Positions 1-64,000 of a DNA stretch of 64,000 bases are shown one piece after another; position 1 is the first letter of the stretch, and each line of letters opens with the position of its first letter. The stretch comes from Clostridia bacterium. Lineage in GTDB: Bacteria > Bacillota > Peptococcia > DRI-13 > SM3-B62. Made by a program: the position numbers and the translations under genes. Below the pieces are notes generated by a model. The model was not told the origin of the DNA. It made no database searches and saw nothing but the letters and a program-made list of their open reading frames with translations. The stretch is from positions 1 to 64,000 of the forward strand of contig JAHDSQ010000022.1 of the NCBI GenBank assembly GCA_018432615.1, in the 5' to 3' direction.

Positions 1-574
1 AGACATAGACGCGGTATTCGACAGCGATGTGACCTTTACGGTAGGGCACGATGGTAATGCATTGACTATTACATCTTCCGAGACAACAGAAGGAGCCGAG
101 ATAACCATCACAGCCAACGCCGATACCGCAGCATTAGGCTTGACGGCAGACGAGTTTACCGATGCAACTGCTACTGTTGCAGCTGCTGCAGGCGGGACGA
201 TTTCGACCTTGCGGGTTTCTGATGCTGATATCGAATCGGTATCTTCAGATGCTGCCGCAGCAGAGCTTGAAAATTCAGGTGTTCTTACTCAAGCCGGGGC
301 TGATGCAGCTATCACGAATATCCAGGCGGCTATCGAGCAAGTATCCGCACAGCGTTCCAAGATGGGTGCTTACCAGAACCGTTTGGAGCACACCATTAAC
401 AACCTGGGAACTTCGTCCGAAAACCTGACCGCAGCTGAATCCCGGATCCGCGATGTGGACATGGCCAAGGAAATGATGGAGTTCACGAAGATGAACATTC
501 TGTCTCAGGCAGCCCAGGCTATGTTAGCTCAGGCCAATCAGCAGCCGCAAAGTGTACTGCAGCTTCTGGGATAA
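1..574 (+). CDS. fliC: Flagellin, C-terminal part (5' end outside window)
   Basis: The reading frame is open from base 2 to the TAA at 572-574, so only the last 190 or so residues of the filament subunit are visible. The first half is an alanine/threonine-rich variable segment of the surface-exposed D2/D3 type. The last 70 residues are the conserved flagellin C-terminal coiled coil (D1/D0), recognisable by NNLGTSSENLTAAESRIRD, the DMAKEMMEF stretch and the terminal SVLQLLG. This part packs in the filament core and is the export and assembly determinant. A strong terminator follows, so it probably ends its own transcript. The next genes (flaG, fliD, fliS) are the usual flagellin neighbours. 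The 5' start lies upstream of the window. Confidence 0.96.
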   Translation, partial: DIDAVFDSDVTFTVGHDGNALTITSSETTEGAEITITANADTAALGLTADEFTDATATVAAAAGGTISTLRVSDADIESVSSDAAAAELENSGVLTQAGADAAITNIQAAIEQVSAQRSKMGAYQNRLEHTINNLGTSSENLTAAESRIRDVDMAKEMMEFTKMNILSQAAQAMLAQANQQPQSVLQLLG

Positions 575-598
575 TTACAGAACGTACAATTCCAAGGG

Positions 599-630
599 GG
601 TCTCAGGTCAATCCTGAGACCTCTTTATTC
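599..630 (+). terminator. Intrinsic terminator after flagellin
   Basis: A 9-bp perfect stem (GGTCTCAGG at 599-607, CCTGAGACC at 613-621) with a 5-nt loop is followed by TCTTTATT. It lies 25 bp past the flagellin stop. Confidence 0.85.
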
Positions 631-663
631 TAAACATAATGTTTGGGGAGTAGGGAGGATAAG

Positions 664-1032
664 ATGGATCGGTATATAGATATTATGAAAAGAACGACGG
701 AGCTGGCAGAGACCTGTTTGGAGAGTCTGGAACACATTAAAGCGAGGCTCAATGAGGGTGAATTCGAATCCACGATGATGATGTTCCACGATTTTGCTCA
801 TGCCTTCTACCAGGTCCAAGAGTCTATTCAGCCCGTGCTAAAGGAACTGTCGGACAACGAAATGAAATTGTTGTCGGACTCCCTTCACAAAACTATTGAA
901 CTGATAGTTTCCAATTATGAAGAGGGCAACCGTGGTAAGGTCGCGGAGGTTTTGCAATTTGTCATGATCCCCCGCTATAAAAGGTGGCAGGCTGAAATCA
1001 ATAATTGCTTTCGGCCCTATCTCCTGTCGTAG
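664..1032 (+). CDS. Small uncharacterised protein in flagellar cluster
   Basis: A 122-residue acidic, helical protein of unknown function. I chose ATG 664 because GGGAGG at 653-658 sits at proper distance; an upstream TTG at 643 is in frame but lacks a site. The sequence has no membrane segment, signal peptide or recognised catalytic motif. It is predicted to be nearly all helix, with methionine-rich and amphipathic stretches (ESTMMMFHDFAHAF) and no cysteine until the end. Its position between flagellin and flaG suggests a role in flagellin export, chaperoning or regulation, but this is inference from location only. Confidence 0.75.
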   Translation: MDRYIDIMKRTTELAETCLESLEHIKARLNEGEFESTMMMFHDFAHAFYQVQESIQPVLKELSDNEMKLLSDSLHKTIELIVSNYEEGNRGKVAEVLQFVMIPRYKRWQAEINNCFRPYLLS

Positions 1033-1129
1033 ACAAAATAATTATTCTAATAACTCCGTTGGACCTAAAAAAAATCATTATTTATTCGATATATGATTAT
1101 AGGGGAAGAGAAGTTGGGAGGGAAGTACC

Positions 1130-1474
1130 ATGAGAGTGGAAGGGGTTATGCCGACAGCGGCTCCGGAGAAGACGTTGCCGGTGACAAAACAGGGCAATGT
1201 CCGGGATGATGTTGTGAAGGAAGGTCCGGGGCAGGATGCGGAGGAGAAAACATATTCCAAGGAAGAAATAGTCCAAGGCGTTGAGAAGGCGAATAAAATA
1301 ATAGAAGCCTACGATAAAAGAATAGAGTTTTCAATTCATGAAAAGACGAATAAAATCATGGTAAAGGTCATCAGAGGGGATGAGGTAATCAGGGAGATTC
1401 CTCCGGAAAAGATTCTCAATTTGGTGGCCAAGATGATGGAATTAGCCGGGTTACTGGTTGATGAGAAGGCATAA
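1130..1474 (+). CDS. flaG: Flagellar protein FlaG
   Basis: 114 residues with a disordered, charged N-terminal half and the FlaG core in the second half: the RIEFSIHEKTNKIMVKVIRG strand pair followed by EVIREIPPEKILNLVAKMMELAGLLVDEKA. The IREIPPEKIL motif is the family signature. FlaG-family proteins affect filament length and usually sit directly before fliD, as here. Start ATG 1130 follows a GGGAGGG site near 1117-1123. The stop at 1472-1474 is only 14 bp from the fliD start, so the two are likely co-transcribed. Confidence 0.9.
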   Translation: MRVEGVMPTAAPEKTLPVTKQGNVRDDVVKEGPGQDAEEKTYSKEEIVQGVEKANKIIEAYDKRIEFSIHEKTNKIMVKVIRGDEVIREIPPEKILNLVAKMMELAGLLVDEKA

Positions 1475-1488
1475 GGGGGTGCTTGTAA

Positions 1489-3183
1489 GTGGTTCTTAGA
1501 GTAGGAGGGCTTGCTTCCGGTCTTGATACGGAGAATATCATCAAGGAGCTTATGCAGGCCGAAAGGACTAAACTGACGGGTGTCGAACAGAAAAAGCAGA
1601 TTCTGGAATGGACACAGGAAAGCTATTATGAAGTAAATAAGTTGATGGCAAATTTTGTGCTTGATAGCAAGGTGGATTTTGGTCTGGCCCAGACAACGGC
1701 AACGGGAAGTTTAATCAGTACAAGTCTCAATAGTTTGACCTGGGTGAAAAGCGCCGGTGTTGCGAACGAAGGGATTGCCACAGGTACGGCTTATGCCGAT
1801 GCCGTAAACGGCACGTATCGCCTTAATGTAACACAGTTAGCCGACAATTGGTCCTCTGCCAGCGAGAGTTCTATTTCCTCCGGCGAGAAGAGTAATCTGG
1901 TTTCTCAGTTTGGGATTGCCAACGAGGATACGGTAGATTTCACAATTACCACCAATTCCGGTTCGGTGACAATAAACAAGACAGATCTGGACAATGTGAC
2001 TTTAGGAAGTATTGTATCGGAGATAAATGCAGCCAATATCGGGGTCAGTGCCATGTATGACGCTGATTTAGACAGGTTTTTCCTGCAGACCACCGATACA
2101 GGCGAGAATAATACGATTAGTATTGAGGACAATAGCTCTTTAACGGGGGGAGCAAGCTTTATTACCGGAGCCGATAGTTTGCTGGGGTTGCAGTATTACG
2201 ATGATGACTTAGAGTCCTATCAAAAGGTTGAGAATGCTGAAACTTACAGCGGGGAAAACGCTATCTTCGATTTTGGTGCTGCGGCTAACATTTCGCAAAG
2301 CAGCAATACCTTTACGGCTAATAATATTAATTTGACCTTGAAAAGCACAGGAACCACCGAGGTTACCGTTGGTACCAATACCAACGAGGTTTACGAGAAA
2401 ATTTCAGGCTTTGTAGATAGCTATAACGAGATGCTTGATGCAATCGGTAAGGTGTTAGGCGAAACAAAGTATAGTGATTATTTGCCTTTGACCGAAGAGC
2501 AAAGGGAGACGCTAAGTGAAAAACAGATCGAACAGTGGGAAGAAAAAGCAAAAAGCGGGCTTCTCAGGAACGACAATCTTTTACAAAATGCTTATCAAGA
2601 ATTTCGTACAGGAATGTACCAGGAGGTTAAAGGGGTCGAGGGCAGCTTTGGGTATCTTGTCAGTGTCGGGATTACGACGGAAAGCTATTACAGCGGCTCC
2701 ATGGGAGGCAAGCTGGTAATAGATGAAAGCAAGCTTTTGGCGGCGATTGAAGAGGATCCTGACGGGATTCTGGATCTTTTATTCAAGGCGCCTGACAGCT
2801 CACTGTCATATAAATCGGAAACACAGATGACCGGGCAAGAGATAGAAGAGAAAAGAAGTGAAAGCGGTCTTGTCAGGAGGCTCTACGACAACATTGTCGC
2901 CAGTATGAAGCAGATTATCAGCAAGGCGGGTTGCGGCGATGATGCAGCCCTTTACAGGAGTGTAAGCTCTACAATTCTGGTGGACTTCATAGCGGATAAC
3001 AGCGGAATAAGCCAGTTGGACCGGGATATCGATTATAAGGATGATAAGTTGGACAGACTGAGTGATTACCTTGAAAATGTTGAGGAAAGGTATTGGGCGC
3101 AATATACCGCCTTAGAGCAAGCCATAAGCAATATGAATTCGCAAAGTGCATGGATAAGTCAGATGTTTGGGCAGGAGTCTTGA
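1489..3183 (+). CDS. fliD: Flagellar filament capping protein FliD (HAP2)
   Basis: 564 residues. FliD forms the pentameric cap at the filament tip and helps flagellin subunits fold as they emerge. The N-terminus VLRVGGLASGLDTENIIKEL is the family hallmark (GGLASGLDT). The FliD N domain covers roughly residues 5-100 and the C-terminal coiled-coil domain roughly 290-560, ending in YTALEQAISNMNSQSAWISQM, which resembles other FliD tails. Start is GTG 1489 with an AAGGGGG site at 1473-1479. It lies between flaG and fliS, the common Firmicutes order. Confidence 0.95.
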   Translation: MVLRVGGLASGLDTENIIKELMQAERTKLTGVEQKKQILEWTQESYYEVNKLMANFVLDSKVDFGLAQTTATGSLISTSLNSLTWVKSAGVANEGIATGTAYADAVNGTYRLNVTQLADNWSSASESSISSGEKSNLVSQFGIANEDTVDFTITTNSGSVTINKTDLDNVTLGSIVSEINAANIGVSAMYDADLDRFFLQTTDTGENNTISIEDNSSLTGGASFITGADSLLGLQYYDDDLESYQKVENAETYSGENAIFDFGAAANISQSSNTFTANNINLTLKSTGTTEVTVGTNTNEVYEKISGFVDSYNEMLDAIGKVLGETKYSDYLPLTEEQRETLSEKQIEQWEEKAKSGLLRNDNLLQNAYQEFRTGMYQEVKGVEGSFGYLVSVGITTESYYSGSMGGKLVIDESKLLAAIEEDPDGILDLLFKAPDSSLSYKSETQMTGQEIEEKRSESGLVRRLYDNIVASMKQIISKAGCGDDAALYRSVSSTILVDFIADNSGISQLDRDIDYKDDKLDRLSDYLENVEERYWAQYTALEQAISNMNSQSAWISQMFGQES

Positions 3184-3250
3184 GAACTGCTTAACTGTCC
3201 GTTACGTGAGGACAAGGCCTGATAGTTGAAAAGAGAAAGGACTGGTGAAA

Positions 3251-3637
3251 ATGGCACTACCAAATCCATATCAGATGTACCGACAGCAGCAAGTCTATAC
3301 GACACCTCAGGAAAAGCTCTTTCTGATGTTGTATGACGGGGCTATCAAGTTTTGCCGTCAGGCTAAATTGGCCATCCAAAAAAAAGATATCGAAGAAGCA
3401 GGAAAATGTTTGGTCAAATCACAACGTATCATCGAGGAACTGATGAACTCATTAAACATGGATTATGATATTGCGGAAAACTTGTATTCCCTGTATGATT
3501 ATATGTATAGGCGGCTGGTTCAGGCTAATGTGAAGAAGGATCCGGATATTATCGACGAGGTTGCCGGTTTCCTCACTGAATTGAGGGAAACCTGGGCTGA
3601 AGCGGCGCAAAAAGCGAAAAAAGAAAGTATGGTGTAG
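3251..3637 (+). CDS. fliS: Flagellin export chaperone FliS
   Basis: About 128 residues starting MALPNPYQMYRQQQ, the typical FliS start. FliS binds the flagellin C-terminal helix in the cytoplasm, prevents premature polymerisation and delivers it to the FlhA export gate. The family pattern PQEKLFLMLYDGAIKFCRQA is present at residues 18-37, and a four-helix bundle is predicted. ATG 3251 is preferred because AAAGGA at 3236-3241 lies 9 nt upstream; a GTG two codons earlier (3245) would be only 3 nt from that site. The stop is 3 nt before the next gene, indicating translational coupling. Confidence 0.95.
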   Translation: MALPNPYQMYRQQQVYTTPQEKLFLMLYDGAIKFCRQAKLAIQKKDIEEAGKCLVKSQRIIEELMNSLNMDYDIAENLYSLYDYMYRRLVQANVKKDPDIIDEVAGFLTELRETWAEAAQKAKKESMV

Positions 3638-3640
3638 GTT

Positions 3641-4144
3641 TTGAAAGAGAATGTTTTGAATTTTGTCCTGCAGCGTTTGGCGCAGGGATATGATGAACAG
3701 ACACCTGAATACAAGAAAATGTACAAGTTGGTTCTTGAGCAGGAAAAGGTTCTGCAGGAGAAGGAAGTGGACACAAGTACCCTGCTGGATTTGATTGCCA
3801 AAAGGCAAGGAATTATTGAAATCCTTGAAGAACAGAACGAAAAGCTCAGCGACTTAAAAGGGGAGGTCTGTACCTCCCTGGAGTTGAATGAGTTCAGCAT
3901 CAAGGAGATCAAGGCGCGTATGGGCGGTAATGGTGTTGAGGTCCTGTCCGCTTCGTTGGCGAGGCTTTCTGAGGTGATAGAAAAAATCAAGTATCTCGAC
4001 CGGGAAAACGAAAGAATCTTGCGTCAAAGAATTAAGGAAACGGCAGGGCATTTGGCGGGGATACATAAGCAAAAAAAAGCGCGCAAGGCCTATACGGAAG
4101 AACCACGTTGCGAAGATGGGGTTTTTATAGATTATTCCAAATAG
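3641..4144 (+). CDS. FlgN-like flagellar coiled-coil protein
   Basis: 167 residues, almost entirely charged amphipathic helix with heptad character (residues 25-75 and 105-150), a lysine-rich tail and no membrane segment. Length, composition and position directly after fliS suggest a FlgN/FliT-type export chaperone for hook-associated proteins; I see no decisive motif, so the family call is tentative. The TTG at 3641 follows the fliS stop by 3 nt with only a weak ribosome site, so translation probably depends on coupling to fliS. A strong terminator follows, closing the flagellar operon. Confidence 0.75.
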   Translation: MKENVLNFVLQRLAQGYDEQTPEYKKMYKLVLEQEKVLQEKEVDTSTLLDLIAKRQGIIEILEEQNEKLSDLKGEVCTSLELNEFSIKEIKARMGGNGVEVLSASLARLSEVIEKIKYLDRENERILRQRIKETAGHLAGIHKQKKARKAYTEEPRCEDGVFIDYSK

Positions 4145-4163
4145 AGAACAGAAGGCTTAATTG

Positions 4164-4190
4164 ACACCTTAGGGTGTTTTTTTGTTTTTA
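4164..4190 (+). terminator. Intrinsic terminator, end of flagellar operon
   Basis: Stem ACACC (4164-4168) / GGTGT (4173-4177), 4-nt loop, then a long U-tract (TTTTTTTGTTTTT). It sits 20 bp after the last flagellar gene. Confidence 0.85.
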
Positions 4191-4341
4191 CACAAGACAT
4201 TAGTCCTATATTGTTAAACAAATGCATAAAAAGACCTCGATATTTGTCTGATAACGGTGTTCTTCGACAAAATTACCCAATTTGAGAGCTGTCAAGTAAG
4301 AAATTGCCATAATGCGAGAAAAATTTAGAGGGAGTTTTTAT

Positions 4342-4402
4342 TTATCCACATTAACAAAAGTTTAAGTTGAGGTTATCAACAGATTTATGCACATTATCCA
4401 CA
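4342..4402 (+). promoter_or_regulatory. Cluster of four DnaA-box-like 9-mers
   Basis: Within 61 bp and all in the same orientation: TTATCCACA at 4342-4350, TTATCAACA at 4373-4381, TTATGCACA at 4385-4393 and TTATCCACA at 4394-4402. Two are exact matches to the strongest DnaA box, one fits TTATNCACA, one differs by a single base. The last two abut directly. They lie in the AT-rich 430-bp gap between the flagellar operon and the cold-shock gene, about 95 bp upstream of that gene's promoter. Neither dnaA nor dnaN is in the window. The sites could be a DnaA titration or regulatory locus; see findings. Confidence 0.7.
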
Positions 4403-4494
4403 AAAGTTGCGATTGTGAAAAAACTTTTTTCTGTTAAAGGGGAGTAAAATATCAGAGAATGATGTGCGCGCAGCGTGGACAGGACCCTTATTGA

Positions 4495-4523
4495 TTGACT
4501 AATGGTGATGGGGGTGCTATAAT
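4495..4523 (+). promoter_or_regulatory. SigA-type promoter of the cold-shock gene
   Basis: TTGACT (4495-4500), 17-bp spacer, perfect TATAAT (4518-4523). Expected start near 4530 gives a leader of about 45 nt ending in AGGAGG at 4561-4566. Confidence 0.85.
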
Positions 4524-4576
4524 CAACGGAGTGGGTGTAATAGCTCGCTTATATGTGTTTAGGAGGAATGAGTTTC

Positions 4577-4774
4577 ATGCAAGGCAAAGTAAAATGGTTT
4601 AACAAAGACAAAGGTTACGGATTTATTGAGAGAGAGGATGGTACCGACGTTTTTGTACACTTCTCTGCAATTCAGCAGGAAGGCTTCAAGACATTACAGG
4701 AAGGAGAAAGTGTGGAATTTGACATAGTCGATGGTCCTAAAGGCCTACAAGCGGCTAATGTTATGAGGGTCTAG
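4577..4774 (+). CDS. cspB: Cold-shock protein (CspA/CspB family)
   Basis: 65 residues forming a single OB-fold cold-shock domain that binds single-stranded RNA and DNA and melts RNA structure. Both nucleic-acid motifs are present: RNP1 KGYGFIE at residues 13-19 and RNP2 VFVHF at 26-30, preceded by the invariant GKVKWFN. ATG 4577 is chosen over ATG 4568 because AGGAGG (4561-4566) is 10 nt upstream of the first and only 1 nt from the second. It is monocistronic, with its own consensus promoter and terminator, and the DnaA-box cluster lies upstream. Confidence 0.97.
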
Positions 4775-4824
4775 TTCTTGATTCCTCTAATTTCAGATAC
4801 TTAGATAGACATAGGTAATTTATA

Positions 4825-4850
4825 CCCCGGCCTAAGGGCTGGGGTTTTCT
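4825..4850 (+). terminator. Intrinsic terminator after cold-shock gene
   Basis: Eight-pair stem CCCCGGCC (4825-4832) / GGCTGGGG (4837-4844) with one G-U pair and a TAAG loop, followed by TTTTCTT. Confidence 0.85.
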
Positions 4851-4939
4851 TAATCCCCTTTATCGTGCTAAAAAAATGCAGGATTTTTCCCCGCGTGGGG
4901 GAATACTTATATATAAGAACTGGGAAGGGAGTGAATGGC

Positions 4940-5467
4940 ATGAAATTCCAGATTAGGGGTAAAAACATTCAAGTAAGCGGTGCGCTCAAGGCATATGTAG
5001 AAAAACGTCTAGGCAAGCTTGACAAGTATTTTGAGAATGACCCCGAGGCTATTGTGACTCTCGTAGTTGAAAGGGACCGACACCGCGTCGAGGTAACGAT
5101 GCCCCTAAACGGGTACATCTTGCGTGGCGAAGAGGAATTGCCGGATATGTACGCTTGCATTGATGTGGTTGTAGAAAAATTAGAAAAACAGATTGAAAAG
5201 TACAAAACACGCTTTGTTAAGAAAAACAGAACAAAGAGTATCAAGGATATTGTGCCTGACTCCACAATTACTAATGGGGATGAGGAGCCGGAGGTTAAGC
5301 GTACGAAGCGCTTTGCCATCAAGCCTATGTCGGTGGAAGAGGCGATACTGCAGATGAACCTGCTGGGGCATAGCTTCTTTGTCTTTTTCAATGCGGAAAC
5401 AGAGGAGGCAAATGTTCTTTACCGACGCAAGGACGGGAATTACGGCCTAATCGAACCTGAGTTTTAA
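4940..5467 (+). CDS. hpf: Ribosome hibernation promoting factor, long form
   Basis: 175 residues. Long-form HPF binds the decoding region of idle 70S ribosomes through its N-terminal RaiA/S30AE domain (residues 1-100, MKFQIRGKNIQVSGALKAYV) and pairs two ribosomes into 100S dimers through its C-terminal domain (residues 115-175, RFAIKPMSVEEAILQMNLLGH onward), both visible here. Start ATG 4940 follows AAGGGAG at 4925-4931; an upstream in-frame extension to 4865 runs through the leader and lacks a ribosome site. hpf next to secA and prfB is the standard Firmicutes arrangement. Confidence 0.96.
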   Translation: MKFQIRGKNIQVSGALKAYVEKRLGKLDKYFENDPEAIVTLVVERDRHRVEVTMPLNGYILRGEEELPDMYACIDVVVEKLEKQIEKYKTRFVKKNRTKSIKDIVPDSTITNGDEEPEVKRTKRFAIKPMSVEEAILQMNLLGHSFFVFFNAETEEANVLYRRKDGNYGLIEPEF

Positions 5468-5486
5468 AATAACCGGCTTAAAGCAA

Positions 5487-5548
5487 GGGGAGCAAAAGCT
5501 CCCCTGTAATATTATGAAATATTATAGCCCTTCGGGTTATGGTTTTTT
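5487..5548 (+). terminator. Tandem hairpins after hpf
   Basis: Perfect 7-bp stem GGGGAGC (5487-5493) / GCTCCCC (5498-5504) with AAAA loop but no strong T-run, then a second hairpin ATAGCCC (5524-5530) / GGGTTAT (5534-5540) followed by GGTTTTTT. Together they probably separate hpf from secA. The rest of the 231-bp gap to secA shows an imperfect GTTTTTTGG/CCAAAAAAAC repeat at 5542-5568 and nothing else I can name. Confidence 0.6.
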
Positions 5549-5698
5549 GGATCGGTTGCCAAAAAAACGACCGGATGCTAAAATATATTGGGAAAACTAA
5601 GAAAATCCGGGAATATTTAATCTTAGGGAGTCTTGCGGCGGTTAGCTAGCGGATAAAAAGTTTGATAAATGATAAAAAGGCAGGTGCCTGAAGTGGTA

Positions 5699-8365
5699 AT
5701 GGGATTGCTTAAAAGGCTTTTGGATGATAATGCTAAGGAAATCAAGAGGTTAAGCAAGAAGATTGAGGAAATCAATTCCCTGGAAGAAAGCTTTAAGGGA
5801 TTGAGTGATAGTGAGTTAAGGGCAAAAACGCCGGAATACAGAGAACGTCTGCAAAAGGGGGAGACTCTTAATGAGCTTCTTCCCGAAGCCTTCGCTGTGG
5901 TGCGGGAGGCATCCCGCCGTGTTCTGGGGATGCGGCATTTTGATGTGCAGTTGATTGGCGGCATGGTCCTGCATGAGGGGAATATCGCCGAGATGAAAAC
6001 AGGGGAAGGAAAAACCCTGGTCGCCACACTGCCGGCCTATTTGAACGCCCTGACGGGAAAAGGTGTTCATATCGTTACGGTAAACGATTATCTGGCCCGC
6101 CGCGACAGCGAATGGATGGGTCAGGTCTATAAGTTCTTAGGCCTATCCGTGGGGTTGATTGTCCACGGTTTGGATTTTGAGCAGCGTAAAGCAGCCTATA
6201 ACGCCGATATAACCTATGGAACCAACAATGAATTCGGTTTTGACTATTTGCGGGATAATATGGTCTTTCGCCCGGAGCAGATGGTACAGAGGCAGCTTAG
6301 CTATGCCATCATTGACGAAGTGGACAGCATCTTGATTGACGAAGCCCGGACACCTTTGATCATTTCCGGAGCCGGGGCCAAGCCGAAGACTCTTTATCAA
6401 CAAGTTGCCAAAGTCATACCTCGGTTGAAGAAGGAGGAAGACTTTACTGTCGACGAAAAGGCCAAGACGGTTGTCTTGACGGAGCAAGGGGTAGATAAGG
6501 TCGAGAAGATGCTGGGGGTGGAGAACCTTTACGACGATATCAACATCGAAATCAGCCACCACGTCAATCAGGCCCTTCATGCCCATGCTCTGATGAAACG
6601 GGATGTTAATTATGTGGTTAAGGATGGGCAAATCATTATCGTTGACGAATTTACGGGACGGCTGATGTTCGGTCGCCGTTACAGCGAGGGTTTGCACCAG
6701 GCCATTGAAGCGAAAGAGGGCGTCAAGATCGAGAAGGAATCCCAAACCTTGGCCACGGTAACTTTCCAGAATTATTTCAGGATGTATGAGAAGCTGGCGG
6801 GTATGACGGGAACGGCCGTAACCGAGGAAGAGGAATTTCGTAAGATATATCAGCTTGATGTCATAGTTATCCCTACCAATATGCCGATGATCCGGCAGGA
6901 TCTGCCGGATGTGGTTTATCGTACGGAGGAGGGCAAGTTTAAGGCCGCGGTGGAAGAAATAGCGCGGCATTATGAGCTTGGACAGCCTGTCTTGGTGGGG
7001 ACGATTTCCATTGAGAAATCGGAAGTTTTGAGTCAGATGTTGAAAAACCGGGGGATACCTCATCAGGTGCTCAATGCCAAGTTCCACGAGATGGAAGCCC
7101 AGATCGTCGCCCAAGCCGGACGGAAGGGAGCGGTAACGGTTTCTACCAATATGGCCGGTCGCGGTACCGACATAATTCTCGGAGGTAATCCGGGCTTCAT
7201 GGCGCGGCTGGAGATGCTCGAGCAAGGTGTGGAATCCTGGCTGATTGAGGAGGCGGCAAGCCATAGTGTGACGGATGAACCCGAAATTCTCAAAGCCAGA
7301 GAACTGTACAATAATCTTTATCAGGAGAAGAAGCGAGAGACCGACCGGGAGCATGACGAGGTGGTCAAGGCGGGAGGACTCCATATCGTCGGTACGGAGC
7401 GGCACGAAAGCCGTAGGATCGATAATCAGTTGCGGGGACGTTCCGGACGACAGGGTGACCCGGGTTCCAGCCAGTTTTTCATTTCCATGGAGGATGACCT
7501 CATGCGGTTGTTTGGGGCCGAAAATATTATGGGGTTGATGGATAAACTGGGGATGGATGATGATATACCTATTGAAAACAGCCTGATAAGCAGGGCGATA
7601 GAAAATGCTCAGCGGAGGGTCGAAGGCAGGAACTTTGAGATACGTAAAAACGTCTTAGAATATGATAACGTTATGAACCAGCAGCGGGAGGTCATTTATG
7701 AACAGCGCCGCAAGGTGCTGGAGGGTGAGAATGTTCAGGATAGCATCCTTGATATGATAGAGAAGGTTGTAGCCCGCACCATTGATCGTTTTGCCGGGGA
7801 AAGCAGGTATCCGGAAGAATGGGATATTAACGGACTTTTGGAACTGGCCAGGCTACGTTTTTTGCCTCAGATGAAGGTGACGACGGAAGAATTGGTGAAG
7901 ATGGAAGCCGAAGAACTAAGAGAGCATCTGTTTGATTTGGCTATGCAGGGGTATCAAAAGCGTGAGGAAGATATCGGTTCCGAAGGTATGCGTGAGCTGG
8001 AGCGGATGGTGACCTTGCGGGTTGTGGATGAGAAGTGGATGAACCATCTTGATGCCATGGATCAGTTGCGCCAGGGCATAGGACTGCGGGCATACGGGCA
8101 GAAAGACCCCTTGGTGGAATACAAGTATGAAGCCTATGATATGTTTAACCAGATGATTGAAGAGATCCAGGAAGAGATTGTAAGGTATGTCTATTATGTC
8201 TCTGTTGTGGAAAGACCTCAAGAAAGAAAAGACTTGATAGAGAACCGCAGTGATGAAGAGGTGGCCGCAAAAACCCCGGTTAGGTCGGATAAGGTTGGAC
8301 GAAATGATCCTTGTCCTTGCGGCAGCGGGAAAAAGTATAAAAAGTGCTGTGGCAAGAACGAGTAG
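5699..8365 (+). CDS. secA: Protein translocase ATPase SecA
   Basis: 888 residues. SecA is the cytoplasmic motor that pushes unfolded preproteins through SecYEG. Visible elements: N-terminus [18 protein letters not shown]; Walker A in [17 protein letters not shown] near residue 100; DEAD-type Walker B in [21 protein letters not shown] near 205; second nucleotide-binding half with [17 protein letters not shown] near 480; and the C-terminal zinc/SecB-type motif [16 protein letters not shown] at the end. ATG 5699 fits family starts; GTG 5693 is an in-frame alternative and the ribosome site (AGGTG at 5682-5686) is weak. prfB follows by 15 bp, the usual secA-prfB order. Two long antisense open frames within it are shadows. 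Confidence 0.98.
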
Positions 8366-8380
8366 GAGGCAAACGAGTAT

Positions 8381-9470
8381 ATGGAAATCAGTCAGGAGTT
8401 AAAAAGAGCTAAAAAAAGAATCGCTGAAATAAGGGGGTCTCTTTGACCTTGCCGGCAAGGAAAGGCTCTTGCAAGAGTTGGAAGAAAAAATGAGCCAGCC
8501 CGATTTTTGGGATGATAAAAACAAAGCCCAGGAGGTCGTTCAACAGGGCACAGCTTTGAAAAACCGTCTGGAGGAATTCAACGGCTTGCTGCAGGATTGT
8601 GAAGATGCGGAAATAATGTACGAATTGGCCCAGGAAGAAGAAGAGTATTTAAAAGAGGTAGAAACGAGCCTGCTACAACTTCACCAGGGGTTGGATGATT
8701 TGGAGTTGAGCCTTTTGTTTAAGGATGAATACGATGCAGGAGCTGCCATTATAGCGCTTCATCCGGGTGCGGGGGGAACGGAATCTCAAGATTGGACAGA
8801 GATGCTCTTGCGGATGTATAACCGCTGGGCTGAAAGACAGGGTTTCACGGTGGAGATGCTGGATTATCAAGCGGGAGATGAAGCCGGGGTTAAAAGCGTT
8901 ACCTTGCTCATCAAGGGTGAGAATGCTTATGGCTATTTGAAGGCGGAAAAAGGCGTTCATCGTCTCGTGCGCATTTCTCCCTTTGATGCTTCCGGTCGGC
9001 GGCACACCTCTTTTGCCGCGGTGGACGTGCTGCCTGATCTTGAGGAAGGTGCAAATGCAGAGATCGTTCTGGACCCCACAGAGATAAAGACGGATACCTA
9101 TCGTTCCGGGGGTGCAGGGGGTCAGCATGTTAATAAGACGGACTCTGCCGTGCGTTTGACTCATTTGCCCACCGGCATTGTTGTTCAGTGCCAAAATGAG
9201 CGTTCGCAGATCTCCAATAGGATGGCAGCTGAAAAAATCCTCAAGGCTCGGCTTTTAGAATTAAAACGGGCTGAACAGGAAAAGGAGCTGGCCGGCCTGA
9301 GGGGCGACCAGCAGGAGATAGGCTGGGGCAGCCAAATACGGTCTTATGTTTTTCATCCCTACAGTCTCGTCAAGGACCACCGGACGAATGTCGAAGCAGG
9401 CAATGTCCAGGCGGTTATGGACGGTGAGATAGATGCCTTTATTAACGCATATTTGCGGAGGCAAAACTAA
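8381..9470 (+). CDS. prfB: Peptide chain release factor 2 with programmed +1 frameshift
   Basis: RF2 releases nascent peptides at UGA and UAA. The gene starts at ATG 8381 (AGGAGG at 8364-8369) and reads 21 codons to an in-frame TGA at 8444-8446. The site is AGG GGG TCT CTT TGA C: an internal Shine-Dalgarno (AGGGGG, 8432-8437) then the CTT slippery codon before UGA. Reading shifts +1 and continues GAC CTT GCC from 8445 to TAA at 9468-9470, giving about 362 residues. The downstream frame carries the SPF anticodon-like tripeptide (RISPFDASG) and the GGQ peptidyl-hydrolysis motif ([14 protein letters not shown]). RF2 autoregulates through this frameshift. The slippery heptamer has TCT before CTT where TAT is commonest. 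Confidence 0.97.
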
Positions 9471-9491
9471 ATCGTGATGGAGGAAGGGTTT

Positions 9492-10325
9492 ATGTCAGGT
9501 AATGTTGAGTTTGGAGAATTAAGGCGTATTTCCGGGCAAATTCGCCGGGATATCATTACAATGTTGGCTGAAGCGAGCTCCGGTCATCCGGGGGGTTCCC
9601 TGTCGGCGGTGGAAATTCTCACTGCTTTGTATTTCCAAGAGATGAAGATTGATCCGGCCAATCCGTCTTGGCCCGCAAGGGACAGGTTCATTCTGAGCAA
9701 GGGTCATGGGGCACCCGTGTTGTATGCTACCTTGGCCGAAAAAGGGTTTTTTCCCCGGGAGGAGTTGTTGACTCTCAGAAAGATTAACAGTCGGTTGCAG
9801 GGACACCCCGATATGAAGAAGGTGCCCGGTGTGGAGATGTCCACCGGTTCTTTGGGGCAGGGTCTTTCGGCCGCTGTCGGTATGGCCTTGGCCGGTCGGC
9901 TGGATAACAGGGATTACCGGGTATTTGTGCTTCTGGGAGATGGGGAAGTCCAGGAGGGGCAGGTGTGGGAAGCGGCTATGGCGGCGGCCCATTACCGGTT
10001 GGATCGTATGATAGCTTTTCTTGACCACAACGGTCTGCAAATCGACGGCAAAACATCCGAGGTTATGTCACCGGAGCCTCTTGACGAGAAATTCAAGGCT
10101 TTTGGCTGGCACGTGGAGAGGATTAACGGTCACTCCTTCCCGGAAATATTCGCAGCTTTGGAAAAAGCGGATGAGGTCAAGGACAAGCCGACCATGATTA
10201 TTGCCGAGACCGTCAAGGGCAAGGGCGTTTCTTTCATGGAAAACCAGGTGGAGTGGCATGGCAGTGCTCCCAACGAGGAACAGACGAAGCAAGCCCTGGC
10301 CGAGTTGGAACAGGAGGTGCTCTGA
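9492..10325 (+). CDS. tktN: Transketolase, N-terminal subunit
   Basis: 277 residues carrying the thiamine-diphosphate-binding half of a split transketolase. Visible: [19 protein letters not shown] near residue 25, the SKGHG active-site histidine motif, [18 protein letters not shown], and the metal/diphosphate motif [13 protein letters not shown] near 150. With the C-terminal subunit it transfers two-carbon ketol units in the non-oxidative pentose phosphate pathway. ATG 9492 follows AGGAAGGG at 9481-9488; upstream GTG 9474 and ATG 9477 lie within or before the ribosome site. The stop overlaps the start of the second subunit by one base, implying coupled synthesis of both subunits. Confidence 0.96.
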
Positions 10326-11251
10326 TGGAAAAGATTGCTACCAGAAATGCGTATGGTAAAGCCCTAGTTGAATTGGGCAAGGTCAATGAGAATATTGTCG
10401 TGCTTGATGCGGATCTTGCCAAATCAACAAAGACGATTGATTTTAAAAAGAGTTTTCCCGGCAGGTTTTTTGATATGGGAATCGCCGAGCAGAATTTGAT
10501 GGGGACGGCAGCAGGCTTTGCTGCAGCCGGCAAGATACCTTTTGCCAGTACCTTTGCTATTTTTGCAACGGGGCGGGCCTTTGAGCAGATCAGGAATTCT
10601 ATTGCTTATCCGAGACTGAATGTGAAGATTGGCGCCACCCATGCCGGTTTGACGGTGGGAGAGGATGGCGCTTCCCATCAGGCTGTTATGGATCTGGCAT
10701 TGATGCGGGCTATGCCGAATATGACCGTGTTTGTTCCGGCCGATGCTACGGAAGCCGGGAAGATGACCATGGCTGCTGCCGAGATTGAAGGGCCTGTCTA
10801 TTTGCGGTTGGGTCGCTCCAATGTGCCGGTGCTTTACTCTGAGGATTACAATTTTGTTCCCGGCAAGGCCTCAGTCCTGCGACAGGGCAAAGATGTGGCC
10901 ATTTTGGCCTGTGGTATCATGGTGGCTGAAGCTCTGGCCGCAGCCGAAGAGCTGGAGAAAGAAGGTATTTCGGCGAGAGTCCTGAACATTTCGACCCTCA
11001 AGCCCTTGGATACGGAGGCGATCCTCAAAGCGGCCCGGGAGACTAAAGCCTTGGTAACGGCAGAGGAGCACAGTATCATCGGTGGTTTAGGCAGTGCGGT
11101 TGCTGAGGTATTGGCTGAGAATGAACCGACTCCTTTGGTGCGCGTAGGGGTAAAGGACACCTTCGGTGAGTCGGGTAAGGCACCGGAATTGTTGGAAAAA
11201 TATGGACTGACGGCGGGGCATATCAAAGCGGCAGTCCTGGCATTAACATAA
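10325..11251 (+). CDS. tktC: Transketolase, C-terminal subunit
   Basis: 308 residues with the pyrimidine-binding domain and C-terminal domain of transketolase. Motifs: DADLAKSTKTIDFKKSFPGRFFDMGIAEQNLMGTAAGFAA (the conserved glutamate of IAEQN activates the thiamine ring), GLTVGEDGASHQAVMDLALMR, then the C-terminal fold with VTAEEHSIIGGLGSAVAE. Start ATG 10325 shares its A with the TGA of the N-terminal subunit (TGATG) and has AGGAGGTG at 10312-10319. Split transketolases of this kind are common in anaerobic Firmicutes and archaea. No terminator follows before ftsE, 94 bp away. Confidence 0.96.
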   Translation: MEKIATRNAYGKALVELGKVNENIVVLDADLAKSTKTIDFKKSFPGRFFDMGIAEQNLMGTAAGFAAAGKIPFASTFAIFATGRAFEQIRNSIAYPRLNVKIGATHAGLTVGEDGASHQAVMDLALMRAMPNMTVFVPADATEAGKMTMAAAEIEGPVYLRLGRSNVPVLYSEDYNFVPGKASVLRQGKDVAILACGIMVAEALAAAEELEKEGISARVLNISTLKPLDTEAILKAARETKALVTAEEHSIIGGLGSAVAEVLAENEPTPLVRVGVKDTFGESGKAPELLEKYGLTAGHIKAAVLALT

Positions 11252-11344
11252 TTATCCGGCAGGTATTTCCCTTATGCTGTCGAACAAAGATAGAGATATT
11301 GTCGAAGCAATAGGGCGGAGATATATAGGGGTGATTTGATAATA

Positions 11345-12037
11345 ATGATAAAGATGGTCAATGTGTCCAAGGTGTACCAGGGAGAGGTCAAGGTCAGAGC
11401 CCTTTCACATATTAATCTGCAAATCGACAGGGGCGAGTTTGTCTTTATTGTTGGACCCAGTGGTGCCGGCAAGTCGACTTTGACCCGGTTGATAATCAGA
11501 GAGGAATTGCCCACCAGCGGGCAAATCATAGTGGGCGGGAGAAGCCTGCCGAGGCTGAAGGAAAGGGAGGTTCCCCTCCTGCGGCGCAAAATAGGCTTTA
11601 TTTTTCAGGATTTCCGTTTGCTAATGGAGAGAACGGTCTATGAAAACGTGGCCTTTGCCATGGAGGCCATTGAAATACCGCGGAGCACCGTGCGGGAAAG
11701 AGTTCCCGCTGTGCTGGAAATGGTTGGGTTGAAGGACAAGATGTCCATGTACCCTCATGAGCTTTCCGGCGGTCAGCAGCAGAGGGTTTGTATTGCCCGG
11801 GCTGTGGTCAACGACCCCTTGATTATTATTGCCGATGAGCCGACCGGCAACTTGGATCCGGATAATTCATGGGATATTATGAGGATTTTGGCTGCTATCA
11901 ACAAAAGAGGTACTACAATAATTACGGCGACCCACGACCGGGAAATGGTCGATAAAATGAAACGGCGCGTAATCGCCTTATCCGACGGAGAGATCGTCCG
12001 GGACGAGGAGAGGGGGACATACCGCAATGAAGCTTAG
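11345..12037 (+). CDS. ftsE: Cell division ATP-binding protein FtsE
   Basis: 230 residues. FtsE is the ABC ATPase of the FtsEX complex, which regulates peptidoglycan hydrolases at the division site or lateral wall. Walker A GPSGAGKST at residues 37-45, signature LSGGQQQR near 138, Walker B IIIADEPTGNLD near 160, and the H-loop THDREMV. ATG 11345 has GGGGTGAT upstream; TTG 11336 and ATG 11354 are possible alternatives. It overlaps ftsX by 11 bp. Confidence 0.95.
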   Translation: MIKMVNVSKVYQGEVKVRALSHINLQIDRGEFVFIVGPSGAGKSTLTRLIIREELPTSGQIIVGGRSLPRLKEREVPLLRRKIGFIFQDFRLLMERTVYENVAFAMEAIEIPRSTVRERVPAVLEMVGLKDKMSMYPHELSGGQQQRVCIARAVVNDPLIIIADEPTGNLDPDNSWDIMRILAAINKRGTTIITATHDREMVDKMKRRVIALSDGEIVRDEERGTYRNEA

Positions 12038-12914
12038 CAGTATAGGCTATTCCCTGCGCGATGCCTTCCGTTCCTTGTGGCGCAATAAGTTTATGACCTT
12101 GGCCTCGGTAGCTACGGTTGCTATTTCTATGGTGATATTAGGGGCCGCCTGGATTTTGGTGCTTAATACGGAATACCTGGCCTCGACCATGGAGTCTGAG
12201 CTTGAAATCAATGTTTATTTGGAGAAGGAATTGACAAGGGACAAAGCTCTTGAGATGAAGGATAAAATACAAAAAATCTCCGGGGTGGAGGAAGCGTTTT
12301 TCGTACCAAAGGAAGAGGGACTGGAAGCTATGGAGGAACGCTTTGGTGAGGACTCCGATCTCCTGCAGTCTTTGGGCGGTGTAAACCCTTTGCCGGATGT
12401 ATATAGGATCAAGTCTCATGATGCGGACTTTGTTCCGCAGATTGCCTCTGAGCTTGCGGTTTTGGAAGGAATAGAAACGGTACGCTATGGGCAGGGTTTT
12501 GTGGAAAAGCTGTTGTCCCTGACAGATTGGTTGCGTACAGTGGGCTTGGGGGTCATCTTTGCGGTGGGACTTGCGGCCATTTTTCTGATAGCAACGACTA
12601 TCAGACTAACGGTCTTTGCCCGCAGACGCGAGGTGACTATCATGAAGTTGGTAGGGGCGACCAATTGGTATATTCGCTGGCCCTTTTTCCTGGAGGGGAT
12701 GATTATCGGTTTTTCCGGGGCTTTCTTAGCTGTCATGTCGATTTATTTTATATATGATCAGCTGGTACAAAACATTTCCGTGATGGTTAGCTTTGTACCG
12801 ATTATGACGGACCAGGAAGTGCTGTATAATATTTACAAAAACTTGTTACTGATGGGAACCGGTATCGGTGCATTAGGTAGTGCTGTGAGCCTGCATCGCT
12901 TTTTAAAGGTGTGA
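12027..12914 (+). CDS. ftsX: Cell division membrane protein FtsX
   Basis: 295 residues with the FtsX topology: first transmembrane helix at residues 23-45, a long extracellular loop (50-165) with VNPLPDVYRIK, then three helices near 172-195, 220-245 and 265-290. The loop contacts an extracellular hydrolase or its activator; FtsE drives the conformational change. It starts inside the ftsE 3' end, so the two are coupled. A terminator at 13010 separates it from ctpB. In many relatives an M23-family (EnvC-like) activator gene sits between ftsX and the S41 protease; it is absent here. Confidence 0.95.
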   Translation: MKLSSIGYSLRDAFRSLWRNKFMTLASVATVAISMVILGAAWILVLNTEYLASTMESELEINVYLEKELTRDKALEMKDKIQKISGVEEAFFVPKEEGLEAMEERFGEDSDLLQSLGGVNPLPDVYRIKSHDADFVPQIASELAVLEGIETVRYGQGFVEKLLSLTDWLRTVGLGVIFAVGLAAIFLIATTIRLTVFARRREVTIMKLVGATNWYIRWPFFLEGMIIGFSGAFLAVMSIYFIYDQLVQNISVMVSFVPIMTDQEVLYNIYKNLLLMGTGIGALGSAVSLHRFLKV

Positions 12915-13009
12915 CTCAGGAGATAAGAAAGTTTTTTATACTATGGTAAGATGGTTTTAAACCACATAAGATAGAATAGAGATAAAGGAAACGGCAACAT
13001 AATATTTTA

Positions 13010-13031
13010 CGGTGAAGGCACCGCTTTTTTT
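13010..13031 (+). terminator. Intrinsic terminator after ftsX
   Basis: Perfect stem CGGTG (13010-13014) / CACCG (13019-13023) with AAGG loop, followed by CTTTTTTTC. It argues against the long upstream start of the next gene at 13012. Confidence 0.8.
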
Positions 13032-13068
13032 CTATATGTGCTACTGCCGGTTGGGTAGGAGAGTCATA

Positions 13069-14208
13069 ATGAAGAAGCACGGTTTATTGAAAACAATAAT
13101 ATCCCTTATTACTGCTTTTTGTTTTTTAGTAACTATTGTGGTAGGAGCGTTCTACTATAGTTTCAGCACGGAAATCAATAAAATGCTGGAAGTCGGTTTG
13201 CTGGTTAAGACCCAGTATTTGCATGATGTAACCTTTTCCCAGATGATAACCGGTGCCGTGAAGGGGATGGTTCAATCCCTGGAAGACCCTTATTCTGTTT
13301 ATCTTGAGGGTGAGGAATATGAGGAATTGCAGCGCTATATCCAGGGTTCTATCGGGGGCATAGGAGTTTATGTCGGGATTAAGGATGGGAAGTTGGTCGT
13401 GGTTTCCCCCATTGAGGGAACCCCTGCCCATGAAGCCGGACTCAAGAGAGAAGATGTGATCGTTAAGGTAGATGATACTTTTACCAGTGAATTAGAATAC
13501 GACGAAGCCGTGGCGAGGATGAGAGGCGAACCCGGAACGCAAGTAAGCATTGGCGTTACACGCGAGGGCGTTGCAGAAATCTTGGTGTTCGAAATAACGC
13601 GAAAAGTCATCGAGATACCTTCTGTGGAAAGCGAGCTAACGGAGAAAAATATCGGCTACATGCGGATTCTGACTTTTGCCAGTAATACCGATGAGGCTGT
13701 TCAGCAGCAGCTGTTGGAATTGCTGGAGGACGGTGCCAAGGCTCTTGTCTTGGATCTGCGGGATAATCCGGGCGGTGATTTGAGCTCAGCGGTAAATATC
13801 GCCAAGCTTTTCGTGCCGGAAGGACCCATTGTGTTTACAGTGGATAAAAGGGGCGAAATGGTAGCATACAATAATGAGGAATCGGTGAGTCTTAACATTC
13901 CCCTGGCTGTTTTGGTTAACGGAGGAAGCGCCAGTGCCTCCGAGGTTCTGGCCGGCGCGATCAAGGATACGGATTCCGGCGTTTTGCTGGGTGAGAAGAC
14001 CTTTGGCAAGGGTATAGTTCAGGGTATTTTCATGATAAACGAAGAGGACGGTTTGAAGCTGACGACTTCGAAATACCTGACCCCTAACAAGACGGATATT
14101 CACGAACTCGGAATCGAACCGGATATTTTTGTTGAGCTGACAGCCGCCGATAAGGAAGACGTTCAGTTAAAAAGGGCGCTGGAGTATTTGGAAGAACAAA
14201 TGGATTAA
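13069..14208 (+). CDS. ctpB: S41 C-terminal processing peptidase (CtpA/CtpB type)
   Basis: 379 residues. A membrane-anchored serine protease with PDZ-gated activity; the Bacillus homologue CtpB cleaves SpoIVFA during sporulation. One N-terminal transmembrane helix at residues 9-31, PDZ domain about 85-170 (GGIGVYVGIKDGKLVVVSPIEGTPA), then the tail-specific protease domain. The Ser-Lys dyad is visible as Ser289 in SASASE and Lys314 in TFGKG, 25 residues apart as in E. coli Tsp. Start ATG 13069 has TAGGAG upstream; an in-frame GTG at 13012 would lie within the terminator hairpin. It lies 12 bp before the MinJ-like gene. Confidence 0.95.
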   Translation: MKKHGLLKTIISLITAFCFLVTIVVGAFYYSFSTEINKMLEVGLLVKTQYLHDVTFSQMITGAVKGMVQSLEDPYSVYLEGEEYEELQRYIQGSIGGIGVYVGIKDGKLVVVSPIEGTPAHEAGLKREDVIVKVDDTFTSELEYDEAVARMRGEPGTQVSIGVTREGVAEILVFEITRKVIEIPSVESELTEKNIGYMRILTFASNTDEAVQQQLLELLEDGAKALVLDLRDNPGGDLSSAVNIAKLFVPEGPIVFTVDKRGEMVAYNNEESVSLNIPLAVLVNGGSASASEVLAGAIKDTDSGVLLGEKTFGKGIVQGIFMINEEDGLKLTTSKYLTPNKTDIHELGIEPDIFVELTAADKEDVQLKRALEYLEEQMD

Positions 14209-14220
14209 GGGGGCGAGTTG

Positions 14221-15459
14221 GTGTTCCCGCTATATCAGTTGATACCGATGATTTTGCAGGGCATGGCCTCAATTATTTTCAGCTGGATCTTTTGGCTGAT
14301 CGTTTTATTGGTAGCCATGCAGTATAAAAGATTAACGAAGGTCGGCAGTTCCCTTTTCGATTTGCCAAGGGAACCGCTTTGGCCTTCGGTTCTTTTCGCG
14401 ACGCTTTTTGGTGTGGCAGGCGGGGTTGTGGGCAGTATCCTGCTGGTGGTTGTGGGTATCTCTTTGTTTGAAGTCGGGATAATTTATCTGTGGATAACGG
14501 CGCTGGCCTTGATGCTGTTTCGGCAGCGCTTTCTTTGTTTTGCTTATGCCGGCGGGGTGATATCCCTGATGAAAATAATTTTTGGTGTCCCGGACGTCAG
14601 CGTGCCGCAGATAATGGGACTGGTAGCCATTTTACATATGGTGGAGTCTTTTCTGATTCTGGGAAGTGCGCATTTACAGCCGGTCCCGGTGTATGTCAGG
14701 ATGAAGCAGGGTAGGATTGTCGGGGGTTTCAATCTGCAAAAGTTTTGGCCCCTGCCTATCGTGGCTTTGATGGCCGTGTTCCTGCCTGACCCGGGAGTTG
14801 TGCAAGGCGGTGTAGCCATGCCTGACTGGTGGCCTTTAATCAAGCCTGAGTACTTGCAGGGACAGGGCGACCCGGTGTATTATATGCTTCCGGTTGTTGC
14901 CGCTCTCGGATACGGAGATATCGCGCTGACAGAATTGCCCCGCTATAAAACGCGCCGTTCGGCACTGGATTTAGGGTTATACAGTGTGATTCTTTTGTTT
15001 TTGGCGATTATGGCCAGTTACCGTCCGGAAACGGCAATTATCCCTGCCCTGTTCGGACCACTGGGACATGAGACGCTGATCATTTTGGGGCAGCGCAGGG
15101 AAATGGGCGGCCAACCGTACTTTGTTCCGCCGGAGCAGGGCGTTATGCTGCTGTACGTCTTGCGGGGTGGGCCGTTTCGACGGGCCGGACTCAAAGACGG
15201 CGACATCATTTTAGCTGTCAATAGCATAGTCGTAAACCGTGAGAGGGAGATTAGGGAGCTGCTGCTGTTAAGCGGCGGTTCGCTTGAGGTTGAAGTGTTG
15301 CGGGGCAGAAAACAGAGCAGGCTGCGAAAAATGGTATATTTAAAGCCCGGCGAAAATCCGGGGTATATTCCTGTGCCGGAGGGGCAATACGATCCCTATG
15401 TGGAGTTCTCGGGTTCGTCCGGACTGCTTAAGAAGTGGCTGAGGAAGCTGAGGGGCTAG
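14221..15459 (+). CDS. minJ: MinJ-like polytopic PDZ membrane protein
   Basis: About 412 residues: seven or eight transmembrane helices in residues 10-290, then a C-terminal PDZ domain (about 300-370, GVMLLYVLRGGPFRRAGLKDGDIILAVNSIVV) and a 40-residue tail. In Bacillus, MinJ bridges DivIVA to MinCD and lies in the ftsEX-ctpB region, matching this context. The architecture plus synteny support the call, though I cannot test sequence homology. Start is GTG 14221 or TTG 14218, both after AAGGGGG (14207-14213). The last 181 bp, including the stop, recur at 16483-16663; see findings. Confidence 0.7.
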   Translation: MFPLYQLIPMILQGMASIIFSWIFWLIVLLVAMQYKRLTKVGSSLFDLPREPLWPSVLFATLFGVAGGVVGSILLVVVGISLFEVGIIYLWITALALMLFRQRFLCFAYAGGVISLMKIIFGVPDVSVPQIMGLVAILHMVESFLILGSAHLQPVPVYVRMKQGRIVGGFNLQKFWPLPIVALMAVFLPDPGVVQGGVAMPDWWPLIKPEYLQGQGDPVYYMLPVVAALGYGDIALTELPRYKTRRSALDLGLYSVILLFLAIMASYRPETAIIPALFGPLGHETLIILGQRREMGGQPYFVPPEQGVMLLYVLRGGPFRRAGLKDGDIILAVNSIVVNREREIRELLLLSGGSLEVEVLRGRKQSRLRKMVYLKPGENPGYIPVPEGQYDPYVEFSGSSGLLKKWLRKLRG

Positions 15460-15462
15460 CAG
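15282..15462 (+). repeat. Direct repeat, copy 1 (3' end of minJ)
   Basis: 181 bp at the 3' end of the MinJ-like gene align without gaps to 16483-16663. By hand I count about 17 differences, roughly 90% identity. The two copies flank the KilA-N gene at a spacing of 1201 bp. Confidence 0.9.
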
Positions 15463-15490
15463 GAGGATGCCGCTAAGCCGAAAATAGATG

Positions 15491-15517
15491 TTGAAAAGAA
15501 CATATGTTTGGTATAAT
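15491..15517 (+). promoter_or_regulatory. Promoter with LexA-like SOS box before KilA-N gene
   Basis: TTGAAA (15491-15496) and TATAAT (15512-15517) with a short 15-bp spacer. GAACATATGTTT (15498-15509) between them fits the Gram-positive LexA box (GAAC-N4-GTTY). It resembles the exact GAACATACGTTC box at uvrB in this window. Confidence 0.65.
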
Positions 15518-15546
15518 ATATGTAGTTGAGATAGGAGGGCCGACAA

Positions 15547-16386
15547 ATGACAAATAAAATCTTTGTGGGCGGTACTCAGATTACAGTGACTACGATTGAA
15601 GATAAGGATTATATTTCACTAACAGACATGATCAAGGCAAAAGATGGCAGCTTTTTTATTTCAGATTGGCTTCGTAACCGAAATACAGTTGAGTTTTTGG
15701 GGATATGGGAACAAATACATAATCCTGATTTTAATTATGGCGAATTCGCCGTAATTAAAAGTCAAGCTGGTTTGAATAGTTATAAAATAAGTGTTAAGGA
15801 ATGGGTTACAAAAACAAATGCAATTGGATTAAGAGCGACGGCCGGACGCTATGGTGGAACATACGCTTACAAGGATGTCGCATTTGAATTCGGAATGTGG
15901 ATCAGTCCGGAATTTAAAATCTACCTAATTAAAGAGTTTGAAAGGCTTAAAGCTGAGGAACAGAGACAGTTGGGATGGGATATAAAACGCAACCTGGCAA
16001 AAATCAATTACCGTATACATACAGATGCAATAAAAGAGAACTTAATCCCCGTCGAACTAACATCGCAGCAGGTTAATCAGGTTTATGCAAGTGAAGCTGA
16101 TGTGTTAAATATTGCCTTATTCGGGATGACCGCTAAACAGTGGAGAGATGCTAATACTGAACTCAAAGGAAATATCCGTGACTATGCCAATGTTTCACAA
16201 CTTGTATGTCTTTCAAATATGGAAAACCTGAATGCTGTATTTATTGGAGAAGGCATGCCACAAAACGAGCGGCTAAAAAAGCTCAATGCCATTGCAATAA
16301 GTCAAATGAAGCTTCTGACAGAGGACCACAGAATAATGACGTATGAAGAGAAAAGTCGTGGGCGTGTACAAGGTGAAAGACAATGA
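15547..16386 (+). CDS. KilA-N domain DNA-binding protein
   Basis: 279 residues. The N-terminal 110 residues match the KilA-N fold seen in phage and large-virus proteins: DYISLTDMIKAKDG near residue 20, ISDWLRNRNTVEFLGIWEQIHNPDF, and GLRATAGRYGGTYAYKDVAFEFGMWISPEFKIYLIKEFERLK. The remaining part is helical and probably a partner or effector domain. Function is unknown; KilA-N proteins are mostly phage-derived DNA binders. Strong ribosome site (AGGAGG near 15534). The gene is more AT-rich than its neighbours, is flanked by the duplicated minJ end and carries a LexA-like operator, all pointing to acquisition from a phage or mobile element. Confidence 0.88.
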   Translation: MTNKIFVGGTQITVTTIEDKDYISLTDMIKAKDGSFFISDWLRNRNTVEFLGIWEQIHNPDFNYGEFAVIKSQAGLNSYKISVKEWVTKTNAIGLRATAGRYGGTYAYKDVAFEFGMWISPEFKIYLIKEFERLKAEEQRQLGWDIKRNLAKINYRIHTDAIKENLIPVELTSQQVNQVYASEADVLNIALFGMTAKQWRDANTELKGNIRDYANVSQLVCLSNMENLNAVFIGEGMPQNERLKKLNAIAISQMKLLTEDHRIMTYEEKSRGRVQGERQ

Positions 16387-16544
16387 CTGAACAATCATAC
16401 ATTATAAACATATCCCTCAAGGAGGCAGTTGACGTGATATCCCCTTTGATTTTATTGGGGGCCTTTTCTTGTCTAAAAGTTTGCTTGAAGTTGAAGTTTT
16501 GCGGGGCAGAAAACAGATACAGCAGAGAAAAACGATATATTTAA
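16383..16544 (+). CDS. Possible truncated second gene of the KilA-N unit
   Basis: ATG 16383 overlaps the KilA-N stop as ATGA and opens a 53-codon frame. The first 30 or so residues (MTEQSYIINISLKEAVDVIS) are not derived from minJ, but from base 16483 it runs out of frame through the duplicated minJ end. It may be the beginning of a gene cut by the recombination that placed the repeat here. No family recognised. Low confidence that it is expressed as a functional protein. Confidence 0.25.
   Translation: MTEQSYIINISLKEAVDVISPLILLGAFSCLKVCLKLKFCGAENRYSREKRYI
16440..16472 (+). terminator. Possible terminator after KilA-N gene
   Basis: CCCC (16441-16444) and GGGG (16457-16460) flank an AT loop and are followed by CCTTTTCTT. 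The stem is short and loop long, so this is weak. Confidence 0.35.
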
Positions 16545-16663
16545 AACCCGGCGAAAATCCGGGGTATATTCCTGTGCCGGAAGGACAATACGGTCCCTAT
16601 GTGGAGTTCTCGGGTTCGACCGGACTGCTTAAGAAGTGGCTGAGGAAGCTTAAGGGCTAGCAG
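16483..16663 (+). pseudogene. Duplicated 3' end of minJ (copy 2), no start
   Basis: Encodes the last 58 residues of the MinJ-like protein (LEVEVLRGRKQ ... KKWLRKLKG) with its own stop at 16658-16660. There is no PDZ or membrane part, no ribosome site and no credible start, so it is a non-functional fragment. About 90% identical to copy 1, without indels. Several differences are synonymous, suggesting an old duplication or a segment brought in from another strain's allele. Confidence 0.85.
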
Positions 16664-16696
16664 AATGTGATAGCGGTGATTAAAGCGGAAGGCGTG

Positions 16697-16725
16697 TAGA
16701 CATATGGGTGACAATATGGTATATT
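16697..16725 (+). promoter_or_regulatory. Probable promoter of the YefM-PIN pair
   Basis: TAGACA (16697-16702), 17-bp spacer, TATATT (16720-16725), 36 bp before the antitoxin start. One mismatch in each hexamer. Confidence 0.5.
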
Positions 16726-16760
16726 AATGGCAACGGAAGTTGAGATGTCGGGGTGATGAT

Positions 16761-17063
16761 ATGAATTTTTATACGGTGAGGGATTTAAGGACGCATCCTC
16801 GTGAAGTCTGGGATAAGCTTGACAAAACCCGGGAAGTCATCATAACTAACAATGGCAAGCCAACCGCATTAATGATCAAGATTGATGATGAGAATCTCGA
16901 GGAGGTACTGGCCGCTGTGAGACAGTCGGTGGCTATGAGGGCAGTAAATAAGCTGCGGTTATCTTCAATTAGAAATGGCAGGTCGGAAATGGTGGCCGAA
17001 GAAATAGACGCCGAGATATACAAGGTGCGCCGGGAGAAAAAGAATGAAAAAAGTAGTACTTGA
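16761..17063 (+). CDS. Phd/YefM-family antitoxin
   Basis: 100 residues. The N-terminus (MNFYTVRDLRTHPREVWDKLDKTREVIITNNGKPTALMI) is the Phd/YefM DNA-binding fold: strand, helix RDLR, helix, and the NNGKPTALM hairpin. The C-terminal half is a charged helical region expected to wrap the toxin. Start ATG 16761 after GGGGTGATG; upstream ATG 16740-region frames lack a proper site. It overlaps the PIN toxin gene by 20 bp, the classic antitoxin-first arrangement, and probably represses its own promoter. Confidence 0.85.
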   Translation: MNFYTVRDLRTHPREVWDKLDKTREVIITNNGKPTALMIKIDDENLEEVLAAVRQSVAMRAVNKLRLSSIRNGRSEMVAEEIDAEIYKVRREKKNEKSST

Positions 17064-17418
17064 TACAAATATCCTCGTTTCTGCGCTTCTATCACCTTAT
17101 GGCAGTCCTGCCAAGGTGTTTGACCATGTCTTAAACGGTAGTGTTGTAATGTGTTATGACAGCCGGGTCATAGCAGAGTATCAGGAAGTGCTTGTTCGTC
17201 CTAAGTTTTGTTTTGATAAGCAGGCGGTCAGGCAGGTTATGAACTTTATTGTAAATACGGGCATTTCTGTTGTGCCTTTTCCGGTTGCGGATGTTTTTGA
17301 GGATGAAGATGACAAGGTGTTTTATGAGGTTGCAAAAACAGCCAAGGCGCATCTGGTAACAGGGAATATAAGGCACTTTCCAAGTATTCCATGGGTTATG
17401 GAGCCACAGGAATATTAA
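17044..17418 (+). CDS. PIN-domain ribonuclease toxin
   Basis: 124 residues starting MKKVVLDTNILVSALLSPYGSPAKV, the family start of the putative-toxin PIN subgroup (COG1569-like). Acidic residues expected to bind Mg2+ are visible: Asp7 (VLDTN), Glu44-region (RVIAEYQEVL), Asp near 84 (DEDDKVFYEVA) and the late VTGNIRHF segment. PIN toxins cleave RNA and are neutralised by the cognate antitoxin. Overlap with the Phd/YefM gene means coupled translation. Confidence 0.87.
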   Translation: MKKVVLDTNILVSALLSPYGSPAKVFDHVLNGSVVMCYDSRVIAEYQEVLVRPKFCFDKQAVRQVMNFIVNTGISVVPFPVADVFEDEDDKVFYEVAKTAKAHLVTGNIRHFPSIPWVMEPQEY

Positions 17419-17460
17419 CAATTATTGGTAGTTGATACATAAGACGGAGGTGCTATATTT

Positions 17461-17769
17461 ATGGATAAGCGCCAAGTTGTAGATATTGTAAAAAAATATG
17501 CATTAGTAGTAAACGAAAATATGAAACCTAAAAAAATTATTCTGTACGGTTCATTCGCGCGAGGAGACTGGAGGGAAGATAGTGATATAGATGTAGCAGT
17601 GGTTTTTGATAGCCTCACTGGAGATTTTTTGGATAATAAGGCTTTACTATACAAATTAAGACGGAAAGTTGACGATAGGATTGAACCTGTTTTATTCGAA
17701 GAGGATGAGGATAGAAGTGGTTTTCTTGAAGAGATTATGAAATATGGAGAGGTTGTGTTTGAACAGTAG
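17461..17769 (+). CDS. MNT-type minimal nucleotidyltransferase
   Basis: 102 residues with the polymerase-beta-like signature GSFARGDWREDSDIDVAVVF (residues 31-50): GS followed by the DSDID carboxylates that bind Mg2+. In HEPN-MNT toxin-antitoxin modules MNT proteins adenylylate the HEPN RNase toxin. Here no HEPN gene is adjacent: the gene upstream is a PIN toxin and downstream is the uvrB promoter. It may be an orphan, or work on a partner elsewhere. GGAGGTG at 17445-17451 precedes ATG 17461. A strong terminator follows. Confidence 0.85.
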   Translation: MDKRQVVDIVKKYALVVNENMKPKKIILYGSFARGDWREDSDIDVAVVFDSLTGDFLDNKALLYKLRRKVDDRIEPVLFEEDEDRSGFLEEIMKYGEVVFEQ

Positions 17770-17790
17770 TCAGTAGGGGAAGTTTATATC

Positions 17791-17819
17791 AAAAACTCTC
17801 GGTCAGCCGGGGGTTTTTG
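17791..17819 (+). terminator. Bidirectional-looking terminator after MNT gene
   Basis: A 12-pair stem (AAAAACTCTCGG at 17791-17802, CCGGGGGTTTTT at 17807-17818) with TCAG loop, A-tract and T-tract at the two ends. Confidence 0.85.
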
Positions 17820-17865
17820 TTTCTTGATGGCTTGGGAAAGAAGACATAATGAGGAGATATTTGCG

Positions 17866-17894
17866 TTGACAGAACATACGTTCTGAGTTATTCT
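17866..17894 (+). promoter_or_regulatory. uvrB promoter with LexA (SOS) box
   Basis: TTGACA (17866-17871) and TATTCT (17889-17894) with a 17-bp spacer. The perfect palindrome GAACATACGTTC (17872-17883) fills the spacer next to the -35 element, matching the Gram-positive LexA consensus. This predicts DNA-damage induction of uvrB and probably the whole uvrBAC run. Confidence 0.88.
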
Positions 17895-17939
17895 AAAATA
17901 GATATAGAGGTAAAATGAAAGTAAAGGTGGTGCCAGGGA

Positions 17940-19937
17940 GTGGATAATATTTTCCGGTTGGAATCAGAATATCAGCCGAAGGGTGATCAGCCTCAGGCTA
18001 TTCAAGCCCTTACCGGGCACCTTGCAAAGGGAGCGACAAGGCTGACGCTTTTGGGGGCCACCGGTACGGGGAAGACTTATACCATGGCTCATGTCATCAC
18101 AAAGGCACAGCGGCCTACGCTGGTCATTGCCCATAACAAGACACTTGCGGCACAGTTGTATAGTGAGTTTAAGGAGTTTTTTCCGGACAATGCCGTAGAG
18201 TATTTCGTCAGCTATTATGATTACTACCAGCCTGAGGCCTATATGCCCCAGACTGATACCTATATAGAAAAGGATTCGTCTATCAATGAAGAGATAGAGA
18301 AACTGAGACACTCGGCCACGGCTTCTCTCTTTGAAAGGAGAGACGTGATTGTGGTAGCCAGTGTTTCTTGTATCTATGGATTAGGTTCTCCTGAGGAATA
18401 CAGGGAACAGATGCTTTCCCTTCGTCCTGGTCAGAGTATAGAAAGGGATGCTATTTTAAAGCGGCTCATTGAAATCCAATATGACCGGAATGACCTGAAC
18501 TTTGTTCGCGGCACTTTCAGGGTGCGTGGTGATGTCATCGAGATATTCCCGGTTTCTTACGGTGAAAGTGCCGTGCGGGTAGAACTGTTCGGTGATGAGA
18601 TTGAGCGCATTGTAGAGGTAGATACCGTCACCGGCGAGATTAAAGGTGTGCGTCGACATATCAGCATCTTCCCGGCCAGTCATTATGTGACGGGCAGAGA
18701 AAAGTTGGAGCGGGCACTGGGGGCTATCGAGGGTGAATTGGAAGAGCGGCTGAAGGAACTGCGCAGCAGAGAAAAGCTGTTGGAAGCCCAGCGCCTGGAA
18801 CAACGGACAAGGTACGACCTGGAAATGATGCGAGAAGTGGGCTTTTGTTCGGGGATTGAGAACTACTCCCGTCATTTGACAGAAAGGAAACCCGGAGAGA
18901 CGCCCTATTGTCTGTTGGATTTTTTCCCTGATGATTATCTCATCATTATTGATGAATCTCATGTGACGGTGCCTCAGTTGGGCGGGATGTACGAAGGTGA
19001 CAGATCCCGCAAACAGACTTTGATAGAGCACGGGTTTCGCCTCCCTTCGGCCTTGGACAACCGTCCCTTGCGGTTTGAGGAATTTGAGAAAAAGGCACAG
19101 CGAATCCTTTTTTCTTCGGCAACACCGGGACCCTATGAGTTAAAACACAGTAATAGCATAATCGAGCAAATTATCCGGCCCACCGGTTTAATCGACCCAC
19201 CGATATCCGTAAGGCCTACTCAAGGGCAGATAGACGATCTCCTGCAGGAGATCAGCATTAGAGCCAAGAGAAACGAACGTGTCCTGGTTACGACCCTGAC
19301 GAAAAAAATGGCCGAAGACCTGACGGATTACCTCCATGAAGCCGGGGTGAGGGTGAGGTACCTGCATTCGGAAATCAAGACCCTGGAAAGGACTGAAATC
19401 ATTCGTGACCTGCGTCTGGGAGAATTCGACGTATTGGTAGGGATTAACCTGTTGCGGGAGGGTTTGGATCTTCCCGAGGTTTCTTTGGTGGCCATACTGG
19501 ATGCGGACAAGGAAGGTTTTTTGCGCTCGGAGAGGTCTTTGATTCAGACCAGTGGTCGGGCTGCCCGTAATTTAAACGGGCAAGTCATTATGTACGCGGA
19601 TAGGGTAACGGATTCAATGAAGGCCGCTATTGATGAGACTGAGCGGAGAAGGGGTATCCAACAGGAATTCAATCGCCTTCATAACATCACCCCGGAAACT
19701 GTGAAAAAAGCGGTGCGGGATGTGTTGGAAGCCACAAGCGTGGCGGAAGAAAAAGAAGGTTACCGTGTGGGCAGTGCAAGCCTAACACGGGAGGAGACAA
19801 AAGATGTAATCCTCTCCTTGGAAAAGGAAATGAAACAAGCGGCTCGGGAGCTGGCCTTTGAAAAAGCGGCTGAACTCAGGGATGTTATTATCGAATTACA
19901 AGAAAAGATGAGAAGGGAAGAACATGGCAAAGGATAA
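17940..19937 (+). CDS. uvrB: Excinuclease ABC subunit B
   Basis: 665 residues. UvrB is the damage-verifying helicase-like subunit of nucleotide excision repair. Walker [11 protein letters not shown] near residue 39, the beta-hairpin [21 protein letters not shown] near 95-115, DESH box (IIDESHV) near 335, helicase motif VI region (QTSGRAARN), and a C-terminal UVR motif ([15 protein letters not shown]) that binds UvrC. GTG 17940 is the start, with AAGGTGG about 8 nt upstream. Its 3' end overlaps uvrA by 14 bp. Confidence 0.97.
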
Positions 19938-22746
19938 AATAGTGGTCAAGGGAGCACGCTCCCATAATTTAAAGAACATTGATGTGGAGATACCCCGGGA
20001 TAAGCTGGTGGTTATCACAGGACTGAGCGGTTCGGGCAAGTCCTCGCTGGCTTTTGATACCATTTATGCCGAGGGACAAAGGCGCTACGTGGAGTCGCTT
20101 TCTGCCTATGCCCGGCAGTTTTTAGGGCAGATGGATAAGCCGGATGTGGACTATATCGAGGGTTTGTCGCCGGCGATTTCCATTGACCAGAAAACCACCT
20201 CAAAAAATCCTCGGTCTACGGTGGGTACGGTTACTGAGATTTATGATTACCTGCGCTTGCTTTTTGCCCGCATCGGTAAGGTACACTGTTATAAATGCGG
20301 CAAACCCATAGCACAGCAGACGGTCGAGCAGATCGTGGACAGGCTGCTTGCCTATCCGGAGGAAACCAGGATCCAGATTCTGGCCCCCTTGGTGCGCGGC
20401 CGGAAGGGTGAACACCAAAAAGTTTTTGCGGATATGAGGAAAAACGGTTTTGTTCGGATGAGGGTAAACGGAGAAGTCATGGAGACCTCTGAAGAAGTGA
20501 ACCTGGAGAAGAACAAGAAGCATACCATTGAAGTCGTGGTAGACAGGATTATCATCCGGCCCGGCGGTGAAAAGAGGCTGGCCGATTCACTAGAAACGGC
20601 TCTCGGCTTATCGGACGGGATCGTAAATGTGGATGTAATCGGGCAAGAAGAGCTTTTGTTCAGTGAGAAGTTTGCCTGTCCGGATTGCGGGATCGCTTTT
20701 GAGGAAATGACTCCCAGGATGTTTTCTTTTAATAACCCCTATGGGGCTTGTCCTACATGCGGTGGATTAGGGTTTAAGCTGGAGATGGATCCGGAGCTGG
20801 TGGTGCCGGATAAGCAAAAATCACTGGCGGAAGGGGCGGTAGAACCCTGGAGCAAGGGGTTCTCACCGATATACATGGGTATGCTGGAGTCCTTGGGCAA
20901 TCTGTACGGGTTTTCGATGCAGACACCCTTTGTCGAGCTGACGGAGGAGCAACAGCGGGCTGTTCTTTACGGAGCCGGTGGGCGAAAAGTCAAGGTCGAT
21001 TATCGCAATGCCCAAGGCTCGGCCAGGACTTTCGAGATGGTTTACGAGGGGGTCATCCCCAATTTGCAACGGCGGCACAGGGAAACAAAATCCGATTATA
21101 TGCGGAGGGAAATTGAGTCGTATATGAGGAGCAGCTTCTGTCCCGACTGCCAAGGGGCCCGCTTGAGGCCGGAGAGTCTGGCTGTGACTATTCAAGGGAA
21201 AAACATCTATGAAGTTACCCGATTGGCTGTAGGCAAAGCTCTGGAGTTCTTTGAGGTGTTAAAGCTGTCGGAAAGGGAGTTGACCATAGGCAGGCAGGTC
21301 TTGAAGGAAATCAGAGAGCGGCTGGGTTTCCTAAGAAATGTCGGTTTGGAATACCTGACCCTGAATCGGGCGGCGGGAACTCTTTCCGGTGGTGAGGCTC
21401 AGCGCATTAGGCTGGCCACTCAGATCGGCTCAAGCCTGATGGGAGTATTGTATATTCTGGATGAACCTTCGATCGGCTTGCATCAGCGTGATAACCAGAG
21501 ACTGATTGAGACTCTGACCTCGTTACGTGATTTAGGAAACACGGTGTTGGTCGTGGAACATGATGAGGAAACAATGTATGCGGCGGATCATATCATTGAT
21601 ATAGGGCCGGGTGCCGGCTTGGACGGCGGTCGGATAGTAGCCCAGGGTACGGTGGAGATGATTAAAGAGGCGCCGGAATCAATTACCGGTGAATATTTAA
21701 GCGGACGCAAGAGCATCCCGGTGCCGGTACTGCGCCGGACTCCCAACGGAAAGTGGTTGAAGGTGCGGGGTGCGGCTGCCAATAACCTGAAGGAAATCGA
21801 TGTAGGGATACCACTTAATCTTTTCACCTGCGTAACGGGTGTCTCGGGCTCGGGCAAAAGCAGCCTGGTCAATGAGATAATCTATCGGCATCTGGCCCAT
21901 GAACTTCAGCGTGCAAAGAAAAAGCCGGCTCAATTTAAAGAGATTACCGGTTTAGAGCATTTAGATAAGGTCATCAATATCGATCAATCCCCCATCGGGC
22001 GGACACCCAGATCGAATCCGGCCACTTACGTGGGTGTGTTCGACGGGATCCGTGAGGTCTTTTCCCGGACGCCTGAAGCCCGGATGAGGGGGTATAATCC
22101 GGGCAGGTTCAGTTTTAATGTTAAGGGCGGTCGTTGTGAAGCCTGTAGCGGGGATGGTATCATTAAGATCGAGATGCACTTCTTGCCTGATGTTTATGTG
22201 CCCTGTGAGGTGTGCAAGGGCAAGAGATACAACCGGGAAACCCTGGATGTACGGTATAAAGGAAAGAATATTTATCAGGTGCTGGAAATGACGGTGGATG
22301 AGGCGGCCGAGTTTTTTCAAAACCATCCTCGTATTTATCGGAAGCTTAAAACCATGCAGGATGTGGGACTTGGCTACATCAAACTCGGACAACCGGCGAC
22401 TACCCTGTCGGGGGGAGAGGCCCAGCGGGTCAAACTCGCCACCGAGTTGAGCCGCCGCAGCAACGGCAAAACTTTCTATATCTTGGACGAACCCACCACA
22501 GGGCTGCATTTAGCCGATATCCACAAACTCCTGGATGTTTTGAACCGCTTGGTGGATAACGGCGATACCGTCTTGGTGATCGAGCACAACCTGGATGTGA
22601 TAAAAACGGCCGACTACCTTATCGACTTGGGACCGGAAGGCGGAGACAAGGGAGGAGAAGTTTTGGCCGTAGGGACTCCCGAGGAGGTAAGGGAGAACAA
22701 GGTCAGCTACACGGCAAGCTATCTTCGGAAGATGCTGAAAGGGTAG
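19924..22746 (+). CDS. uvrA: Excinuclease ABC subunit A
   Basis: 940 residues. UvrA dimers detect DNA distortion and load UvrB. Two ABC modules: Walker [10 protein letters not shown] near residue 33 and GVSGSGKSS near 640; signatures [12 protein letters not shown] and [12 protein letters not shown]; Walker [11 protein letters not shown] and [10 protein letters not shown]. Zinc-finger cysteines appear in CPDCGIAF...CPTCGG and CEACSGDG...CEVCKGKR. Length is normal for the family. ATG 19924 lies within the end of uvrB (overlap), so expression is coupled. Confidence 0.97.
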
Positions 22747-22772
22747 GAGAGAGCGAAAGCGGGTGATAAAAG

Positions 22773-24587
22773 ATGCTTGGGGAAAAATTAAATAATCTGC
22801 CTTCCTCTCCCGGTGTCTATTTAATGAAGGACGGGGATGGCGAGATTATATATATCGGGAAGGCGGTTAATCTCAAAAGCCGTGTGCGTTCATACTTTTC
22901 CTCCGGGCATGTCTCTCCTAGGATTGAGAGTATGGTCGGCAAGATTCGCGACTTCGAATATATTCTTACCGACTCGGAAATCGAAGCCCTAATCCTGGAA
23001 AGCAACATGATAAAAAGGCATAAGCCCAAATACAATGTACGCTTGACGGATGATAAGCATTATCCCTTTTTAAAGGTTACCGTACAGGAGGATTATCCCC
23101 GTCTTGAAATTGTCAGGTCTGTCAAAAAGGACGGAGCCCGGTATTTTGGACCCTATACTAATGCTTCCGCCGTCCATGAGACGTTAAAGTTGCTTAAGAA
23201 GTTATTCCCCGTTCGTTCCTGTAAACAGTCTGTGCTGTCCAAGAGGGATAAACCGTGTCTTAACGCCCATATCAACAGGTGTGCGGCTCCGTGCTGCGGG
23301 CTGATAACAAAAGAGGATTATCGGAAGATCATAGAGGAAGCAATTCTTTTTTTGCAGGGTAAGCAGGGTTTTCTGATGAAAAAGCTACAGGCGGAAATGG
23401 AAGTGGCCGCCGAAAAACTTGATTTCGAAAAGGCAGCTCAAATCAGAGACCAGCTCTTGGCGGTGGAAAAGGTCGTTGCCAAACAAAAAATAATTTCGGA
23501 ACGCATGCAGGATTTGGATGTGATAAACTATGCCCGCGAAGAGGATAAGACCTGTGTCGGTATTTTCTTTATCAGAAGTGGACGGGTCTTGGGGCGTGAC
23601 AGGTTTATCATGAACGGCGCAGGAGGAGCCAGTGGAGGCGAGGTCTTAACGGCATTCCTCAAACAGTATTACAGCCAGGTCGACTACGTGCCTCCTGAAA
23701 TTCTGGTGCCGGAGGCCATTGAGGATGAGGAGACCTTGCAAAAATGGCTGGCGGAGAAAAGAGGTTTTGCCGTACATCTTAAGATTCCGCACAGAGGGGA
23801 TAAACGCGGTTTGCTGGAGCTTGTGGGGACAAATGCCCAAGAGCTTTTGCGGCTGGAGGTTTCTGCCCGCCGGGAAAAAGAGGAACGCAGTAAAAGGGCC
23901 CTGCAGGAAATTGCTCAAGCCCTGAAAATGGACAAGGAGCCGTATCGTCTCGAGTGTTATGATATTTCACATATCCAGGGGGCAGAGACCGTGGCTTCCA
24001 TGGTGGTTTTTGAAGGGGGAAAACCTGTTCCGGCCTTATACAGAAGGTTTAAGATCAAGACGGTGGAGGGGCCTGACGACTTTGCCAGCATGGCCGAGGT
24101 GATCGGGAGGCGTCTTGACAGGGCAGCTGCGGGGGATGAGAAGTTCTTGCCCCTTCCCGATTTAATGGTCATTGATGGAGGAAAAGGCCAGTTGTCAGCC
24201 GCAAGGGCTGTGATGAGGGCTAAGGGGCAAGCCGATATTTTTACGGTGGGTCTGGCCAAGGAGAACGAATGGCTCTTTGTGGAAGGAAGGCCGGAACCGA
24301 TAGTGCTTCAGCGTGATTCCCGGGGGCTTCAGCTCTTGCAGCATATTCGCGATGAGGCCCATCGTTACGCCGTAACCTACCATCGGCTGTTAAGGGGACG
24401 GCGCAATCTCGCTTCGGTCTTGGATGAGATACCCGGTGTGGGACCAAACAGAAAAAAAGCCCTTTTGGCACAGTTCGGACTTTCCTTGCAAAAAATCTCC
24501 GGGGCATCTTGGGAGGAATTGGCCGAAACGAAGGGAATCGATAAAAAGACCGCCCAGCAGGTATGGGAATATTTTCATCCCCGCTAA
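22773..24587 (+). CDS. uvrC: Excinuclease ABC subunit C
   Basis: 604 residues. UvrC makes both incisions flanking the lesion. GIY-YIG domain at residues 10-90 (GVYLMKDGDGEIIYIGKA...) for the 3' cut, UVR motif near 205-235, RNase-H-like domain with YDISHIQG near 390 and MVIDGGKGQL near 465 for the 5' cut, and C-terminal helix-hairpin-helix repeats (DEIPGVGPNRKKALLAQFG). 26 bp after uvrA. Grouping of uvrB, uvrA and uvrC in one run under one LexA box would give coordinated SOS control. Confidence 0.97.
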   Translation: MLGEKLNNLPSSPGVYLMKDGDGEIIYIGKAVNLKSRVRSYFSSGHVSPRIESMVGKIRDFEYILTDSEIEALILESNMIKRHKPKYNVRLTDDKHYPFLKVTVQEDYPRLEIVRSVKKDGARYFGPYTNASAVHETLKLLKKLFPVRSCKQSVLSKRDKPCLNAHINRCAAPCCGLITKEDYRKIIEEAILFLQGKQGFLMKKLQAEMEVAAEKLDFEKAAQIRDQLLAVEKVVAKQKIISERMQDLDVINYAREEDKTCVGIFFIRSGRVLGRDRFIMNGAGGASGGEVLTAFLKQYYSQVDYVPPEILVPEAIEDEETLQKWLAEKRGFAVHLKIPHRGDKRGLLELVGTNAQELLRLEVSARREKEERSKRALQEIAQALKMDKEPYRLECYDISHIQGAETVASMVVFEGGKPVPALYRRFKIKTVEGPDDFASMAEVIGRRLDRAAAGDEKFLPLPDLMVIDGGKGQLSAARAVMRAKGQADIFTVGLAKENEWLFVEGRPEPIVLQRDSRGLQLLQHIRDEAHRYAVTYHRLLRGRRNLASVLDEIPGVGPNRKKALLAQFGLSLQKISGASWEELAETKGIDKKTAQQVWEYFHPR

Positions 24588-24639
24588 TATTTGGCGGGCG
24601 GTAATCAAGAGGCATTTTAAGTGAGAGGGGGAAAGAAAG

Positions 24640-24981
24640 ATGCGTTTATTGGTTCGTTGGGTTTTAAACGGCTTGGCTTTAATTTTAACGGCATATCTAC
24701 TGGAGGGTATCCAGCTCAGTGGGTTCGGGGCCGCTTTGGTGGCTTCGCTGGTTTTAGGAATTGTCAATGCGATAATCAGACCGGTGCTTTTGTTTTTTAC
24801 ACTGCCGCTCAACTTACTTACGCTGGGGTTGCTTACTTTCATTATCAACGGTATTATGCTGAAACTGACTGCGTCTTTGGTGAGTGGTTTTGAGGTGAAG
24901 GGGTTTTTTACGGCTGTTTTCGGTTCGATACTGATTTCCTTGGCCAGTTCCCTGTTGACTGCCCTTGTTTCAGATGATTAG
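24640..24981 (+). CDS. YvlD-like four-helix membrane protein (phage holin family IV)
   Basis: 113 residues, hydrophobic, with about four transmembrane helices (residues 4-24, 28-50, 55-78, 88-110). The pattern ILTAYLLEGIQLSGFGAALVASLVLGIVNAIIRPVLLFFTLPLNLLTLGLLTFIINGIMLKL is typical of the PF04020 family (YvlD; annotated as mycobacterial-type phage holin IV), a widespread chromosomal protein with no proven holin function. GAGAGGGGG precedes ATG 24640. Confidence 0.85.
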   Translation: MRLLVRWVLNGLALILTAYLLEGIQLSGFGAALVASLVLGIVNAIIRPVLLFFTLPLNLLTLGLLTFIINGIMLKLTASLVSGFEVKGFFTAVFGSILISLASSLLTALVSDD

Positions 24982-25008
24982 CATTATGAACGTAGCAGGA
25001 GGTATATT

Positions 25009-25809
25009 GTGAAGGACATCAAGCTGATAGCTATAGATCTCGATGACACATTGTTAAAAAACGATTTGACGATATCTCCGCGGGCGAAAAGGGCAATTGC
25101 CAAGTCTGTGGATAAGGGAGTGGCGGTTACTTTGGCCACGGGCAGGATGTACGCTTCGGCTTTACCCTATGCCCTTGATCTCAAGATAGATTTGCCCTTG
25201 ATTACCTACCAGGGTGCCTTGGTAAAATATGCGGACGGCCGGGTCGTTTACCATCAGCCGCTGCCGCTTGCGCTGGCCGGTGAACTGATTGACTTTATCC
25301 GCCCTTACGGTCTGCACGTTAATCTTTATATAAATGATGAGCTTTTTATGGAGGAACTTTCTCCGGAAGGACACAGGTACAAAAAGCTTTCACGAGTGCC
25401 TGTACACAAGGTTGATGATCTTTCAGAGGCGTTGACGGCAGAGCCTTCGAAAATTGTGGTGATTGCCGAGAAGGAAAAATTAGATATTCTGACCCGAGAT
25501 TTGTCTATTCTTTGCGGAGGGGATTTTAATGTGACCCGTTCCAAGCCGCATTTTCTTGAATTAGGTCATCCGAAAGCCACCAAAGGGCTGGCGCTGGAAA
25601 GCTTGGCTAATAGCATGAATTTGGTGGCTCGGCAGGTCATGGCTGTTGGCGATAGCTGGAATGATTTGGACATGATTCAATACGCGGGCTTGGGAGTGGC
25701 TATGGAGAATGCGGCACCGGAGATCAAACAACAGGCGGATTATATTACATGTGCCAACGATGATGATGGGGTGGCAGAAGCGATAGAAAAATGGGTTTTG
25801 AACGAGTGA
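25009..25809 (+). CDS. Cof-type HAD-superfamily phosphatase
   Basis: 266 residues. HAD motif I DLDDTLL at residues 9-15 (nucleophile Asp9), motif II ATGRMY near 43, motif III Lys around 195 (HPKATKGLAL), motif IV GDSWNDLDMI near 212. The C2B cap lies between motifs II and III, as in Cof/YidA/YkrA proteins that dephosphorylate sugar phosphates or cofactor intermediates. Substrate cannot be read from sequence. GTG 25009 follows AGGAGG at 24998-25003. Confidence 0.92.
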   Translation: MKDIKLIAIDLDDTLLKNDLTISPRAKRAIAKSVDKGVAVTLATGRMYASALPYALDLKIDLPLITYQGALVKYADGRVVYHQPLPLALAGELIDFIRPYGLHVNLYINDELFMEELSPEGHRYKKLSRVPVHKVDDLSEALTAEPSKIVVIAEKEKLDILTRDLSILCGGDFNVTRSKPHFLELGHPKATKGLALESLANSMNLVARQVMAVGDSWNDLDMIQYAGLGVAMENAAPEIKQQADYITCANDDDGVAEAIEKWVLNE

Positions 25810-25934
25810 AGACCGAGGAGTGTAAATACATAAATTAACATATTTTGCAAAAAATATTGTTTTGTTGGCAGGAAAACGAGAATGAAAGTCGAATAAAGTC
25901 AATAGCTAGAGAAAATAAATATATGGAGGGCAAA

Positions 25935-26126
25935 ATGTTCAAGAACACTGAAGATAAAGCACTTCAGGAAATTGAACGCTTACGAAAAGAACTATATCTC
26001 GTGGTTAACGGAAGAAAAGAAGTGTTGAGCACAAAAAGGATTTGCGAGGTCAGCAGGCGTCTGGACAAGCTTATTGTTAAATATATGTATGACGAACGTG
26101 GTGTAGGCAGAAAGATAAAATTGTAA
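25935..26126 (+). CDS. Spo0E-like aspartyl-phosphate phosphatase
   Basis: 63 residues. The pattern IERLRKELY (residues 13-21), a spacer, then VSRRLDKLIVKYM (39-51) fits the two-helix Spo0E family; the SxxLD core (SRRLD) carries the essential Asp. These proteins dephosphorylate Spo0A~P, or related response regulators, and delay sporulation. Start ATG 25935 follows GGAGGG at 25925-25930; an earlier in-frame ATG at 25923 is within the site. Terminator follows. Confidence 0.82.
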   Translation: MFKNTEDKALQEIERLRKELYLVVNGRKEVLSTKRICEVSRRLDKLIVKYMYDERGVGRKIKL

Positions 26127-26140
26127 TGAGGTATGAATGT

Positions 26141-26168
26141 GAAAATGCCCCTCAGGGGTGTTTTTTTT
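26141..26168 (+). terminator. Intrinsic terminator after Spo0E-like gene
   Basis: CCCC (26148-26151), loop TCA, GGGG (26155-26158), then TG and eight T. Flanking A and T tracts extend the stem. Confidence 0.75.
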
Positions 26169-26211
26169 ATCATGTTCTGGTTTATAATAGTGGCAACGGG
26201 AGCTGATAAAA

Positions 26212-27108
26212 ATGGATAGTTCAAATGATTTTAATTATCTGATCATTACCGGGATGTCCGGTGCCGGCAAGACCTGTGCGATCCGGGCTTTGGAGGATAT
26301 TGGGTATTTTTGTGTTGATAATCTTCCGCCGGCGCTGTTGTCAAAGTTTGCGGAATTATATCTGGAGGCGGAAAGAAGTGTCAAAAAGGTGGCTCTGGTA
26401 ATTGATATACGGGGCGGAGGGTTTTTCGACAAACTTTTTCAATCATTGGACGAATTAAAAAAAAGCGGCATTGCCTATGAAATTCTTTTTTTGGAAGCGA
26501 GTACCGAGGCTTTAGTACAAAGGTTTAAGGAAACCAGGCGAAGGCATCCTCTTTCTAATCACAGCAGGTTGCTTGAGGATATCCTTCTGGAGAGGAAGCG
26601 TTTGGAAGAGTTGCGGGGTGTGGCGCATAAGATTATCGATACTACCGGCTTAGGTGCGAATCAACTAAAGGAAGAAATCATTGAACTGTTCGGACCGCAT
26701 AATAAAAAGGTCAGGATGCAGGTTACAGTGATGTCCTTTGGCTATAAATACGGCATCCCGCTGGATGCCGATCTGGTAGTGGATGTGAGGTTTTTGCCTA
26801 ATCCCTTTTATATTGGGGAGCTGTCTGCACAGACGGGATGCGATGAAAAAGTAAGCGATTATGTTCTGAAAAACGCCGTAACGGAGGAGTTCCTCAAAAA
26901 GTATTATGATATTTTGATGTTTTTACTTCCCCATTATTTGCAGGAAGGTAAAACACATCTGGTTATTGCGATTGGCTGCACAGGGGGTAGGCACCGCTCG
27001 GTGGCTTTGGCCGTCAAGTTGGGAGAAATGCTTTCCGGCAGCGAGTACAAGGTGTCTATCCGGCATCGTGATGTGGAAAGAAAAGGGGCAGAGGAGGAGC
27101 CGCGTTGA
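26212..27108 (+). CDS. rapZ: RNase adapter / nucleotide-binding protein RapZ (YvcJ)
   Basis: 298 residues. Walker A GMSGAGKT at residues 14-21, then EDIGYFCVDNLPPAL; the C-terminal domain has SFGYKYGIPLDADLVVDVRFLPNPFYI and IGCTGGRHRSVALA, both diagnostic. In E. coli RapZ senses glucosamine-6-phosphate; the Firmicute homologue YvcJ has NTPase activity. A TATAAT at 26183-26188 suggests a promoter just upstream, without a clear -35. First gene of the conserved rapZ-yvcK-whiA trio; it overlaps yvcK by 4 bp. Confidence 0.95.
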   Translation: MDSSNDFNYLIITGMSGAGKTCAIRALEDIGYFCVDNLPPALLSKFAELYLEAERSVKKVALVIDIRGGGFFDKLFQSLDELKKSGIAYEILFLEASTEALVQRFKETRRRHPLSNHSRLLEDILLERKRLEELRGVAHKIIDTTGLGANQLKEEIIELFGPHNKKVRMQVTVMSFGYKYGIPLDADLVVDVRFLPNPFYIGELSAQTGCDEKVSDYVLKNAVTEEFLKKYYDILMFLLPHYLQEGKTHLVIAIGCTGGRHRSVALAVKLGEMLSGSEYKVSIRHRDVERKGAEEEPR

Positions 27109-28145
27109 AATTCTTACGCAGACTGCGGACACGGGGTCTTGTTGCCCTTTATCCGTGGAACGGAGCCGCGGAGGCCTATCAAAACAGGCAGCTGAGAAAA
27201 GGACCGCGTATTGCGGTGCTTGGCGGAGGCACGGGGCTCTCTGTAATGTTAAGGGGATTAAAGCAGTATACCGCAAATATTACCGCCATTGTGGCGGTGA
27301 CCGACGATGGCGGCAGTTCGGGCAAACTGAGGGGTCAGTTTGGTATCCTGCCGCCGGGGGATTTGCGCAACTGTCTGGTTGCGCTGGCGGATACCGAACC
27401 GGCCATGAAACGGCTTTTTAGTTATCGGTTCAAAAGTGGCAGTGGCCTGGAGGGTCATAATCTAGGTAACCTTTTGATTACGGCTTTGGCAGATATGTCC
27501 GGGAGCTTTGAGACTGCCATTGAGGAAGTGAGCAAGGTACTTGCTATTCGCGGGCGGGTCCTGCCGTCGACATTGGATAACATTGTACTAGGCGCCAAAA
27601 TGGAGGATGGTTCAAAGGTGCTGGGGGAGAGTAATATTACCCGTTCTGCGAAGACTATTAAAAGGGTATTTACTCTGCCCGAACAGAGCCGGCCTCTGCC
27701 GGAGGCTCTGGAAGCTATTCTGGAGGCAGACCTGGTTGTGATTGGACCGGGTAGCCTTTACACAAGCATCATTCCTAATCTGCTGGTGCCGGGGATTGTT
27801 GAGGCTATCGAGCAGTCCAGAGGGGTCAAGGTCTATGTGGCCAATATTATGACGCAACCGGGTGAAACCGACGGGTACAGCGCAAGCGATCATCTTAAGG
27901 CACTTTATACCCATTCTGTTCCGGGGCTGGTGGATCATGTTGTGTTAAACGACGAAGCGATACCTGCAGAGTATAAAGAAAGGTATGCTCGGGAAGGGTC
28001 AGTACCTGTTAGAATAGATAAAGAGAAGCTGAAGGGATTTTATGTTAATGTTGCAACAGCTCCCCTTCTTTGCAGCGATGGTTATCTCAGGCACGATTCG
28101 CTCAAACTGGCCCGGCTCCTCGTCGAAAGGATTTTGGGTTTTTGA
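27105..28145 (+). CDS. yvcK: Gluconeogenesis / cell-wall factor YvcK (GlmR, CofD-like)
   Basis: 346 residues, CofD/YvcK family: IAVLGGGTGLSVMLRGLK near residue 37, VTDDGGSSGKLRGQFGILPPGDLRNCLVALAD near 66, and GPGSLYTSIIPNLLVPGI near 220. The Bacillus protein binds UDP-GlcNAc and stimulates GlmS, adjusting carbon flux to wall precursors. Start is TTG 27105, overlapping the rapZ stop, with GAGGAGGAG at 27091-27099. A 35-residue basic N-terminal extension precedes the core. whiA follows by 44 bp. Confidence 0.94.
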   Translation: MKFLRRLRTRGLVALYPWNGAAEAYQNRQLRKGPRIAVLGGGTGLSVMLRGLKQYTANITAIVAVTDDGGSSGKLRGQFGILPPGDLRNCLVALADTEPAMKRLFSYRFKSGSGLEGHNLGNLLITALADMSGSFETAIEEVSKVLAIRGRVLPSTLDNIVLGAKMEDGSKVLGESNITRSAKTIKRVFTLPEQSRPLPEALEAILEADLVVIGPGSLYTSIIPNLLVPGIVEAIEQSRGVKVYVANIMTQPGETDGYSASDHLKALYTHSVPGLVDHVVLNDEAIPAEYKERYAREGSVPVRIDKEKLKGFYVNVATAPLLCSDGYLRHDSLKLARLLVERILGF

Positions 28146-28189
28146 TGATGGGGTAAAATGAAAAAAATGAACTGCGAGGAGGTAGGCAG

Positions 28190-29149
28190 ATGTCTTTCTC
28201 AACACAGGCCAAAGATGAACTTGCCAGGATCTATCCAAAAGAGGAGTGCTGCCGCCTAGCGGAATTAGCGGCGATAGTGCGAATGAACGGTTCTCTCAGT
28301 ATTACCGGGCAAAGGCATATCGACGTACATATTCGCACCGAGAATGCTGCTGTGGCGAGAAAAATATTTCGACTGACAAAGCAGCTTTTTCCCCTTGAAG
28401 TTGAAATACTGGTACAACGCAGGACAAAATTGAAAAAGAGAAATATTTATGATATTAAATTAGCATCACACCCTCAAATGGTTGAGTGCTTGGAGCGGCT
28501 GGGTATTTTTGGGGATAGAATGATGATTTTTTCCGGGATCAAGCCGGTTTTGATAAGCAGACAGTGCTGTCGACGCAGCTTTTTGAGAGGAATTTTTTTA
28601 GGTGCCGGTTCGGTAAGCAATCCGGAAGGTCATTATCATCTGGAGATTATTGTCAACGACCTTGATTATGCTCATTCTCTGGTTGACGTAATCAACAGCT
28701 TTCCTATGCTTCAGGCCAAGGTAAGCAGCAGGAAGAAGTGGCATGTTATTTATTTAAAGGAAAGTGAGCAGATTATAGCTTTTTTAAGTATTATCGGAGC
28801 ACACCAAGCCTTACTGAGCTTTGAAAACACCAGGATTGTGAAGGGTGTGCGTAATGAGGTCAACAGGATCGTCAATTGCGAAACCGCCAATTTAAATAAG
28901 ACGGTCAATGCCTCGTTGAGACAGATAGAGAACATAAAGCTGCTTGACGAGTTAGTAGGTCTTGATAAGCTACCGCGGCGTTTGCGGGACATAGCCGTGC
29001 TGCGCAGGAATAATCCGGATGTAAGTCTGAAGGAATTGGGGGAGATGATGGAGCCCCCTATTGGTAAGTCCGGGGTCAATCACAGGATGAGGAAAATAGA
29101 GGAATATGCCGACGAGTTGCGGGGAAGGTTGGGGAAGATGAGAAAATAA
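28190..29149 (+). CDS. whiA: WhiA-family DNA-binding protein
   Basis: 319 residues. The N-terminal two thirds form the degenerate LAGLIDADG-fold (FLRGIFLGAGSVSNPEGHYHLEI near residue 137), with no expected nuclease activity. The C-terminal helix-turn-helix is near 250-300 (LRDIAVLRRNNPDVSLKELGEMM...GKSGVNHRMRKIEEYAD). WhiA controls sporulation in actinobacteria and influences division and envelope metabolism in Firmicutes. GAGGAGGTAGG precedes ATG 28190. Not to be confused with the true homing endonuclease at 44115-44544. Confidence 0.95.
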   Translation: MSFSTQAKDELARIYPKEECCRLAELAAIVRMNGSLSITGQRHIDVHIRTENAAVARKIFRLTKQLFPLEVEILVQRRTKLKKRNIYDIKLASHPQMVECLERLGIFGDRMMIFSGIKPVLISRQCCRRSFLRGIFLGAGSVSNPEGHYHLEIIVNDLDYAHSLVDVINSFPMLQAKVSSRKKWHVIYLKESEQIIAFLSIIGAHQALLSFENTRIVKGVRNEVNRIVNCETANLNKTVNASLRQIENIKLLDELVGLDKLPRRLRDIAVLRRNNPDVSLKELGEMMEPPIGKSGVNHRMRKIEEYADELRGRLGKMRK

Positions 29150-29242
29150 TAAAGATTAGATATAATTGCTGCTGTTTTTTTGCATATTATTTTAGTATAA
29201 TTGGTATTGGTTGCAATATAGATATTTCGGAGGTGAAAAGAT

Positions 29243-29413
29243 ATGGCATATGTAATCAATGATGAATGTATCTCCTGCGGTGCCTGTGAAGCTCAGTGTC
29301 CGGTTGAGGCCATCAGCGAAGGTGACGGGAAATATGTGATCGACCCCGAGAAATGTACCGATTGCGGGGCTTGTGCCGATGTTTGCCCGGTTGATGCACC
29401 GAATCCGGCGTAA
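29243..29413 (+). CDS. fdx: 2[4Fe-4S] ferredoxin
   Basis: 56 residues, short enough to be easily missed. Two CxxCxxCxxxCP clusters: C9-C12-C15-C19 (CISCGACEAQCP) and C38-C41-C44-C48 (CTDCGACADVCP), the clostridial low-potential ferredoxin arrangement, carrying electrons for pyruvate oxidation, hydrogenase or CO2 reduction in anaerobes. ATG 29243 has CGGAGGTG at 29228-29235. Monocistronic with a terminator at 29467. A TATAAT at 29196-29201 is the best -10 candidate. Confidence 0.95.
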   Translation: MAYVINDECISCGACEAQCPVEAISEGDGKYVIDPEKCTDCGACADVCPVDAPNPA

Positions 29414-29466
29414 TATGGGCGGGAAAGACAACAGGGCCGAGAAATTTTGAGAAAATATTTTAATGC

Positions 29467-29502
29467 AAAAAGGTACGTTATAATTATGGACGTGCCTTTT
29501 TT
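29467..29502 (+). terminator. Intrinsic terminator after ferredoxin
   Basis: A 12-pair stem (29467-29478 with 29490-29501, one G-U pair), AAAAAGG on the left and CCTTTTTT on the right, so it may act both ways. Confidence 0.8.
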
Positions 29503-29625
29503 GTCTAATTTATGGTATAATATTTGCATACGAAGAATAATTGGATGGGCACCTGTTGATAATGACGGAGGCCTTTGTTTGTCTTTCTGGTAACGGGAAG
29601 GTATATGGAAAGGAGTCGGCGGGAT

Positions 29626-31005
29626 ATGAATCTGTCTTTTGGGATCCGTTTAGAACAAGCGCAAAAGCTGATAATGACACCTGAACTTCGACAAGCCATA
29701 AAAATCCTGCAGTTTTCCTCGCTGGAATTGGTGGATTTTGTAAACCAAATGATAGAGGAAAACCCGATGATAGAAATCAACGAAGAGGAGAACATCGTTA
29801 CCCAGGAAAAAAAGGAAAAGGAAACAGAGATTGACTGGGAGTACCTGTACAATGAACTGGCAGAGGCTCCTGAGCGCAAAGAACCGCGTGAGGTCAAGCC
29901 AGAGATTGTTTTTGAGGATTTTGTAACAAGGAGTTTGACTTTAAACGACCATCTGCTTACACAGCTTGGATATTTGGATCTTGCAGAGAAAGAGCGGGAT
30001 TTTGCTGAATACCTTTTAGGCAATATCAATCCCAGCGGTTATTTGACCGTTTCTCTGCAGCAAGCCGCAGAGGATATGGGTTGTACGGAAAAAGAGGCAG
30101 AGAGAGCATTGTCGATTATTCAGAACTTTGACCCGCCCGGGGTAGGAGCCAGAGATTTGAAGGAATGCATTCTTCTTCAGTTACAGCGAAAAGATTTGGC
30201 AGAACAGGATTTGTGCGATTTGGTTGAAAACCATTTGGAGAATATCGCCACCGGTAAGCTCAATCGTGTTGCTCAGGCGATGAATATTTCTGTGACAAAG
30301 GTACAGGAACTTGCAGATACCATCAAAACCCTGAATCCTAAACCAGGGGCTTCTTTCGGAGGCACCAACGACGTGCGCTATATCGTTCCGGACGTGCTGG
30401 TTGAACGGATCGGGGATGATTATGTAATTATTATTAATGATAATAATGTTCCGCGTTTAACAATAAATAAGACTTACAGTTCAATTCTGAATAAGACGAG
30501 CAAGACCGATGACAGTACCCGCGATTTTGTCGAAGGTAAGCTCAATCAGGCCATGTGGTTGATTCGCAGTATTGAACAGCGTAGGACTACTATATATAAG
30601 GTAACAAATGCCCTGCTGAAGAAGCAGAGGGGGTTTTTTGACCGTGGGATAAAGTTTTTAAAGCCACTGACCTTAAAACAGGTGGCTGAAATGGTTGATG
30701 TACATGAATCCACTGTGAGCCGAGCCACAGCTAATAAGTATATTCAGACGCCCCACGGTATTTTTGAGTTTAAGTTCTTTTTTAACCCAGGGCTGTCAAC
30801 AAACGAAGGTGGCAGTACGTCTTCAGAGAGCATCAAGAGACGGCTTAAGGAAATGGTGGGGAAAGAGGAACCGTCCAAACCTTATAGCGATCAGGAGCTT
30901 TCCAATATGTTTAAGAAAGATGGTGTCAGTATTGCCAGAAGGACCATTTCCAAATACCGCGAGGAAATGGGGATACCTAATGCCTGTGCTCGCAAGAGGT
31001 TTTGA
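29626..31005 (+). CDS. rpoN: RNA polymerase sigma-54 factor
   Basis: 459 residues. Region I is the glutamine-rich start (FGIRLEQAQKLIMTPELRQAIKILQFSSLEL), which contacts enhancer-binding activators. Region II is acidic. Region III holds the core-binding and HTH segments (LKQVAEMVDVHESTVSRATANKYIQTPHGIFEFKFFF), and the RpoN box ARRTISKYREEMGIP is near the C-terminus. ATG 29626 is preferred, with AAAGGAG at 29609-29615; ATG 29605 is an alternative. It lies directly before gapA, where many Firmicutes keep rpoN/cggR, but no CggR-type repressor gene is present. Confidence 0.95.
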   Translation: MNLSFGIRLEQAQKLIMTPELRQAIKILQFSSLELVDFVNQMIEENPMIEINEEENIVTQEKKEKETEIDWEYLYNELAEAPERKEPREVKPEIVFEDFVTRSLTLNDHLLTQLGYLDLAEKERDFAEYLLGNINPSGYLTVSLQQAAEDMGCTEKEAERALSIIQNFDPPGVGARDLKECILLQLQRKDLAEQDLCDLVENHLENIATGKLNRVAQAMNISVTKVQELADTIKTLNPKPGASFGGTNDVRYIVPDVLVERIGDDYVIIINDNNVPRLTINKTYSSILNKTSKTDDSTRDFVEGKLNQAMWLIRSIEQRRTTIYKVTNALLKKQRGFFDRGIKFLKPLTLKQVAEMVDVHESTVSRATANKYIQTPHGIFEFKFFFNPGLSTNEGGSTSSESIKRRLKEMVGKEEPSKPYSDQELSNMFKKDGVSIARRTISKYREEMGIPNACARKRF

Positions 31006-31028
31006 CAGACATCGAGATATTCTGTATA

Positions 31029-31060
31029 AAAAAACCTGTGTATTGTGCACGGGTTTTTTA
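31029..31060 (+). terminator. Intrinsic terminator after rpoN
   Basis: AAAAAACCTGTG (31029-31040) pairs with CACGGGTTTTTT (31048-31059), 7-nt loop, one G-U pair. Confidence 0.82.
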
Positions 31061-31078
31061 GGTCTGTGTTATGGTTAA

Positions 31079-32143
<1,065 letters not shown>

Positions 32144-32172
32144 CCATTACCGGAAAGAAGGGAGTCTGGACA

Positions 32173-33354
32173 GTGAACAAAAAAACCGTCAGGGATGTAG
32201 GAGTAAAAGGAAAAAGGGTCTTGGTCCGTGTCGACTTCAATGTCCCTCTAAATAATGGCGCTATCGAAGATGATACGCGCCTGACGGCAGTTTTACCAAC
32301 GATTAGGTACTTGCAGGAAGAAGGGGCTAAGGTTATCCTGTTGACACACTTAGGGAGACCGAAGGGTAAAGTGGTCCCGGAGATGAGCGTAAGGCCTCTA
32401 ATCGCTTATCTTGATCGGCTTTTAGGGCAGAAGGTGTTGTTTGCCGGCGATTGCGGTGGCGAAGAATCCTTGCAGGCTGTTGCCGGAATGAAAGCAGGAC
32501 AGGTATTGCTTTTAGAAAACTCTCGTTTTTACCCCCAGGAGGAAAAAAACGAGGAGAGGTTCGCCAAAGCCTTGGCCGCCCTTGCCGATATTTATGTGAA
32601 CGATGCTTTCGCAGCCGCTCATCGGTCCCATGCCTCAACGGTAGGGGTAGCAAAGCTTTTGCCGGCCGTGGCAGGCTTGCTCATGGAAAAAGAGCTTAAG
32701 GCACTTTCCTTTGCGCTGCACAACCCGGTTGAGCCGTTTTTGGCTATCTTAGGTGGTGCTAAGGTGAGCGATAAGATCGGCGTAATCAATAACTTGCTTG
32801 AGAGAGCAGATTATCTCTTGTTGGGTGGGGGAATGGCCAATACCTTTTTAAAGGCCGCCGGTCATAATATGGGTAAATCCTTGGTGGAGGAAGACAAGGT
32901 TGAGGCGGCTAAAGAGTTGTTGGCTAAGGCTGAAAAAACAGGGGTGAGGCTTTTACTGCCCACTGACCTGGTGGTAGCCGAGGAGTTTAAAGAAGGCACA
33001 AAAAAACGTACAGTAGCTGTAAATGAAGTGCCTAAAGACTGGACGGCGTTGGATATAGGGCCGGATACGGTGAAGACTTTCGAGGAGGCTATTGGAAAAG
33101 CCAAGACGATTGTCTGGAACGGGCCGCTGGGTGTCTATGAAATACCGGATTTTGCCGAAGGAACGAGGAGGATTGCCGTTGCGGTGGCTGATTCAACAGC
33201 GAAGGCTGTTGTCGGCGGCGGTGATGTTGTAGCTGCTGTCAGAAAAACAGGACTAACCGAGAGGATTTTTCATGTCTCGACAGGTGGAGGCGCGTCTCTT
33301 GAATTCTTAGAAGGAAAAGAATTGCCGGGGCTTGCTGTGTTGGCAGACAAATAA
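32173..33354 (+). CDS. pgk: Phosphoglycerate kinase
   Basis: 393 residues. N-terminal KRVLVRVDFNVPLNNG, the substrate-binding HLGRPKG, LLENSRFYPQEEKNEERFA, the hinge and nucleotide part ILGGAKVSDKIGVINNLLERADYLLLGGGMANTFLKA, and STGGGASLEFLEGKELPG. It makes ATP from 1,3-bisphosphoglycerate. GTG 32173 follows AAGGGAG. tpiA normally sits after pgk in this gene order; here gpmI follows after 39 bp with no tpiA. Confidence 0.96.
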   Translation: MNKKTVRDVGVKGKRVLVRVDFNVPLNNGAIEDDTRLTAVLPTIRYLQEEGAKVILLTHLGRPKGKVVPEMSVRPLIAYLDRLLGQKVLFAGDCGGEESLQAVAGMKAGQVLLLENSRFYPQEEKNEERFAKALAALADIYVNDAFAAAHRSHASTVGVAKLLPAVAGLLMEKELKALSFALHNPVEPFLAILGGAKVSDKIGVINNLLERADYLLLGGGMANTFLKAAGHNMGKSLVEEDKVEAAKELLAKAEKTGVRLLLPTDLVVAEEFKEGTKKRTVAVNEVPKDWTALDIGPDTVKTFEEAIGKAKTIVWNGPLGVYEIPDFAEGTRRIAVAVADSTAKAVVGGGDVVAAVRKTGLTERIFHVSTGGGASLEFLEGKELPGLAVLADK

Positions 33355-33393
33355 GGCCTGGTGCAGCACCAAAAGAGACGAGGGGGGGAGCAA

Positions 33394-36244
<2,851 letters not shown>

Positions 36245-36287
36245 GTTAGTGTGATAAAATGTCTTTGTTCCATTACTGGAGGAGGGG

Positions 36288-36521
36288 GTGTTTCCAGGTT
36301 TGAAAACATTTATTTTAGTCTTGCAGATTATAGCTTCAATAGGTCTGATCGCAACCGTTCTATTACAGTCGGGCAAAAGTGCCGGAGTGTCCGGGGCGAT
36401 TGCCGGCGGAGCCGAAACGCTTTTTGGTAAAAAGAAAAGCATGGATCGCTTATTGAGTAAACTGGCATTGGTTTCAGCAGTATCTTTTATGCTGTTTACC
36501 TTGCTTCTTTCGGTACTGTAG
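36288..36521 (+). CDS. secG: Protein translocase subunit SecG
   Basis: 77 residues, two transmembrane helices (residues 5-27 and 52-74) with the family motif [36 protein letters not shown] between them. Accessory to SecYE. GTG 36288 sits close behind GGAGGAGG (36278-36285); TTG 36300 is a possible alternative. The eno-secG arrangement is conserved in Firmicutes. Confidence 0.9.
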
Positions 36522-36585
36522 CTATGTCTGGAGTTTTCATAAGGCAAGTATGGCTTGGAAGAGGTACGATAAGGAGGAAAGTAGG

Positions 36586-38589
36586 ATGAATTTTACTATC
36601 TGGGCGCCATTAGCCGGAGCGGTGGCCCTTTTGTTTGCATTTTACCTTACAAGGAGAATTAACAAGGTTGCTCCAGGCAACGAAAAGATGGTGGAGATTG
36701 CCGAGGCCATTCATGAAGGGGCGATGGCCTTTTTGTTCAGAGAATATAGGGCTTTGGTTATTTTCGTTATTGCTGTGGCAATTGCAATTTTTGCTGCCGG
36801 TTCGTTGACAACGGGGACAAACAGCCTGCAACCGGAGACGGCTGTTTCTTTCATTATTGGTGCAATATGTTCGGTGACAGCCGGGTTCATTGGGATGAAT
36901 GTTGCAACCAAGGCTAATGTCAGGACTGCCAACGCAGCTCAGGAAAGCGCTAACAAGGCTTTAGGAGTGGCTTTTTCCGGCGGAGCGGTCATGGGAATGT
37001 CTGTTGTCGGCTTGGGCTTGATAGGTTTAGGAATTGTAACATTTTTATTTGATGATCCCAGTACGATTAACGGTTTTGCTCTGGGAGCAAGTTCAATAGC
37101 CCTGTTTGGTCGCGTTGGCGGCGGTATTTATACCAAAGCGGCGGATGTGGGGGCTGATTTAGTCGGTAAAGTAGAGGCTGGTATCCCGGAAGACGACCCC
37201 CGCAACCCTGCGGTTATCGCCGATAACGTCGGAGATAACGTTGGCGACGTGGCCGGGATGGGAGCTGACCTGTTTGAATCCTATGTAGGTTCGATTATTG
37301 CCGGGATGGCCTTGGCTATTTCGTTAGGATTAGGTAAAAACGGTATTTTGCTGCCGATTTTGATTGCGGCTGCCGGTATTGTCGCTTCGATTATCGGAAC
37401 TTTCTTCGTTAGAACGGGCGAGGGGGCTAATGCTTCCAAAGCGTTAAATATGGGAGAAGCTACTGCCATGGTCTTATCACTGGTAGCTACATATTTTCTT
37501 GCCACCAATCTGCTGCCCGCAGATGGTCCGGTGAATGGCTTAAACGTATTCATTGCTACGGTTGCAGGACTTTTAGCAGGATTTACTATTGGTAAAATAA
37601 CGGAATATTATACCTCTGCTGATTATAAACCGGTTAAAGGCATTGCCAAGGCCTCACAGACCGGTGCGGCAACGAACATCATTGCCGGATTAGGTGTGGG
37701 CATGGGTAGTACAACCCTGCCGGTGGTAGTAATCGTTATTGCGATTCTGGTCGCTTTCAAATTTGCCGGTCTGTACGGGATAGCCCTGGCGGCGGTGGGA
37801 ATGCTTTCAACGACTGGAATGGTTGTGGCGGTAGACGCTTATGGTCCGATAGCGGATAATGCCGGCGGTATTGCCGAAATGGCTCATCTTGACCCGGCTG
37901 TAAGGAAGATTACCGATGGTCTCGATGCGGTAGGTAATACTACAGCTGCCATCGGAAAAGGTTTTGCCATTGGTTCGGCTGCTTTGACGGCTTTGGCGCT
38001 GTTCAGTGCATATACCACAACAGTTGGTCTGGATACCCTCAGTATTTTAGATACCTCAGTTATTGCAGGTTTGTTTATCGGCGGAATGCTGCCCTATCTT
38101 TTCTCCTCAATGACCATGGGGGCTGTGGGCAGGGCTGCAGGCGATATGATAGATGAGGTAAGACGGCAGTTCAGAGAGATAGAAGGAATTATGGAAGGCA
38201 CGGCTAAGCCTGATTACGCCAAGTGCGTGAGTATCAGTACTCAGGCGGCAATCAGGGAAATGATCATTCCCGGCTTGATGGCTGTTTTAGTACCTATTGC
38301 TGTGGGCGTCTTTCTTGGGAAAGAGGCTCTAGGCGGTTTGTTGGCCGGAGCGTTGGTGTCAGGCTTCCTGCTGGCAATCATGATGGCTAATGCCGGAGGT
38401 GCCTGGGACAATGCGAAAAAATATATCGAGGGTGGAGAGTACGGTGGCAAAGGCTCGGAGGCTCATTCCGCAGCTGTGACCGGTGATACGGTAGGAGATC
38501 CCTTCAAGGATACCTCAGGGCCCTCCATCAACATCCTGATTAAGTTGATGACTATTGTAGCTTTAGTATTTGCTCCTCTCTTTATGTAG
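36586..38589 (+). CDS. hppA: Membrane-bound ion-pumping pyrophosphatase
   Basis: 667 residues, about 16 transmembrane helices. Substrate-binding signature around residues 183-215: [20 protein letters not shown] and [25 protein letters not shown]. The [11 protein letters not shown] segment has Ala where K+-independent enzymes have Lys, so it should be K+-dependent. It hydrolyses PPi to pump H+ or Na+; which ion cannot be decided from inspection. ATG 36586 follows AAGGAGG. Such pumps are typical of energy-limited anaerobes. Confidence 0.95.
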
Positions 38590-38621
38590 ATACAGTAAGA
38601 ATCGGGATAAAAAGCAAAGAT

Positions 38622-38657
38622 AAAAACATCGGTTGCAATCTTGACCGGTGTTTTTTA
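38622..38657 (+). terminator. Intrinsic terminator after hppA
   Basis: AAAAACATCGGT (38622-38633) with ACCGGTGTTTTTT (38644-38656), 10-nt loop, one G-U pair. A TATAAT at 38661-38666 just after it may be the -10 box of the esterase gene. Confidence 0.75.
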
Positions 38658-38689
38658 CTGTATAATGAAATAAAAGAGGGTGCGGTTAA

Positions 38690-39454
38690 ATGGTTATCGG
38701 TGTTCATAAAAATGCCCGCCCGTTTTGGTGGGAAGGACAAAAAAAGACAATATGCCTGTTGATTCACGGTTTTACCGGTTCGCCGGCAGAGATGCGTCCC
38801 CTTGCTGAGTTTCTGTCGAAAAAAGGCTATGGGGTCTCCTGCCCACTGTTACCGGGCCATGGAACCAAACCAGAAGACCTAGTTGATAAAACGTGGCATG
38901 ACTGGTATAATGTGGTTGAAGAGGAATACCTCCGATTGAGAAGAATGTACCCGGAACATGTAGTTATACCGGTGGGCTTGTCAATGGGGGGCAATCTTTG
39001 TCTCCATTTGGCCGCAAACCATGAGACGGCTGGAATAGTTACGCTCAGTGCGCCAATCTTTGTTAAAAGAAAAAAAGCGTATTTTGTCTGGTTGCTGCAA
39101 TATTTGTACAGTTTTGAAAGGAAAAGCGTGACGGAAGAACAGTGGCAGAAGGACCTAGAAAATGGCCGCTTTTATTATAACAAGATGCCTGTTAAGGCAG
39201 TGAAATCGCTACTGCAATTATGCCGGAAGGTAAAAAAAGAATTAGGAATGATTAAAGCACCGGCCCTTGTGCTGCACTCTATGAATGATAAGACAGCAGA
39301 CAGGCGCAGTGCCGTTTACATATACCGTAAGCTGGAAAGTAAAGAAAAGGAATTGGTTTGGCTTAATGAGGGTGGACATGTCATCACTATTGGGCCGGAA
39401 AGGGAGGAAGTGTTAATGAGGGTAGGAGAATTTGTGAAACAAATCACAAAATAA
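38690..39454 (+). CDS. est: Carboxylesterase / alpha-beta hydrolase (Est30-like)
   Basis: 254 residues. Oxyanion-hole HGFTGSP at 26-32, nucleophile Ser98 in GLSMGG, acid probably near 200 (MNDKTADR, where D200 of NDK fits) and His in EGGHVIT near 231. Matches the monoacylglycerol-lipase/Est30 group (YvaK in Bacillus) that sits between secG and rnr in Firmicutes. Cytoplasmic; no signal peptide. Physiological substrate unknown. Confidence 0.9.
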   Translation: MVIGVHKNARPFWWEGQKKTICLLIHGFTGSPAEMRPLAEFLSKKGYGVSCPLLPGHGTKPEDLVDKTWHDWYNVVEEEYLRLRRMYPEHVVIPVGLSMGGNLCLHLAANHETAGIVTLSAPIFVKRKKAYFVWLLQYLYSFERKSVTEEQWQKDLENGRFYYNKMPVKAVKSLLQLCRKVKKELGMIKAPALVLHSMNDKTADRRSAVYIYRKLESKEKELVWLNEGGHVITIGPEREEVLMRVGEFVKQITK

Positions 39455-39487
39455 AACCAGCAAGACAGGGATGGGGGAGGAGTTTGT

Positions 39488-39916
39488 ATGAAATTCACCT
39501 ACGATACGTACAGCTTTTCCTGTGGAGATAAGAATCCTCTGGGTTTGAGACTTAAACATGTCAAAGAAGGAGACAAGTTCGTTACCACATTTATGCCTGA
39601 AGAAAGATACCAAGGATATCCCGGAAAACTCCACGGAGGAATCATTACCACGATATTGGATGATGTGATGTCAAGATGTGTCAATGAAATGGGTCTGATA
39701 GGGTTTACCGCCAGGCTGGAGGTTCGTTTTCGCCAATGTATCTTTGTTGGGCAACCCATCCGAGCCGAGGCTTGGGTGGTTAAGACGAGAAGACTGCTGA
39801 TCGATACCCAGTCCCATGTCCTGACGGAGGATGGGACAATAGCGGCGGAAGCCCAGGCGCGTTTCATGATTCTGCGGGACGGAGAAAAACTATTTGAAAA
39901 GCTTAAACTTGTATGA
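39488..39916 (+). CDS. PaaI-like hotdog thioesterase
   Basis: 142 residues with a hotdog fold: ERYQGYPGKLHGGIITTILDDVMSRCVNE near residues 38-66 (the HGG...D helix pattern of PaaI/YbgC-type acyl-CoA thioesterases), followed by strands LEVRFRQCIFVGQPIRAEAWVVK. The N-terminal CGDKNPLGL motif is typical of the group. Substrate unknown. GGGGGAGGAG precedes ATG 39488. Confidence 0.87.
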   Translation: MKFTYDTYSFSCGDKNPLGLRLKHVKEGDKFVTTFMPEERYQGYPGKLHGGIITTILDDVMSRCVNEMGLIGFTARLEVRFRQCIFVGQPIRAEAWVVKTRRLLIDTQSHVLTEDGTIAAEAQARFMILRDGEKLFEKLKLV

Positions 39917-39997
39917 GTGAGCGTCCTTTCTTCGGCAAAGGTTGGTTGCGGCATGATAATATAGAGCAAGGAACGGAATCTTAAAGGAGGTTGCATA

Positions 39998-40549
39998 ATG
40001 ACTAGGGAAGAGGCATTAAAACTTTTGCAGGGAAGGGTAAAGAACAAAAACCTTTTAAAACACATGTATGCGGTAGAGGCTGTGATGATTGCCTTAGCTC
40101 GTCATTTTGGCGAAGATGAGGAAGAATGGGGCATGACTGGGCTACTACACGATATAGACTACGACCAAACCAAGGACGATCCGTCAAGTCATAGTCTGGT
40201 GGGAGCCGAAATGCTGGAGCAGGAGGGCTTTTCGGAAAGGATAGTTTATGCGGTGAAATGTCACAATGATCGTCACGGTCTGGCCCGGACAGCACTGCTT
40301 GACAAAGCGCTTTTTGCCTCTGATCCGGTTACCGGTCTAATTGTGGCAGGGGCGCTGATTCATCCTGAGAAAAGGCTGGCATCTATTGACGTGCCGTTTC
40401 TTTTGAACCGTTTTCAGGAAAAATCCTTTGCGCGAGGTGCTAACAGGGATAATATCGCCAGTTGCAGCGATTTGGGTCTGTCCCTGGAGGAATTTTTGGA
40501 TATTGCCTTAAAAGCCATGCAGGAAATACATGAAGATTTAGGCCTATAA
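39998..40549 (+). CDS. HD-domain (HDIG) phosphohydrolase
   Basis: 183 residues. Metal-binding H-HD-D pattern: His22 (KHMYAVEAV), His51-Asp52 (GLLHDIDYDQ), His around 88-92 (KCHNDRHG) and Asp near 108 (FASDPVTG). This uncharacterised HDIG subfamily is common in Firmicutes; substrate unknown. AAAGGAGG at 39983-39990 precedes ATG 39998. Confidence 0.87.
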   Translation: MTREEALKLLQGRVKNKNLLKHMYAVEAVMIALARHFGEDEEEWGMTGLLHDIDYDQTKDDPSSHSLVGAEMLEQEGFSERIVYAVKCHNDRHGLARTALLDKALFASDPVTGLIVAGALIHPEKRLASIDVPFLLNRFQEKSFARGANRDNIASCSDLGLSLEEFLDIALKAMQEIHEDLGL

Positions 40550-40603
40550 TGGGTAAGATATATGAAAAAGAGGGAAATATGATGTTGAAGGGGCTACAGC
40601 AAT

Positions 40604-42727
40604 ATGCGAAATAAAGAGGATATACTGCGGCACATAAAGTCAGAATCTCATAAACCCGTAAGTATGGAGGAACTGGCTGAAGGCTTAGGGGTAAAGAAGT
40701 CCGACAGCAGGTTAAAGGCGTTGCTCGATGAAATGGAGAAGGAAGGCAAGGTTGTTCTGACACGGAAGGGGCTTTACGGTATCCCGGAAAAGATGAACCT
40801 TCGTGTCGGAAGGCTTCAGGCTAATGTTAAGGGATTTGCTTTTTTGATCCCCGATGAGCCGGGAGAGCAGGATGTCTTTATATTCAGCGAAGACGTTAAC
40901 GGAGCGATGCACAATGACCGTGTCATTGTGCGTCTTTATCATCACATGGAGAATGGATACAGGCGGGAAGGTAAGGTTATTCGGATTTTGGAACGGGCCA
41001 ATGAAGTTGTGGTGGGTACCTTCGAAAAGCGGTGGGACTTTGGTTATGTCGTGCCTGACGACAGAAGGGTCTGCAGAGATATCCTGATACCTAAAAAAGG
41101 GAAGAAAATAGCCAATGACGGCGATAAAGTCGTGGTTGAAATGCTGGAATGGCCCAAACCGGGGAGAAGTCCGGAAGGAAAGATTGTTGAGATACTGGGG
41201 CATAAGGACGATCCGGGGGCCGATATTTTATCGATTGTGCGAAAGCATAGCCTCCCGGAAAAATTCCCGTCAAAGGTTATAAAGGAAGCCGAAGGTATTC
41301 CAGAAAGTATTGACCAAGAAGAGGTAAGCAAGCGCAAGGATTTGCGGGACCTAACGCTGGTTACGATTGACGGCGAGGATGCTAAAGATCTGGACGATGC
41401 GGTAAGCTTAGCGATGCAGGAAAACGGGAACTATTACCTCGGTGTGCATATTGCCGATGTGGGGTATTATGTCAAAGAAGGTTCGGAACTTGACCAGGAA
41501 GCGCTAAAAAGGGCGACCAGTGTTTATTTGGTTGACAGAGTCATACCTATGTTGCCGAGACGGTTGTCAAACGGGCTATGCAGTCTCAATGCCAAGGAAG
41601 ACAGACTGGCTATGTCCTGTTTTATGGAGATAAATCGAAAGGGAGAAGTGGTTTCTCACGAGATTTGTCGCTCAGTAATCAATGTTAAGGAGCGGATGAC
41701 ATACACGGATGTCAAAACAATCTTGACCGGAAAGGACGAAGAACTGCTCCGGCGTTATCGGGAATATCTGGAGATGTTTAAAAAAATGGCGAGCCTTTGC
41801 GAAATACTGCGCAGAAAACGCCTGCAGCGCGGGGCGATTGATTTTGAACTGCCTGAGGCTAAGGTGAAGCTGGATGAGTCCGGGAAAACCAGGGAAATCG
41901 TCAAAATAGAACGTTCCATCGCGGAGATGATCATAGAAGAATTCATGGTTGCTGCCAACGAGACCGTGGCCGAACATTATTATTGGCTGGAGGTACCGTT
42001 TCTTTATAGGGTACATGAAGAGCCGGCTGCAGAAAATATTACGGCCTTGAATGACTTTTTAGGCGCTTTTGGCTACTACATTAAAAAAAGCAGGAGCGGT
42101 AAAGTGGAACCCCGTGCCTATCAACAGGTGTTGGAAAAGGTCAAAGGAAGAGGAGAAGAGAGGGCAGTAGGCGTAACCATGCTCAGGTCCATGAAACATG
42201 CCCGTTACGCACCTGCGGCGATTGGACATTTTGGCTTGGCAGCTAAGTATTACTCCCATTTCACCTCGCCAATCAGGCGTTATCCTGACTTAGCTATCCA
42301 CCGGGTCATCGGGGAAATCTTGGATAAAGGGAAGCTAATGGGCAGAAGGAAAAAGCATCTGACGGGTCTGATGGAAGAATATGCAAAACAAGCCTCGCTG
42401 CAGGAGAGGATTGCCGAAGAAGCGGAAAGGGAATCCGTGGAATTAAAAAAAGTCGAGTATATGCGGGATTTCGTCGGAGAAACCTTTAGCGGTCATATCA
42501 GCGGAGTCAAGTCCTTTGGCTTTTTTGTGGAACTTGACAATACCGTAGAGGGTTTGGTGCATGTTTCCAACATGAACGACGATTACTATATCTATGATGA
42601 AGCTCGTTTGGCATTGAGAGGAGAGCACACGGGGAAAGCATACCGGATTGGTGATGAAGTCAATGTTATTTTGACGGGAGCAAACCCGGAAGAGAGAAAG
42701 ATAGACTTTGAGCTTGCCGAGGAATAA
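40604..42727 (+). CDS. rnr: Ribonuclease R
   Basis: 707 residues, processive 3'-5' exoribonuclease that degrades structured RNA and works with SmpB-tmRNA on nonstop mRNA. N-terminal winged helix (1-60), two cold-shock domains (65-225), RNB catalytic domain with DGEDAKDLDDAVSL near 258-270 and LPRRLSNGLCSLN, and C-terminal S1 domain (625-705, FSGHISGVKSFGFFVELDNTVEGLVHVSNM). AAGGGG lies 10 nt before ATG 40604. Conserved rnr-smpB-ssrA order. Confidence 0.96.
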   Translation: MRNKEDILRHIKSESHKPVSMEELAEGLGVKKSDSRLKALLDEMEKEGKVVLTRKGLYGIPEKMNLRVGRLQANVKGFAFLIPDEPGEQDVFIFSEDVNGAMHNDRVIVRLYHHMENGYRREGKVIRILERANEVVVGTFEKRWDFGYVVPDDRRVCRDILIPKKGKKIANDGDKVVVEMLEWPKPGRSPEGKIVEILGHKDDPGADILSIVRKHSLPEKFPSKVIKEAEGIPESIDQEEVSKRKDLRDLTLVTIDGEDAKDLDDAVSLAMQENGNYYLGVHIADVGYYVKEGSELDQEALKRATSVYLVDRVIPMLPRRLSNGLCSLNAKEDRLAMSCFMEINRKGEVVSHEICRSVINVKERMTYTDVKTILTGKDEELLRRYREYLEMFKKMASLCEILRRKRLQRGAIDFELPEAKVKLDESGKTREIVKIERSIAEMIIEEFMVAANETVAEHYYWLEVPFLYRVHEEPAAENITALNDFLGAFGYYIKKSRSGKVEPRAYQQVLEKVKGRGEERAVGVTMLRSMKHARYAPAAIGHFGLAAKYYSHFTSPIRRYPDLAIHRVIGEILDKGKLMGRRKKHLTGLMEEYAKQASLQERIAEEAERESVELKKVEYMRDFVGETFSGHISGVKSFGFFVELDNTVEGLVHVSNMNDDYYIYDEARLALRGEHTGKAYRIGDEVNVILTGANPEERKIDFELAEE

Positions 42728-42738
42728 AAGCCTGATTG

Positions 42739-42765
42739 ACCGGCACTCTTATTTCTGCCGGAGGG
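42739..42765 (+). terminator. Hairpin after rnr, weak terminator
   Basis: CCGGCA (42740-42745) / TGCCGG (42756-42761) stem without a T-tract; it could be an mRNA 3' end stabiliser rather than a terminator. Confidence 0.35.
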
Positions 42766-42813
42766 CGTTACTTTGCCTTACTTTGTCCGGCGTATTTCTT
42801 ACCTGGGGTGGGT

Positions 42814-42842
42814 TTGAAAAACACGCCGGACTGTGGTATAAT
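42814..42842 (+). promoter_or_regulatory. SigA-type promoter of smpB-ssrA
   Basis: TTGAAA (42814-42819), 17-bp spacer, TATAAT (42837-42842). Leader about 75 nt to smpB. Confidence 0.82.
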
Positions 42843-42923
42843 CAATACTCAGCCCTCTTACGGGATGTCGTTGTTATGAGTTGAGGGCCGGATACGAGTA
42901 CCAGTGAAAAACAGGTGAGAAAA

Positions 42924-43391
42924 GTGGCACAGCAGAGCATGAAGGTTGTTACCGAAAACAGAAAAGCCCGCCATGACTACTTCATTGAAGAGACCCACGA
43001 AGCCGGAATTGTTCTGACAGGCACGGAGGTCAAATCTTTGCGGGAAGGGAAGGTCAACCTTAAGGACAGTTATGCTGCTGTGGAAAACGGGGAGCTCTTT
43101 TTATGCAATGTGCATATCAGTCCTTACGAGCAAGGTAACCGCTACAACGTAGATCCGGTCAGAAAGAGGAAACTGCTGCTCCATAAGAGGGAGATAAACA
43201 GACTTTTCGGTAAGGTCAAGCAACAAGGCCTGACCCTGGTTCCACTGAAAATCTATTTCAAGCATGGCCGGGCTAAGGTTGAACTGGCGCTGGCCAAAGG
43301 AAAGAAAACGTACGATAAACGGGAAGACCTGGCCAAGAAGGACGCTAAACGCGAGGTGGAAAGGGCTTTTCGGGAGAAAGCAAAAAATTGA
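42924..43391 (+). CDS. smpB: SsrA-binding protein SmpB
   Basis: 155 residues. Binds the tRNA-like domain of tmRNA and places it in the empty A site. Signature [41 protein letters not shown], then [30 protein letters not shown], and the basic C-terminal tail [30 protein letters not shown] that sits in the mRNA channel. Start GTG 42924 follows AGGTGAG (42912-42918); GTG 42915 is within that site. ssrA lies 43 bp downstream. Confidence 0.96.
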
Positions 43392-43434
43392 CGTTAAAGA
43401 CTGGTTAAAACATGAACATTGATAAGATAATTTT

Positions 43435-44065
43435 GGGGGTGTACTGGTTTCGACGGGGGAAAAGGTGGCAAGGGTAGCGAGCCGAGGTCGCATTTCTCGT
43501 AAAACAATGCACAATAAATTAAACGCTAACGATAATTTAGCTTTAGCTGCGTAAAGCAGTTAACCTCTTACTCTCTGCTCCCGCGGTGAGGGCTAAGAGG
43601 TCATTTTAGCGGGATACCTCTGAGTTAGAGTCGCATAGCTTAAGAGGGAAACTTATGGGACTGGTCTGAAGGAATCCGTGCCTATCTGGAGTCCTGATGG
43701 CGAGATTTAAATTATAGGCTGCGCTCGGAGAAGCTCTTGTGGTCGTTCTTTCGGACAGGGGTTCGATTCAAAAGAGTTGCCCTATAGAGTGATTTATAGG
43801 TGATAATCTGGCTTAATCGGTGAAACCTACAGCAATCAGGAATGGTTGCCATGGCAATACCGAGGGGTATGAGGCGAAAGCCATCAGCCCTGTATCGACT
43901 CACAGGCTTCTAAGGCCGAAGAGCTATGGAGTGCTGGGATGAAGGCAGAAAACAATAAGAAGCCTTCATAATACGCCAGACGACTGCCGGAAACAAGGTG
44001 ACAGTCGAAGATATAGTCAGTGCCCTGTGAAAGCAGGGGAAAGACACGTCCCCTCACCTCCACCA
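43435..44065 (+). ncRNA. ssrA: tmRNA gene (ssrA) interrupted by a group I intron
   Basis: 5' acceptor strand GGGGGTG (43435-43441) pairs with CACCTCC (44055-44061) before encoded ACCA. GGTTTCGACGGGG follows the 5' strand as in all tmRNAs. The tag frame GCT AAC GAT AAT TTA GCT TTA GCT GCG TAA (43525-43554) gives ANDNLALAA, a typical clostridial degradation tag; resume codon GCT is inferred. The 3' half has the T-arm start GGACAGGGGTTCGAT (43753-43767), then 281 nt of foreign sequence, then TCCCCTCACCTCCACCA (44049-44065). Removing 43768-44048 restores a perfect T stem-loop and a 350-nt RNA, the normal size. tmRNA with SmpB rescues stalled ribosomes. Confidence 0.95.
43768..44048 (+). ncRNA. 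Group I self-splicing intron in tmRNA T-loop
   Basis: 281 nt without an open reading frame. Group I features visible: last exon base U (43767) and last intron base G (44048); a P1 candidate in which exon CGAU pairs with GUUG (43776-43779) with a U-G pair at the splice site; a P-like element TAATCGGTGAAACC (43814-43827); Q-like AATACCGAG (43856-43864); and S-like AAGATATAGTC (44008-44018), with GACT (43982-43985) available for P7. Group I introns at this T-loop position are known from some Firmicutes tmRNA genes. No endonuclease is encoded inside, but a LAGLIDADG gene lies 67 bp downstream of the intron end. Confidence 0.88.
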
Positions 44066-44076
44066 AAATTTGACAT

Positions 44077-44112
44077 AAAAAGACCTTATCGTTCAAAAAG
44101 ATAAGGTCTTTT
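44077..44112 (+). terminator. Strong terminator after ssrA
   Basis: A perfect 13-14-bp stem (44077-44090 with 44100-44112) of AAAAGACCTTATC / GATAAGGTCTTTT with a 9-nt loop. A- and T-tracts make it usable from both directions, also serving the minus-strand gene that ends at 44115. Confidence 0.9.
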
Positions 44113-44114
44113 AC

Positions 44115-44544
44115 TTAGTGCGCCCGGCATGGGCGCAGTCTAACGGACATAAATTTTTGATAGAAATCCTCTTTTTGACGAAGTAACTCAGGGGAATATC
44201 TGCCGTTTCGGGGAGTCACAGAAAGATAATTATTGATAATATAATAAGCTCTTTTTCTTTTTCGCTCAATAACAAGATAAGGTGCAATCTCTTGCAGAAT
44301 TTTAAGGGCATTGTTGTAGGTAATATTTAGCGCGAAGGAGTTTTTGTGCAAATTAGGTTTATAATTTTTTTTAGAAACAATAGCCCCACAGCCTGTTGCT
44401 TTTTTTCCATTCCAACAGTTCTTTGTCAGTAGAAGCTATACTTATCATTGGGGAGGGATGCTTATTCCTACTGTGTTTTATCAAGGAAATACTTCCTTTG
44501 CCATCAATTATTCCGGCAAGGTAAGCTCGTTGTTCAGAGGTCAA
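44115..44544 (-). pseudogene. LAGLIDADG homing endonuclease, single frameshift
   Basis: On the minus strand, TTG at 44544-44542 after an AAGGTG site opens a frame reading LTSEQRAYLAGIIDGKGSIS, a LAGLIDADG motif (AGIIDGKG), followed by PMISIASTDKELLEWKK. At a run of seven A (plus-strand T 44400-44406) the frame breaks; with one A fewer it continues KATGCGAIVSKKNYKPNLHKNSFALNITYNNALKILQEI and ends LLRQKEDFYQKFMSV... at the stop 44115-44117. This gives about 142 residues, normal for a single-motif LAGLIDADG enzyme. It is therefore a recently broken gene, a polymerase-slippage gene, or a sequencing error. Only the second part (78 residues) is open. Confidence 0.82.
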
Positions 44545-44569
44545 AATAACACCTTCAATAAACAGAACG

Positions 44570-44963
44570 TATGTTTGTTATCATGTATTAAAATGATTGT
44601 AAAGAAGGGAGCCGTTTGATTATTTGCTGTATGATACCCACAAGACAATGAGTTTTCCCGAAAAGTGGGGCGGTGCTTTAATCCAACCCTTTCCATTAAT
44701 TCTTTGGCAGATAATGTATCATTATCCAATTCATGCAGGAGCTTTTTGACTTGTACGGTAACTTCATCGGAAACTTGTACGGTTTTGGCGACCTGTTGTA
44801 ACGTAGCATATATCGTGTGCAACAAAAATTCAACAAATGGTCCCGAATCGGCTGCCTGATCGGATGAACCTGTGAGCCTTTTGTCCAACTCGCTAATTTC
44901 AGCAATGAGGTTAATAATATTGTCTGTAATCGTGTATGAGGGAACATACCCTTCATACTTCAT
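44570..44963 (-). pseudogene. Fic-family protein, internally deleted and 3'-truncated
   Basis: Minus strand, start ATG 44963 (AAGGAG 8 nt before). The first 35 residues (YTITDNIINLIAEISELDKRL) resemble the N-terminal helix of Fic-domain proteins. The sequence then jumps to GPFVEFLLHTIYATLQQ and VSDEVTVQVKKLLHELDNDTLSAKELMERVGLKHRPTFREN, the C-terminal winged-helix region common in Fic/ATP-binding-like proteins. The catalytic core with HPFxxGNGR is missing (about 200 residues), and after FREN the frame runs into unrelated sequence adjoining the LAGLIDADG gene. The open frame continues to 44541 but is probably not functional. Confidence 0.7.
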
Positions 44964-44975
44964 ATGCATGACTCC

Positions 44976-45029
44976 TTGACATCACTAAGCTGATTATGAT
45001 ATATTGCATCTGTAATACATCGTAATACA
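44976..45029 (+). promoter_or_regulatory. Promoter and repeat operator of the RelB/RelE-type pair
   Basis: TTGACA (44976-44981), 18-bp spacer, TATATT (45000-45005). Downstream, GTAATACA occurs twice in direct orientation (45012-45019 and 45022-45029), exactly one helical turn apart, as expected for a ribbon-helix-helix autorepressor. The Shine-Dalgarno of the minus-strand fic remnant also lies here. Confidence 0.6.
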
Positions 45030-45049
45030 GTTATATGGAGGTGGCTTTG

Positions 45050-45268
45050 ATGAGTACCATTTCGATAAGGCTGAATGATAAAGAAGATATGTTGATCAGA
45101 AAGTATGCTGAACTTAACAATATGGATTTATCCACCTTCATTCGACAGGCAGTTATAGAAAAAATTGAAGATGAGTATGATTTGACTCTATTTAATAAGG
45201 TCTGGGAAGAGGAAAAGAACCAAGAGCGAATCAGTCATGATGAGTTGAAAAGAGAACTGAAGCTATGA
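45050..45268 (+). CDS. Ribbon-helix-helix antitoxin (RelB-like)
   Basis: 72 residues. N-terminal ribbon-helix-helix: STISIRLNDKEDMLIRKYAELNNMDLSTFIRQAVIEKI, then an acidic toxin-binding tail (YDLTLFNKVWEEEKNQ...). Start ATG 45050 has GGAGGTGG at 45037-45044. The stop overlaps the toxin start (ATGA), so the pair is co-translated. It probably binds the GTAATACA repeats upstream. Similar to the DUF6290/RelB group. Confidence 0.87.
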   Translation: MSTISIRLNDKEDMLIRKYAELNNMDLSTFIRQAVIEKIEDEYDLTLFNKVWEEEKNQERISHDELKRELKL

Positions 45269-45531
45269 AGTATCGAGTTGAGTATGCAAAGACGGCTGTA
45301 AAGCAGTTAAAAAAAATGGATAAAAAGATAGCTACTTTTATTTTATCCTTTATTGAAGAAAAGCTGGTCAATTGTCTAAATCCAAGATTATATGGAAAAG
45401 CGCTTCAAGGCGACTTAAACGATAAATGGAGATATAGAGTGGGTGAATATAGGATTCTTGCAAAAATTGAGGATCCTATAGTGGTGATAACTGCCGTTGA
45501 GGTTGGGCATCGAAAAGATATTTATGCATGA
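45265..45531 (+). CDS. RelE/ParE-family toxin
   Basis: 88 residues: YRVEYAKTAVKQLKKMDKKIATFILSFIEEKL, then NPRLYGKALQGDLNDKWRYRVGEYRILAKIEDPIVVITAVEVGHRKDIYA. The WRYRVGEYRIL strand and the GHRKDIY C-terminus are characteristic of RelE mRNA-interferases of the type partnered with RHH antitoxins. It overlaps the antitoxin stop by 4 bp. Confidence 0.9.
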   Translation: MKYRVEYAKTAVKQLKKMDKKIATFILSFIEEKLVNCLNPRLYGKALQGDLNDKWRYRVGEYRILAKIEDPIVVITAVEVGHRKDIYA

Positions 45532-45641
45532 TTGAGGCATAGATTTTTTAGGACGGTTGGAGCGCTATGTGGAGTAGGTAGCACAGGGATAGGGAAAGTA
45601 AGTAGGAAACAGCTCTTAAACTTTTCGGAGGAGGAGAGAAC

Positions 45642-48600
45642 ATGAAATCCATCGCTTTTATTGATACGGAAATCGAGATAAACAGTGGGAGGATTCTCGA
45701 TATCGGTGGTGTTAAGGGGGATGACAGTATATTTCACTCCAATTCTGTTGCTGACTTTGTCAGGTTTCTAAAAGGATCGGAGTATATTTGTGGACACAAC
45801 ATTTTCAAGCATGATTTAAAATATCTTAAAAATGCCATTGATTCTGCAAGTATTAATAATTCAAATTTTATTGATACCTTATTTCTTTCTCCTCTCCTTT
45901 TTCCCGCTAAACCTTATCATGCTCTGCTCAAAGATGATAAGCTACAAACGGAAGATACCAACAATCCTCTGAATGATTCAATAAAAGCCAAAGATCTTTT
46001 CTTTGATGAGGTTACGGCTTTCCAACAGACAGATAATATATTAAAACGAATTTTTTATGCACTGTTAAAAGATAAAAGGGAGTTTTGCTCCTTCTTTTAT
46101 TTCCTTGGATATGAAGAAGAGGATATAAATATTGAAGCTGTTATACGTGAAAGGTTTTATTCCCAGATATGCGAAGGGGCAAATCTCTCAAAAATTATCT
46201 TAGAATATCCTGTGGAGTTAGCCTACTGCTTAGCTTTGATAAATACTAGAAGCCGGTATTCAATCACTCCCCCGTGGGTTATTAAGAACTTTCCGGCGGT
46301 AGAACGGATCATGTTCTTATTAAGAAGCAATCCATGCCTGAAGGGTTGTAAATACTGCAACGAGGCCCTTGACATTCATAAAGGATTGAAGCGTTTTTTC
46401 GGATATGATTCTTATAGGACATTTGCCGGGGAGCCCTTACAGGAGAGAGCTGTTAATGCCGCTGTAGCCAATAAATCGCTTTTAGTGGTATTTCCTACCG
46501 GTGGCGGAAAATCAATTACTTTTCAAGTACCCGCTTTAATGAGTGGGATCAACTCAAAGGGACTGACGGTTGTTATTTCTCCGTTGCAATCATTAATGAA
46601 AGACCAGGTTGATAATTTGGAAAAAATGGGCATAACAGATGCAGTTACTATTAATGGTTTGCTTGACCCGATTGAAAGAGCAAAATCATTTGAAAGGGTT
46701 GAAAACGGTTCGGCTTCCATCCTTTATATCTCACCGGAGTCTTTACGTTCAAAAACAATCGAACGCTTACTTTTAGGAAGAAATATTGTCCGGTTTGTTA
46801 TTGACGAGGCACATTGCTTTTCATCCTGGGGACAGGATTTTAGGGTTGACTATTTATATATTGGTGATTTCATCAAATCAATTCAGGAAAAGAAAAATAT
46901 TGAGGATGGAATTCCTGTTTCTTGTTTTACTGCTACCGCCAAGCAAAAAGTCATTGAGGATATTCGGGACTATTTTAAGAATAAACTAGCCCTTGGCTTG
47001 GAGTTGTACAGTGCTGGTGCATCCAGAAGCAACCTTCACTATCAAGTGTTCGCAAAAGAGAGTGAAGAAGAAAAATACAATACAGTCAGGGACTTACTTG
47101 AAGAGAAGAACTGTCCAACAATCATTTATGTTTCACGAACAAGAAAAGCATATATCTTAGCACAAAGACTATTACAGGACGGTTATTCCGCAAAGCCCTA
47201 TCATGGCAAGATGGACAAGCAAGAAAAAACAGAAAATCAGGATGCATTTATGAGGGGTGAGGTTCAGATCATGGTTGCCACATCCGCTTTCGGAATGGGA
47301 GTAGATAAGAAAGACGTTGGCATGGTAATTCACTATGAAATCTCCGACTCCCTTGAAAACTACATCCAGGAAGCAGGAAGAGCAGGACGGGATGAAACTA
47401 TCTCCGCAGATTGTTTTGTGCTGTTTAATGATGAAGATCTAAGTAAACATTTTATCCTTCTTAATCAAACCAAACTAAGCATCCGGGAGATTCAGCAGAT
47501 ATGGAAGGCTATTAAGGAAATTACGGGATTACGCTTAAAAGTATCCCAGTCCGCTTTAGAGATTGCACGAAAGGCTGGTTGGGATGATAGTATTGCCGAT
47601 ATTGAAACGAGGGTGAAAACGGCTGTCGCAGCTTTGGAAGAATCAGGTTATCTCAAGCGCGGTCATAACGCACCAAGATTATTTGCAAACAGTATTCTTA
47701 CTAAAAACGCTGAGGAAGCAATCAGTAAAATTAATGCCTCAAATAAATTTGATGAGAAGCAGAAAATCAAGGCAATACGAATTATTAAAAAGCTTTTTTC
47801 CAGTAAAAGCAGAAAGCATTTAAATGATGAAGAGGCGGAAGAAAGAGTTGATTACATCTCGGATCACTTGGGGATTGTCAAAGAGGAAGTAATAAGAATC
47901 GTAACCCTTCTCCGTGAGGAAAAAATTTTAGGTGATACGAAAGATTTAACGGCATTTATAAAGAAAAAGGAAAACAAAAACCGATCGCTGAGTATTCTAA
48001 AATCGTTCGTACAGATTGAAAAGTTTTTACTCACTGTTTTATTGAATGAGGAGCAAATACTTCATATTAAAGAACTTAATGAGCAGGCCGAAGAAAACGG
48101 CTGTAATGAGGTAACACCAAACAAGCTGAAAACAATCCTGAATTTTTGGGCGATTAAGAACTGGATAAAACGGCAAAGCACGGACTATTCAAAAAATCAT
48201 CTTGCCGTTCTTTGCCTTCAAGAAAAGGAGATGCTTGAGGCAAGGCTTACACAACGTTATCAAATAGCACAGTTTATTTTAGAGTATCTTTATCGTAAAA
48301 GCTGTACAGCCAGTGATGAAATTTCTAAAGATGAGGCTTTGGTTGAGTTTTCAGTTTTGGAATTGAAGGAGGAATTTGAAGGCGGGGGATTTTTTAATAA
48401 AGCTACTCCTGAGGATATTGAGGATGCTCTGTTTTACTTGTCAAGGATTGAAGCCTTAAAAATAGAGGGCGGTTTTATGGTTGTCTATAATGCTCTTACT
48501 ATTGAACGTATTGAGCAGGACAACAAAAAACGGTACAAAAATGAGGATTATCAGAAACTTGATCAGTTTTACCAAAACAAGGTTCAGCAGATTCATATTG

Positions 48601-50435
48601 TCGGCGAGTACGCTAGGAAAATGATTAACGATTACAAAGCTGCACTTCAATTTGTAGATGACTATTTCCAATTGAATTATACCTCGTTTTTGCATAAGTA
48701 TTTTAGGGGTAGCAGGCAAAACGAAATAAGAAGAAATATTACACCAACCAAGTTTAAACAACTCTTTGGCGAATTATCACCAACACAACTTAAAATTATT
48801 AACGACAATGAATCAAAATATATTGTTGTGGCCGCTGGGCCCGGCAGCGGCAAGACCCGAATTTTAGTACACAAGCTAGCTTCCTTGCTTTTAATGGAAG
48901 ATGTCAAGCATGAACAGTTGCTAATGGTGACTTTCTCAAGGTCGGCAGCTACCGAATTCAAGAAACGATTACTTAAACTGATCGGTAACGCTGCTAATTT
49001 CATAGAGATAAAAACGTTTCATTCCTATTGCTTCGATTTATTGGGGAGAGTTGGTACCCTCGAAAAGTCAGGTGAAATAATTCAAGAAACTATTAAGAGA
49101 ATTAAGAGTGGAGAAGTTGAACCGGGTAGAATTACGAAAACAGTTTTGGTAATCGATGAAGCTCAGGATATGGATGCTGATGAGTTTGCGTTAATCAATA
49201 CTTTAATGGAATACAACGAGGAAATGCGTGTCATTGCAGTTGGTGATGATGACCAGAATATTTTTGAATTTAGAGGCTCCAGTTCAAAATATCTGGAGAA
49301 ACTGATCGTTGAGCAAAGTGCTGTTATGTATGAATTGGTTGAAAACTACAGGAGCAAAAGAAATCTGGTTGATTTTGTCAACCAGTTCGTAAAAAGGATT
49401 CCACATCGTTTGAAGGATACCCCCATTATTGCGGTACAGGGTGACAAGGGAAAAATAAAACTGGTTCGATATAAAAGTAACAATCTCATCACGCCTATAG
49501 TAAATGATATACTCTCAACAGGACTTGCAGGGACTACCTGCGTTTTAACAAAGACAAATGAAGAAGCTTTACAGATAACCGGATTGCTCCTGAAGAATGG
49601 AATGCAGGCAAAACTTATCCAGTCAAATGAAGGATTTAGTTTGTATAACCTTCTCGAAGTTAGGTTCTTCCTGAGCCGTCTCAATTTGGCTGAGGATACT
49701 TATATGATTAGTGACGATGTTTGGGTAAATGCTAAACGAAAGTTGATACAAAGGTTTGGTAACAGTTTAAATTTAGAGGTTTGCATCAATATCATTAAAG
49801 ATTTCGAGGCCGTGAATCCAAAAAATAAATACAAATCAGATCTGGATATCTTTATTCGCGAATCAAAACTGGAAGACTTCTACGGGGAAAATATTGAAAC
49901 AATATTTGTCTCAACTATTCATAAGGCGAAAGGCCGAGAGTTTGATAATGTCTTTTTGATGCTGGATCAATTTAATCCCGGAACAGATGAAGCTAAAAGA
50001 CAACTATATGTTGCTATGACAAGGGCGAAAGGCAACCTGACCATTCACTATAATGGAAATTACCTCGACTTCATAAAAGCAGAGGATTTTAGAATAGTTG
50101 ATGATTTCGAAGTTTACTTACCACCAAGCCAAATAGCGATGCAATTGACTTTTAAAGATGTATGGCTGGATTTCTTTCTATCCCGGCAAAAGCTAATTTC
50201 GTCACTTAATAGCGGGGACGTTCTTATTATTGATGGAGATTGTTGCCGCAATTCAAAGGGGTTACCGGTATTAAAATTCTCAAAGCAACTAATGAATCAA
50301 ATTGCGGAGATGAAACTAAAAAATTATCTACCTAAAACAGCAAAAATCAGGTTTATAGTATACTGGCAGAAGGAAAACTCAGAACAAGAAGACAGAATTA
50401 TTTTACCTGAACTTATTTTTGAGAGATCAAAATGA
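45642..50435 (+). CDS. Three-part exonuclease-RecQ-UvrD fusion helicase
   Basis: 1597 residues, the largest gene here. Residues 1-125: DEDD-type 3'-5' exonuclease fold with FIDTEIE (Asp8, Glu10), CGHNIFKHD (about 50-58) and YHALLKDD. Residues 230-240: cysteine cluster CLKGCKYC. Residues 250-700: RecQ-like SF2 helicase with TGGGKS (Lys290), DEAH (388-391), then [34 protein letters not shown] and winged-helix segments. Residues 1045-1480: UvrD-like SF1 helicase with AAGPGSGKT (1064-1072), [36 protein letters not shown] and [11 protein letters not shown]. All Walker residues are intact. GGAGGAGG precedes ATG 45642. Followed by an HNH nuclease, so DNA processing or phage defence is inferred. Confidence 0.92.
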   Translation: [1597 protein letters not shown]

Positions 50436-50495
50436 TGCTTAGGGGATTACATATTGCTTTATCATGGGTCGATATTTGGAAGAGGGTGATGGGCA

Positions 50496-51425
50496 TTGAA
50501 GATGTATGTTGGCATCACAGACTATGCTTGGTTTAAAACACTAAAACAGGCAAATTGTGATGAAGTGAACTTTTGGAAACCGGGAGGAAAAACAAATTTC
50601 AAGGCTTTAGACGAAGGTGATTTGTTTTTATTTAAGTTACATAGTCCTCAAGATTATATTGTGGGCGGCGGCTTTTTTTTGAAGTTTTCAATATTACCAT
50701 CTTCATTAGCCTGGGAAGCCTTCGGAATAGCTAATGGAGCAGGGAGTCTGTTTGCGCTGAATGATAGGATATACAAGTATAGAAAGACGAGCCGCTTAAC
50801 TGATCCGGACCCCCAGATTGGCTGTGTTATTTTATCGTTGCCCTTTTATTTCGAAAAAAATGATTGGATTGTTATTCCTGATAACTGGAACAGAAATATC
50901 GTACAGGGTAAGACCTATGATACTTCAGAGTATTATGGTAAGCTTTTATATCAACAAGTACGGGAAAAGTTGCTCAAACAGAGCTTCAATGAAAACCTAA
51001 TCAGAGAAGATGCCCCAGATAAGAGATATGGCAAAGAACAAGTGATTAAACCGAGAATAGGACAAGGCGCCTTCAAGGTTCTTATTACAGATGCTTATCA
51101 GAGAAGATGTGCCATAACCGGTGAAAAAACGTTACCGGTTTTGGAAGCGGCGCATATTAAGCCGTATAGTCTGGAAGGTCCCCATGAAATCAATAACGGA
51201 TTACTCTTAAGAAGAGATTTTCATACCCTGTTTGATAGAGGATACATAACGATTGACAAGGAATTTAATATTGAAGTAAGCCGCCGTATCAAAGAGGACT
51301 TTGGAAATGGCAGGGAATATTATGCACACCATGGAAGCAAGCTGATTATTTTACCGGAAAGAAGAGAACAGCTACCGGATGCGCATTACTTAGGGTGGCA
51401 TAATGATAATATATATTTGGGATAA
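50496..51425 (+). CDS. PUA/EVE-like plus HNH endonuclease
   Basis: 309 residues. The N-terminal 150 residues (FWKPGGKTNFKALDEGDLFLFKLHSPQDYIVGGGFF) look like a PUA/EVE/ASCH-type fold that often recognises modified bases. The C-terminal part is an HNH nuclease: FKVLITDAYQRRCAITGEKTLPVLEAAHIKPYSLEGPHEINNGLLLRRDFHTLFDRGYITI, with the H in AAHIKPY, N in NNGLLL and H in HTLFD. This architecture matches predicted restriction endonucleases (COG3440-like). Start TTG 50496 is preferred for its GAGGGTGAT site; ATG 50502 is possible. 60 bp after the helicase gene, so co-transcription is likely. Confidence 0.87.
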   Translation: MKMYVGITDYAWFKTLKQANCDEVNFWKPGGKTNFKALDEGDLFLFKLHSPQDYIVGGGFFLKFSILPSSLAWEAFGIANGAGSLFALNDRIYKYRKTSRLTDPDPQIGCVILSLPFYFEKNDWIVIPDNWNRNIVQGKTYDTSEYYGKLLYQQVREKLLKQSFNENLIREDAPDKRYGKEQVIKPRIGQGAFKVLITDAYQRRCAITGEKTLPVLEAAHIKPYSLEGPHEINNGLLLRRDFHTLFDRGYITIDKEFNIEVSRRIKEDFGNGREYYAHHGSKLIILPERREQLPDAHYLGWHNDNIYLG

Positions 51426-51459
51426 ACTTTGACATAAGATTAACTTGGAGGTGGAAATC

Positions 51460-51954
51460 ATGTCGCTGGAAATCATCTGCAATGATATAACAAAAGTACA
51501 TGCGGATGCGATTGTCAATGCAGCGAACCCATCACTGCTGGGGGGCGGGGGCGTTGACGGGGCGATCCATCGCGCGGCAGGACAGGAGTTGCTGGAGGAA
51601 TGTCGCACTTTGGGTGGATGTGAAACCGGACAAGCCAAAATAACAAAGGGGTACAAGCTGCCGGCAAAATATGTGATTCATACTGTGGGACCCGTATGGC
51701 GCGGTGGCAACAACAATGAAGAAAAATTGCTTGAGGATTGCTATCAAAACTCTTTAGCCTTAGCAAAAGAATATAAACTGGAGAGCATCGCCTTTCCGTT
51801 GATATCCTCAGGAGCTTTCGGGTATCCGAAGGGAAAGGCCTTAAGAACAGCTATTGCCACAATCGGGGAATTCCTGTTGCATCATGAGCTGACAGTGTTC
51901 TTGGTCGTTTATGATAAGAAGGATTTTATGCTGTCGAAAAAGCTTATTCAATAA
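51460..51954 (+). CDS. Macro-domain ADP-ribose hydrolase (YmdB-like)
   Basis: 164 residues of macro fold: [44 protein letters not shown] is the ADP-ribose-binding start; [20 protein letters not shown] and [21 protein letters not shown] complete the pocket. The NAAN...[10 protein letters not shown] motif is that of O-acetyl-ADP-ribose deacetylases/ADP-ribosyl hydrolases. GGAGGTGG precedes ATG 51460. Located 34 bp after the HNH gene; such enzymes can reverse ADP-ribosylation in conflict systems, though house-keeping roles are also known. Confidence 0.93.
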
Positions 51955-52040
51955 GGATTGCCTTGGAAACATTAATTATCCAAAACCGCTTAAAACTGAC
52001 GGATCGCGAAACGGTTAATCACATAATGGAAGGTCCTTAT

Positions 52041-52100
52041 TTGACAGCATGGATACAACCTTCTAAACTAAATACAGTAGATATTATAAGTAAATACTTA
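52041..52100 (+). promoter_or_regulatory. TetR-gene promoter and operator
   Basis: TTGACA (52041-52046), 17-bp spacer, TAAACT (52064-52069). Inverted repeat TAAGTA-AA-TACTTA at 52087-52100 lies just after the expected start of transcription. The same 6-2-6 palindrome occurs at the exporter gene. Confidence 0.75.
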
Positions 52101-52124
52101 AGTGATCGTGTAGGAGAGAAAGCT

Positions 52125-52667
52125 TTGAAAAGAGAACAAAGAAGACAACAAATTATCGACCGGGCCATGGAGGTTTTCATCAAAAACGGTTATAAAGGGG
52201 CAACGACGGCTAGGCTTGCCGAAGCGGCAGGAATATCTGAAGTGACCTTGTTTCGATATTTCTCATCAAAACAAGAGATATTTTTAGCGGGAGTGAAGCC
52301 GATTTTTGTGGAAACGTTAATGGATACCATCCACGTCTCAGAGGATTACACACCTAAAGAAAAGATACGTTATCTTTTGCATGAACGTCTAGCTTTCATA
52401 TCAAAAAATCACGAGCTTATTAAGTTGATTCTGCGGGAAAATGATTTTCTTGAGACAGTAGGTTCCGCCGATTTGCTAACGACGATTGTAGAGTCGTTTA
52501 AAGTCTTCATGAAAGATCTTTTAATTGATGGAAAAAAAGAACAACTTGTTCTTAGACTTATAATGGGATCGATTTTATCGTTTCTGTATCTCCCTGAGCC
52601 AAATCAGTCGGATATCGAAATCTATGTCAACCAACTGACCGATATCCTTGTTAAAGAGATGCGGTAA
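52125..52667 (+). CDS. TetR/AcrR-family transcriptional repressor
   Basis: 180 residues. The N-terminal TetR helix-turn-helix is clear: RRQQIIDRAMEVFIKNGYKGATTARLAEAAGISEVTLFRYFSSKQEIFLAG (residues 6-56). The C-terminal ligand domain is typical in length. Start is TTG 52125 with TAGGAG at 52111-52116; the open frame continues back to 51963 but passes through the promoter and operator. The operator before this gene and the exporter gene indicates it represses itself and the downstream RND protein. Confidence 0.9.
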   Translation: MKREQRRQQIIDRAMEVFIKNGYKGATTARLAEAAGISEVTLFRYFSSKQEIFLAGVKPIFVETLMDTIHVSEDYTPKEKIRYLLHERLAFISKNHELIKLILRENDFLETVGSADLLTTIVESFKVFMKDLLIDGKKEQLVLRLIMGSILSFLYLPEPNQSDIEIYVNQLTDILVKEMR

Positions 52668-52684
52668 TCATTGATGAAAAGCAT

Positions 52685-52719
52685 AAAAAAACTTAGAGCA
52701 TAATGCTCTAAGTTTTTTT
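52685..52719 (+). terminator. Bidirectional terminator between tetR-like and RND genes
   Basis: Near-perfect hairpin AAAAAACTTAGAGCAT / ATGCTCTAAGTTTTTTT with almost no loop. Confidence 0.88.
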
Positions 52720-52725
52720 ATGATA

Positions 52726-52769
52726 TTGACAGCTACCATGTATATCTTTAAAATGTAAGTAAGTACTTA
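52726..52769 (+). promoter_or_regulatory. Promoter and TetR operator of the RND exporter
   Basis: TTGACA (52726-52731), 17-bp spacer, TAAAAT (52749-52754). Inverted repeat TAAGTA-AG-TACTTA (52756-52769) begins one base after the -10 box, so a bound repressor would block polymerase. Confidence 0.8.
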
Positions 52770-52785
52770 CAATAGGGAGGCTAAA

Positions 52786-55077
52786 ATGAAAAAACTATTC
52801 GAACTATCTGCAAGAAATCCTAAAAAAATAATTGTGATTACGGTTTTAATTACCTTGTTCATGGCTATTAATGCAATGGATATTATGATAACAGAAGATC
52901 GAGAGGAATTCTTGCCGGAAGATCATACATCGTACAGAGTATTGAAAGAATATGAAAACTTGACGGGGAAATTGGTGACTGAAGCGGTCATGGTCGAAGG
53001 GAAAGATTTAACGACAGCCCAATCTTTTAAAGAAATCGATCAATTGGTAGCGGAATTGTGGAACCATCCGGATTTGGAAGATTTCAGTTTATGGATACGA
53101 TCCTATCCCGGTTATGTAATTCCGCCGTTAGAAGAAGAGATACAGAATTGGAGAAGTCTTGAGGATGAAGAATTAGAATCAGAAATCGATCGATTACTAG
53201 AAAGACCGGATATTAAGAAAAATACGGGGATTTACATTTCGGAAGAAAGAGACGGAGCTGTAATAACGCTTATAGTAAATAATGAACTTTCTACAGAAGA
53301 ATTAGAGGAAAAGACGCAAAAATTACACGAATTAACGAGGGAATATAGTAAAAAATATAAATCTCTTCACTTAAGTAATACCGGAACAATTAGTACGAAT
53401 CTAGCAATTGTCGAAGGGATGATTGAAGATTTAAGTTTGTTGGTCCCATTAGCAGCAATATTTATTCTTATCGTTTTATACATCACTTTTAGAAGATTAT
53501 TGGACACCATATTGCCGTTTATTGTTTTAAGCACCGGAGTAGTATGGATGATTGGAACAATGGGAATATTTAACATTCCGTTTTATGCAAATTTTACGAT
53601 TATCATACCCTTGCTGTTAGGAATAGGTATTGACTATACTATTCATTTGCTAACGAGATACTATCAAGAAAAAAAACATTATGATTCGGAAACAGCGGTA
53701 TTCCGTTCAATAAAAACTGTCGGGGTGGCAATTTTTTTAACAGCTATAACAACGATAATCGGGTTTTCTTCTTTCGGGATATCGGAAATGCCGCCCATAA
53801 AAAGTTTTGGTTATGTGGCGGGAGTGGGAGTATTTTATGTTTTCATTTTATCAAATACGGTGCTTCCTGCATTATTGATTATTCGTGATAAAAATTCAGA
53901 TCGAAATACAGTTGATAAAAGTATCGATGGAAACAGTTTACAATGGATTATAAAAAAAATTGAGCGGATTGTGCTGTCAAAACGTTCGAAATCAGTCTTA
54001 ATTATAGCTCTTGCGGTGACGCTTTTCGCGATTATCCCAATAAAGGACATTACGACAACGATGTCATCAGATATTATGATGCCTCAGAATGCCGAAGCCA
54101 TAAAAACGCAAAAAGCTTTAGAGGAGTACTTTAGGGGATACGGTACAGAAAGTAAAGCTATCGTTTTGCTGCAGGGAGATGTTGTCTCTATAGAAGCACT
54201 TAAAGTTACAGAACAACTTCAAGAAAACATCATCAATCATCCGGACAACGATGGTTTGATCATGGGTACGACAAGTTTACAGAACATGGTACGGGCTGTA
54301 AACGGTGGCGAATTACCGGAGAGTGAGGAACGCTTAGAAGAGATCATAGATTATCTTGATAAAGGTTCTGATCCGAGATTTGACAAAATTTTATTGGCAG
54401 AAGATAAGATGGTAATCAATATATCTTATGAAACAGATACGATGGAAGAACAAGCAGAGGCTACTGAATTAATTCGCAAAGAAATAGAGAAATATAATGA
54501 AGAACAAGATAAACTTATGTTGCTTTATTACGGAAATCCTGCAGTAAGCGGAATGCCGGTGATATTTTCGGACATATCAAGCAGCATCAAACCGGATTTG
54601 GTCAGTTCGATTGTGTTAGCGATTGTTCTTGTGGTTATTATGATTGCACTGGTTTTTAAATCATTACCATTGGGATTGATCGGATCGATACCGGTAATTA
54701 TGACATTAATTTTAGAACTTGCTATACTGAGCATATTAAATATTCCGCTCAATGTTATGAATATGTTGGTTTCTTCGATTGCAATTGGGATCGGTGTAGA
54801 TTTTACTATTCACATCGTGCATCGATTCAAAGAAGAATGGACCAAGCGAAGAGAAAATCCGGAACAAGCGATGTCGGCAAGCTTACGTAGTACGGGAAAA
54901 GCAATTTTCTCTGCGGCGATTACAACAATCGGTGCTTTTGCCATCATTGGTTTTTCAAATTCGCCGATGCTGGTTAGCTTCGGATGGTTATCTGTATTGG
55001 TTATTTCACTATCATTGGTGACTGCGATGATTATCTTACCGATTGTTCTTGTGCTATATGCTTCTAAAAGGCAATAA
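52786..55077 (+). CDS. RND/MMPL-superfamily exporter
   Basis: 763 residues, two repeats of one helix, a large extracytoplasmic loop and five helices. First helix at 14-35, loop about 40-210, helices 215-365; second repeat helix near 405-425, loop to 600, helices 605-755. The GIGIDYTIHLLTRY and GIGVDFTIHIVHRF segments carry the conserved Asp of proton-driven RND transporters. Fits the HAE3-type group (hydrophobe/hopanoid or drug exporters). Substrate unknown. Controlled by the TetR gene upstream through the shared operator. The region is visibly AT-rich. Confidence 0.9.
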   Translation: MKKLFELSARNPKKIIVITVLITLFMAINAMDIMITEDREEFLPEDHTSYRVLKEYENLTGKLVTEAVMVEGKDLTTAQSFKEIDQLVAELWNHPDLEDFSLWIRSYPGYVIPPLEEEIQNWRSLEDEELESEIDRLLERPDIKKNTGIYISEERDGAVITLIVNNELSTEELEEKTQKLHELTREYSKKYKSLHLSNTGTISTNLAIVEGMIEDLSLLVPLAAIFILIVLYITFRRLLDTILPFIVLSTGVVWMIGTMGIFNIPFYANFTIIIPLLLGIGIDYTIHLLTRYYQEKKHYDSETAVFRSIKTVGVAIFLTAITTIIGFSSFGISEMPPIKSFGYVAGVGVFYVFILSNTVLPALLIIRDKNSDRNTVDKSIDGNSLQWIIKKIERIVLSKRSKSVLIIALAVTLFAIIPIKDITTTMSSDIMMPQNAEAIKTQKALEEYFRGYGTESKAIVLLQGDVVSIEALKVTEQLQENIINHPDNDGLIMGTTSLQNMVRAVNGGELPESEERLEEIIDYLDKGSDPRFDKILLAEDKMVINISYETDTMEEQAEATELIRKEIEKYNEEQDKLMLLYYGNPAVSGMPVIFSDISSSIKPDLVSSIVLAIVLVVIMIALVFKSLPLGLIGSIPVIMTLILELAILSILNIPLNVMNMLVSSIAIGIGVDFTIHIVHRFKEEWTKRRENPEQAMSASLRSTGKAIFSAAITTIGAFAIIGFSNSPMLVSFGWLSVLVISLSLVTAMIILPIVLVLYASKRQ

Positions 55078-55095
55078 ACGACGATGTATATTTAA

Positions 55096-55656
55096 AAAAC
55101 ATTCGGCTGTGTAAGATTTGTCTACAATCAAATGCTGGCAGAACGCAAAGAACAATATGAAAAACACCAACCCCTGCAAAGTATAAAAAAGAATATCCAT
55201 GGCTCAAAGAAGTGGATATTCTGGCTTTGGCAAACGCCCAGCTAAACCTGAATACAACTCACAGAAAATTCTTCTGTGAAAAGGCAAGCACAGGGAAATA
55301 TTATATCTCCATACTGGTTGAAAATGATGCCAAAATCACACCGAAAACAGCAAAACCTGAAACAACGCTGGGTTTGGACTACTCCGCGAAATCGCTATAT
55401 ATTGACAGCGAAGGAAACAGCGCTCAATACCCTCGATATTATCGACAAGCAGAAGCAAAACTAAAGAAAGCCCAACGTAAATTATCCAAACGCAAAAAGG
55501 GTAGTAAAAATCGTGAAAAGCAACGACAAAAAGTAGCGAAAATCCATGAAAAGTAGCCAATCAACGAAAGGACTTCTTGCATAAGCTCTCAAGGCAGATA
55601 ACCAACGCCTATGATGCAGTTGCAATAGAAAACCTAAATATGCGGGGTATGGCGCA
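55096..55656 (+). pseudogene. Decayed TnpB (IS200/IS605-type) remnant
   Basis: FGCVRFVYNQMLAERKEQYEKH starts directly after the RND gene; the N-terminal 25 residues are missing. A +1 shift near 55167 leads into PAKYKKEYPWLKEVDILALANAQLNL, then TLGLDYSAKSLYID (RuvC Asp) and AQRKLSKRKKGSKNREKQRQKVAKIHEK, a stop at 55554-55556, and another frame change to NQRKDFLHKLSRQITNAYDAVAIENLNMRGMA. The rest, with the catalytic Glu and zinc ribbon, is gone. At least two frameshifts and internal deletion; not functional. No TnpA nearby. Confidence 0.88.
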
Positions 55657-55698
55657 TGATGCACTTTTGCTTTTTATTTTAAACAATAGAGTAACAAT

Positions 55699-55738
55699 GT
55701 CAATACGACATGCACTAATTAGTGCATGTCGTATTGAC
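55699..55738. repeat. 40-bp perfect palindrome
   Basis: Two 20-bp arms with no spacer: GTCAATACGACATGCA... mirrored as ...TGCATGTCGTATTGAC. It lies between the tnpB remnant and the Panacea-module genes. No T-tract follows, so it is not a standard terminator. Confidence 0.9.
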
Positions 55739-55786
55739 TAGAAGCATATATTAGTATTATTATGGTGTTGACAAGGAGGGCGATTA

Positions 55787-56017
55787 ATGAGTCAACATCA
55801 TAATAAGAACCACACAAGGGAAGAAATTTCTGTAGTATTACAGGAAATCCAAGAATGTGTGGATAGAGGTAGATATTCGATGTTTAATCTGGACGATGAA
55901 GAAAAGCAGCTTGATCTTTATACGAAGTTCAATATCCTTGATTTGCCTACAGGAAGCAGGGTAGTAGTTATATCTTTTCACGAACGAAACAAGTCGATAG
56001 ATTATGTATTTAGATGA
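55787..56017 (+). CDS. Small protein, candidate toxin of Panacea module
   Basis: 76 residues beginning MSQHHNKNHTREEISVVLQEIQECVDRGRYSMFNLDDEEKQ. No membrane segment or recognised catalytic motif. It resembles in size and charge small RelE/MqsR-like folds, and the following gene is an MqsA/Panacea-type antitoxin, 29 bp away, so a toxin role is plausible by position only. AAGGAGGGC precedes ATG 55787. Confidence 0.7.
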   Translation: MSQHHNKNHTREEISVVLQEIQECVDRGRYSMFNLDDEEKQLDLYTKFNILDLPTGSRVVVISFHERNKSIDYVFR

Positions 56018-56046
56018 TTTTCTCGAATATGAAAGGGGGAGGCACC

Positions 56047-57042
56047 ATGATGAATAGAATCGTATTCTGCCCGGAATGCCGGCAGGATGTTAAATTTTCG
56101 GTTAGGGAAAAAGCTGACTCTGCTGAATTAAAAGGTAAAGCTTATGAATTCATTTCCAAAAACGCTTATTGCGATGTATGTGGAAGCGAAGTGTATGTGC
56201 CTGAAATTGAAGATGAAAATTTAAAAACACTATATGATGTTTATCGCCAAAAGCAAGGCATAATTTCCCTAGAGGATATCAGGGCTATTCCCGAAAAATA
56301 CAATATTGGCAAAAGACCACTTTCGCTACTGCTTGGCTGGGGCGAGCAAACGTTCAGCAGGTATTATGACGGTGATATGCCTACAAAGCAATATTCTGAA
56401 AAGCTAAAACAGGTACTCGCTGACCCTGCTTATTATTTGTCCTTACTGGAAAATGGAAAGGATAATTTGAAAAGTGACAAAGCTTATGAAAAGAGCAAAG
56501 CAGCTACCGAGAGCCTATTAAACATTTCAGTCTCGCAACAGTCAAAAATGGAATGTGTTGTAAAATATCTGTTATCACAGTGCCGGGACATTACGCCTCT
56601 TTCATTGCAGAAAGCACTATATTATGTGCAAGGCTTTAACTATGTTTTTTTTGGAAGCTTTTTATTTGAAGAAAACTGTGAGGCTTGGGTACATGGCCCC
56701 GTATATCGAGACATTTATAGACGCTACAGTAGTTATTGCTATGACCCAATAGACAGCATAGAGGATCCGGATGTTTCTTCAATGCCGGCAGAAGAAAAGG
56801 TGCTGCTTGATAGTGTTGTTAAACACATATGCTGCTATAGTGGAAAGACACTTGAGTCCTTCACACATTTAGAGACTCCTTGGATATCTACGCGTGGTAA
56901 TTTATCGGTCGAAGCATCAACTGACAGAGTCATCCCTAAACAAGTCATTGGAGAATATTTCTCTTCTGTAAAGGATAAGTACCGCATGCTCACGCCTGCA
57001 AACATCAAAGATTATGCGCAGGATATGTTCTCTAAGCTTTAA
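56047..57042 (+). CDS. Panacea (DUF4065) antitoxin with zinc finger and HTH
   Basis: 331 residues. N-terminal YgiT/MqsA-like zinc finger with C8xxC11 and C42xxC45 (CPEC, CDVC), then an HTH (about 85-125, RPLSLLLGWGEQTFSRYYDG), and a C-terminal Panacea/SocA domain (about 165-330): MECVVKYLLSQCRDITPLSLQKALYYVQGFNYVFFGSFLFEENCEAWVHGPVYRDIYRRY. The KALYYVQ and AWVHGPVY motifs are diagnostic. Panacea is a promiscuous antitoxin domain that pairs with diverse toxins. Start ATG 56047 or 56050 after AGGGGGAGG. Confidence 0.9.
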   Translation: MMNRIVFCPECRQDVKFSVREKADSAELKGKAYEFISKNAYCDVCGSEVYVPEIEDENLKTLYDVYRQKQGIISLEDIRAIPEKYNIGKRPLSLLLGWGEQTFSRYYDGDMPTKQYSEKLKQVLADPAYYLSLLENGKDNLKSDKAYEKSKAATESLLNISVSQQSKMECVVKYLLSQCRDITPLSLQKALYYVQGFNYVFFGSFLFEENCEAWVHGPVYRDIYRRYSSYCYDPIDSIEDPDVSSMPAEEKVLLDSVVKHICCYSGKTLESFTHLETPWISTRGNLSVEASTDRVIPKQVIGEYFSSVKDKYRMLTPANIKDYAQDMFSKL

Positions 57043-57074
57043 TTATTTTGTATAAAAAAGACGTTATCTTTCAT

Positions 57075-57183
57075 TTAAACAATAATATTGGTATACTTCA
57101 CCATATCTTTAGGCTCAACATTCGGTTCATAGCCCCCGAAAATATGCCCTTCACGGTCAATCAAAAACTTGGTGAAGTGGGTT
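57075..57183 (-). pseudogene. Glutathione peroxidase C-terminal remnant
   Basis: Minus strand, frame ending at stop 57075-57077: THFTKFLIDREGHIFGGYEPNVEPKDM, which matches the C-terminal end of glutathione peroxidases (FTKFLIDREG...EPxxEPKD). The N-terminal two thirds, including the Cys/Sec motif, are absent; 5' of it is a different broken gene. A plus-strand open frame over the same interval (57048-57314) is a shadow. Confidence 0.7.
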
Positions 57184-57310
57184 CAGTTTTGCAAGTATCC
57201 ACACAATGTCCGCAACCGATACATTGTAGCGAATCCATCGGCTCCCCCATTAAGGCCTTACTCCTAATATCAATCCCCATGGGACAGAACACTTCGGAAA
57301 GCAAGATTGA
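57161..57310 (-). pseudogene. 4Fe-4S membrane-protein C-terminal remnant
   Basis: Minus strand: VFCPMGIDIRSKALMGEPMDSLQCIGCGHCVDTCKTE then a stop. The CPMGIDIR plus CxxCxxCxxxC (CIGCGHCVDTC) pattern fits polyferredoxins of the NapH/NosR/CcoG type. Upstream membrane part is gone and the fragment is fused out of frame to the glutathione-peroxidase remnant, suggesting a deletion joined two old genes. Confidence 0.65.
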
Positions 57311-57314
57311 ATAG

Positions 57315-57765
57315 ACTATGTAGTGAAAAGCGAAGGGGAATTAGCCGTTAATGAATGTAGCCAGAAAGATTAAGACTTTCGAAAATTGCATATCTGAATT
57401 GGGAAAAGGGAAGAAAATACTGCTCGAGACTGTTCATTATTTGTCGCGCAGACTATATGGCCGAAGATATGAGAAGACATTCTTCCTCTTTAGGGACAGA
57501 TGCATTTATTTGATGAAGTGGAAGCCGAAGCAACCCCCCAGGCTAAAGAGCCGGATTTTGGCCAGGTAAAAATTATCAAAGAAAGAGATTCACTGGACAG
57601 CGGTTTTATAGGAAGCACAAGACTATAATAATAAGTGTCTATTTTTATGGGAACAGGTCATTTTATCGCTTGGGATTGAATGATACTCAATATTGGAATA
57701 TACTCTTAATAAGGTCTATTATTTAGATAAGTCATAAATAAAAACGATAGATTATTGGAGATATT
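57315..57765. other. 450-bp stretch without a convincing gene
   Basis: Plus-strand frames such as 57351-57569 (72 residues) have no ribosome site and no recognisable family. A stretch near 57503-57628 translates as LFDEVEAEATPQAKEPDFGQVKIIKERDS, which has a protein-like composition but no start. I interpret it as gene decay. No clear promoter for the next gene beyond AT-rich sequence. Confidence 0.5.
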
Positions 57766-58530
57766 ATGAAAGACAAACAAGAGAAAATTTCAGAGTCGTT
57801 TCAATCTCTTTTTGGAAAAGAAGAACTCCTGGCGAAAATAATCGAGCTTTTCCCCTATCCGATTCAGGTTTACGCTCCGGACGGAACATCGGTGCTGGTG
57901 AACGAGGCCATAATGAAGGAATATAAGGCCGACAGCCCGGATGTGGTTGTGGGGAAATACAATTTGCTTGAAGATCCGGATGTTATCGCAACAGGACAAC
58001 TCCAAGTGCTGAAGCGGGCTTTTCAGGGCGAGACAGTCTTTTTCCGGGATGTCAGAGTGCCCTTGGAAGAAATTGCGGAGCGTTACGGCATACAGGACTT
58101 TGATGTGGAGGCCATCTATCAGGACATCACTGTTTTCCCAATTCTGGATGACATGAAAAGGGTGATATATGTTGTGGCCTTGTTGATTAATAGGAGGGTT
58201 TATCGAGGCAAGGATGAAATTGAAAAAGCCAAAGAATATATAGAAAACCACTGGATGGAAAAGTTTAATGTCAAAGAGACAGCAAAGGCGGCATGCCTTA
58301 GCACCGCTCATTTCACAAAGCTGTTCAAGAAGCATACCGGAATAACCCCTCATGAGTATTATGTTAATTATAAAATCAGCAAACTGAAGGAGAAATTGTT
58401 GGATACCAACCTTTCCGTGGCACAGGCTTTTGCTGCCTGCAACATGGAGTATAACGGCCATTCCGCAAAAGTATTTAAAAACAAAACCGGTCTTTCCCCG
58501 TCTGAGTACCGGAAAATGCTAGAGAAATAG
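57766..58530 (+). CDS. PAS-AraC transcriptional regulator
   Basis: 254 residues. Residues 20-150 form a PAS-like sensor (LFPYPIQVYAPDGTSVLVNEAIM ... GETVFFRDVRVPLEEIAERYG ... ITVFPILDDMKRVIYVVALLINR). Residues 155-254 are the double HTH of AraC: AKEYIENHWMEKFNVKETAKAACLSTAHFTKLFKKHTGITPHEYYVNYKISKLKEKLLDTNLSVAQAFAACNMEY...FKNKTGLSPSEYRKM. Cytoplasmic one-component regulator; ligand unknown. A related PAS sequence follows at 58738. A weak GGAG precedes ATG 57766. Strong terminator afterwards. Confidence 0.93.
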   Translation: MKDKQEKISESFQSLFGKEELLAKIIELFPYPIQVYAPDGTSVLVNEAIMKEYKADSPDVVVGKYNLLEDPDVIATGQLQVLKRAFQGETVFFRDVRVPLEEIAERYGIQDFDVEAIYQDITVFPILDDMKRVIYVVALLINRRVYRGKDEIEKAKEYIENHWMEKFNVKETAKAACLSTAHFTKLFKKHTGITPHEYYVNYKISKLKEKLLDTNLSVAQAFAACNMEYNGHSAKVFKNKTGLSPSEYRKMLEK

Positions 58531-58550
58531 GTTGTCCTTTAAGGAAGTAA

Positions 58551-58594
58551 GAAGAAGCCGGGCTTTGTTAAGTACAAAAGCCCGGCTTCTTCTC
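58551..58594 (+). terminator. Long terminator hairpin after PAS-AraC gene
   Basis: 16-bp stem GAAGAAGCCGGGCTTT (58551-58566) / AAAGCCCGGCTTCTTC with a 10-nt loop and a short T/C-rich tail. Confidence 0.75.
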
Positions 58595-58737
58595 GTTCAA
58601 AAATAACATTTTTCTTACTAATAACAAGCATATTTAACCTATTCTAATAAACGGCTGGTTAATAAAATATATATAGCAGTAGTGCAAGATATTAACAATA
58701 TAAGAATATCAGCAGTTGGATGGAAAGGAGCTTTCTT

Positions 58738-59226
58738 ATGGGTCAACAAACAAAAGAACAACTGCTCGAAGAACTGTCAGCGGTACAGAAAATGTTGGAA
58801 GAGAGAACAGAGACTCAAGGCCAAATGATAAGAAGAATTCAAAAACTTGTTGCCAATGAAGGGTTGTTTACTCAAATCATTGATTATTTTCCTTATCCCA
58901 TTGCTATCTTTACGCTGCAGTATGCACTGGCCATGGTGAACAAGGCCTTTGTAACGGAAACAGAAATACGGTTTATTAATCCCCCAAAAGAAGCCCTCCG
59001 CCTTCTTCCATACAAGATAACTGACACGCAATTAGTCACAGCCGTCACGCGGGTATTTGATGGCGAGACCTTCTTCTTAGAGGATTTAAAGAATCCATTT
59101 TCCATGTTTTCAGGAATTACACGCGTAAGCCTATCGCAGCCTGAACGTTTCGATAAGGCGGTTATTTTCCCCGTTTCAGCCGATGATGCAAAAATAACTC
59201 ACGGCGTGATTATGTTTATGCCATAA
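58738..59226 (+). CDS. Stand-alone PAS-like sensor protein
   Basis: 162 residues. An N-terminal coiled coil (EQLLEELSAVQKMLEERTETQGQMIRRIQKL, residues 6-36) leads into a PAS-like domain: IIDYFPYPIAIFTLQYALAMVNKAFVTE, GETFFLEDLKNPFSMF and VIFPVSADD. The FPYPI, GETxFFxD and IFP segments recur in the PAS-AraC protein just upstream, so the two sensors are probably paralogous. No output domain; it may act as a partner or inhibitor of the regulator. Start ATG 58738 follows AAAGGAG (58723-58729). Confidence 0.8.
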   Translation: MGQQTKEQLLEELSAVQKMLEERTETQGQMIRRIQKLVANEGLFTQIIDYFPYPIAIFTLQYALAMVNKAFVTETEIRFINPPKEALRLLPYKITDTQLVTAVTRVFDGETFFLEDLKNPFSMFSGITRVSLSQPERFDKAVIFPVSADDAKITHGVIMFMP

Positions 59227-59349
59227 AGGGAATTCGATCTCGCAAGGGATGGCAGATTTTTTAGCAGACAGTGTCGCTATACAGGCAAAGATGAGTGGAT
59301 GAATTGGGAAGGTGAAAAGAAAAAATAATTAAGAAGTGGAGGAACTTTC

Positions 59350-60195
59350 ATGAAAAAGTTATTTGCATTGACCTTGATAGTAATCATGCTCCTGTCGCTT
59401 GCGGCATGCGGCGGCAAGGAGGAAACAACACCGGACAAACCGGCTGACGGCGGGCAGGCGAACTCGCAGCAATCAGCGCCGGCTCCGGCCTCGGCGCCTG
59501 CGCCGGAGCAGACAGGTGACGGGAAGGGTATTGTCTGTGTAAGCTATGAGGCTTACGACGATGCATGGGGCGATTTCAACAAACACATAAACAAGCTAAG
59601 CGATGACCATGAAATCGTCTCGGTCCATCAAAGTACAGCCATGCCCATAGAACTAAAAATACTGGAATATCTTCTCCCCTTGGGTTTTCTGGGCGAATCC
59701 CAAGTGAGTACGGGCAAATTTGACGTAGCCATGGAGACCGCTATGCTCAACGCGGGTTGGGCTGATGATGTGGTTCTTACTTATGATGAAAAGGAGGGAT
59801 ACCTGTTAAAAGGGACTGATACGAAGGGGAGGGCTCTGGAGATAAAAGTCAGGTACGATGATAAGGCTGATTCGCTGCGGCTTTTGGGGTATAGAGACGG
59901 TGCTTTGGAGATGTTGTTTGAATACAGCAAGACGCCGGACGGGTACGCAGCCCAGTATCAGTATGAGGCAGTTGTAGATATGGTTAAATTTGATGCAGTA
60001 TACGGATTGTGCACCTATCGTCTCATCTTTGCCGGAACCAATGGTTCCTGTGCCAGGTTTGACAATGTGTCCTCTGAGCCAGATTCCATCTTTGGCAGCG
60101 TTCCCGACAAGCAATCCTTTATTGAAGGCGCTACTCACTGGTTTACTCTTACTGACGGAGAATTTGCCGGAAAATTGGGCGGAAAGGAATTTTAA
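59350..60195 (+). CDS. Lipoprotein of unknown function
   Basis: 281 residues. Signal peptide with lipobox LAAC (Cys20) and a disordered linker rich in Ala, Pro and Gln (residues 25-58). The folded part (60-281) has repeated strands, e.g. GYLLKGTDTKGRALEIKVRYDDKADSLRLLGY, and a C-terminal GATHWFTLTDGEFAGKL. No family recognised. Exported and membrane-anchored. GTGGAGG precedes ATG 59350. First of several envelope genes. Confidence 0.85.
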   Translation: MKKLFALTLIVIMLLSLAACGGKEETTPDKPADGGQANSQQSAPAPASAPAPEQTGDGKGIVCVSYEAYDDAWGDFNKHINKLSDDHEIVSVHQSTAMPIELKILEYLLPLGFLGESQVSTGKFDVAMETAMLNAGWADDVVLTYDEKEGYLLKGTDTKGRALEIKVRYDDKADSLRLLGYRDGALEMLFEYSKTPDGYAAQYQYEAVVDMVKFDAVYGLCTYRLIFAGTNGSCARFDNVSSEPDSIFGSVPDKQSFIEGATHWFTLTDGEFAGKLGGKEF

Positions 60196-60260
60196 TTAGC
60201 GACCGGTTGTCCAAGCCGGAAGCGCTAGTTAATGCAAAAAAGAATTTGGGAGGTTTTGAA

Positions 60261-60599
60261 ATGTCGGAAATAATTCAGGCACAAACGGGCACCTTTGAAC
60301 AGGCGGATATTGATAAAAACAAGACAATAGCAGGTCTCGCCTACATCATTTTTTTCCTGCCGCTTTTGGTTTGCCCCGATTCAAAATATGCGAGGTTTCA
60401 CGCCAATCAGGGCTTGCTGCTGCTCATTGTGGCAATTGCGGGCAATATCATCCTGGGAATTATTCCCATCATCGGGTGGATACTAATGCCTCTATATGCA
60501 CTCGTTATCTTTGCCCTGGCCATAATGGGCTTAATCAACGGGTTTGGTGGCAAGGACAAACGGATGCCTATATTTGGCAAATATGACATCTTGAAATAG
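60261..60599 (+). CDS. DUF4870/Tic20-like membrane protein
   Basis: 112 residues with three or four transmembrane helices. NKTIAGLAYIIFFLPLLVCPDSKYARFHANQGLLLLIVAIAG resembles the DUF4870/Tic20-like family (conserved FHANQGLLL). Function unknown. Start ATG 60261 follows GGGAGG; the frame extends upstream to 60207 without a site. Confidence 0.82.
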   Translation: MSEIIQAQTGTFEQADIDKNKTIAGLAYIIFFLPLLVCPDSKYARFHANQGLLLLIVAIAGNIILGIIPIIGWILMPLYALVIFALAIMGLINGFGGKDKRMPIFGKYDILK

Positions 60600-60640
60600 C
60601 GTTTAAAATATCTGCATAGTACGAAAGAGGAGGAAGGAAG

Positions 60641-61144
60641 ATGAGAAGAATACCGGTTGTGCTGCTTGTGGTTTTACTCACCTGCTTTTTACTGACAGGC
60701 TGTGGAGTTAAAGACAAAATAGAACAAAAGGTGGGCGAAAAAATTGTCGAAAAGGTCGTAGAAAAAGCTGTGGGTGACGAGAATACTAAGATTGATATTG
60801 ATGGAGAAAAAATCACTGTTGAAGGTAAAGACGGCGAATCCATAAGCTTTGGCGGTAGCGAATGGCCGGATATTGATTACATCCCTGAGTTTAAGAAGGG
60901 CGAAATTATCAGCTCCGTCAATGACGGACAGGGGAATATAATGGTTATATTCGAAAAAGTGGAGCAGAAGGATTTTGAAGACTATATTGATGATATCAAA
61001 AAGGATTTCTCTAATGAAACCAACGAAATGGAGGTGGAGGAATACCTTCTTTTTGAAGGAAAAAACGATCAGGGCGAACTGGTGGCAATACAGTATTTTA
61101 AAAACGATGATTCCTTAACAATTATTGGAAATAGGGAGGGTTAA
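60641..61144 (+). CDS. Small lipoprotein
   Basis: 167 residues. Signal peptide with lipobox LTGC (Cys21), a charged helical stretch KDKIEQKVGEKIVEKVVEKAVGDEN (23-48) with a heptad-like repeat, then an acidic strand-rich domain. Unknown function; GGAGGAAGG precedes ATG 60641. Likely anchored on the outer face of the membrane like its neighbours. Confidence 0.83.
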   Translation: MRRIPVVLLVVLLTCFLLTGCGVKDKIEQKVGEKIVEKVVEKAVGDENTKIDIDGEKITVEGKDGESISFGGSEWPDIDYIPEFKKGEIISSVNDGQGNIMVIFEKVEQKDFEDYIDDIKKDFSNETNEMEVEEYLLFEGKNDQGELVAIQYFKNDDSLTIIGNREG

Positions 61145-61218
61145 TAAGCACCCTGCACCTTAAAAAAGCGCCTTGGGGTTTTGAATGAAACTATCATATC
61201 AAAAGGAGGATTCTTATC

Positions 61219-62697
61219 ATGATGAAGAAATCGATCATTCTGTTGTTATGCCTGATGCTGGTCATGCCCGTCGCAGTTCTGGCTCAGGAGGGAGACCTGC
61301 CCGTTTTGGAAAAACCGGCCAGTCTGACCGTCCGTTCCGATGAAAACAATGATCTGCAGCTTCGTCTGACTCAGCCCGCCGGCATCATGAGTTATGTAGA
61401 AGGCGATGACGTATGGGTCTTATATGAGCTTGACTTCAAGATCAACGACGGGCCCTGGCAGTTCGATAAAAACTGGACGGGTGTTGTTCTTCCAAATGGT
61501 GTCATACCCTACTATGAGGACTTATATGACAAAATGAATGTCACGGCCTACCTGAATAATATCGGCCATGACGAAAAGAATGGCATAGATATAGCGGTCT
61601 TCCCCTTTTGTCTCGGACTGGATGACTTTGATCTGCAGAATGATACCTATTCTTTCCGTTACCGTTATCTTCATGAGTATGATGCCCAGGATTCCGCAAC
61701 CGGAGAATGGGGCTCTAAGGTTATTGCTTCACCCTACTCTGAGATAGCATCCATCGGCAAAGGGCAAACCAGCGTGATTCCAAATAATCTGGATGCCCCT
61801 TTCAACCTGGCGGGAGAACTGAAAAGCCACGAAAACGGTCAACCCTATTTCCATTTCTCTTTCGTAATACCGGAAAGCGTGGATGCCGCCAATAAGCAGA
61901 CCGCCGTATGGACCAAACTGGACTGGAAAGTGGGTAGCGGTAAATGGGCCACAGAGCTGGCCGGGGTGGAGCCTTTTGAAAAAGCAGACAATATGCTGTC
62001 GGACGATGTGGATGTGGATCCCATTGACGAAGGTACTTGGGAGGAAATAAACATCAAGGAAAACACCTATTATTTCCGGGCCTTTTTCCAACTGAAAAAG
62101 CCTGACGGGTCCCTGGTAAGCTCTCCTTTCTCCAATACGCTGGAAATAGGCTCCCCAGCCTTCTTTAAGGGCGCATCTGCCTGGGCTCAGGGCGACCTTG
62201 TCAAGGCCCAGGAATATGGCCTGATTACCAACCGGATTAAGGAGAATATGAGCGGACCTATCACCCGGGAAGAATTTGCAGAGTTGGCTACCAGGCTGTA
62301 TGAGGTGTATACAGGCAAAAAGGCTACTCCCGCACCGGCCTTGACATTTACCGACACGAACAACCCGGAAATCTTCAAAGCCTTCCAATTGGGGATTGTC
62401 GCCGGTGTGGGCAACAACAAATTTGCCCCCCAGGTCTTGATTAACCGTGAACAGATGGCTGCCATGCTGAACCGGGCCGTAAAGGTGATTAATCCCTCTG
62501 TGGATCTGTCCCTGGCGGGAGCCCCGACCTTCGCTGACGAGAAAGACATGGAGTCCTATTTTGTTGAGAATGTCAAGTTCATGGCGAAGAATGGCTTTAT
62601 CGGCGGCGTGGGCAACAATAGATTTGCACCCAAAGCTACCTCTACCCGTGAACAAGCAGTATTAATCGCCTTAAGGGTATACGAGGCGCATAAATAA
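61219..62697 (+). CDS. S-layer homology domain protein
   Basis: 492 residues. Signal peptide at residues 1-22 (ends AVLAQ). Residues 25-310 hold two beta-rich segments with repeated DLPVLEKPASLTV/AGELKSHENGQPYF-like strands. Residues 315-490 carry SLH repeats: GPITREEFAELATRLYEV, FKAFQLGIVAGVGNNKFAPQVLINREQMAAMLNRAV and VKFMAKNGFIGGVGNNRFAPKATSTREQAVLIALRV. SLH domains attach proteins to pyruvylated wall polymers. AAAAGGAGG precedes ATG 61219. The FecR-type gene follows by 10 bp. Confidence 0.92.
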   Translation: MMKKSIILLLCLMLVMPVAVLAQEGDLPVLEKPASLTVRSDENNDLQLRLTQPAGIMSYVEGDDVWVLYELDFKINDGPWQFDKNWTGVVLPNGVIPYYEDLYDKMNVTAYLNNIGHDEKNGIDIAVFPFCLGLDDFDLQNDTYSFRYRYLHEYDAQDSATGEWGSKVIASPYSEIASIGKGQTSVIPNNLDAPFNLAGELKSHENGQPYFHFSFVIPESVDAANKQTAVWTKLDWKVGSGKWATELAGVEPFEKADNMLSDDVDVDPIDEGTWEEINIKENTYYFRAFFQLKKPDGSLVSSPFSNTLEIGSPAFFKGASAWAQGDLVKAQEYGLITNRIKENMSGPITREEFAELATRLYEVYTGKKATPAPALTFTDTNNPEIFKAFQLGIVAGVGNNKFAPQVLINREQMAAMLNRAVKVINPSVDLSLAGAPTFADEKDMESYFVENVKFMAKNGFIGGVGNNRFAPKATSTREQAVLIALRVYEAHK

Positions 62698-62707
62698 GGT
62701 GAGAAAG

Positions 62708-63871
62708 ATGTATAAAAAGATATCTTCGGTGACAATACTTCTCCTTTTATTAGTTGTCATGACGGCTTTTGCCGCCTGCAAAGCGTCCCCGCCCTCGGAT
62801 ACCGCAAGCGTAGCAAAAATATACAGCTTTAGCGGCCAGGTTACTGTGTTCAAGGCCGGTGACAAGGAGTCTTTCTCTGCTGTGGAAGGGATGCTACTTA
62901 CCAAGGGGGACCGAATCACCACAGGAAAGGATTCTACTGTCATCTTAGCCTTGGGAGAAGAACAAGAACTAAGAGTAGCTGAGGGCACCGACCTGACTAT
63001 TAATGAACTGCTGGCGGCCAAGGATGCCGGACAAAATACCCAGATTGGCCTGGCATCCGGCTGCCTGTGGGCTGAGGTCAAAGAAAAGCTGGATCCGGAC
63101 GAACGGTTTGAGATAGCCACCCCTACGGCTGTGATGGGCGTCAGGGGCACCAAGTTTTCCGTTGCCCATAGCGATGGGGCATCCAAGCTTGCTGTCTTTG
63201 AAGGGAAAGTGGCAGCCGTAAAAAGCGTGGAAATTATTCGTCCTGACGGAAGCAAAACCACCCAAGAGATTGTGAAAGTATTGGAACAGAATCAGCAAAC
63301 GGAGATTGAAGAGTCTGTAACAAAGGAAGAAGATATTCAAATACTCCCGATCTCCCTGGATGCTTTAGACCCGTTTGTTCAGGAGATTGTCCGGGAGCAG
63401 GGGTTGGACCTGCCGGATGTTATTGACGATGAGGATCCAGTTGTTAACGAAAATCCAATTATTGACGAAAATCCGGTTACGTATGATAACGCGGTCGTTG
63501 AAGATGACAGTACCGATGATGAGGGTGAAGAAAAACCGGACCCCGCGATCGGCTTTAGTGCTGATTTACCCGCCGGATATCCCCTGGACATGGTGCCGAT
63601 TCTACCCGGGGCTCGGATTGTGATGGGCGTCAAAGAAGGCAGTGATTACGCAGTAAGTCTTGTGCTGGAAAAGGATTATCAGGAGGTTCTTCAATATTAC
63701 CGTGCTGTGATGCAGGATAAAGAAGGGTTTACACAGACAGAAATAGATGGGGCATTTTTTCTAACAGGAGTTCAAAGCGGGTATTACATCGCCCTTACCG
63801 GTGAACCTCAACATGTGGACGGGAAAGACGTGATGACGCTTGTTATTGCTATGGCTATAATCGAAGGATGA
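62708..63871 (+). CDS. FecR-domain lipoprotein
   Basis: 387 residues. Signal peptide with lipobox FAAC (Cys23). FecR domain about 38-170: GQVTVFKAGDKESFSAVEGMLLTKGDRITTGKDSTVILALGEEQELRV and TPTAVMGVRGTKFSV. Residues 230-285 are an acidic linker with NENPI/DENPV-type repeats. The C-terminal 100 residues (LPAGYPLDMVPILPGARIVMGV) form a separate domain. ATG 62708 with AAGGTGAG just upstream. FecR proteins often sit beside signalling or secretion genes. Confidence 0.88.
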   Translation: MYKKISSVTILLLLLVVMTAFAACKASPPSDTASVAKIYSFSGQVTVFKAGDKESFSAVEGMLLTKGDRITTGKDSTVILALGEEQELRVAEGTDLTINELLAAKDAGQNTQIGLASGCLWAEVKEKLDPDERFEIATPTAVMGVRGTKFSVAHSDGASKLAVFEGKVAAVKSVEIIRPDGSKTTQEIVKVLEQNQQTEIEESVTKEEDIQILPISLDALDPFVQEIVREQGLDLPDVIDDEDPVVNENPIIDENPVTYDNAVVEDDSTDDEGEEKPDPAIGFSADLPAGYPLDMVPILPGARIVMGVKEGSDYAVSLVLEKDYQEVLQYYRAVMQDKEGFTQTEIDGAFFLTGVQSGYYIALTGEPQHVDGKDVMTLVIAMAIIEG

Positions 63872-63929
63872 TGGCTGTTACTCCTTGTTGGCGCAACCAT
63901 CATTATAATAATTTCTCGGAGTGGAGACT

Positions 63930-64000
63930 ATGGAAGGTCACAAGAAGATAGCGGGAAATCGGCTTCGGAAGTCCTGGGTTTTAATATTGCTGCTGTTTCT
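63930..64000 (+). CDS. Start of a membrane protein (3' end outside window)
   Basis: ATG 63930 follows CGGAGTGGAG and reads MEGHKKIAGNRLRKSWVLIL and onward into a hydrophobic stretch, so a signal anchor or first membrane helix. Only 23 codons are visible. CHASE2-type proteins often follow FecR genes, but nothing here proves that. Confidence 0.6.
   Translation, partial: MEGHKKIAGNRLRKSWVLILLLF

Follow-up and report, generated by a model that had tools for sequence, protein, structure and literature searches.

The question raised by this locus is why a broken LAGLIDADG gene lies directly beside a tmRNA gene (ssrA) that is interrupted by a group I intron. Herein, we propose that the gene in the window (the whole stretch of 64,000 nucleotides that was analyzed, taken from a single genome assembly) is likely a dead copy of a free-standing, I-CreI-like homing endonuclease gene (HEG) that was once the partner of the tmRNA intron in collaborative homing. 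The observations on which this reading is based concern homology, fold, lesions, linkage, co-occurrence and a series of stages. First, the tmRNA was recognized by Rfam model RF00023 (157 bits, 43443-43770), and the ends of ssrA were placed by acceptor-stem complementarity and the CCA. Second, the interruption matches RF00028 with its core helices (39.9 bits, E 1.5e-8), a score that does not reach the Rfam gathering score of 50. The limits of this intron were set from the -1U/omega-G rules (PMC11915505), it was aligned with 18 other tmRNA introns, and it shows a group I core, the -1 U, a terminal G and a T-loop restored by splicing, as expected for T-loop position 7. Third, no endonuclease ORF is present inside the intron; the endonuclease gene is located outside, convergent to the tmRNA, leaving 66 bp between its end and the intron and 49 bp between its end and the CCA of the tmRNA, and a HEG outside an ORF-less intron is the arrangement of a collaborative pair. 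Hairpins similar to the one between the two genes separate tmRNA from the HEG in relatives. The features are collected in the table.

Table. Features of the tmRNA locus and the adjoining LAGLIDADG gene (window coordinates)
Feature	Position	Strand	Description
ssrA (tmRNA), precursor form	43435..44065	+	Exon 1 43435-43767; exon 2 44049-44065 with terminal CCA
ORF-less group I intron	43768..44048	+	281 nt, T-loop position 7; boundary GGGGTTCGAT / TCCCCT
Hairpin AAAAGACCTTATC / GATAAGGTCTTTT	44078..44112		Probable bidirectional terminator between the convergent tmRNA and LAGLIDADG gene; read from sequence
Degenerate free-standing single-motif LAGLIDADG HEG	44115..44544	-	TTG start 44544, stop 44117-44115
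A7 run, site of frame change	44400..44406	-	Protein one residue shorter than relatives here
AAA (Lys) replacing catalytic Glu of motif	44497..44499	-	LAGIIDGKG, IAGIIDGEG in relatives
GAAGG, plausible ribosome-binding site	44552..44556	-	7 nt ahead of the TTG start; read from sequence

The original prediction described a LAGLIDADG frame split at the A7 run, outside the intron and in the opposite orientation, and this description was confirmed by the presence of two ORFs with homology on both sides of the break. The ORFs are in different frames of the minus strand (44371-44544, 57 aa; 44115-44351, 78 aa); the 5' part matches Pfam LAGLIDADG_3 (E 1e-4), and both parts match one phage endonuclease family, phrog_5046. 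Reading across the run yields 142 residues that share approximately 50% identity over their full length with intact genes of 139 aa in other genomes, and the Pfam matches and the presence of one motif are those of a single-motif LAGLIDADG protein (about 130-170 aa). The predicted 142 residues were thus recovered, but not the normal enzyme that they were expected to form, as the catalytic Glu is replaced by Lys. The motif Glu was kept in 37/37 full-length relatives scanned (a few rows representing one locus twice), and in an alignment with 19 intact relatives the window protein alone carries Lys while all intact copies carry Glu, so that the acidic residue at the motif end that characterizes LAGLIDADG endonucleases is absent from the window copy. 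In addition, the C-terminal tail of the window protein is altered and extended. The predicted split by one base at the A7 run stands as regards the place of the break, but the protein lacks one residue at the run relative to its homologues, so that a short deletion would account for the break just as well as a slip of one base.

The location of an A7 run at the break, with homology continuous on both sides, would also be expected if the gene were alive and ribosomal or polymerase slippage on the run gave a full-length active enzyme, as the original prediction had allowed. However, such a slippage-expressed gene was rejected because the Glu found in all of the full-length relatives is Lys in the window, and slippage read-through would still give a dead nuclease. 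Moreover, the break is not conserved (the intact gene of G025 has the A7 in frame, and that of G038 has no A7 there), the window protein lacks a residue at the A-run, and in other decayed copies the breaks are at other places; we consider expression by slippage exceedingly improbable. A homopolymer in a single assembly might also reflect an assembly error, the gene being intact in the cell. This possibility appears very unlikely, as neither the Glu-to-Lys change nor the altered C-terminal tail is a homopolymer error, and the adjoining fic gene is a remnant as well. Judged from its sequence, the gene is a pseudogene that carries two lesions: its frame is broken at A7, and its catalytic acid is lost.

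The fic remnant (44541-44969, minus strand), the second decayed gene, adjoins the HEG and runs into its ribosome-binding site; it consists of N- and C-terminal pieces of a Fic-family gene fused without the Fic core. Downstream of the decayed genes is a DUF6290/ParE-like toxin-antitoxin pair (45035-45531, plus strand), and at 45642-50435 (plus strand) a 1597-aa ORF resembles a fusion of a RecQ-like and a UvrD-like helicase.

Intact homologues, for which the original prediction had proposed to search related genomes, were found (139 aa), among them those of G025, Anaerosolibacter and Bacillus sp. J37. In an AF2 model of one of them (G025, a relative and not the window protein; pLDDT 93.7), the alpha-beta-beta-alpha-beta-beta-alpha fold was observed, with I-CreI as the best PDB match (TM 0.77), and a profile match to I-MsoI was obtained (E 7e-13). 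I-CreI and I-MsoI are single-motif homodimeric enzymes, intron-encoded in 23S rRNA genes. The motif Glu aligns with the catalytic Asp of these two enzymes. The likeness thus extends to fold, motif position and profile similarity, whereas identity is only approximately 20% and the catalytic acid is Glu in the relatives of the window gene and Lys in the window.

With respect to linkage, a profile search covering 84,980 species, with one genome per species, yielded 23 loci, and a homologue was present in 9 genomes of a sample of 398 Bacillota. Rfam scans placed nearly all homologues from these 23 loci, the Bacillota sample and Anaerolineae at tmRNA (L082 was left out of the linkage), and the strong bacterial homologues are all located at tmRNA, nearly all of them directly downstream of it and convergent to it. 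Within the class of the window, the gene was found in 4/46 genomes, all of them intron-bearing and all with the gene convergent to tmRNA. The tmRNA is farther off on the same contig in L074 (30 kb), G391 (3 kb), G233 (1.5 kb), G685 (20 kb) and G686 (51 kb); L084 has its HEG at a contig end and an intron-form tmRNA elsewhere in the genome. Two weak relatives, L126 and L127, are located in 23S rRNA genes, and a plasmid search revealed no homologue on plasmids. Several arrangements were observed in addition. The HEG and an intron-bearing tmRNA are on one contig but 20-51 kb apart in G428, G685 and G686, as though large islands had entered the interval; in G225 (L131), two tmRNA 3' ends, each bearing the intron, are separated by 1.4 kb; and at 2073-8730 of L128 (G213) a full intronless tmRNA with a HEG fragment is followed 6 kb downstream by a degenerate intron-bearing tmRNA copy.

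The distribution of the HEG follows that of the intron. An intron sequence model (R1), run on the same 398 Bacillota genomes, detected the intron in 18, and ARAGORN, which misses intron-form tmRNA, was used solely to recognize the intronless form. A full-length HEG, with the frameshifted copy of the window counted, was present in 4/18 intron genomes versus 0/380 of the others (Fisher p 3e-6, ignoring kinship). In the Bacillaceae family of Metabacillus crassostreae, an intact or decayed HEG was observed in 11/14 intron genomes, 2 of which retain just the 3' part of the intron, versus 0/66 intronless genomes (p 3.5e-11, also ignoring kinship). No full-length bacterial HEG was found beside an intronless tmRNA among the 23 loci, the 398 Bacillota and the Bacillaceae family. 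Collaborative homing calls for a full-length HEG solely where the intron interrupts the target, and this was the pattern in bacteria, with two phage contigs departing from it. A second LAGLIDADG lineage, with two motifs and approximately 365 aa, was detected directly downstream of tmRNA and in the same direction in 2/398 genomes (G154 and G249), both with intron-bearing tmRNA. An N-terminal zinc-finger-like region was observed in these two-motif proteins (L110 in G249, L112 in G154).

The same co-occurrence would be predicted if the protein were a maturase that aids splicing of the tmRNA intron and is hence kept just where the intron is, and in Thermotoga a LAGLIDADG maturase is known to act on an intron of the 23S gene (PMC3984707). 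This main rival is weakened, however, by 12/18 intron-bearing Bacillota genomes in the sample that show no trace of a HEG, by the near-identical intron of G412 without a HEG, by the catalytic acid, which is invariant in intact copies, and by the phage copies beside intronless tmRNA or tRNA; we regard a maturase as improbable. The many introns without a HEG also suggest that the HEG is not the sole route of intron spread.

The homing cycle is an established concept, that of Goddard and Burt, and all of its stages, in the expected order, are represented among the sequences compared. Most genomes represent the empty stage, including G001 from the genus of the window, in which the tmRNA is intronless, its exon is 99% identical and no HEG is present. 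An intron with an intact HEG was observed in G025, G038, G261, G374 and many Bacillaceae, for example, and an intron with a decayed HEG in the window, G010, L066, L068, L071 and G233. The intron without a HEG is represented by G412. Both its intron and its terminator are almost identical to their counterparts in the HEG-bearing G374, and the HEG segment is a clean length difference between the terminator and the next gene. Finally, in L056/G213, L057/G163, L060/G284, L085 and L086/G391 the tmRNA is intronless and the HEG is present solely as a fragment. The proposal in the original prediction of a free-standing partner that mobilized the intron and is now decaying appears well supported by these comparisons, because close homologues are located at ssrA, full-length copies in bacteria were seen solely where the intron is present, and decayed ones remain beside introns or intronless tmRNA; the cut itself is presumed to be at the T-arm.

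Relatives with other locations extend this picture. In Anaerolineae, seven relatives are located within the intron, in antisense, and the intron interrupts the T-loop at subsite 2 (boundary GCGGGT / TCGATTCCCGC, read out fully for L118). These in-intron relatives form one clade (100/100) in a tree of the HEGs for which two 23S HEGs served as the root, a rooting that fits capture or escape alike. G610 (L125), also from Anaerolineae, has a position-7 intron with the HEG outside, 86 nt after the CCA and in the same direction, and one HEG family is common to T-loop subsites 7 and 2. Among phage contigs, L137 and L138 carry a tmRNA intron with the HEG inside and antisense, L142 and L144 carry an intact HEG right after an intronless tmRNA, and L143 carries it after tRNA-Ser. 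On the viral contig L139 (2850-3600), a HEG of this family was observed right after the CCA of a permuted (alpha-type) tmRNA, where it separates the two pieces of the gene. No tRNA or tmRNA was found near the more distant phage relatives, which suggests that the tmRNA link belongs to one branch of the family and not to LAGLIDADG proteins generally; a single tmRNA clade against the viral relatives was not rejected in an AU test (p 0.16). Homologues near other targets, which the original prediction had named as a refuting result, were found among phage relatives only, one by tRNA-Ser and the distant ones away from tRNA and tmRNA.

The phage copies that adjoin intronless tmRNA or tRNA, and the presence of one HEG family with different intron subtypes and subsites, would also be consistent with a free-standing element that acts on its own and reaches ssrA by intronless homing, the intron being a mere bystander that blocks re-cutting. 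However, full-length bacterial copies were found solely with the intron, and intron and HEG distances are correlated (Mantel r 0.81, n=12), although vertical descent predicts the same correlation and is inseparable from it; on balance, an independent element seems unlikely. A broader proposal, on which our judgment is evenly divided, is that one T-arm-cutting LAGLIDADG lineage might be the common driver of repeated group I intron invasion of tmRNA T-loops at different subsites, being free-standing by position-7 introns in Bacillota, captured antisense in position-2 introns of Anaerolineae and in a phage tmRNA intron, and located, in other phages, next to a tRNA or an intronless tmRNA. If this is true, these loci are living intermediates of a mobile intron acquiring (or shedding) its endonuclease.

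For the collaborative-homing pair, we propose the following course of events. First, the intact enzyme, probably a homodimer, would cut intronless ssrA at the T-arm, a target suggested by position. In a pseudo-palindrome test, the T-arm was not unusually palindromic over 22 bp, and no argument is therefore drawn from its symmetry. In the donor, the intron would split the cleavage site and so protect it. Second, repair of the break might copy the intron and the 3' flank carrying the HEG into the recipient, and splicing would keep the tmRNA functional. Third, once the intron is fixed, selection on the enzyme would lapse and the HEG would decay, as represented in the window by the frameshift and the lost catalytic acid. 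The intron itself may be lost later, in which case a piece of the HEG would remain beside an intronless tmRNA. The tmRNA/HEG pair would provide a bacterial collaborative-homing system open to test, for which culturable Bacillaceae offer intact, decaying, lost and captured states, and it is relevant to the question of how mobile introns acquire an endonuclease.

Several known systems are comparable. T4 SegB is a GIY-YIG enzyme. Like other free-standing phage HEGs of tRNA regions, SegB resembles the present case, L142-L144 in particular, in that a HEG lies next to tRNA-like genes, but it differs in being of the GIY-YIG type and is not known to have an intron partner. Two elements of our proposal are already known, namely tmRNA introns with internal LAGLIDADG genes (PMC11915505) and collaborative homing, mainly from phages. 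No earlier report of a free-standing endonuclease partner at tmRNA was found in a search of mainly open-access literature. Among tmRNA T-loop group I introns, 4% have a LAGLIDADG HEG inside the intron, and the HEGs described are within introns (in P7.1 or after P9), none outside (PMC11915505). Those introns have in common with the present case the position-7 site and the association of a LAGLIDADG gene with the tmRNA locus, whereas the window HEG is free-standing beyond the terminator, and its Anaerolineae relatives are inside the intron, antisense, at subsite 2. Collaborative homing has been described for F-CphI and the psbA intron of cyanophage S-PM2 and in a T3/T7-like phage case (PMC6083498, PMC3984707, PMC10448857). 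As with F-CphI and psbA, the intron is expected to protect the donor and the endonuclease to mobilize the intron. In contrast, F-CphI has an Endo VII motif and the tmRNA partner is a LAGLIDADG protein, and the tmRNA pair, for which cleavage is presumed, is carried by bacterial chromosomes, has a non-coding RNA gene as its site, is convergent and is conserved across Bacillota.
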